Origin: Halioglobus sp.
GTDB taxonomy: Bacteria; Pseudomonadota; Gammaproteobacteria; Pseudomonadales; Halieaceae
NCBI GenBank assembly: GCA_020443425.1
Contig: JAGRIE010000042.1
Span: 1 to 33,109, forward strand
Length of the DNA stretch: 33,109 nucleotides
Direction: 5' to 3'
Shown: positions 1-33,109 of the stretch, piece after piece
How positions within the stretch are numbered: position 1 is the first letter of the stretch
How the letters are laid out: each line of letters starts with the position of its first letter
Translations under genes and position numbers: made by a program
The notes under the pieces: model-generated
Told to the model about the DNA's origin: nothing
The model's input: the letters and a program-made list of their open reading frames with translations, nothing else
Databases searched by the model: none

Positions 1-434
1 TTGTCCGTCGGTGACCCTTCAGCCTCGGTCTCGCCAAAGGTCGCTATCAAATCACCGGCGACTGACTCGGCATCCCCTTCATACACCATCACAATCTGGT
101 TCACGGCGGCAGCATCCCCGGCCGCAGTAAAACCGATACTCAAAATGGGATGGGAGGCAAACACCAGCCCCGTCCCCGGGAGTTCCCCTTCCGCACAGTT
201 CTGGCTGCGGACAGCTTCATCACACTGCCGAAATGCACACTGGACATTCCTGTCCGCAGCATTGGGGCGTGCCGGTGCTTCACGACAGACACCGCCGAGC
301 TTTTCCGCCTGCGCTCGCGCCTGTGCAAGTGTCAGGGCGGCATGCAGGCCATGGATGACATACGGCGGCTGGGCCGACGCCAGGGCCGACGTGAGCAGCA
401 GCACAATCCCCGCAAAGCCGTTGATCATTCGCAT
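1..434 (-). CDS. Secreted hypothetical protein, cysteine-containing, 3' end cut by the window edge
   Basis: The reverse strand has an open frame from ATG at 434 to the left edge with no stop, about 144 codons visible. It starts MRMINGFAGIVLLLTSALASA, a clear Sec signal peptide with a likely cut after ALASA (about residue 21). The mature part has four cysteines (VCRE, QCAF, RQCDE, QNCAEG), which suggests disulfides in the periplasm, and ends in an acidic stretch before the edge. A purine-rich GGGGGA lies 8 bases before the ATG; a second in-frame ATG two codons later is also possible. I do not recognise the family. The plus-strand open frames over the same bases lack these coding signs. It is transcribed away from the sulfotransferase gene. 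I am fairly sure it is a real gene; its function is unknown. Confidence 0.75.
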   Translation of the reverse strand, partial: MRMINGFAGIVLLLTSALASAQPPYVIHGLHAALTLAQARAQAEKLGGVCREAPARPNAADRNVQCAFRQCDEAVRSQNCAEGELPGTGLVFASHPILSIGFTAAGDAAAVNQIVMVYEGDAESVAGDLIATFGETEAEGSPTD

Positions 435-573
435 TCAATTTTTCCCCCAAGCATTCTGCGATCAGGTTCGACAGAAAACCGCTGCCTGATGCCGACCTCC
501 GCGCAACTTTACCGATAAAATTCCGGCAAGAACAATTACACTAGCGTTTTCCGCATCCTGCCAGGCGAGAGAA

Positions 574-1803
574 TTGAACGCACCACGACAACCCGCTGCC
601 TATATTCGGCTGATCAACGCCATCGGAAAACGGCTTGAGCGCATGGCTATCAACGCACCGGAACTTCATGCAGAGCAACTCATTGAGACGGCAGAGCGGA
701 GAACCGGCCTCGATAGCTGGGGTGACGAGTCCTTCCGCTCGGGACTGGAGCACCTGATTGCGGCATTGCGCACACAGGCCAGGCTCTCACAGGTTGGGCG
801 TATCGTCGCCTACTTCAATCTCCTGGATCTGCTGTGTGTGCGCCTGCGATTGAACCACTACCGGTCTGAGCGGGCGGCTGTCGCAGAGCAGGAGATTCAC
901 CAACCGCTGTTCATCCTGGGACTGCCCCGCACCGGCACCACCATTCTCCACGAATTGATCGCCCAGGACCCGTCCTTCCGCTCACCCGCCAGTTGGGAAG
1001 TCGCGCGGCCGCTGCCGCCACCGGTGGCCGCCGCCTACACCAACGACAAACGCATAGCGTCGATTGATCGCCTGCTCGGCCTGCAGGAAAAACTGGCACC
1101 GGGTTTCCAGGCAATCCACGCTCTCGGTGCCCGGCTGCCACAGGAATGCGTCTACCTGCTGGCCTCCAGCTTCAGGAGTGAGCAGTTCGGCTATATGTAC
1201 AACATCCCCGCTTACCGAAGCTGGGCGCTGGACGAGGACATGAGCAGCGCCTACGACTGGCACGCACGGTTCCTGCAACATCTGCAGGTGGATACGCCGC
1301 GCGAGCGCTGGGTCCTGAAAACACCGGCCCACCTCGGGTACCTGAAATTCCTGCTGGCCCGGTATCCCGACGCGTCCATTGTCTGGACACACCGCAGGCC
1401 CCTGCAGGCGATTGCCTCCTTTTCCAGCCTCGCCTGCACGCTGCGCAGCGGGTTCAGCGATCACATCGACCCGGTGGCCACAGGCGCCTGCGAGTTGCAA
1501 CACTTCTCGGAGGTGACGCGGCGGGGCATGGCTGACCGGGACAAGCTGGATCGCGGCCAGTTTGTCGATGTCAGCTTTGAGGCGATCTGCGCAGATCCCA
1601 TGTCTGTGATCGCCGGCATCTATGACCGGCTGGGCTTAGAGCTGAGCCACGAGGCCAGGCTCTGCATGCACGCGTATCTTCGACGTCGACCACGGGATCT
1701 GTACGGCGAGCACCGGTATTCTGCCGACGTGTTCGGTCTGGACAGTGGCGGGGAAAAGCAGGCATTCGGCCAGTATCTCGGGCAGTACGCCGACTTTCTC
1801 TGA
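574..1803 (+). CDS. Sulfotransferase family protein (Sulfotransfer_3 type)
   Basis: A 409-residue protein of the PAPS-dependent sulfotransferase superfamily, which moves sulfate from 3'-phosphoadenylyl sulfate to an alcohol or amine. The 5'-phosphosulfate loop is GLPRTGTT at about residues 116-123, followed by HELIAQDP. The 3'-phosphate region is around residues 246-276 (WVLKTPAHLGYLKFLL, then a predicted strand and HRRP). There is no signal peptide or membrane segment, so it is probably cytosolic. The start is TTG at 574 with the purine-rich GGCGAGAG just upstream; the first in-frame ATG (residue 24) is the alternative. It stands alone: the left neighbour is divergent and a 429-base gap follows. 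The acceptor cannot be told from sequence. Bacterial members close to this type act on small molecules or lipids, but that is only family knowledge. Confidence 0.85.
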   Translation: MNAPRQPAAYIRLINAIGKRLERMAINAPELHAEQLIETAERRTGLDSWGDESFRSGLEHLIAALRTQARLSQVGRIVAYFNLLDLLCVRLRLNHYRSERAAVAEQEIHQPLFILGLPRTGTTILHELIAQDPSFRSPASWEVARPLPPPVAAAYTNDKRIASIDRLLGLQEKLAPGFQAIHALGARLPQECVYLLASSFRSEQFGYMYNIPAYRSWALDEDMSSAYDWHARFLQHLQVDTPRERWVLKTPAHLGYLKFLLARYPDASIVWTHRRPLQAIASFSSLACTLRSGFSDHIDPVATGACELQHFSEVTRRGMADRDKLDRGQFVDVSFEAICADPMSVIAGIYDRLGLELSHEARLCMHAYLRRRPRDLYGEHRYSADVFGLDSGGEKQAFGQYLGQYADFL

Positions 1804-2232
1804 ACGGCGGCGAAATACGCCCAGGGGAACCCCTGCAGGGCATAGCCGTGACACTATTTTTTACACAGCGCCCATCCCGCATCGAGCGCATGAATATATT
1901 TCCTTTTAAAAACATCAACCTATGGATATCCGGTACGCAATTTGCCTTTCAAATGGGGCCTGAATGGACTATTGCGCGGCGAGTAACTGTGAGCAGCGGA
2001 CCACAACACTGGACATTTCGCCAGCACAGAAATACCGCGCAATCGGGCGATCCCACCGCGGCCATCTGCCCGCGGGACAACGGTCAAGGTATGGAAAATC
2101 AGTTTGTACTAGTGCGAATACGGTAGCCTTTCGATAGAATCGCTCTAAAAATAAACCCAGCGTAGCCTGCCTGATTGGTGCCGATGCGTACCAAGGGGCA
2201 TTTTGCGGCATAATTATAAGAGGAACACCCCA
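1804..2232. other. Intergenic region of 429 bases without a convincing gene
   Basis: This gap is more AT-rich than its flanks, especially about 1850-1960. The open frames inside it (up to 92 codons) have no ribosome site and no protein-like composition. A short inverted repeat ATTTG/CAAAT with a 5-base loop lies at 1940-1954 and could be an operator half-site pair. A TAGAAT hexamer at 2135-2140 is a possible -10 box for the cytochrome gene, but no good -35 box is found at normal spacing. I read the region as the control region of the downstream cytochrome gene. Confidence 0.5.
2218..2225 (+). promoter_or_regulatory. Ribosome binding site choosing the ATG at 2233
   Basis: AAGAGGAA lies 7 bases before ATG 2233. 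The frame also opens at TTG 2203 with AAGGGG upstream, but the ATG places a normal signal peptide at the N-terminus, so it is preferred. Confidence 0.6.
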
Positions 2233-5196
2233 ATGCCGAGCACCAGAATTCCACGCCGCCCGCTGTTTCGCCTTGCGGCCTACATTTTCAGTTGCATAGT
2301 GTCAGCGACGGCGTTCACCGCCGCAGCGACAGCACAGCCCTCGTTCATTACGTTTGAGAGCGGCCATGTAAGGCCGGTGGCGACCACGCCGGACGGCACC
2401 CGCCTGCTCGCTGTCAACACCCCGGACAACCGGCTGGAGGTGTTTGACGTGAACGGAGGCTCGCTAACGCATATCGACTCCATACCGGTCGGCATGGAAC
2501 CCGTTTCAGTCGCCGCACGCAGCAACACTGAAGTCTGGGTGGTAAACCACCTGTCAGACAGCGTCAGCATCGTCGACCTCTCCGCCAGCCCGGCCAAAGT
2601 GGTGCGAACACTGCTGGTAGGCGACGAACCCCGCGACATTGTGTTTGGCGGAACCGGTTTCAATCGCGCCTTCATCACCACAGCCCACCGCGGTCAACAC
2701 CGCACAGACAGCTCCATCGCCTCCGTACCCGGTGCCGGTGACCCCCAGCTGCACACGGGCGGAATTGGCCGTGCGGATGTCTGGGTGTTTGATGCCGCCA
2801 ACCTCGGCACCACTGTGGGTGGCACGCCGCTCGAGATTCTCAGCTTTTTTGCCGACACGCCCCGCGGGCTGGCGGTGACCCCGGATGGCGCCACCGTGTA
2901 TGTGGCCGCATTCCAGTCGGGCAACCAGACCACCTCCATCATCGAAACCGAAGTGCCCAACGGATTCGGCCCCAACGGAGCCCCCGGCCCCAACGCCAAC
3001 TGCTACCAGACGGACAGCGATCCAGCCTGCGAACAGAGTGTCTCAGCACCTGAGGTGGGTGTGATCGTCAAGTACGACGGCAGTAAATGGGTCGATTCCA
3101 AGGGCAAGGACTGGAGCAACAAAGTCAACTTCAACCTGCCGGATCACGACGTGTTCTCCATCAACGCCAACACGCTGGATGCGGGCTCCGTCGTCGAGTA
3201 CGACCATGTCGGTACGGTACTGTTCAACCTCGTGGTCAACCCCGTAACCGGCAAAGTGTATGTCACCAATACGGAACTGCCCAATCACATCAATTTTGAA
3301 GGCCCCGGTATTCACGGCGGCAGCACCGTACAGGGCCGGCTGTCGGAATCCCGCATCTCGGTGCTCAATCCCGCGAACGCAGGCGTCGATGTCCAGCACC
3401 TGAACCAGCACATTGACTACTCGCAACTCCACACCGATGCCGGTGCCGACCACGCTGCAATCAATGCACAGCGGCAGCACAGCCTGGCGACACCCTTGCA
3501 ACCGGTGGTGTCCAGCGACGGGGAAACCCTGTACGTAGCGGCCTATGGCTCCGCCAGAATCGGCGTATTTGACGTCGAGGATATCGAGGACGCGAATTTT
3601 GAGAATGCGTTCGATCCCACTGCGGCCAGCGCCAACTATATACAGACCGGCGGCGGTCCCAGCGGCATGGTGCTGGACGAGGGCAACAACCGGCTCTATG
3701 TACTGACGCGCTTTGACAACCAGGTCGAGGTAATCGACCTGGCCACCAACACAGCGGTGGAGACCCACTCACTGCACAACCCCGAGCCGCCTGAAGTCGT
3801 CGCGGGGCGGCCATTCCTGTACGACGCCTTTGCCACCTCGGGCAATGGCGAGGCCTCCTGTGCCAGCTGTCATATCTTCGCCGACACGGATCAGCTCGCG
3901 TGGAACCTCGGCAATCCTGACGACCACATCACAACCAACACGCAACCGGCATCTATCCCCATCAATGTCTCCACCTCGTTCCACCCGATGAAAGGGCCGA
4001 TGACAACACAGACCCTGCGCGGTATGGCGACACATGGCGCCCTGCACTGGCGCGGCGACCGCGTGGACGGTTTCTTCGGGATTGACCCCTGTGCCGAGCC
4101 CTCGGGCGCGCCCTGCTCGGAGGACTCCTCCTTCCGTAACTTTATTGTCGCGTACGAGGGGCTGGTCGGCATGGAAGGCACTATCAGCAACAGCGAAATG
4201 CAGCAATTTTCCGATTTCGCGATGAAAATCATGCTGCCACCGAACCCGATTCGCGCGCTGGACAACTCGCTGTCCAGCGCCGCGGCACAGGGTAAAGCCC
4301 TGTTCAACGGCCGCGTCACAGACGCCATTCGCAACTGCAACGGCTGCCACACGCTGGACCCACTCAATGGCTTCTACGGCACAGGCGGCGAGCAGAGCTT
4401 CGAGGGTGAGACACAGAACTTCAAAGTCCCGCATATGCGCAACCTGTACCAGAAAATCGGCATGTTCGGGCTGTCCTCAAACAACGTCTTCACGGGCGAC
4501 CAGGTCAGGGGCTTCGGGTTTTTGCACGATGGCTCCGTCGATACAGTGGATCACTTCCTAGAAGCCAACCTGTTCAGCCTGAACGATGCCGAGGAGTCCA
4601 TCCTGGAGGCGTTCTCGATGGAGTTTCCCACCGACCTCGCACCGATCGTCGGCCAGCAGGTCACGATGACAGCCAACAATGGCGCAGTCGCGAATCCACG
4701 CATCGACCTGTTGATCAACCGCGCCAGCGCGAATTTCGATTCACTGATGCTGGGCGGCACGGTGAAAGAGTGTGACCTTATCGTCAAAGGCACATTCGAA
4801 GGCGCCGAGCGCGGCTGGGTGCGCGAGGCCAACGGGCAGTTCCGCTCCGATGTCGGCGACCTCGTCAGCGATGCCACACTGCGCAGTTACGCGGCCTCAC
4901 AGGGCCCGCTCACCTATACCTGTGCACCTCCGGGATCAGGTGTCCGTATGGGTATCAATCGCGACGAGGACATCGTGCTTGACGGCCTCGACAACTGTCC
5001 CGCCGTGGCAAATGACGACCAGAAAGATACCAACAACAACGGTATCGGCAACGCCTGTGACCCGGTCACTGACAGTGACCGCGACGGTGTGCCGGACGAT
5101 TTCGATAACTGCCCGGCAATACAGAATCCCGACCAGACAGACAGCAATGGCGATGGCAGGGGCGATGCCTGCGAGCACTTGCCGCCCGGCTGCTAG
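2233..5196 (+). CDS. Secreted YVTN beta-propeller / dihaem cytochrome c protein with thrombospondin type 3 repeats
   Basis: A 987-residue exported protein with three parts. The signal peptide covers about residues 1-35 (RRPLFRLAAYIF, then AATAQ). Residues about 36-520 form repeated beta-propeller blades of the YVTN/lactonase-like kind (for example VSIVDLSASPAKVV and VEVIDLATNTAVE, with PDGTRLLAVN and PDGATVYVAA turns). Two c-type haem sites follow: CASCH at 543-547 and CNGCH at 702-706. The region around GFGFLHDGSVDTVDHFL resembles MauG/cytochrome c peroxidase-like dihaem proteins. The last 70 residues (about 917-985) carry DxDxDG-type calcium loops with DNCP and GDACE, typical of thrombospondin type 3 repeats. 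It should act in the periplasm or outside the cell, as an oxidase, peroxidase or electron carrier; the substrate is unknown. The closest analogy is MauG-like enzymes, but specific function is not shown by sequence. Confidence 0.88.
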   Translation: MPSTRIPRRPLFRLAAYIFSCIVSATAFTAAATAQPSFITFESGHVRPVATTPDGTRLLAVNTPDNRLEVFDVNGGSLTHIDSIPVGMEPVSVAARSNTEVWVVNHLSDSVSIVDLSASPAKVVRTLLVGDEPRDIVFGGTGFNRAFITTAHRGQHRTDSSIASVPGAGDPQLHTGGIGRADVWVFDAANLGTTVGGTPLEILSFFADTPRGLAVTPDGATVYVAAFQSGNQTTSIIETEVPNGFGPNGAPGPNANCYQTDSDPACEQSVSAPEVGVIVKYDGSKWVDSKGKDWSNKVNFNLPDHDVFSINANTLDAGSVVEYDHVGTVLFNLVVNPVTGKVYVTNTELPNHINFEGPGIHGGSTVQGRLSESRISVLNPANAGVDVQHLNQHIDYSQLHTDAGADHAAINAQRQHSLATPLQPVVSSDGETLYVAAYGSARIGVFDVEDIEDANFENAFDPTAASANYIQTGGGPSGMVLDEGNNRLYVLTRFDNQVEVIDLATNTAVETHSLHNPEPPEVVAGRPFLYDAFATSGNGEASCASCHIFADTDQLAWNLGNPDDHITTNTQPASIPINVSTSFHPMKGPMTTQTLRGMATHGALHWRGDRVDGFFGIDPCAEPSGAPCSEDSSFRNFIVAYEGLVGMEGTISNSEMQQFSDFAMKIMLPPNPIRALDNSLSSAAAQGKALFNGRVTDAIRNCNGCHTLDPLNGFYGTGGEQSFEGETQNFKVPHMRNLYQKIGMFGLSSNNVFTGDQVRGFGFLHDGSVDTVDHFLEANLFSLNDAEESILEAFSMEFPTDLAPIVGQQVTMTANNGAVANPRIDLLINRASANFDSLMLGGTVKECDLIVKGTFEGAERGWVREANGQFRSDVGDLVSDATLRSYAASQGPLTYTCAPPGSGVRMGINRDEDIVLDGLDNCPAVANDDQKDTNNNGIGNACDPVTDSDRDGVPDDFDNCPAIQNPDQTDSNGDGRGDACEHLPPGC

Positions 5197-5218
5197 GCTG
5201 GCACCTGGTCAACTCTGA

Positions 5219-5236
5219 GCGCGCCTGCGGGCGCGC
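5219..5236 (+). terminator. GC-rich hairpin after the cytochrome gene
   Basis: A perfect 7-base-pair stem (GCGCGCC/GGCGCGC) with a TGCG loop lies 23 bases after the stop codon. There is no clean T-run, only CCCTTCCC further on, so it may slow transcription or protect the mRNA end rather than act as a full intrinsic terminator. Confidence 0.4.
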
Positions 5237-5269
5237 ACCCCTTCCCACCTGAACCGACCCGAGCTATTT

Positions 5270-6058
5270 ATGTATCCACAGGGACTGTTTGGCATTGAGG
5301 CACTGCAGCTGCTGATTCTGCCGATTGCGGTATTCGGCATGCTGTTTTTTATCCTCTACCTGCGGCAGGACGGCGTGCGGGTCACCCGCGCGGTGGTGCT
5401 GCTGCTCCTGCTGGGCGTGATCGGCTTCCTCGGTGCCAAGGGGTTTTCCCTCTATGTTCGCGGATGGGAACTCTACCAGCCGCTGTCGCAGGAATTGCGC
5501 GGCGGCCTGCGCTATCCCGGCGCCCTGCTGGCAATGGTGCTGTTGGGACCGCTGCTGAAACGGTGGCTGCTGCCGGCTTTACCGCTGGGTCGCTTTCTCG
5601 ACGTACTGGCGATTACAGTCTGCTTCGCGTTTGCGCTGGTGCGCTTCAGCTGCTGGATGAACGGTTGTTGCACCGGGGCGCCCTGCACCGGCGCGCTCTG
5701 CCTCAGCTACGCCCCCGGCAGCCAGGTGTGGTACGCGCACTGGCAGCACGGCCTGCTGGCATCACCCACCGATGGCAGCCTGCCGGTGCTGCCGCTGCAC
5801 TTCCTGTTCATGGCCGCGTCGTTTTCCGTGGGCGTTTTCCTGATGTGGTTTGATGGCAAACGCAGTTTTGACGGCCAGATCGCCCTGCTTTACTTGGTGC
5901 TGCACGACGGCGCCAAGGGGCTGCTGGAATCCTTCCGAGACCCGTATGTCGCGCAACTGCAGGTGACATCACTGCTGACCAGCGCGGCGGGGCTGATTGC
6001 GCTGCTCGCCATCCTGCACTGGCGACGCACAAGGGCTTCCCGCCGTCCGGCAGGGTAG
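5270..6058 (+). CDS. Prolipoprotein diacylglyceryl transferase (Lgt)-like membrane protein, divergent
   Basis: A 262-residue, very hydrophobic protein with about seven membrane segments. It matches the Lgt fold at RFSCWMNGCCTG (residues 125-136), equivalent to the family's GRIGCFLNGCCYG, and at the C-terminal FDGQIALLYLVLHDGAKGLLES (about 200-221 region), equivalent to the segment ending in RF(I/L)(I/V)E. Lgt adds diacylglycerol to the lipobox cysteine of prolipoproteins in the inner membrane. Residues that differ from E. coli Lgt are notable: Y82 lies where His103 is expected, K216 where Arg239 is expected, and the N-terminal WYG motif is missing; R125, N131 and E220 are kept. It may be a paralogue with a changed job rather than the housekeeping enzyme. 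It follows the cytochrome gene after 73 bases in the same direction. The ribosome site is weak (GAGC). Confidence 0.75.
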   Translation: MYPQGLFGIEALQLLILPIAVFGMLFFILYLRQDGVRVTRAVVLLLLLGVIGFLGAKGFSLYVRGWELYQPLSQELRGGLRYPGALLAMVLLGPLLKRWLLPALPLGRFLDVLAITVCFAFALVRFSCWMNGCCTGAPCTGALCLSYAPGSQVWYAHWQHGLLASPTDGSLPVLPLHFLFMAASFSVGVFLMWFDGKRSFDGQIALLYLVLHDGAKGLLESFRDPYVAQLQVTSLLTSAAGLIALLAILHWRRTRASRRPAG

Positions 6059-6183
6059 AATAGCGCCGGTCAACCGTGCTGGTGCAGTCCCGACCCGCCG
6101 ACTTACCGCCAGCCGACATCGATACTTCTGTTTGGCACGGATTCTGCTGTATGGTGAGGTAACGAAACCACGACAGGTGCCCA

Positions 6184-7119
6184 GTGACATCCGCAAGCCA
6201 ACCAGACCCCGCACCTCAATGGCAGCGCGACTTCCTGCAAAGGCATCAATTGCGTGACGCCTACCTAGATAGTGCACGGCAATGGTTCACGCCATTGGCA
6301 CAGGCGCTCGCCTCGCACCAAAATAGTGCAGAACGCCCGATACTGGTCGCTCTCAATGGCTGCCAGGGCTCTGGGAAAACCACCGTTTGCGACTTCCTGT
6401 GCACTGCACTCAAAGCAGAGCACGGCTTGAACGCCGTGGCCCTCTCACTGGATGACTTTTACCTCACCAGGGCACAGCGACAATCTCTGGCGACCTCAGT
6501 GCACCCCCTGCTGGCGACGCGGGGTGTGCCGGGCACCCACGACATGGCGCTGATGCAGGACATCCTGGGGCAATTGCTCGACCCGCAGCGCACTGACGCT
6601 GTGGCGATTCCCCGGTTCGACAAGGCCGCAGACGACAGGCGCCCCCAGTCCGCGTGGGACCGCGTGCCTGCGCCGCTACAGATTGTACTGCTGGAGGGGT
6701 GGTGCCTGGGCGCGCAGCCGCAGCCCCCGGAGCAGTTGGCGCAACCGGCCAATGCGCTGGAGCAGGCAGAGGACCCCGGGGGAGACTGGCGCGGCTACAG
6801 CAACACCCTGCTGGGCGACGCATTCCAGGCGCTGTACAGGCTCGTGGACCAGTGGATCATGTTGCGCGCACCCTCCTTTGAGTGTGTTTTCCAGTGGCGA
6901 CAGGAGCAGGAGCGCAAACTGGCGGCCACTGTGGACGCTGCGCAGCCCAACGCACTGATGGATGACGCCGCACTGACCCGGTTCATCCAGCACTACGAGC
7001 GACTCACCCGGCAGTGCCTCGATACGCTCCCCGACAAGGTCCATCACCTGTTTACACTGGACGACCGCCGCCAGATCACCGGCTATACCCACCGACCGCA
7101 CAGAGGGGCCGGGCTGTGA
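6184..7119 (+). CDS. D-glycerate 3-kinase (plant/Tda10-type P-loop kinase)
   Basis: A 311-residue cytosolic P-loop kinase. The Walker A motif is GCQGSGKT at residues 59-66 and LSLDDFYL follows at 88-94, the pattern of the uridine-kinase-like superfamily that includes plant glycerate 3-kinase (GLYK). These enzymes turn ATP plus D-glycerate into 3-phosphoglycerate. Later blocks VPGTHD and PRFDKAADDR are also typical, as is the LLEGWCLG strand. The start is GTG at 6184 with ACAGG about 7 bases before. It is the first gene of a four-gene operon and overlaps the next gene by four bases. Because the last gene of the operon should release D-glycerate, the context supports glycerate as the substrate: this enzyme would feed 3-phosphoglycerate back to the synthase. 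A related P-loop kinase of unknown substrate is the alternative. Confidence 0.85.
   Translation: MTSASQPDPAPQWQRDFLQRHQLRDAYLDSARQWFTPLAQALASHQNSAERPILVALNGCQGSGKTTVCDFLCTALKAEHGLNAVALSLDDFYLTRAQRQSLATSVHPLLATRGVPGTHDMALMQDILGQLLDPQRTDAVAIPRFDKAADDRRPQSAWDRVPAPLQIVLLEGWCLGAQPQPPEQLAQPANALEQAEDPGGDWRGYSNTLLGDAFQALYRLVDQWIMLRAPSFECVFQWRQEQERKLAATVDAAQPNALMDDAALTRFIQHYERLTRQCLDTLPDKVHHLFTLDDRRQITGYTHRPHRGAGL
7102..7107 (+). promoter_or_regulatory. Ribosome binding site choosing GTG 7116
   Basis: AGAGGGG-type sequence inside the end of the kinase gene, 8 bases before GTG 7116. It favours this start over the upstream ATG at 7014, whose extra 34 residues look like out-of-frame kinase sequence. Confidence 0.6.
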
Positions 7120-7958
7120 ACGGGAACGCACCGAGCCTGCTGGTGTTCAGCGATCTGGACGGTTCACTGCTGGACCACCACAGCTACAGCTTTGCGCCCG
7201 CCCTGCCACTGGTCAAGACACTGGCGGAACGGGGAATCCCGCTGATACTGGCGTCCAGCAAAACCCGCGCCGAGATGCTCGAGTTGCGTCTGGCGCTGGG
7301 CAATACCCAGCCCTTCATTGTCGAAAATGGGGCGGCTGTATTCATCCCCCGGCACACGTTCCCCGCCCCGCCCGTTGGCACGCGGGAGCTTGGTGACTAC
7401 TGGGTCTACGAAATGGCTCCCGCACGATCGAAATGGCTGGCGCTGCTGGCGGACCTGTCAGCAGAGTTCCCCGGCGAGTTTGACTCCTTCCACAGTGCCG
7501 GTGTCGCCGGTATTGTGGAGATGACCGGGCTCTCTATGACGCAGGCACAGGCCGCCAACGACAGGTTCTACAGCGAGCCTGTCCGGTGGCTGGGCAGTAA
7601 GGCGCGCGAAACCCTGTTCACCCGTCGTCTGCGCGATGCCGGTGCCACCGTACTCAAGGGCGGCCGCTTCCTGTCCGTCAGCGGCAACTGCGACAAGGGG
7701 CAGGCATTGCGCTGGTTGCGAGCGCGCTACCAGCAGCAGGCAGGGGGCACTGCGCTGAAAGATCTCGCCATCGGCGACAGCGAAAACGACTGCTCCATGC
7801 TGGAAGCGGCACATACTGCACTGCTGATCCGTTCACCGGTCCACGACTTCCCGGCCCTGGGCAAAGTCGACGGCGTGCTGCGCAGCAGTGCGTGCGGACC
7901 GGCCGGATGGGCACAAGGCGTCTCGCAATGGTTACAATCCAATGGCATCTCAACATAA
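7116..7958 (+). CDS. Mannosyl/glucosyl-3-phosphoglycerate phosphatase (HAD family IIB)
   Basis: A 280-residue cytosolic HAD phosphatase of the mannosyl-3-phosphoglycerate phosphatase (MPGP) type. Motif I is FSDLDGSL with nucleophile D13 and D15; motif II is the Ser of LASSKTRAEM; motif IV is IGDSENDCSML with D221 and D225. The early block VENGAAVFIP is also characteristic. In this operon it should remove phosphate from glucosyl-3-phosphoglycerate to give glucosylglycerate; MPGP-type enzymes are known to accept both sugar forms. The GTG start overlaps the kinase stop (GTGA), which points to translational coupling, and the synthase gene begins 12 bases after its stop. Length is normal for the family. 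Because the adjacent synthase is a GpgS and not an MpgS, the glucosyl substrate is the likelier one. Confidence 0.88.
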   Translation: MNGNAPSLLVFSDLDGSLLDHHSYSFAPALPLVKTLAERGIPLILASSKTRAEMLELRLALGNTQPFIVENGAAVFIPRHTFPAPPVGTRELGDYWVYEMAPARSKWLALLADLSAEFPGEFDSFHSAGVAGIVEMTGLSMTQAQAANDRFYSEPVRWLGSKARETLFTRRLRDAGATVLKGGRFLSVSGNCDKGQALRWLRARYQQQAGGTALKDLAIGDSENDCSMLEAAHTALLIRSPVHDFPALGKVDGVLRSSACGPAGWAQGVSQWLQSNGIST

Positions 7959-7970
7959 GGCAGTCTCAAG

Positions 7971-9197
7971 ATGGGTGACTTCTACCAGAACGGCATCATT
8001 ACCACACTGCACAATCTATCCAATCGGTCGCTGCAGGACCTCGAACAGGAACTTCTGGCATTTTCCGCCGCCCGCCCCATGGGGCTGATCCTGCCCTCGC
8101 TGTACTCCGAGCTCGGCGGCAATGCGCTGCCCGGCATTATCGAAGAACTGGTGCAGGTCCCCTACCTCGCCGAGATTGTGATCGGCCTCGACCGCGCGGA
8201 TGAATCCCAGTACCGCGAGGCACTGAAGTTTTTCAGCCCCCTGCCGCAGCACCACCGCGTGCTGTGGCATGACGGCCCACGGCTACAGGCCCTCGATGCC
8301 AGACTGCACGAGCAGGGCCTGGCGCCGCGGGAACTGGGCAAGGGCCGCAATGTCTGGTATTGCATGGGGTTTATGCTGGCCAACAACCGCTCGGAATCCG
8401 TCGCCCTGCACGACTGCGATATCGTCACCTACAACCGCTCGCTGCTGGCGCGGCTGATCTACCCGGTCGCGAACCCCCGTTTCAACTACGAATTCTGCAA
8501 AGGCTATTACGCGCGTGTCGCGGACGGCAAGATCAACGGGCGCGTCAGTCGATTGCTGGTGACGCCGCTGCTGCGCGCACTGAAGAAAGCCCTGGGGGAC
8601 CTGGAGTACATCGAGTATATGGACAGCTTTCGCTATCCACTGGCGGGGGAGTTCTCGTTCCGGCGCGACGTCCTCAACGACATCCTGATCCCAAGCGACT
8701 GGGGGCTGGAGATCGGGGTGCTCTCCGAGATGTACCGCAACTATGCGAAAAACCGCCTCTGCCAGGTCGACATTGCCGACAGTTACGATCACAAACACCA
8801 GAGCCTGTCGGCGGCAGACGACAGCGGCGGCCTGTCAAAAATGTCGATCGATATCGCCAAGGCACTGTTCCGCAAGCTGGCGACCCGGGGCGTGACATTC
8901 AACTCCGAACTGTTCCGCTCGCTGAAAGCCACCTACTACCGTATCGCGCTCGACTTTGTTGAAACCTATCACAACGACGCCGTGATGAACGGGATGACCC
9001 TGGATATTCACGCCGAGGAGCAGGCGGTGGAGCTGTTTGCCGAGAACATCATCAAAGCCGGCGAGGCCTTTCTGGACAGCCCGATGGAGCGCCCCTTTAT
9101 CCCTAGCTGGTCGCGCGTCATCAGCGCCATCCCGGATGTGCTGGACCAGCTCAGCGCCGCAGTGGAAGCGGACCACGACGAATTCATGGCGGGGTAA
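7971..9197 (+). CDS. gpgS: Glucosyl-3-phosphoglycerate synthase (GT81)
   Basis: A 408-residue glycosyltransferase that should join glucose from an NDP-glucose donor to 3-phosphoglycerate, the committed step to glucosylglycerate. The N-terminal half holds a GT-A fold with [20 protein letters not shown] and the metal-binding DCD at 148-150 ([11 protein letters not shown]). GKGRNVW before it and the later [14 protein letters not shown] (about 222-235) and SDWGLEIG are hallmarks of GpgS proteins of the Persephonella/proteobacterial branch. There is no signal peptide. AAGGCAG precedes the ATG, and the phosphorylase gene starts 5 bases after the stop. Mannosyl-3-phosphoglycerate synthases are a different family, so I am confident of the glucosyl call on sequence pattern, though the nucleotide of the donor cannot be told. 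Confidence 0.9.
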
Positions 9198-9202
9198 CTC
9201 AG

Positions 9203-10969
9203 ATGCCGGAGAGTGGCGAAAACACAGGGGCACTGCTGGAGCGGGTACGACACCATATCCAGGAGATCTATCACGACAACCCTCTGGACGCCGATCTCGA
9301 CGGCCTGCCGGAAGCACTGCTGGCACTGATGCGGCTGGATCACTCCACCGACGAACCGCCGCAACATGTGAGCCACTGGGACCAGCGCGATGCACTGATG
9401 ATCACGTATGGGGACAGTATCCGCCTCGAGGGCGAGAAGCCGCTGGTGACCCTGAAACGCTTTCTCGACGAGTGGACAGATGGCGTCGTGAGCGGTGTGC
9501 ATATCCTGCCCTTCTACCCCTGGACCTCGGATGACGGTTTTTCGGTGCTGGATTACTCCAGCGTCAACGAGGCGCTGGGCGACTGGAACGACATCCGCAA
9601 TATCGCCGATGAGTACGACCTGATGGCGGACCTCGTCATCAATCACTGCTCTATCCGCAGCGTCTGGTTTGAGAATTTCCTGGCTGACCGGGAGCCCGGC
9701 AAAGGCTATTTCTACACCGCCAGTCCGCAGGATGACCTCAGTGCCGTGGTGCGCCCGCGAACGACGCCGCTGCTGCAGGAGGTGACCGCGGTCGACGGCA
9801 CGCGGCATGTCTGGTGCACTTTCAGCCCTGACCAGGTCGATCTCGATTTTCGCAATCCCCAGGTGCTGAAGCAGTTCGTTTCAATTGTCCGCCAGTACCT
9901 GGACAGCGGTGTCAGGATATTCCGCCTCGACGCCGTGGCGTTCCTGTGGAAGATCCCCGGCACCACCTGCCTGAACCTGTACGAAACCCATGAGGTGGTG
10001 CGTCTGCTGCGCACGCTGGTGGAGCACGCGCGTACCGATACCGTATTGATTACAGAGACCAATATCCCGCACCGGGAAAACCTGTCCTATTTTGGCAACG
10101 CCAACGAAGCGCACTGCGTCTACAATTTCTCGCTGCCCCCCCTGCTGGTCTACGCGCTGGTCACCGGTGACTGCACCTATCTGAAACAGTGGATGATGAG
10201 TATGCCGCCGGCACAGAACGGCACCGCGTATTTCAACTTCATTGCCTCCCATGACGGCATCGGCCTGCGACCCGCCGAGGGCCTGTTGTCAGACGCGGAG
10301 TTGGAGCGGCTGATTGGTGCTATGGAGGGATTCGGCGGGCATGTCTCCTACCGCGCACTGGAAGGCGGCCAGCGCAAGCCCTACGAAATCAATATCTCGC
10401 TGATCGATGCGCTGCAGGGTACCGTCGACGGGCGCGATGCATGGGGTACCGAGCGATTCATTTGCGCGCATGCCATCATGCTGGCCCTGGAGGGAATTCC
10501 CGGAATTTATATACACAGCCTGCTGGGGACCCACAACGACTACGAGCGTGTCGAGAACAGCGGGCACTACCGCGCCATCAATCGCCACCAGTGGGATATG
10601 CAGACGCTGAGTGCACTGCTGGCCGATACCGGGAGCGAACCGGCGCAGATCTTCTCGCGCCTGAAAGCGCTGCTGGCCATTCGCAGGCGCCAACCCGCCT
10701 TCCACCCCAACGCGGTACAGTACACACTGCACCTGGGCCCGGGCATCGTCGGTTTCCGGCGCGACAGCAGTGATGCAGGGCAGAGCATCTTCTGCATCAG
10801 CAATATCTCGGACAGCGAGAAATGCCTCGCGCTGTCGGACGTCAATCTCAGTCACGACGAGCAGTGGCAGGATCTCATCAGCGCCGGGCAATCTGCGGAG
10901 CAGGATGGGGAACTGCTGTTACAGCCCTACCAGACTGTCTGGCTCTCGAATACCGCCTTTCACACCTGA
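9203..10969 (+). CDS. GH13_18 phosphorylase, probably glucosylglycerate phosphorylase
   Basis: A 588-residue sucrose-phosphorylase-like enzyme of glycoside hydrolase family 13 subfamily 18. The catalytic trio is visible: nucleophile D243 ([10 protein letters not shown]), acid/base E285 ([16 protein letters not shown]) and stabiliser D351 ([10 protein letters not shown]). True sucrose phosphorylases have EIHDHY-type sequence after the acid/base residue; the TNIPHREN form belongs to the branch characterised as glucosylglycerate phosphorylase, which converts glucosylglycerate and phosphate to glucose 1-phosphate and D-glycerate. The operon setting with gpgS, the phosphatase and glycerate kinase fits that substrate very well. 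No signal peptide, so it acts inside the cell. Sucrose 6'-phosphate or glucosylglycerol phosphorylase are the other options within the subfamily and are less consistent with the neighbours. Confidence 0.88.
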
Positions 10970-11138
10970 ATCGACCGCGAGCTGCTGGCAGGGACCAGTG
11001 TCGCCGGGGCGTCACCCCCCCGAAAACAGGTACCGTTACACGGCGACCACTGGATATTGTTCGCCCCAGCCCTGATAATTTCACTCCCGCCGAAGACGGA
11101 ACCGCCGCCGGCCATTGATATTGCAGGACTGATACACC

Positions 11139-13447
<2,309 letters not shown>

Positions 13448-13454
13448 GCCGCTC

Positions 13455-14069
13455 ATGCGCGTCCCTGTGCTGCTGTGTCTGTTGCTCGCGCTGGCACCCC
13501 CGCTGGCGCGCGCCCAGTGCCAGTGCCTCTGGCAGGGCTCCTTCAGTGATGTCCAGGCCGGGACAGACCTGGTCGTGAGCGGCACCGTGGCAGCCACCAA
13601 GGGCAACTCCATCGACCTGGCCGTCTCCCGCGTGCTGCGCGGCCCGGAACCGCCGGACCCGCTGCGCATCTGGTTGCAGACCGCAGACTACTGTCGCCCC
13701 GATGTGGCGCTGTTCCCGGTCGGCAGCAGCTGGTTGATGGCGCTGTCCAGAATCACTGAAGACGTCCCGGACGGATTCAACCCCAACACGCCCAATATCA
13801 GCTATGGCCGGCTCGGCGACTACACCCTGTCGAGCTGCGGTGGCTACTGGCTGCGCGTGAGTGGCAACGGCACACTGGTGACCGGCAATCTCGTCAAGGC
13901 GCCGCGCTGGGAGCGCGACCCTCCAATGACGCCGGTATTGCTGGACCTGGTGGTGGACTTCGTACAGGGCAGGCTCAGCGATCAGCAGTTGCTCGAGGCC
14001 AGCCGGGAAAATCCGGCACTGCGGCAACTGGAACTGGATACCCGGTCTTTCCTGCGAAACGAGAACTGA
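13455..14069 (+). CDS. Secreted protein with CxC N-terminus, NTR/TIMP-like, function unknown
   Basis: A 204-residue protein with a signal peptide (MRVPVLLCLLLALAPPLARA, cut after residue 20). The mature chain begins QCQCLW and goes on with SDVQAGTDLVVSGTV and a repeating beta-strand pattern, with later cysteines in DYCRPD and LSSCGGYW. This layout (CxC at the very N-terminus, then an aliphatic VVxGTV strand) recalls netrin/TIMP-like OB-fold domains; the resemblance is by eye only. It starts 7 bases after hemB and is probably in the same transcript. No enzyme motif is visible. A long minus-strand open frame of 273 codons over the same bases is judged to be a shadow because this frame has the signal peptide and operon spacing. 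Confidence 0.75.
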   Translation: MRVPVLLCLLLALAPPLARAQCQCLWQGSFSDVQAGTDLVVSGTVAATKGNSIDLAVSRVLRGPEPPDPLRIWLQTADYCRPDVALFPVGSSWLMALSRITEDVPDGFNPNTPNISYGRLGDYTLSSCGGYWLRVSGNGTLVTGNLVKAPRWERDPPMTPVLLDLVVDFVQGRLSDQQLLEASRENPALRQLELDTRSFLRNEN

Positions 14070-14116
14070 TACTCGATTCGAGCGTCGAGTTGGCGACAAT
14101 CTGCTCAACGGTGGGG

Positions 14117-14122
14117 TATAAC
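14117..14122 (+). promoter_or_regulatory. Possible -10 box before the diguanylate cyclase gene
   Basis: TATAAC lies about 36 bases before the ATG and within a small GGGGT/ACCCC inverted repeat (14113-14127 region). No good -35 box is seen at 16-18 bases, so this is only a candidate. Confidence 0.25.
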
Positions 14123-14157
14123 ACCCCCTCGCGTGAAAAAAACAGAACAATATCGCC

Positions 14158-15354
14158 ATGTATCCATTAACTGTGCCACTGAGGAAAGCACGCAACTGGT
14201 GGTTCTACCTGTGCACCGGGCGCTCTGTCTACAGCCGCTCCGATGAAGAGCACTACCGGCAGCGGATCCTGGTGATGACCAGCGGCTTCTGGCTGCTCAC
14301 TGCGCTGGTGTTTGCGGTGATCATCCCCATGATCATCCACATCACACCGCAGGGGAGGATTGCGGCGAATGTGCTGTTCGCGGCCAGCACGCTGGGCGTA
14401 CTGGTCAGCATGCTGCTGCTGCGCTTGCGCGAGGACCGGGTGGCGGCACTGAATATCATGCTGTTTATCTACACCGGCGCTTTCACCGGCGCCTGTTTCG
14501 CTTTCGGCGGCACCGATTCACCCACCTACCCCCTGTTGCTGATTGCCCCCGCCATGGCCGGCATTGTCGGCAGCGTGGCACTGTGCGCCTCCTGGGGCCT
14601 GGTGGTGTTCGCCATCTGGGTGTGCATACTGCAGGCTGAGCGCCACGGCTTTGAGTTCAGCCAGATCATCGTGCCCGCCAATCATAATATGGCAATGACC
14701 ATAGCGTACGCCGCGCTGGCTATCGCCGTGGTCAGCATCATTATTATCTACGCCGAGATGAACAAGGCACTGCGCGCCAGCTTGCAGGCGACCAACGCGG
14801 AACTGGAACATCTCTCCTCCCACGACCAGTTGACACGCCTGCCGAATCGCCGGTTCTATGACGAGCGCATCGCCCTCGCCCTGCGCCGCGCTGCGGAGCA
14901 GAACGGATTGACGGGGCTGCTGTTTATGGACCTGAACGACTTCAAGAACATCAACGACACCCATGGCCACGGTGCCGGGGACAAACTGCTGGTCGCCGTC
15001 GCCCAGCGCATCCAGGGCAGCCTGCGCGAGACAGACCTGGTGGCGCGCCTCGGCGGCGATGAGTTCGTAGCAGTACTCGAGGACGTGAAGTCAGCGGATG
15101 AAATCACCCGCCTGGCGCACAAATTGTCACAGGCGATCGAGCAGCCGCTGTATGTGCGGCAACAGGTCCTGAATTTCAGTTGCAGCGTTGGCGTGGCGAT
15201 CTTCCCGATCGATGGGCGCCAGCAGCACGAACTGGAAGAGCAGGCAGACAGGGCCATGTACCAGGCCAAAAAACGCGGTTTACCGGTGGCACTGGCCAGC
15301 CTCGAGGCGACCAACACACCGAGCCCGGCCAGGGCGCCGAGCAACCGCATCTAG
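14158..15354 (+). CDS. Membrane-bound diguanylate cyclase (GGDEF domain)
   Basis: A 398-residue protein with about six membrane segments (residues about 42-200) followed by a GGDEF domain (about 215-385). It should make cyclic di-GMP from two GTP. The signature RLGGDEF is intact, with GGDEF at 299-303, and the product-inhibition site RxxD (RETD, 290-293) lies the usual five residues before it, so an active, feedback-inhibited enzyme is expected. The domain start SSHDQLTRLPNRR and the metal-binding DLNDFKNINDTHGH are also intact. The sensor part is not one I recognise; it could be a MASE-like membrane domain. There is no EAL domain. The gene converges with the Nudix gene, the two stops being 58 bases apart. 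Confidence 0.92.
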   Translation: MYPLTVPLRKARNWWFYLCTGRSVYSRSDEEHYRQRILVMTSGFWLLTALVFAVIIPMIIHITPQGRIAANVLFAASTLGVLVSMLLLRLREDRVAALNIMLFIYTGAFTGACFAFGGTDSPTYPLLLIAPAMAGIVGSVALCASWGLVVFAIWVCILQAERHGFEFSQIIVPANHNMAMTIAYAALAIAVVSIIIIYAEMNKALRASLQATNAELEHLSSHDQLTRLPNRRFYDERIALALRRAAEQNGLTGLLFMDLNDFKNINDTHGHGAGDKLLVAVAQRIQGSLRETDLVARLGGDEFVAVLEDVKSADEITRLAHKLSQAIEQPLYVRQQVLNFSCSVGVAIFPIDGRQQHELEEQADRAMYQAKKRGLPVALASLEATNTPSPARAPSNRI

Positions 15355-15412
15355 CGTCCAGCCTGTTCGCTCACACCCGAAGGTCGCTGTCACAGCGCCC
15401 CGGGACCACCCC

Positions 15413-16084
15413 CTAGCGACGCCGTGATCGACGGCGAAACAGCTGGCGACGCCATCTCGCCTGTCGCGCCGTACTGCCCTCGACCAGGTCCAGCAGTTCA
15501 CCCAGCATCATCAGCGACAGCCCCCAGATACAGCGCCCCTCGTACCAGTAGCAGGGCATGGGGACGCTGACCCCCTTGTAGTTCCAGAGCATTTCGGACT
15601 GATTCTCCTGGTCCAGCAGAAACTCCAGCGGCACCCAGACCACTTCAGCGACCTCGTGGTTGGGGGTAAATGCCACCTCGCGGTCAAGGCGAAACACGAA
15701 AGGGCTTACCGCCATACCGAACGGGCCCCGGTGAGGGCGGGCATGGAGGTCCGAGAGGCGACCGATACACTGGTCCTCCTCACCCAGGAACAGCCCCACC
15801 TCCTCCGCAGTCTCCCGCACAGCGACCGCATAGCCGTTGGCGTCAGCGCTGTCCATGCGCCCGCCGGGAAAGGCCATATGGCCTGACCACGGATCGCCCT
15901 CCCGCTCGGCCCGCTTGATCATCAGGATATGCAGTTCGCCGTCGCGGACCTGGAGAATCATAGCGACGGCAGAGCGTTTCATCAGGCGCCGCAGCAGTTT
16001 CTTTCCCGGCGCGTGATCTCCGAGCCGGGTTTCAATGAGTTGCAACAGTGACACTGACACTTGATCGCCTTTTCCAAAGAACAT
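15413..16084 (-). CDS. Nudix hydrolase, CoA pyrophosphatase-like
   Basis: A 223-residue protein with a Nudix fold. The Nudix box is at about 74-98: GGRMDSAD, then VRETAEEVGL with catalytic E94 and E95. Its spacing fits the NudL/YeaB-type box (one residue longer than the standard box), and LMIKRAEREGDPWSGHMAFPGG just before it matches that group as well, apart from the LRxHxGQ form. The likely reaction is hydrolysis of a nucleoside diphosphate linked to another group, perhaps CoA or its derivatives. The C-terminus is very arginine-rich (RRQLFRRRSRRR), possibly binding nucleic acid or ribosomes, or simply a terminal extension. GGGTG lies 8 bases before the ATG. It is divergent from modF across a 94-base gap. 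Confidence 0.85.
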   Translation of the reverse strand: MFFGKGDQVSVSLLQLIETRLGDHAPGKKLLRRLMKRSAVAMILQVRDGELHILMIKRAEREGDPWSGHMAFPGGRMDSADANGYAVAVRETAEEVGLFLGEEDQCIGRLSDLHARPHRGPFGMAVSPFVFRLDREVAFTPNHEVAEVVWVPLEFLLDQENQSEMLWNYKGVSVPMPCYWYEGRCIWGLSLMMLGELLDLVEGSTARQARWRRQLFRRRSRRR

Positions 16085-16178
16085 AACGTGACACCCGGAT
16101 TAAGCCAGTCGCATGCCGACCTGACAAGTTGCGACGCACATTTATCACCGACCAGCCACAACTGAGGACAGAAAACCA

Positions 16179-17672
16179 ATGGAGAATTTGCTCGAGCTGC
16201 GCGATGTCAGCCTGGTGTACCGCGCACTGCCCGCCCTGCGAAATATCAATTGGACCGTGTCCAGCGGACAGCAGTGGGCCTGCCTGGGCCCGAATGGCTC
16301 CGGTAAAACCAGTCTCGCAAAGATCCTCAGCCGACAGGCCACGCACTACTCCGGCGACGTTGTACGCAGCGCAGGACTGCAGCAGGCGGGCGTCGCCTAT
16401 GTCTGCTTCGAGCAGGCGCGCACACTGTGCGAGCGCGACAAGAAGCTGGATGACTCGGAGTTCCGCGCCGATGCCAGCGACCCCGGCACGACCGTGGAAA
16501 AACTGATTCTGTCCGGCCGTGAACCGGATGAGCGCTTCGACCACTGGACGGAGCGGCTGCGCATGCGCCATTTCCTGCACCGCGGCCTGCGTTTCATCTC
16601 CACCGGCGAAATGCGGAAAACGCTGTTGGTCTCGGCCATCCTGAGCGAGCCCGCGCTGCTCATCCTGGACAGTCCACTGGACGGCCTGGACCGCGCCAGC
16701 CAGCGCGAGATGCACGCGGTAATCAACGAACTGCTGCACTCGCGCATCACTGTGCTTATGCTGTGTCGGCAACCGGAGGATGTACCCGCCGATATTACCC
16801 ACGTCATGGTACTGGATGAGGGGCGGGTACTGGCCTGTGGCACACGGGAGTCGACGCTGGCCGATGCACAGGTCCAGGCCCTGATGAACCCGCCGATGGC
16901 CGCACTGGGCGAGTTGCCCGCAGCCGCCGCGCGGCCCTATTCACTGCCGCCGGATGTCCCCTTGCTGGCACTGCACAATGTCTCGGTGCAGTACGGCGAC
17001 CAGGTGGTACTGCGGGACGTTAACTGGGTTATGGAGCGAACAACCCACTGCTGCATATCAGGCCCCAACGGCTGCGGCAAAACCACACTGCTGAGCCTGG
17101 TCACAGGTGACAACCACAAGGCGTATGGCCAGGACATCACCCTCTTTGGCATCCGGCGCGGCAGCGGAGAGAGCGTCTGGGATATCAAGCAGAAATTCGG
17201 CCAGTTGGACACCCAGTTACAGCTGAACTTCGCGCGCGGTATGCGTGTGGTGGAGGTGGTAGTATCGGGTTTCTTTGATTCCATCGGCCTGTACGACGAC
17301 TGGGGTGACGCCCAGCGCACCAGTGCAGAGCAGTGGCTGGGGGCGCTCGGGCTCTCGGCGTTCAGCCGCGAAAAATACGACGAGCTGTCCTTCGGTCTGC
17401 AGCGCATGGTGCTGCTGGCCCGCGCGATGGTCAAATCGCCGGTTATCCTGCTACTGGACGAACCGACACTGGGTCTGGACGGCTATCACCGCAGGCTACT
17501 GCTGCGAGCACTGGACCATATCGCCCAACACAGCGACACACAGCTCATTTTTGTCAGCCACTCCGCGGGGGAGACACCGGCCTGTATCAACCAGCACATG
17601 GTGTTTGAACCGCGTGACGACGGCTTTGAGCTGGTGTGCCACCAGGAAGACCCTAGGCCGGCCGGATCCTGA
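16179..17672 (+). CDS. modF: ModF-type protein with two ABC ATPase domains
   Basis: A 497-residue soluble protein with two fused ABC ATPase domains and no membrane part. Walker A motifs are GPNGSGKTS (37-45) and GPNGCGKTT (295-303); signature motifs are ISTGEMRK and LSFGLQRM. The stretch DITLFGIRRGSGESVWDIK is highly characteristic of E. coli ModF (PhrA), as is SGFFDSIGLYD. In domain 1 the Walker B motif ends LILDSP, with S165 where the catalytic glutamate is expected, and no H-loop histidine is seen (LMLCRQ). Domain 2 has LLLDEP and FVSHS, so it looks catalytically complete. ModF is linked to molybdate transport in E. coli but its real task is unclear, and no modABC genes are present here. 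Its last 20 bases overlap the end of the convergent RND gene. Confidence 0.88.
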   Translation: MENLLELRDVSLVYRALPALRNINWTVSSGQQWACLGPNGSGKTSLAKILSRQATHYSGDVVRSAGLQQAGVAYVCFEQARTLCERDKKLDDSEFRADASDPGTTVEKLILSGREPDERFDHWTERLRMRHFLHRGLRFISTGEMRKTLLVSAILSEPALLILDSPLDGLDRASQREMHAVINELLHSRITVLMLCRQPEDVPADITHVMVLDEGRVLACGTRESTLADAQVQALMNPPMAALGELPAAAARPYSLPPDVPLLALHNVSVQYGDQVVLRDVNWVMERTTHCCISGPNGCGKTTLLSLVTGDNHKAYGQDITLFGIRRGSGESVWDIKQKFGQLDTQLQLNFARGMRVVEVVVSGFFDSIGLYDDWGDAQRTSAEQWLGALGLSAFSREKYDELSFGLQRMVLLARAMVKSPVILLLDEPTLGLDGYHRRLLLRALDHIAQHSDTQLIFVSHSAGETPACINQHMVFEPRDDGFELVCHQEDPRPAGS

Positions 17673-20600
17673 AGCATACGGAGTACAGCGTCGGCACCAC
17701 AATCAGCGTCAGCACCGTAGCAAAGCCAAGCCCCGCCATGATGGTGATGGACATGTTCACAAAGAAGACGTCAGCCAATAGCGGGATCAGCCCCAGGATA
17801 GTGGTTGCGGCCGCCAGCATCACCGGTCGCATGCGGCTGACACAGGAATCGAGAATCGCTGCAAAGCCCTCCTTTCCGGTGTCGATCTGCTGGTCGATCT
17901 CCTCAATCAGTACAATGGCATTCTTGATCAACAGCCCCACCAGCGACAGCGCCCCCAGCATCGACATGAAATCAAACGAACCGCCAGTGGCCAGCAGCCC
18001 GGCGGTGATACCGATGATGGCCAGTGGCACGGTGAGCCAGATGATCGCAGGCTGCCTGAGTTTGCCGAACAGGAAAATACTGGTGAGTATCATCAGCAGG
18101 AAGCCAACCGGGAGCGAGGCGCCGAGTCCGGCCTGGGCATTGATGGAATCCTCGTACTCGCCGCCCCACTCCAGCTGGTAACCGGGCGGCAGCTCGATCG
18201 CCTCAATCTGCGGGCGCAGTTCCTCCAGCAGGGGGTCCGCGGCGCCGCCGCGAGGGTTGCAGGATGCGATGATCGTCTGGATGCGATCGCGACCGCGTAT
18301 GACGGCGTTTTCCCAGCGTGTCTCGTAGTCGGATACGACCTGCGAAACCGGCACTGACGCCCGCAGTACCGGGCTCCAGACCTGTATATCCCGCATATTG
18401 TCAATGTCACCACGCTCATCCAGCGGCGCGCGCATCCGTATCGGCAACAGGCGGTTGCCATCGCGGTATACCCCCACGCTGGTGCCTTCAAAGGCGTATT
18501 GCATAGACGCACCAAGGCTTTCGCGATCCACACCCAGCTGGCGACCGACCTGCTCATTGAAGATGGGCGTGGCCACTTTGACCGGCGAACGCCAGTCATC
18601 CCGGATATCCACGGCACTGCCATTGGCGCGCATGATCGCCTGCGCCTGCTCTGACAGCTGGCGCAACACTACCGGGTCAGGACCGGAGAAGCGGGCTTCA
18701 ATCTTGGCGTCACGCCCAGGCCCGATGCGCATGGCCTTGATAATGGGATCTGTCCATGACAGCTCCTCGCGCATGAAGGTCTGCACGGCCTCCCACACGG
18801 GCGCTATCTGCTCGCGGGTCTCAGTGCGGACAATGATCTGGGCGTAGGCGCGCGTCGGTTCCTTGGCATCGTAGACCAGTGTGAAACGCTGGTGGGGGCC
18901 GCCGACTACCGACGTCGTCTGCACCACACCCGGTTGCTGGCGGAGGAACTCGCTGACACGGAGGGTATCGTCGCGGGTCACCCGGATATCGACACCTTCA
19001 GGCTCCCAGATGTCCACGAAAAAAATCGGCGTATTGGAATCCGGGAAGAAACCACTCTTGACGTTGCCGAAACCCACCGCTGCCAGCGCAAACAAGACCA
19101 CGACCACACCCAGCGTCATCCAGCGATGCCTGATCGCCACCGCCACGGCACCGCGATAGCCGCGAAACAGCCTGCCGCTGTAGGGATCCTTGTCCGACGC
19201 GCCGGCACCGGGTTTCAGCAACAGCGCACACAGGAGCGGCGTCGTACTGATCGCGGTCAGCCAGCTCAGCGACAGCGAGATGAGAATGACGTAGAACAGC
19301 GAACTGGCAAATTCACCGGTATTATCGGTCGACAGACCGATCGCCGAGAACGCCAGGATACCAATTACCGTGCCGCCGAGCAGTGCCCAGATAGTCTTGC
19401 CGACCGCTTCCCCGGCGGCTTCATTGGCCTTCATGCCCGCTTCCATGCGCACCAGCATGCCCTCGGCCACCACAATCGCATTATCCACCAGCATACCGAG
19501 CGCAATCACCAGCGCACCCAGTGAGATACGCTGCAGTTCGATACCGAACACGTTCATCAGGAACAGGGTGCCGGCGACAGTAATCAGCAGCACAGCGCCA
19601 ATGACAAGCCCCGTGCGGAGGCCCATAAACAGCAGCAGCACGGCAATTACGATCAACACGGCCTGGCCAACGCTGACCAGGAAACCGCCCACGGATTTTT
19701 CAACCTCCGCGGGCTGATCGTAGACGGTGACCATTTCCATCCCGACCGGGATGACGGTCTGCAGGGAGTCCATCTTGCGACTCACCGACCGCCCGACTTC
19801 CACCACGTTTTCACCCGCCGCCATCGAGATGCCGATACTCAGACCCGGCTTGCCATTGATGTAGTAGAGTTTTGCCGGCTCTTCCTCGTAGGCGCGAGTG
19901 ATGGTGGCGAAGTCGCTGAGGCGCACCAGTGTTTTGTCACTGGCACTGATCAGCAGATCACCGATCTCCTGCACTGACTTGAAGTTGCCCGTGGGGCTGA
20001 TGCGCAGGTAGTCGTCACCCACTCGGACATTCCCCGAGTTTACGACCACATTTTGCGAACCCAGCACATTGGCGATCTGTTGCAGGTCGATACCCAGTTC
20101 CGCCATGCGACTGCGGGACACTTCAAGATAGGCCACCTCGCGCTGCTCACCGTCGATGACAACCTTGCGCACGCCGGGGACCAGCACCAACTGTTTCTTT
20201 ATCGCGTCGGCGGTATCGTAAAGATCGCGCCAGCTGTAGCCGTCCCCGGTGAGCATCATATAAATGCCGTAGACGTCACCAAAGTCGTCGAGAATGATAG
20301 GGGCCTGCGCGCCGGGCGGCAGCGAGGGTTTGACGTCGGCGATCTTGCGTCGCAATTCGTCGAATATATTGGGCAGGTCCTTCGCTTTATACTCGTCCTT
20401 GAAATCGACCAGGATATCCGACAGTCCCGGTCGGGACACGGACATCTTGATGCGCTTCACCTGCGGCATCTTCTGGATCGCATCCTCAAGGTGATAGGTT
20501 AGCTCCTCCTGCACCTCGCGCGCCGTGGCACCGGGATACGGGGTGAGGATTTTCGCCGACTTGATGGTAAATGCCGGGTCTTCCAGCTTGCCCATTTTGC

Positions 20601-20688
20601 CGTAGGCGATGATCCCGCCACCGACCATGATCACCACCAGCAACCAGGAGATGACCTTGTTCTCGACCGAAAATTCCCCAATATTCAT
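17653..20688 (-). CDS. RND efflux permease (AcrB/HAE-like)
   Basis: A 1011-residue inner-membrane proton-driven pump, with the usual two repeats of one membrane helix, a large periplasmic domain and five or more further helices. The conserved transmembrane motif is GMLVDNAIVVAEGM with D402 followed by N403, where AcrB has two aspartates; K922 (LIKNAIVLIEE) matches the essential lysine of helix 10. The N-terminus (FSVENKVISWLLVVIM, then LEDPAFTIKSA) is typical of the less-studied proteobacterial branch of hydrophobe/amphiphile exporters. It starts 31 bases after the adaptor gene. No outer-membrane TolC-like gene is in the window, so it must borrow one. Substrates cannot be told from sequence. 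Confidence 0.93.
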   Translation of the reverse strand: MNIGEFSVENKVISWLLVVIMVGGGIIAYGKMGKLEDPAFTIKSAKILTPYPGATAREVQEELTYHLEDAIQKMPQVKRIKMSVSRPGLSDILVDFKDEYKAKDLPNIFDELRRKIADVKPSLPPGAQAPIILDDFGDVYGIYMMLTGDGYSWRDLYDTADAIKKQLVLVPGVRKVVIDGEQREVAYLEVSRSRMAELGIDLQQIANVLGSQNVVVNSGNVRVGDDYLRISPTGNFKSVQEIGDLLISASDKTLVRLSDFATITRAYEEEPAKLYYINGKPGLSIGISMAAGENVVEVGRSVSRKMDSLQTVIPVGMEMVTVYDQPAEVEKSVGGFLVSVGQAVLIVIAVLLLFMGLRTGLVIGAVLLITVAGTLFLMNVFGIELQRISLGALVIALGMLVDNAIVVAEGMLVRMEAGMKANEAAGEAVGKTIWALLGGTVIGILAFSAIGLSTDNTGEFASSLFYVILISLSLSWLTAISTTPLLCALLLKPGAGASDKDPYSGRLFRGYRGAVAVAIRHRWMTLGVVVVLFALAAVGFGNVKSGFFPDSNTPIFFVDIWEPEGVDIRVTRDDTLRVSEFLRQQPGVVQTTSVVGGPHQRFTLVYDAKEPTRAYAQIIVRTETREQIAPVWEAVQTFMREELSWTDPIIKAMRIGPGRDAKIEARFSGPDPVVLRQLSEQAQAIMRANGSAVDIRDDWRSPVKVATPIFNEQVGRQLGVDRESLGASMQYAFEGTSVGVYRDGNRLLPIRMRAPLDERGDIDNMRDIQVWSPVLRASVPVSQVVSDYETRWENAVIRGRDRIQTIIASCNPRGGAADPLLEELRPQIEAIELPPGYQLEWGGEYEDSINAQAGLGASLPVGFLLMILTSIFLFGKLRQPAIIWLTVPLAIIGITAGLLATGGSFDFMSMLGALSLVGLLIKNAIVLIEEIDQQIDTGKEGFAAILDSCVSRMRPVMLAAATTILGLIPLLADVFFVNMSITIMAGLGFATVLTLIVVPTLYSVCFRIRPA

Positions 20689-20719
20689 GCGGCGGGTATC
20701 CTTGAGTCTGTCGCTGGGT

Positions 20720-21859
20720 TCACAGTGGATCGTCGGCGCGGGGAACGGCCTGTTCGGTCACCGCCATACGCGACACTTGCATCCCTTCGGCCAGATAGGG
20801 TGCCCCCACGGCGACAATCTCCTCTCCGCCTGCCAGCCCATCCTTGACCTCTACCATGCCGCCGCTCATGCGCCCGATGCTCACCTCCTGCGCTGAGACG
20901 GTCATGGTCTCGGGGTCGAGCACCCAGACGCGAGGCTTGAGGGCGGCGTCCGCCTGTACCGCGCGCACCGGCACTCGCTTAACCACACTGTGGTCATCAA
21001 TCAATTCACTGAGATCGAGTACCACCGTGGTCGTCATACCAGGCAATACGGTGAAACTGGAGGGCGATTGCATGGTGAACGTGGCCCTGAAGGTCTGGGT
21101 CTGCGCATCGGCCTTGGTCGCAATTTCCTTGGGTGTCAGCACAAACTGCTCATTCGTCTGCCCCTCAAATACGGCGTAGGCACCGGTGACACTGACCCGC
21201 TCATCGGCGCTGATGGAGCGCTGTTCCTCATCGAGCGCGCGCACCATGCGTATCACCGATTCTGGCACGTCGATAATAATGTCCAGCAGGCTGGTATTCT
21301 GGAGCGAAAAAATCGTCTGCTTGGCCAGCACTTCCTCGAAGTTCTCCACCTGCCGCTGCGCGACACGGCCGCGAAAGGGTGATTTCAGCACGGTGTACTC
21401 GAGGTCCTTTTCCGCCTGTGACAGCGCCGCCGAGGCGGAGCGAAAACTGGCCTCCATACGGTCAAAATCCATACGCGATATATTGCCGTCGGCGACGAGA
21501 TCCTTGCCGCGCTCGTAGTTACTCTGGGAGTTGTCGAAAGTGGCTTTCCTGTCCTCGTATACAAGCCGGTAATCAGTGGGGTCCAGACGCGCCAACACCT
21601 GCCCCTCCTCTACCCGATCGCCTTCCTTGACCAGGATCTCCTGCAGTCGCCCGGGCACCCGGAACGACAGCTCAGCGCGCTGGCTGGCATCCACCCTGCC
21701 CGGGAAGGTGCGTATCGCGTCGGCGTCGCCACCCTCGACGACAAAGGTCTTGACCGGTCGGGTGGGCAGCGGGGCGTCTGGCTCCTGGGCATCACCACAG
21801 GCGACCAGCGTCGCCAGCATCAGGCTCAACACGGCAGCCTTTTTTGTAGAATCCAGCAT
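20720..21859 (-). CDS. RND periplasmic adaptor (membrane fusion protein), lipoprotein
   Basis: A 379-residue adaptor that should bridge the RND pump and an outer-membrane channel. It begins with a lipoprotein signal, the lipobox LVAC giving lipidated C21. A biotinyl-lipoyl-like half is seen at GRLQEILVKEGDRVEEGQ, followed by an alpha-helical hairpin (about residues 95-145), the second lipoyl half (YTVLKSPFRGRVAQR) and beta-barrel and membrane-proximal domains. The ATG at 21859 was chosen over the upstream ATG at 21922 because AAGGAG lies 9 bases before it and it gives a correct lipoprotein signal. It is followed by the pump gene, forming a two-gene operon. Confidence 0.93.
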   Translation of the reverse strand: MLDSTKKAAVLSLMLATLVACGDAQEPDAPLPTRPVKTFVVEGGDADAIRTFPGRVDASQRAELSFRVPGRLQEILVKEGDRVEEGQVLARLDPTDYRLVYEDRKATFDNSQSNYERGKDLVADGNISRMDFDRMEASFRSASAALSQAEKDLEYTVLKSPFRGRVAQRQVENFEEVLAKQTIFSLQNTSLLDIIIDVPESVIRMVRALDEEQRSISADERVSVTGAYAVFEGQTNEQFVLTPKEIATKADAQTQTFRATFTMQSPSSFTVLPGMTTTVVLDLSELIDDHSVVKRVPVRAVQADAALKPRVWVLDPETMTVSAQEVSIGRMSGGMVEVKDGLAGGEEIVAVGAPYLAEGMQVSRMAVTEQAVPRADDPL

Positions 21860-21868
21860 CGAAAGGCA

Positions 21869-21874
21869 CTCCTT
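21869..21874 (-). promoter_or_regulatory. Ribosome binding site of the adaptor gene
   Basis: AAGGAG on the minus strand, 9 bases before ATG 21859. It rules out the 21-residue longer form that would hide the lipoprotein signal. Confidence 0.65.
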
Positions 21875-21958
21875 GGTCAATCTTATTCCTGCATCATACT
21901 GGTGTGGCACACCCGGCTCCATACATTGTGCATGGTTTCGGCTGGCGGGCGACGGCTG

Positions 21959-22396
21959 TCAGTGGGCGTAGGCCCGCAGTGCATTGCACACAGCGTCACT
22001 GGAACAGTACAGCAGGCCGCGCTCTGCCATCGCCCTCGCCTGTGCTGTATCGCCTTTATCCCGATAGGTGCGGGCGAAACCGAGATAGACCTCGGCACTG
22101 TCGGGATCGATGCGCTGTGCCCTCTCCAGCAGCGTCAGCGCCTGCTCGTAATCGCCGCGCCCCGCCGCCTGCCCGGCTTTGGCCAGCAGAGGCTGCCATG
22201 CCGCACTGGCGGAGTGCGTTGCCGGGCGCGGTGGCGTTTCATACACACTGGGGGCCGGTTCCTCGACAGGCGCCCGCTGCTGCGGCGTTTGCTCCGGGGC
22301 AGGCACTGTCTCTGTTTGCGGCGCGCTGGTACACGCCGCCAGCAGTGCGATCACCAGCAACACAATCACTCTGGCAACAGATGGCGGTAGCAACAT
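21959..22396 (-). CDS. lpoP: TPR lipoprotein, probable PBP1b activator LpoP
   Basis: A 145-residue lipoprotein. The signal is LLVIALLAAC with lipidated C22, followed by a proline-rich linker (about 25-60) and then tetratricopeptide-like helices (AAGRGDYEQALTLLERAQ, then DSAEVYLGFARTYRDKGD). It starts two bases after the stop of the PBP1b gene. A TPR lipoprotein in an operon with PBP1b is the known arrangement for LpoP of Pseudomonas aeruginosa, the outer-membrane lipoprotein that activates PBP1b; this gene fits in size, fold and place. The ATG at 22396 follows GGGAGA; a TTG two codons upstream that overlaps the PBP1b stop is the other possible start. The assignment rests on context and architecture; a generic TPR lipoprotein cannot be excluded. 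Confidence 0.75.
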   Translation of the reverse strand: MLLPPSVARVIVLLVIALLAACTSAPQTETVPAPEQTPQQRAPVEEPAPSVYETPPRPATHSASAAWQPLLAKAGQAAGRGDYEQALTLLERAQRIDPDSAEVYLGFARTYRDKGDTAQARAMAERGLLYCSSDAVCNALRAYAH

Positions 22397-22398
22397 GG

Positions 22399-24657
22399 TC
22401 AATTTCTCCCAAACAGCGTATCGAACCAGTCGGCGGGACCGGACCCTGGTCCCCGCGGTGCACAGTCAGTGCGCTTGCCCGGCTCGGAACCCGTAATAAA
22501 GGGCAGCCGGCGGGCATTGGGGCAACCCTCACCCGTGACATAGCCATTGCGATCATCAATCCACTGCGTCTGGATACCATCGGGCATGCGGTAGGCGAGG
22601 GATTGCTTGCTGGAACCCGCCATGAATTGCGCCCAGATCTTGAGCGCACCGCTGCCGCCGGTGAGACCGGTGCTGCCGTTGTCATCCCGGCCCACCCAAC
22701 TGACCGCCAGCAGGTCGCCAGAGAAGCCGGCGAACCAGGAATCGCGCCCATCGTTGGTGGTGCCGGTTTTACCCGCCACATCAAAGCCCTGCGGCAGGTA
22801 GCGATAAACACCCTGGCCAGTGCCTTCACGGACCACCGCGCGCAGCACAAAATGCAGCAGATGCATGGCCTGCAGACTGACCGTGCGATCGTACTCCAGC
22901 GGGTAACGCCGCAGTGGCTCACCGTTGGCATCGACGATATCGCGGATACTGCGCAGCGGCATGCGGAACCCGCCTGCAGCAATCGTCTGGTACATCATGG
23001 CCATATCCATCGGCGAGTACTCACCCGCGCCCAGGAACAGTGCAGGCAGGCGCGGCACCCCTTTTTCGACGCCCAGGCGCGCCAGCATATCGGCAACATC
23101 CGACACCCCCAACTGCAGACCGAGACGGGCACTCGCCAGGTTATAGGACTGCGCGAGCGCCTGGTACAACAGCACGTCACCGTGCGATTTACGATCGAAA
23201 TTCTGCGGCTGCCAGGTCTTCGCACCTGCCGCATTCACGGTGACTGGCGTGTCGGACAACACCGTCGCCAGTGAATACTGCGCTGGCCGCTCCAGTGCCG
23301 CCAGGTAGATCGCCGATTTAAGCAGGGAACCGGCCGGACGCCGCGCATCCAGGGCGCGATTGAACCCGGCAAACCGCGTCTTGCGGCCGCCTATCAGCGC
23401 GGCGACCTCGCCGCTGTCAAACCGGGTCACCACGGAGGCGCTCTGCAGGGTGGCACCGGGGTCGAGCTGGTCCATCACAGCGCTGGTGCTGCGCTCGAGC
23501 TGGCGCTGCAACAGCGGGTCAAACGGCGTGAATATGCTGAGCCCCTTGGTGGTGAGGTCCTCATCGCGATAATCTCGACGCAGCTGCCTGCGCACCAGAT
23601 CGAGATAGGCCGGAAACGAGCCGCGAATACTGCCTTCACTGTTCAGCCCCAGCGACGCAGCACTGGCAGCGGCTGCTTCATCGGCAGTGATCACACCCTG
23701 CTCCGCCATCACACCCAGCACCACATTGCGCCGCTGCAGCGCGCGCTTGGGGTTGCGCTCCGGGTTGTACAGTGAAGGGCCCTTGATCATGCCGATCAGC
23801 AGCGCCTGCTGCTGCAGGTTCAACTGGTCCAGCGGCTTGCCGAAATAGTGTTGCGCGGCCAGCGCAAAACCGTGCACGGCACGGGGCCCCTCCTGCCCGA
23901 GGTATACCTCGTTGATGTAACTTTCGAGAATCTGGTCCTTTTCGTAATGCAGGTCCAGCAACACCGCCATTACCACTTCCGTCAGCTTGCGCACCAGGGT
24001 TCGCTCAGAGGTGAGGTAGTAGTTCTTCACCAGCTGCTGCGTGATGGTACTGCCACCGGCGACCACCTGCCCCGAGCGCAGGTTATTGAACGCCGCCCTG
24101 GCGATGCCCATGATCGAGAAGCCCCAGTGCTGGTAGAAATCACGGTCCTCCACGGCCAGCAGGCCCTCGCGAAAGCGCTCCGGCACATCCGCCAGCTGCA
24201 CCAGCACCCGGTCCTCCCCGTGTTGTGGGAAAATCCCGCCAATCTGCACCGGGTCGAGCCGCATCAGGTCGACGGTGCGGCCGTCGGATGACAGGCTCCT
24301 GACCCGGTCGCCGCTGAATTCAATCAACACACGACGCGCCGGCTCCCGCTCCCCGGGAAAATCAAAGCCGCGCGTGTAGAGATCAAAGCGGTCGCGGTTG
24401 CGGGACACTTCGCCACGCTTGCCCGGCGAACTGACAGGGCGGTAGCCCAGTACCTCCAGTTCGTAGGCCAGGTCCGCCGCCGATATGGCGGCGCCGGCGA
24501 ACAATTCCAGCGGCCGCGCGTATACCTTGGCCGGCAGGTCCCACATCTTGTCGCTGAATGTGGCGGTGATGCGGGCGTCCAGATAGATCACGAACAGCGA
24601 CCCCAGAACAAGGGCCACCAGGGCGAGTTTGAGCAGAATATGGCTGGTACGGAGCAT
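22399..24657 (-). CDS. mrcB: Penicillin-binding protein 1B (bifunctional peptidoglycan synthase)
   Basis: A 752-residue class A penicillin-binding protein. One N-terminal membrane helix (about 8-28) is followed by a UB2H-like region (about 45-140), the docking domain for lipoprotein activators. The GT51 glycosyltransferase follows, with catalytic E170 (VEDRDFYQHWG) and GGSTITQQLVKNYYL, EVYLGQEG and IKGPSLYNP. The transpeptidase has S444 and K447 (PAGSLLKS), the SYN motif (AQSYNLAS) and KTGTT (VAGKTGTTNDGRD). It polymerises glycan strands and cross-links them at the periplasmic face of the inner membrane. A UB2H domain plus the adjacent LpoP-like lipoprotein marks it as PBP1b rather than PBP1a. 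It is transcribed divergently from the PfkB kinase across a 150-base gap. Confidence 0.95.
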   Translation of the reverse strand: MLRTSHILLKLALVALVLGSLFVIYLDARITATFSDKMWDLPAKVYARPLELFAGAAISAADLAYELEVLGYRPVSSPGKRGEVSRNRDRFDLYTRGFDFPGEREPARRVLIEFSGDRVRSLSSDGRTVDLMRLDPVQIGGIFPQHGEDRVLVQLADVPERFREGLLAVEDRDFYQHWGFSIMGIARAAFNNLRSGQVVAGGSTITQQLVKNYYLTSERTLVRKLTEVVMAVLLDLHYEKDQILESYINEVYLGQEGPRAVHGFALAAQHYFGKPLDQLNLQQQALLIGMIKGPSLYNPERNPKRALQRRNVVLGVMAEQGVITADEAAAASAASLGLNSEGSIRGSFPAYLDLVRRQLRRDYRDEDLTTKGLSIFTPFDPLLQRQLERSTSAVMDQLDPGATLQSASVVTRFDSGEVAALIGGRKTRFAGFNRALDARRPAGSLLKSAIYLAALERPAQYSLATVLSDTPVTVNAAGAKTWQPQNFDRKSHGDVLLYQALAQSYNLASARLGLQLGVSDVADMLARLGVEKGVPRLPALFLGAGEYSPMDMAMMYQTIAAGGFRMPLRSIRDIVDANGEPLRRYPLEYDRTVSLQAMHLLHFVLRAVVREGTGQGVYRYLPQGFDVAGKTGTTNDGRDSWFAGFSGDLLAVSWVGRDDNGSTGLTGGSGALKIWAQFMAGSSKQSLAYRMPDGIQTQWIDDRNGYVTGEGCPNARRLPFITGSEPGKRTDCAPRGPGSGPADWFDTLFGRN

Positions 24658-24807
24658 GGGATGCGAGTGTACACCAGCTCTGGTGGAAATTTCCGATACT
24701 CTTTTCCCGGTTGCTCATATTTTGCCCAACAGACTTATCCCGGTCAGCGCGCACGCAACACTGTTATTCAACCGGTGAATCAGGATAATAGTATGTTGAT
24801 TTAACCC
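24658..24807. other. Divergent control region between mrcB and the PfkB kinase gene
   Basis: This gap must hold promoters for both genes. An inverted repeat ATTCA/TGAAT with a 5-base centre lies at 24766-24780 and a GATAAT hexamer at 24784-24789 is a possible -10 box for the plus-strand gene; the matching -35 (CTGTTA) is poor. Nothing more definite can be read. Confidence 0.3.
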
Positions 24808-25827
24808 ATGGGCAAAACACGCATGAAGAAGTACAAGGTATACGGCATAGGCGCAGCGCTGGTGGACACCGAGATCAAGGTGGTCGACGCGGAACTGGAA
24901 CAGATGAACGTGGGCAAGGGCCTGATGACGCTGGTGGATGAAGCGCGCCAGCGCGAACTGCTCGACCACCTCGCCGGTCACCTGGTCAAGGCCAGCCACG
25001 CCAGCGGTGGCAGCGCCGGCAACTCCATGATTGCCACCGCACAATTCGGCGGCCCGACATTCATGTCCTGCAAGGTCTCCGATGATGCGGACGGCGATAT
25101 CTATCTCGCCGACCTCGAAGCCGCCGGAGTGGACCACTGCCTGAACGGGGACCGCGAACCGGGCACCACAGGCAAGTGCCTGGTGCTGATCACACCGGAT
25201 GCAGAGCGCAGCATGAACACGTTCCTGGGTATCAGCGAGACACTGTCCACGGAACAGCTGGACGCCGGGGCCATCGCCGATTCAGAGTACCTGTACCTTG
25301 AGGGCTACCTGGTAACGTCCCCCACCGGCCGCGCCGCCGCCATCAAGGCGCGGGAAATCGCAGAGGCCGCTGGTGTGAAGACCGCCCTGAGTTTCTCCGA
25401 TCCCGGCATGGTGGAATTTTTCCGTGAAGGCATGATGGAGATGGTCGGCAAGCGGCTGGACCTGGTGTTCTGCAATGAGGACGAGGCGCTGGGCTGGGCA
25501 CAGACCGAAAACCTGGATGTAGCGGTCGAGAAACTGAAAACGACGGCGGAGTGTTTTGTGATCACCCGCGGAGGCGACGGCGCACTGGCCTACGACGGCC
25601 AGACGCTCAACAAGATTCCACCGCACAAGGTGATGGCCGTCGACACCAATGGTGCCGGCGATATGTTTGCCGGGGCCTTCCTGTACGCCATCACAAGGGG
25701 TGAGGACTTTCCCACAGCGGGGCGTTTCGCCAGCCTGGCAGCCGGCAAAGTGGTCGCCAACTACGGCCCGCGCCTGCCCGCCGCAGACTACCCGGCCCTG
25801 CGCAGGGAGTTTTTCGGCGACCAGTAA
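24808..25827 (+). CDS. PfkB-family carbohydrate/nucleoside kinase (adenosine kinase-like)
   Basis: A 339-residue ribokinase-fold kinase. The N-terminal glycine motif is ASGGSAGNSMIATAQFGG and the C-terminal signature is DTNGAGDMFAGAF with catalytic base D285. NEDEALGWA and ITRGGDGAL fit the ATP-site order of the family. Such proteins are often named adenosine kinase in gammaproteobacteria, but ribokinase-fold enzymes vary in substrate and this cannot be fixed here. The ATG at 24808 has no good ribosome site, and neither does the ATG at 24823; the conserved fold begins at KYKVYGIGAAL, so both fit. It is the only plus-strand gene between mrcB and polB, and its stop lies 7 bases from the end of the convergent polB. 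Confidence 0.88.
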   Translation: MGKTRMKKYKVYGIGAALVDTEIKVVDAELEQMNVGKGLMTLVDEARQRELLDHLAGHLVKASHASGGSAGNSMIATAQFGGPTFMSCKVSDDADGDIYLADLEAAGVDHCLNGDREPGTTGKCLVLITPDAERSMNTFLGISETLSTEQLDAGAIADSEYLYLEGYLVTSPTGRAAAIKAREIAEAAGVKTALSFSDPGMVEFFREGMMEMVGKRLDLVFCNEDEALGWAQTENLDVAVEKLKTTAECFVITRGGDGALAYDGQTLNKIPPHKVMAVDTNGAGDMFAGAFLYAITRGEDFPTAGRFASLAAGKVVANYGPRLPAADYPALRREFFGDQ

Positions 25828-25834
25828 GCCCGCA

Positions 25835-28189
25835 CTAGAACAGGCCGATCTGCTTTTCGGTCAGTGCGCTGAATGAGCTCCCCACAAAGCCGAGGATGCC
25901 ATCCGCCACCGGCGCCAGCTGGCGGTCGACATAGTGCTGGTAGTCCAGCGGTGCCAGCGGCAGCGCCGCCGGCTCGGCGCCGCTGGCAGTGATCACGTAC
26001 TCAACCCAATCGCCGCGGCCCGGTACCGGCAGGCCGCGCGCGGCGCACAGCCGCGCTGCCTGCACATGCGGCGGCACGTTGCGCTGGTAGTCCTCGAGCC
26101 GGCGCCGCAGGCGTTTGCGGTACACCAGCTGCGCGTCTTCTTCACCCGCGAGCACCCGTGCGGTCACACCCTTGACATAATCGGCGTAGGGCTGCTGCCG
26201 GAAAATACGGCCGTACAGCTCTTGCTGGAAGGCCCGGGCCAGCCGCGTCCAGTCGGTGCGCACACTCTCCAGCCCCTTGAACACCAACTCGTCGCCCCCA
26301 CTGCCGGCCACCACGCCGGCGTAGCGCTTTTTGCTGCCCTTGTCCGAGCCTCGCACCGTGGGCATCAGGAAACGCTTGAAGTGGGTTTCAAACTGCAGTT
26401 CCAGCACGCTGGCCAGGCCGAATTCCTCACGAATCCGCTCGCGCCACCAGACATTGATATCCCGTTCCAGCTGCCGGCCCGCCGCCACGGCCTGTTCGTC
26501 CGAGCGCGCATCCTGGATCCACACGAACACGGAATCGGTATCGCCGTAAATCACCCGGTGGCCAGCGGCCTCTATCGCGTCCCGTGTGCGGCAGAGAATC
26601 TGGTGGCCGCGACGGGTGATCGAGGTCGCAAGCCGCGCGTCGAAAAACCGGCAGCCCGGCGTCCCGAGAACGCCGTAAAAGCTGTTCATGATGATCTTTA
26701 TCGCCTGGGACAAAGGCTGGTTGCCGGTGGCCCTGGCCGCATCCCGCCGCTGCCACAACTGCTCGATCAGTGCCGGCAGAAGATGGCCCTCGCGAGCGAA
26801 ATGGGCATCGAGGAAACCCGGCACCGTCTCATCGGCAGGCAGGTCACCGGACACTCCCAGCGCCAGTCCGAGCGGATCGATAAAAAAGGTGCGGATAATG
26901 CTGGGGTACAGGCTTTTGAAATCGAGCACCAGCACATGGTGGTAGATACCCGGCATCGAGTCGAGCACGAAACCGCCCGGGCTGGCGGTGTGCTCGGGAC
27001 TGGCATTGGGCGCCACATAGCCCGCCCGGTGCAGCCTCGGCAGGTACAAATTGTCAAAGGACGCCACTGAGCCGCCCATGCGATCCATGTTGAGGCCGGT
27101 GATCGCGCTGCGCGCGACCGCGAAATCCAGCATCGCTGTACTGGCAAAAATCTCCGAGACCAGTTCGCAGTCTTTCAGGTTGTAGGCCGCCAGGCTGGTT
27201 TTATCGTCCCGGAACTGGCGGCTGATCTCGCTGCCGCGATCACCGCCGTGCAGCAGCTTGCCTTCACCGAGCAGCGTCCGTGCGACGTTCTCCAGCGAAA
27301 AGCTTTCAAAGCGGTAGAACGCCGCGCGCAACAGTTCGATACCATCGAGTATCACGCGCCCGGGAAACTGCACCGTGTGTCGCTCGCCGTCATCGTCCAG
27401 CTCCCGCCAGTGGCCCGGACGGCGGTCCCGTCCCAGCAGCAGGCGTCGGCCGAGATGATCCGCCACCCGCTGCAGGTAGCGGGTATCGAAATTCACGACG
27501 TTCCAGCCGATCAGCACGTCGGGATCGTACGCCTCAATCCAGTCGAGGAAAGCCTGCAGGAGTTGTTCCTGGGTAGTGCAGCTGCTGACATAGTCCTGCT
27601 CGGCACCTTCCCCGAGCATGAACACCCGCCGCTCCTCACCCGCCGCGGAGCTGCCGTGGACAGCGATGGAGTACAGTTGCAGCCCCTCCATTGCCGTTTC
27701 AATATCGAATGACACCACCTTCAGCGACGGCAGGCAGGTTCCGGCCTTGACCGCGGGATCTTCCAGCAACAGGAAGCGGCCGCGACGGCGCGGCACCCCC
27801 TGCAGGATTGCCGAGCCGGATACAAACCGCTCCATCAGGTAGCGGTCGGCGGGGTTGATATCAGCCTCCAGCGGGTCGAAGCCATTGGCGCGCAGCCGAT
27901 CTGCCGCCCCCCGCGCAGCGCGATACTGGTGAAAGTAAAACCCGGCCACCGAGTCCATCGAGAAGCTGCGCAGTGACACCGGCCTGATATCGAGCCCGGC
28001 CATGTTGCCGAGTAGGGTCCGCGCCGCCGGCACATCCCGCTGCGGCAGGAAAAATACACTGCGCTCCCCACGCACTATCGCGCAGAGCGGCCCCCGCGCT
28101 GTGCTGAACCAGAATTCAAGCTCGACCCCGCCGGGCGTATCCCGCCAGTTGCGCGTCAGCAGAAATCCTTCGAAAGTCTGTGCTGTCAA
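25835..28189 (-). CDS. polB: DNA polymerase II
   Basis: A 784-residue family B DNA polymerase with proofreading exonuclease, used in replication restart and bypass of damage. The exonuclease motifs are FDIETA (D162, E164), NVVNFDTRYL and YNLKDCELV. The polymerase motifs are DFKSLYPSI (A), KIIMNSFYGVLGT (B) and YGDTDSVF (C, D550 and D552), with KKRYAG after them. The N-terminus (GFLLTRNWRDTPGGVELEFW) lines up with E. coli Pol II. The protein ends EKQIGLF, a C-terminal beta-clamp binding motif. Translation begins at TTG 28189, with AAGGTGGAG directly upstream; no in-frame ATG is available until about residue 60. No LexA box (CTGT-N8-ACAG) is obvious in the upstream gap. Confidence 0.95.
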   Translation of the reverse strand: MTAQTFEGFLLTRNWRDTPGGVELEFWFSTARGPLCAIVRGERSVFFLPQRDVPAARTLLGNMAGLDIRPVSLRSFSMDSVAGFYFHQYRAARGAADRLRANGFDPLEADINPADRYLMERFVSGSAILQGVPRRRGRFLLLEDPAVKAGTCLPSLKVVSFDIETAMEGLQLYSIAVHGSSAAGEERRVFMLGEGAEQDYVSSCTTQEQLLQAFLDWIEAYDPDVLIGWNVVNFDTRYLQRVADHLGRRLLLGRDRRPGHWRELDDDGERHTVQFPGRVILDGIELLRAAFYRFESFSLENVARTLLGEGKLLHGGDRGSEISRQFRDDKTSLAAYNLKDCELVSEIFASTAMLDFAVARSAITGLNMDRMGGSVASFDNLYLPRLHRAGYVAPNASPEHTASPGGFVLDSMPGIYHHVLVLDFKSLYPSIIRTFFIDPLGLALGVSGDLPADETVPGFLDAHFAREGHLLPALIEQLWQRRDAARATGNQPLSQAIKIIMNSFYGVLGTPGCRFFDARLATSITRRGHQILCRTRDAIEAAGHRVIYGDTDSVFVWIQDARSDEQAVAAGRQLERDINVWWRERIREEFGLASVLELQFETHFKRFLMPTVRGSDKGSKKRYAGVVAGSGGDELVFKGLESVRTDWTRLARAFQQELYGRIFRQQPYADYVKGVTARVLAGEEDAQLVYRKRLRRRLEDYQRNVPPHVQAARLCAARGLPVPGRGDWVEYVITASGAEPAALPLAPLDYQHYVDRQLAPVADGILGFVGSSFSALTEKQIGLF

Positions 28190-28190
28190 A

Positions 28191-28199
28191 CTCCACCTT
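28191..28199 (-). promoter_or_regulatory. Strong ribosome binding site for the TTG start of polB
   Basis: AAGGTGGAG on the minus strand just before TTG 28189. It supports the rare start codon, together with alignment of the N-terminus to E. coli Pol II. Confidence 0.55.
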
Positions 28200-28260
28200 C
28201 AGTTTTGCGCGCAGGGCTGGGCTTGGCCGTCCCGGTGGCTTAAGCTAGCGACTTGCATCC

Positions 28261-28277
28261 AGGCGCAAGCTGCGCCT
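28261..28277. repeat. Perfect 7-base-pair inverted repeat upstream of the pentapeptide-repeat gene
   Basis: Arms AGGCGCA (28261-28267) and TGCGCCT (28271-28277) with an AGC loop, in the divergent gap between polB and the pentapeptide-repeat gene. It is the first of two hairpins nine bases apart. Confidence 0.6.
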
Positions 28278-28285
28278 CACGACCC

Positions 28286-28300
28286 GGCCGGTTCCCGGCC
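28286..28300. repeat. Perfect 6-base-pair inverted repeat, second hairpin of the pair
   Basis: Arms GGCCGG (28286-28291) and CCGGCC (28295-28300) with a TTC loop. It ends 14 bases before the ribosome site and 25 bases before the ATG of the pentapeptide-repeat gene, so on the mRNA it would sit in the 5' leader. Confidence 0.6.
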
Positions 28301-28325
28301 TGACCATCATAAGCAAGGTGATCCA

Positions 28326-28670
28326 ATGGACAAGCCCGTCATCAAAGAAGACCCCCTGTACCAGTTGCTGCGCACTGAAAACATCAAGGAATTCAACGAA
28401 CAACGCGACCGCCTGGATACCAGTGAGCTGAAAAATGGCGATTATCGCGGGCGCGATTTACGCAATATGAATGCTGCCGGGCTGGATTTCAGCAATTCCT
28501 ATTTTCGCAATGCCGACCTCAGCGGTATCGATTTTCGCAACACCAACCTCGAGGGAGCCAGCCTGCTCGACGCCAAGCTGTCGGGAACGTATTTCCCCAC
28601 CGCGCTCAGTGCGCAGGAAATCCGTCTCTCGCTGGAGACCGGGACCCGCCTGCGCTACAGCAACGGCTGA
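28326..28670 (+). CDS. Small pentapeptide-repeat protein
   Basis: A 114-residue protein. After a charged helical N-terminus (about 1-35, QLLRTENIKEFNEQRD) it has about nine pentapeptide units of the A(D/N)Lxx type, from DYRGRDLRNMN to LLDAKLSGTYF (residues about 38-90), which should fold as a short quadrilateral beta-helix. The C-terminus is a short helical tail. The ATG at 28326 has AAGGTGA 4 bases before. The same frame runs open back to 28002 but that part lies over polB and is not expected to be translated. Pentapeptide-repeat proteins mediate protein contacts; some mimic DNA and shield gyrase, but nothing here points to that role in particular. It converges with the DUF2333 gene. Confidence 0.85.
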   Translation: MDKPVIKEDPLYQLLRTENIKEFNEQRDRLDTSELKNGDYRGRDLRNMNAAGLDFSNSYFRNADLSGIDFRNTNLEGASLLDAKLSGTYFPTALSAQEIRLSLETGTRLRYSNG

Positions 28671-28679
28671 TCTGCGCCA

Positions 28680-29705
28680 CTAGCCCTGAGACAGTAAATC
28701 GCGCAAATCAATAATCGCTGAGTTGGCGCGACTCAGGTAGGACGCCATCACCAGCGAGTGGTTGGCCAGCGGGCCGAAGCCACTGCCGTTGAGCACCATC
28801 GGGCTCCACAGCGCCTGCTGGGTGCCCTCCAGCTCCCGGATAATTTGTCGCAGGCTTACCTGCGCGTTCTTTTTGCGCAGCACATCAGCGAAATCGATCT
28901 CCACCGCCTTCAGGAATTCGATCAGCGCCCACGCAGTACCGCGGGCCTCAAAGAAGACATCATCGATCTCGGTCCAGGGGGTGCGCACGACCTGCTCCAT
29001 CGGTGCCTTGGTGGACTGCTTGGCCGCCGTGTCGCCGGACAGATCTGTATTCAGGCGCAGCTGCCCGACACTCGCGCTGAGGCGCTGGGACAGGCTTCCG
29101 AGCCGGCTGTCGACCGTTGACAACCAGTAGCGCAGGTTGTCTGCACGCGCGTAAAACTGCGCGCCGCTGGCCTTTTTATCAGACAGGCGATAAAAGTATT
29201 TCCTGGCGTACTTCAACCCCTCGCGGTATTCGGATTCGGAGGACGGCAGTATCCAGCTGTCCGAGTTGAAGTTGAAGCGCGGTTCCATCTCCACCAGGTC
29301 GACATCTTCCTTGGATTGCGACTGCGAGCGGCTGAACACCTCGCGCATCGCGCGCGACATGTCGCGCACCTGGATCAGGACCCCGTATTCCCAGTTGGGC
29401 ATATTGTCCAACCACACGCCCGGCGGGAACCGGTCGTTGTGGGTATAGCCACCGGGCTTGTCCAGCAGCGTCTCCATCACCCCGATCAGGGTGCCCATCG
29501 TGACCGCGCCGGTAACCAGCTTGGCCTTGGGCTCTGCCTGGACGCCGCCGGCCGCTGACAGTTCACGCGCATTGGCCCGCACATCAAACGGTGCCGGCGT
29601 GATACTCCAGTACATGCCGAGCAGCACCGCGCCCAGCAAGTACACGCCGATAACGGCGGCCGCTACTTTTACCCATGGGGAGGAGGTATCTGTCATTCTG
29701 TTCAT
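28680..29705 (-). CDS. DUF2333 family membrane-anchored protein
   Basis: A 341-residue protein with one N-terminal membrane helix (about residues 11-32, VAAAVIGVYLLGAVLLGMYW) and a mostly helical remainder facing the periplasm. The conserved blocks TLLDKPGGYTHNDRFPPG, DNMPNWEYGVL and ANHSLVMASYLSRANSA fit DUF2333, a family of unknown function in gammaproteobacteria. ATG 29705 is chosen because the longer frame to 29762 overlaps the copper chaperone gene; ATG 29696 is another choice. It starts 13 bases after the copper chaperone stop, so the two may share a transcript. No function can be assigned. Confidence 0.85.
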   Translation of the reverse strand: MNRMTDTSSPWVKVAAAVIGVYLLGAVLLGMYWSITPAPFDVRANARELSAAGGVQAEPKAKLVTGAVTMGTLIGVMETLLDKPGGYTHNDRFPPGVWLDNMPNWEYGVLIQVRDMSRAMREVFSRSQSQSKEDVDLVEMEPRFNFNSDSWILPSSESEYREGLKYARKYFYRLSDKKASGAQFYARADNLRYWLSTVDSRLGSLSQRLSASVGQLRLNTDLSGDTAAKQSTKAPMEQVVRTPWTEIDDVFFEARGTAWALIEFLKAVEIDFADVLRKKNAQVSLRQIIRELEGTQQALWSPMVLNGSGFGPLANHSLVMASYLSRANSAIIDLRDLLSQG

Positions 29706-29718
29706 GATAGTACTCTGT

Positions 29719-30189
29719 TCAATGGTGGTGTTGGTGATCTGCTGAATCGGAGGATTCGCCACTCATGCGAACCTCTGCATCGGTACAAACTTCTTCATTG
29801 GTGGCCAACTGCAGGCAGATTTGCACGTCGTCACCGGGTACCAGCCTAAACGCCAACCCGAATAACATCAAATGTTTACCGCCGGGCGCGAATTCCACAC
29901 GCTCGCCCGGCGCAATCGCCAGGCCCTTGAGTTTTTTCATGCGCATCAGCCCATCAACTTCCCGTGTGGTGTGCAGTTCAACCTTCTCAGCGACATTGGA
30001 GCTGGCCCCGACGATGGCGATGGCATCATCACCGCGATTGGTCACTGTGAAGTAGCCTGCTGAGTTGGGCTGAAACGGCGGCATCGCCCTGACCCAGGCG
30101 TTCTCAAACTCCAGCGGGGGATCCTGTTCGGCCGCTACCCCCAACGGCAACAGCCCCAGGGCCAGCGCCGCCATCCACACTTTTCTCAC
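29719..30189 (-). CDS. Periplasmic copper chaperone, PCu(A)C family
   Basis: A 156-residue protein with a signal peptide (MRKVWMAALALGLLPLGVAA) and a PCu(A)C cupredoxin-like domain. The Cu(I) ligands of this family are H73, M82 or M84, H106 and M108 (VELHTTREVDGLMRM and PGGKHLMLF), with the 33-residue distance from first to second histidine kept. The C-terminus adds HQHHH, a possible extra metal site. The family delivers copper to the CuA site of cytochrome oxidase. The start is GTG at 30189 with GGAGA about 7 bases before. It is divergent from dsbD, whose product keeps periplasmic thiols reduced. Confidence 0.92.
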   Translation of the reverse strand: MRKVWMAALALGLLPLGVAAEQDPPLEFENAWVRAMPPFQPNSAGYFTVTNRGDDAIAIVGASSNVAEKVELHTTREVDGLMRMKKLKGLAIAPGERVEFAPGGKHLMLFGLAFRLVPGDDVQICLQLATNEEVCTDAEVRMSGESSDSADHQHHH

Positions 30190-30237
30190 TTTTTGGTCTC
30201 CAATCGCGAAACTATTGCAGGGTTAAAACGTCGAAGC

Positions 30238-30246
30238 AGTGTAGCA
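30238..30246 (-). promoter_or_regulatory. Possible extended -10 box for the copper chaperone operon
   Basis: On the minus strand TGCTACACT fits the extended -10 form TGnTAnAcT, about 50 bases before GTG 30189. The -35 box at normal spacing is poor, which is allowed for extended -10 promoters. Confidence 0.3.
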
Positions 30247-30294
30247 TCGGTGAGCACTTTGATCTCGCCCTACTTCGCCACTCCGCAGAAGTCT

Positions 30295-30303
30295 TGTTAC
30301 AAT
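30295..30303 (+). promoter_or_regulatory. Possible extended -10 box for dsbD
   Basis: TGTTACAAT fits TGnTAnAAT and lies 51 bases before ATG 30355. No good -35 is visible. Confidence 0.4.
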
Positions 30304-30354
30304 CCGGGCCCAGAACGACACGCGAGACGGCGTTGTTACCACCAAGGAATTGAT

Positions 30355-32106
30355 ATGCGCGCAATGCTCGCGAGCTTGCTCTTACTGGTCAGCAGTGTCT
30401 GCTATGCACAGGGTTTCGGCGCTTCCGATCGCAACGCGCTGGGCACCGCGCCCCCCGATTTCCTGCCAGTGGAAGAGGCGTACTCGCTGTCGGTGGAAAT
30501 CGTCGACCAGAACACCATCCTGCTGCACTGGCAGATCGAACCCGGCTATTACCTGTATCAGCACCAGTTTGCGTTCGCGCTGCGAGACGCGGGCGGTGAT
30601 ATCGCCCTGGATGTCGAGTTACCGCAGGGCCTGCACCACACCGACGAGTATTTTGGTGAGGTGCAAATCCACTACGACAGCGCTGATGTCATGCTGGGGC
30701 TGGCACGGCCGGTGCAGGAGCGCGCCACCCTGTCAGCCACTTCGCAGGGCTGCGCCGATGCTGGCCTGTGTTATCCCCCGCACAGGGAGGTCTTCGAACT
30801 CGACTTCAATAGCGGCACCGTGACACCGGTCGCGCCATCCTCGACCCAGCCCGCCGCAGCCGACACGCCGCCGGCCGTGGCAGCGGAGGCCGCGGGACTG
30901 CTGACCATGCTGGCGCTGGCCTTCATCGGCGGCGCCATTCTGAACCTGATGCCCTGCGTGTTCCCTATCCTGTCACTGAAAGTGCTCAGCTTTGCCCGCA
31001 GTACTGATCACGACCGACACCTGCACAGCTGGCTGTACACGGGCGGCGTGATTGCGAGCTTCGTGCTGGTGGCGGGACTGCTGATACTCCTGCAACAGGC
31101 GGGGAATGCCATCGGCTGGGGCTTCCAGTTGCAATCCCCCGGCTTTGTGATCGCCCTCGCCTACCTGTTCATCGCCATGGGGTTGTCGCTGTCCGGCGTG
31201 ATCGCCATGGGTGGCAGCCTGATGAATACCGGCAGCGGGCTCGCGAGTCGCGGCGGCCTGGCGGGCAGTTTCTTCACCGGGGTGCTGGCCGTTGTCGTCG
31301 CCAGCCCCTGCACCGCGCCATTCATGGGTACCGCGCTGGGGTTTGCTGCCAGCCAGCCGCCCCGAATCGGCCTGCTGGTCTTTGTCGCTCTGGGGGCCGG
31401 CATGGCCGCCCCCCTGCTGCTGTTCAGCTACAGCGGCGCGGCCCGCGCACTGATGCCCAAACCCGGCCCGTGGATGGAGACACTCAAGCAGTTCCTGGCC
31501 TTTCCCCTCTACGCCACCGCGATCTGGCTGTTCTGGGTGGCTGGCCGCCAGACTGGCGTCAATACCATGACAGCCGCGCTCGGTGGCGCGCTGGTGCTGG
31601 CGCTGGGACTCTGGCTGTGGAATGAACGGCGCTGGCGCCGGATGATGGCGGTGGCTTGCCTCGCGGCGGCGGCAGCGCTGGGATCACTGCGCGGGCTGGA
31701 TGGCGACCGCACCGATGCCGCATCGGCCAACGGGTATCTCGCCTGGTCCGAGGATGAGGTCACCGCGCTGCGTGAGGCCGGCACTGCAGTTTTTGTCGAT
31801 GTCACCGCCGACTGGTGCATTACCTGTATCGCCAATGAGACCGCTGTATTGCGCACCGACGCGATGATTGAGGCCTTTGCCGATCACGGCGTGGTGTACA
31901 TGGTTGCGGACTGGACCAACCAGGATGCCGAAATCGCCGCGCTGCTGCAAAAACACGGGCGCAACGGCATCCCGCTGTACCTGATGTACCCGGCGGATAC
32001 CGCGCAGGCGCCGCTGGTGCTGCCGCAGGTACTGAGCCGGAAAACCGTGCTCGAAGCCCTGCAATCCGTTTCTGGCAAGAACAGTGGAGTTGCCGCCAAT
32101 TTCTAG
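30355..32106 (+). CDS. dsbD: Thiol:disulfide interchange protein DsbD
   Basis: A 583-residue inner-membrane protein that carries electrons from cytosolic thioredoxin to the periplasm, keeping DsbC/G and cytochrome c maturation partners reduced. Signal peptide about 1-18; periplasmic alpha domain with C133 and C139 (CADAGLCYPP); eight-helix membrane domain (about 178-465) with C201 (PCVFPILSLKV) and C319 (PCTAPFMG); C-terminal thioredoxin domain with CITC at 488-491 (TADWCITCIANE). All six working cysteines are present. The ATG at 30355 has AAGGAA about 6-8 bases upstream and gives the right signal peptide; the longer open frame from 30193 does not. It is followed by a 216-base gap. Confidence 0.96.
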   Translation: MRAMLASLLLLVSSVCYAQGFGASDRNALGTAPPDFLPVEEAYSLSVEIVDQNTILLHWQIEPGYYLYQHQFAFALRDAGGDIALDVELPQGLHHTDEYFGEVQIHYDSADVMLGLARPVQERATLSATSQGCADAGLCYPPHREVFELDFNSGTVTPVAPSSTQPAAADTPPAVAAEAAGLLTMLALAFIGGAILNLMPCVFPILSLKVLSFARSTDHDRHLHSWLYTGGVIASFVLVAGLLILLQQAGNAIGWGFQLQSPGFVIALAYLFIAMGLSLSGVIAMGGSLMNTGSGLASRGGLAGSFFTGVLAVVVASPCTAPFMGTALGFAASQPPRIGLLVFVALGAGMAAPLLLFSYSGAARALMPKPGPWMETLKQFLAFPLYATAIWLFWVAGRQTGVNTMTAALGGALVLALGLWLWNERRWRRMMAVACLAAAAALGSLRGLDGDRTDAASANGYLAWSEDEVTALREAGTAVFVDVTADWCITCIANETAVLRTDAMIEAFADHGVVYMVADWTNQDAEIAALLQKHGRNGIPLYLMYPADTAQAPLVLPQVLSRKTVLEALQSVSGKNSGVAANF

Positions 32107-32306
32107 GCAGGTTGCAGTATTTAGTCGCTATTTACGTCAAATTTCGCCACAGGCACAGACACCAGCGGCGGGCAAGCGCACAATGGCTAAATCAGCCTAA
32201 CTTCTGCAATCCGGCGGCTATAAGCTGCCAAAATTCACAAACTTATTGATATACGTGGACAGCTCGAAAAATTTGCGCCAGAATTCGTGCTCATCTGTGC
32301 ACCGGC

Positions 32307-32314
32307 GGGGAGAG
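32307..32314 (+). promoter_or_regulatory. Ribosome binding site choosing GTG 32323
   Basis: GGGGAGAG lies 8 bases before GTG 32323, giving AroQ its normal length. The in-frame GTG at 32287 would add 12 non-conserved residues. Confidence 0.55.
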
Positions 32315-32322
32315 CCAGCCAA

Positions 32323-32766
32323 GTGGCGACCATTCTTGTACTACACGGCCCCAACCTGAACCTGCTGGGCGAGCGTGAACCCGACATCTATGGCAGCATC
32401 ACCCTCGCCGATATCAATGCGCGGCTGGTGACACTGGCGCAGGCGCAAGGCCATCGGCTGGAACACCTGCAGAGCAATGCCGAGCACGCGCTGGTGGAGC
32501 GCGTACAGGCAGCCCGACGCGAAGGAGTGGACTTCATTCTTATCAACCCCGCCGCATTTACCCACACCAGCGTCGCCCTGCGCGATGCACTCGCGGCTGT
32601 GGCCATTCCGTTTATTGAAATTCACCTGTCCAACACCCACGCCAGGGAAGATTTCCGACAGCGCTCCTATTTTTCGGACCTCGCGCGGGGTGTAATCTGC
32701 GGGCTGGGCGCACAGGGCTACGAACTGGGCCTGCAAGCAGCAGTGACCCAATTAGAACAACCGTAA
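32323..32766 (+). CDS. aroQ: 3-dehydroquinate dehydratase, type II
   Basis: A 147-residue enzyme of the shikimate pathway that turns 3-dehydroquinate into 3-dehydroshikimate. The family pattern [18 protein letters not shown] opens the protein with active-site Y23; N75 and H81 ([16 protein letters not shown]), H101 (EIHLSN) and R112 complete the usual site. Length is right for the dodecameric type II enzyme. The accB gene starts 22 bases after the stop, the common proteobacterial order aroQ-accB(-accC). Confidence 0.95.
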
Positions 32767-32788
32767 CCATTACCAACGAGACTGCATT

Positions 32789-33109
32789 ATGGACATTCGC
32801 AAAGTAAAAAAACTGATCGAATTGCTGGAAGAGTCCAACATCGACGAAATTGAGATCAAGGAGGGCGAGGAATCGGTGCGCATCAGTCGCAATGGCGCCG
32901 CCGCCCTGACCATGGCGGCGCAGGCCGCACCCGTGTACTCCGCCCCCGTCGCACCACCGCCGCCGCCAGCGCCGGCCGCAGAAGTCGCCGCGCAGCCGCA
33001 GCCGGCAGCGGCCAGCCCCGAGGGCCATTTGTTGCACTCGCCCATGGTAGGGACCTTTTACCGCTCCCCGTCGCCCAGTTCGCCGTCCTTTGTGGAAGTG
33101 GGCCAGACT
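32789..33109 (+). CDS. accB: Acetyl-CoA carboxylase biotin carboxyl carrier protein, 3' end cut by the window edge
   Basis: The frame opens at ATG 32789 ([16 protein letters not shown]) and is still open at the right edge after 107 codons. The N-terminal helix with [16 protein letters not shown], the alanine/proline-rich linker (about 48-78) and the start of the biotinyl domain ([14 protein letters not shown]) identify AccB, the carrier in the first step of fatty-acid synthesis. The biotinylated lysine lies beyond the window. The ribosome site is weak (ACGAG). Together with aroQ it should form an operon that continues into accC. Confidence 0.96.

What the first reader, a model, noticed from the sequence alone, without database searches (positions are those of the whole stretch)
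6184..10969. A closed glucosylglycerate cycle in one four-gene operon
Glycerate kinase, a MPGP-type phosphatase, GpgS and a GH13_18 phosphorylase are packed with a 4-base overlap, a 12-base gap and a 5-base gap. The first three and the last have opposite metabolic directions: synthase and phosphatase make glucosylglycerate from 3-phosphoglycerate, the phosphorylase breaks it to glucose 1-phosphate and D-glycerate, and the kinase returns glycerate to 3-phosphoglycerate. The individual families are known. The joining of synthesis, phosphorolysis and glycerate salvage in one unit implies either rapid turnover of an osmolyte or its use as a carbon and phosphate-saving reserve. No dedicated regulator sits in the cluster, so control may be by metabolites or salt.
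Basis: partly seen in the sequence, partly recalled or inferred. Interest (0 to 1): 0.8.

Follow-up and report, generated by a model that had tools for sequence, protein, structure and literature searches.

The report
Known glucosylglycerate synthesis-and-recycling operon
A marine bacterium keeps the genes that make a small sugar-acid stress protectant next to the genes that break it down and recycle the pieces; the grouping was already described, but in several related bacteria two of the genes are joined into one.

Summary
In detail: four same-strand genes at 6184-10969 encode a D-glycerate 3-kinase-like kinase (GLYK), an MPGP-family phosphatase (GpgP), a GpgS homologue and a GH13_18 phosphorylase, joined by a GTGA overlap, a 12-base and a 5-base gap. 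The phosphorylase carries the published glucosylglycerate phosphorylase (GGaP) signatures, as does E. coli YcjM. The grouping is in print: a 2020 review states that GGaP genes are frequently accompanied by glycerate kinase, GpgS or GpgP, and a 2024 Prochlorococcus study describes a glucosylglycerate operon and recycling to 3-phosphoglycerate. The window is a new example, probably Halieaceae-like. Three details I did not find in the papers searched: in a draw of 115 genomes of the order, 54 of 54 with both GpgS and GGaP have a glycerate kinase of one of three families, against 33 of 59 with neither; the kinase-phosphatase junction can be read as a 4-base overlap in 30 of 55 separate loci; and the two are one protein in 15 loci, needing 7 changes on a GpgS tree (at least 4 well supported). 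Most likely use: a synthesis-plus-salvage unit for a secondary osmolyte or reserve, run one way at a time, since running both halves together wastes nucleoside triphosphate. No activity was measured.

The parts
6184..7119 (+). D-glycerate 3-kinase-like P-loop kinase (GLYK), 311 aa, GTG start
   Evidence: phmmer to 7xpc, 1odf, 6ckg; G59, Q61, G62, G64, K65 of the P-loop invariant in a 13-row alignment; match from residue 1 in L001 and L002
7116..7958 (+). MPGP-family HAD phosphatase, predicted glucosyl-3-phosphoglycerate phosphatase (GpgP), GTG start
   Evidence: TIGR01486 over cut-off; 1xvi and 3ztw chains; GTGA overlap with the kinase stop
7971..9197 (+). predicted glucosyl-3-phosphoglycerate synthase (GpgS), 408 aa
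   Evidence: NF040724 E 2e-106, below its equivalog cut-off; solved GpgS chains, weak
9203..10969 (+). GH13_18 phosphorylase, predicted 2-O-glucosylglycerate phosphorylase (GGaP), 588 aa
   Evidence: GH13_18 chains; TETN at residues 284-287 and loop A Glu395, as in E. coli YcjM
7116..7119 (+). GTGA stop-start overlap between kinase and phosphatase, the junction that is fused in some relatives
   Evidence: read directly; a 4-base overlap can be read in 30 of 55 loci with separate genes

Best explanation
The four genes are one unit for glucosylglycerate. GpgS joins glucose from a nucleotide sugar to 3-phosphoglycerate and GpgP removes the phosphate, giving glucosylglycerate, a secondary compatible solute or reserve. 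When it is no longer needed, GGaP splits it with phosphate to glucose 1-phosphate and D-glycerate, and the plant-type glycerate kinase returns glycerate to 3-phosphoglycerate. Shown here: gene order, family membership, specificity signatures, co-occurrence. Inferred: the reactions, the osmolyte role, co-transcription, and control by enzyme-level or global signals that keeps the two halves from running at once.
For: Families. GGaP signatures (T/S)ETN and loop A Glu, as defined in PMC7178133, are present in 122 of 122 aligned proteins, E. coli YcjM included. Of 115 genomes of the order, GpgS and GGaP are both in 54 and only one of the two in 2 (Fisher p 1e-30, not corrected for kinship). A glycerate kinase of one of three families is in 54 of those 54, against 33 of 59 with neither gene (p 1.6e-9, uncorrected). 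In the 40 relatives without a linked GLYK, 34 have GLYK elsewhere, 3 others a GK-II, 2 others a GK-I, 1 none found. The own genome has one GLYK and no GK-II or GK-I. Kinase and phosphatase are one frame in 15 loci, with both sets of motifs intact in 15 of 15.
Against: No enzyme, metabolite or transcript was measured. GpgS scores well below the NCBIfam equivalog cut-offs. GLYK is not linked in 40 of 73 judgeable relatives, so one four-gene operon is not the rule. GLYK also occurs in 14 of 115 genomes without GpgS, so it has other uses. Two other kinase families can stand in; E. coli's own two glycerate kinases make 2-phosphoglycerate (PMC4378991), so closure at 3-phosphoglycerate is not needed everywhere. 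One genome with GGaP but no GpgS match (G099) has none of the three kinases. In 9 of 45 close GpgS-GGaP pairs the two point opposite ways, so they are not always co-transcribed. No convincing promoter: 2 promoter-like sites against 1.5 expected, none between 5900 and 6184. The genome also has an ectoine synthase, so glucosylglycerate need not be its main osmolyte.
Confidence: 0.88

Rival explanations
1. The phosphorylase works in the synthetic direction (glucose 1-phosphate plus D-glycerate), so the operon holds two parallel routes to glucosylglycerate, with the kinase balancing free glycerate.
For: The GGaP reaction is reversible and used for synthesis in vitro (PMC11009771 passages).
Against: Cells usually hold far more phosphate than glucose 1-phosphate (recalled), which favours phosphorolysis; the kinase removes the glycerate that synthesis would need; 54 of 54 genomes with GpgS and GGaP have a kinase.
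Confidence: 0.08
2. The unit serves uptake and use of external glucosylglycerate or glycerate (scavenging), with synthesis secondary.
For: E. coli ycjM lies beside ABC transporter genes; a putative transporter belongs to the Prochlorococcus operon. In 7 Pseudoalteromonas loci a nucleobase-symporter-like gene lies directly upstream and a gene resembling sugar-binding proteins directly downstream on the other strand.
Against: No transporter gene in the window's unit; the 12 neighbour clusters annotated in the 80 loci gave no sugar or glycerate transporter shared across clades, though other clusters were not annotated. The synthesis genes are kept with GGaP in 80 of 80 loci.
Confidence: 0.07
3. 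The product is mannosylglycerate or another glycoside, since the phosphatase family is named after mannosyl-3-phosphoglycerate.
For: The best phosphatase models are MPGP models.
Against: The synthase matches GpgS models and chains, and the phosphorylase carries glucosylglycerate signatures.
Confidence: 0.03

Closest known systems
Glucosylglycerate metabolism operon of Prochlorococcus NATL2A (PMC11631117, passages seen)
   Same: Glucosylglycerate genes co-located in one operon; genes for recycling to glucose 1-phosphate and 3-phosphoglycerate described
   Different: Cyanobacterial, with a putative transporter; 'glycerate kinase' does not occur in the main text and I did not compare sequences
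GGaP gene neighbourhoods in Franceus & Desmet 2020 (PMC7178133, passages seen; the 2017 original was not held)
   Same: GGaP frequently accompanied by genes for a glycerate kinase, GpgS or GpgP
   Different: Kinase type, order, overlap and fusions are not given in the passages seen
Synechococcus sp. PCC 7002 A2021-A2023 (PMC10873239) and Synechococcus WH8102 SYNW2434-2436 (PMC2874817), passages seen
   Same: PCC 7002: GpgS, GGaP and GpgP with consecutive locus tags. WH8102: GpgP SYNW2434 in one predicted operon with SYNW2435, GpgS is SYNW2436
   Different: No kinase named with them in the passages seen
E. coli ycjM locus (NC_000913.3, L081)
   Same: GGaP with the same signatures, 39% identical
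   Different: No GpgS, GpgP or glycerate kinase annotated in the 18 kb fetched; it sits with ABC transporter and kojibiose phosphorylase genes

Membership tests
2-O-glucosylglycerate phosphorylase (GH13_18) | (T/S)ETN motif at the end of strand 5, and Glu instead of Gln in loop A (PMC7178133) | tested here: met
   TETN 284-287 and Glu395; 122 of 122 aligned proteins including YcjM
2-O-glucosylglycerate phosphorylase (GH13_18) | Strict activity on glucosylglycerate, none on sucrose | not testable with these tools
   Needs an assay
Sucrose phosphorylase | Loop A N(L/V)D(I/L/V)YQ; TIGR03852 over cut-off | tested here: not met
   Loop A reads GGQRKPYE; 202.4 of 334.4 bits
2-O-glucosylglycerol phosphorylase (GH13_18) | Loop A VGAIYQ | tested here: not met
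   Window loop A GGQRKPYE; the 7xdq chain reads VGAIYQ in the alignment
Plant-type D-glycerate 3-kinase (GLYK) | P-loop kinase homologous to solved D-glycerate 3-kinases | tested here: met
   7xpc E 1.9e-22, 6ckg E 3.2e-16
Plant-type D-glycerate 3-kinase (GLYK) | Product is 3-phosphoglycerate | not testable with these tools
   Shown for the Arabidopsis enzyme (PMC4378991 passages); not assayed here
Glucosyl-3-phosphoglycerate synthase | NCBIfam equivalog cut-off of NF040724 or NF010496 | tested here: not met
   356.2 of 700 and 69.4 of 262 bits; homologous, below both cut-offs
Glucosyl-3-phosphoglycerate synthase | Genomic link to GpgP and GGaP | tested here: met
   GGaP beside it in 80 of 80 loci (the set was chosen by GGaP), GpgP in 77 of 80; 54 shared genomes of 115
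MPGP-family phosphatase | TIGR01486 subfamily cut-off | tested here: met
   210.9 bits against 164.75; sugar specificity not tested

The most novel reading that the evidence does not exclude
Kinase and phosphatase of the pathway act as one unit: they are coupled in translation through a widely kept 4-base overlap and have been fused into one bifunctional protein several times independently (7 changes on the tree, at least 4 forced by well-supported branches; gain and loss not told apart). This would mean that glycerate rephosphorylation and glucosylglycerate formation are kept in fixed ratio, or that intermediates pass within a complex with GpgS, so that the kinase serves synthesis as well as salvage.
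Probability: 0.25. Interest if true: 0.45.

Novelty: new member of a known kind. Interest (0 to 1): 0.25.

Why it matters
PMC7178133 says that the exact metabolic function of GGaP has not been confirmed by experiment. A set of marine gammaproteobacteria, some of them named cultured strains (Pseudoalteromonas, Amphritea, Neptuniibacter), carry the compact unit, which makes the role testable. The company of a glycerate kinase in 54 of 54 surveyed genomes, from other families where GLYK is missing, argues for salvage, though the statistics ignore kinship. The natural kinase-phosphatase fusions give one protein on which to test coupling.

Tried and rejected
A first reading placed the loop A Glu in the stretch after the catalytic HDG; it did not fit YcjM (Arg there; 114 of 122 Glu) and was wrong. 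The correct stretch is around residue 395, where 122 of 122 have Glu.

A regulator, transporter or other recurrent partner was looked for in the 80 loci by clustering neighbours and annotating 12 of the clusters by one member each: acyl-CoA ligase, ImuA, a polymerase-like protein, an SDR, a sulfhydrylase, a monooxygenase, DNA polymerase III alpha, a 2-oxoacid dehydrogenase acyltransferase, RNase R, a thiolase, and in 7 Pseudoalteromonas loci a nucleobase symporter and a sugar-binding/LacI-like protein. They recur within clades (at most 19 of 80 loci); no partner is common to all. Other clusters were not annotated.

Promoter scan gave nothing above noise between 5900 and 6184; terminator-like sites were 7 against 3.0 expected (sd 1.7), the one near the end of the unit on the minus strand at 11032-11044.

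Papers: nine searches. Passages were seen of seven papers; the rest are listings. I saw no kinase-phosphatase fusion in them. Glucosylglycerate with glycerate 3-kinase gave 0 papers. The one hit for glycerate kinase, phosphoglycerate phosphatase and fusion is a plant review seen only in the listing. The library holds open-licence papers only.

Not used: structure prediction and fold search.
Full report
What is there. Four + strand genes, 6184-7119, 7116-7958, 7971-9197 and 9203-10969. The junctions read GTGA at 7116-7119, then gaps of 12 and 5 bases. The first is a P-loop kinase like solved D-glycerate 3-kinases (7xpc, 6ckg); Pfam shows only a sub-threshold Zeta_toxin hit over residues 44-92 (20.2 of 22.3 bits), which I take as P-loop likeness and not as an assignment. 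The second is an MPGP-family phosphatase over its cut-off. The third matches GpgS models and chains, below the equivalog cut-offs. The fourth is a GH13_18 phosphorylase. An Lgt-like gene lies upstream (5270-6058), hemL and hemB downstream. In the two closest loci, L001 and L002, the context from the Lgt-like gene to hemB is kept, with GGaP 85% and 82% identical. L002 is titled Halioglobus and L003 Haliea, so the window is probably from a Halieaceae-like gammaproteobacterium (inference).

Specificity. PMC7178133 (passages seen) gives two marks of glucosylglycerate phosphorylase: (T/S)ETN, and a loop A Glu where most others have Gln. The window protein has TETN at 284-287 and Glu395; of 122 aligned proteins (window, E. 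coli YcjM, 120 locus proteins, some of them duplicates) 120 have TETN, 2 SETN and 122 the Glu. These loci were found by similarity to this protein or its operon, so the count shows uniformity, not independent proof; YcjM, annotated as glucosylglycerate phosphorylase and 39% identical, is the useful control.

How common. A scan of genome contigs with the phosphorylase found 138 relatives; the best 80 were kept. GpgS is directly upstream of GGaP on the same strand in 80 of 80 (in L037 only its last 35 residues lie on the contig). GpgP is in 77 of 80; the other 3 are cut at the contig start. GLYK is linked in 33, absent in 40 and unjudgeable in 7. In the 40 genomes without a linked GLYK, 34 have one elsewhere in the assembly, 3 others have a GK-II, 2 others a GK-I, and 1 (G031) none found; no genome of the 40 has two of these families.

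Control draw. 115 genomes of the window's order were searched. GGaP is in 55, GpgS in 55, both in 54. GLYK is in 59: in 45 of the 54 with both, and in 14 without GpgS. The other 9 of 54 hold a GK-I (7) or a GK-II (2). So 54 of 54 have a kinase, against 33 of 59 with neither pathway gene; Fisher p 1.6e-9 without correction for kinship. Left out of this comparison are the two genomes with one gene only: G083 (GpgS; has a GK-II) and G099 (GGaP; none of the three kinases found). Four of the 54 hold both GLYK and GK-I. GpgS and GGaP are within 2.5 kb in 45 of 54, on the same strand in 36 of these; GLYK is within 2.5 kb of GpgS in 37 of 45, same strand in 37 of 37; all three are close together in 31. 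Some unlinked cases are assembly breaks (G051 and G128 have GpgS near a contig end).

Kinase and phosphatase as a pair. All 15 keep the P-loop and both HAD motifs searched for, with no stop between. In 30 of 55 loci with separate genes, the window among them, the junction can be read as a 4-base stop-start overlap (two duplicate pairs are included, and starts are candidates, not proven; no chance expectation was computed). On a GpgS tree of 123 rows (one short row and two duplicates dropped) the fused state needs 7 changes, at least 4 of them forced by starred branches; the tree was a quick one with some long branches, and gain and loss are not told apart. Pairs within one genus differ: L120 fused and L123 with the 4-base overlap, L121 fused and L125 separate. 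Since the genes nearly touch, fusion is mutationally easy, so repeated fusion shows that the pair tolerates joining and is expressed together; it does not prove channelling.

Mechanism. Established chemistry: GpgS makes glucosyl-3-phosphoglycerate, GpgP removes the phosphate, GGaP splits the product with phosphate, a glycerate kinase rephosphorylates glycerate. The Arabidopsis kinase makes 3-phosphoglycerate whereas both E. coli kinases make 2-phosphoglycerate (PMC4378991 passages). Adding the steps with remaking of the nucleotide sugar gives ATP + NTP + H2O to ADP + NDP + PPi per turn (my sum), so both halves running at once is a drain. The best reading is synthesis in one condition and salvage in another, with control outside the cluster. 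The own genome carries an ectoine synthase, so glucosylglycerate may be a second osmolyte; it has one GLYK and no GK-II or GK-I in an assembly about 94% complete.

Known or new. The grouping is known: PMC7178133 says so in words, PMC11631117 describes a glucosylglycerate metabolism operon in Prochlorococcus and recycling to glucose 1-phosphate and 3-phosphoglycerate (passages), consecutive GpgS-GGaP-GpgP locus tags are listed for Synechococcus PCC 7002 (PMC10873239 passages), and a predicted operon is given for WH8102 (PMC2874817 passages). The 2017 original was not held. I did not find the fusions, the conserved overlap or the three-way kinase replacement in the listings and passages of my nine searches, which is weak evidence of absence. 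Hence a new member of a known kind, with modest interest.

Noticed in passing
L052, L057, L059 (Moritella), L063, L066, L068, L069, L071, L076, L077 (Pseudoalteromonas), L118-L122 (unnamed): Natural fusion of the D-glycerate 3-kinase-like kinase and the MPGP-family phosphatase in one frame; 7 changes on the GpgS tree.
   Followed up: yes
G083 (L154) and G124 (L155): Other glycerate kinase families near pathway genes: a GK-II about 2 kb upstream of GpgP-GpgS in a genome without a GGaP match (G083), and a GK-I directly upstream of GGaP (G124).
   Followed up: partly
L063:3589-4839 and L063:10035-11111 and the like in 7 Pseudoalteromonas loci: A nucleobase-symporter-like gene directly upstream of the unit and a gene resembling sugar-binding proteins directly downstream on the other strand.
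   Followed up: partly
window 2203-5196: Large protein with beta-propeller repeats, two CxxCH sites in its translation and thrombospondin type 3 repeats near the C-terminus.
   Followed up: no
window 5270-6058: Lgt-like protein (Pfam LGT over cut-off, 32.6 of 118.9 bits for TIGR00544), kept beside the unit in L001 and L002; possibly a divergent paralogue.
   Followed up: no
window 17653-21922, - strand: RND efflux permease and its periplasmic adaptor by family models; the permease scores well below the cut-offs of the named multidrug models.
   Followed up: no
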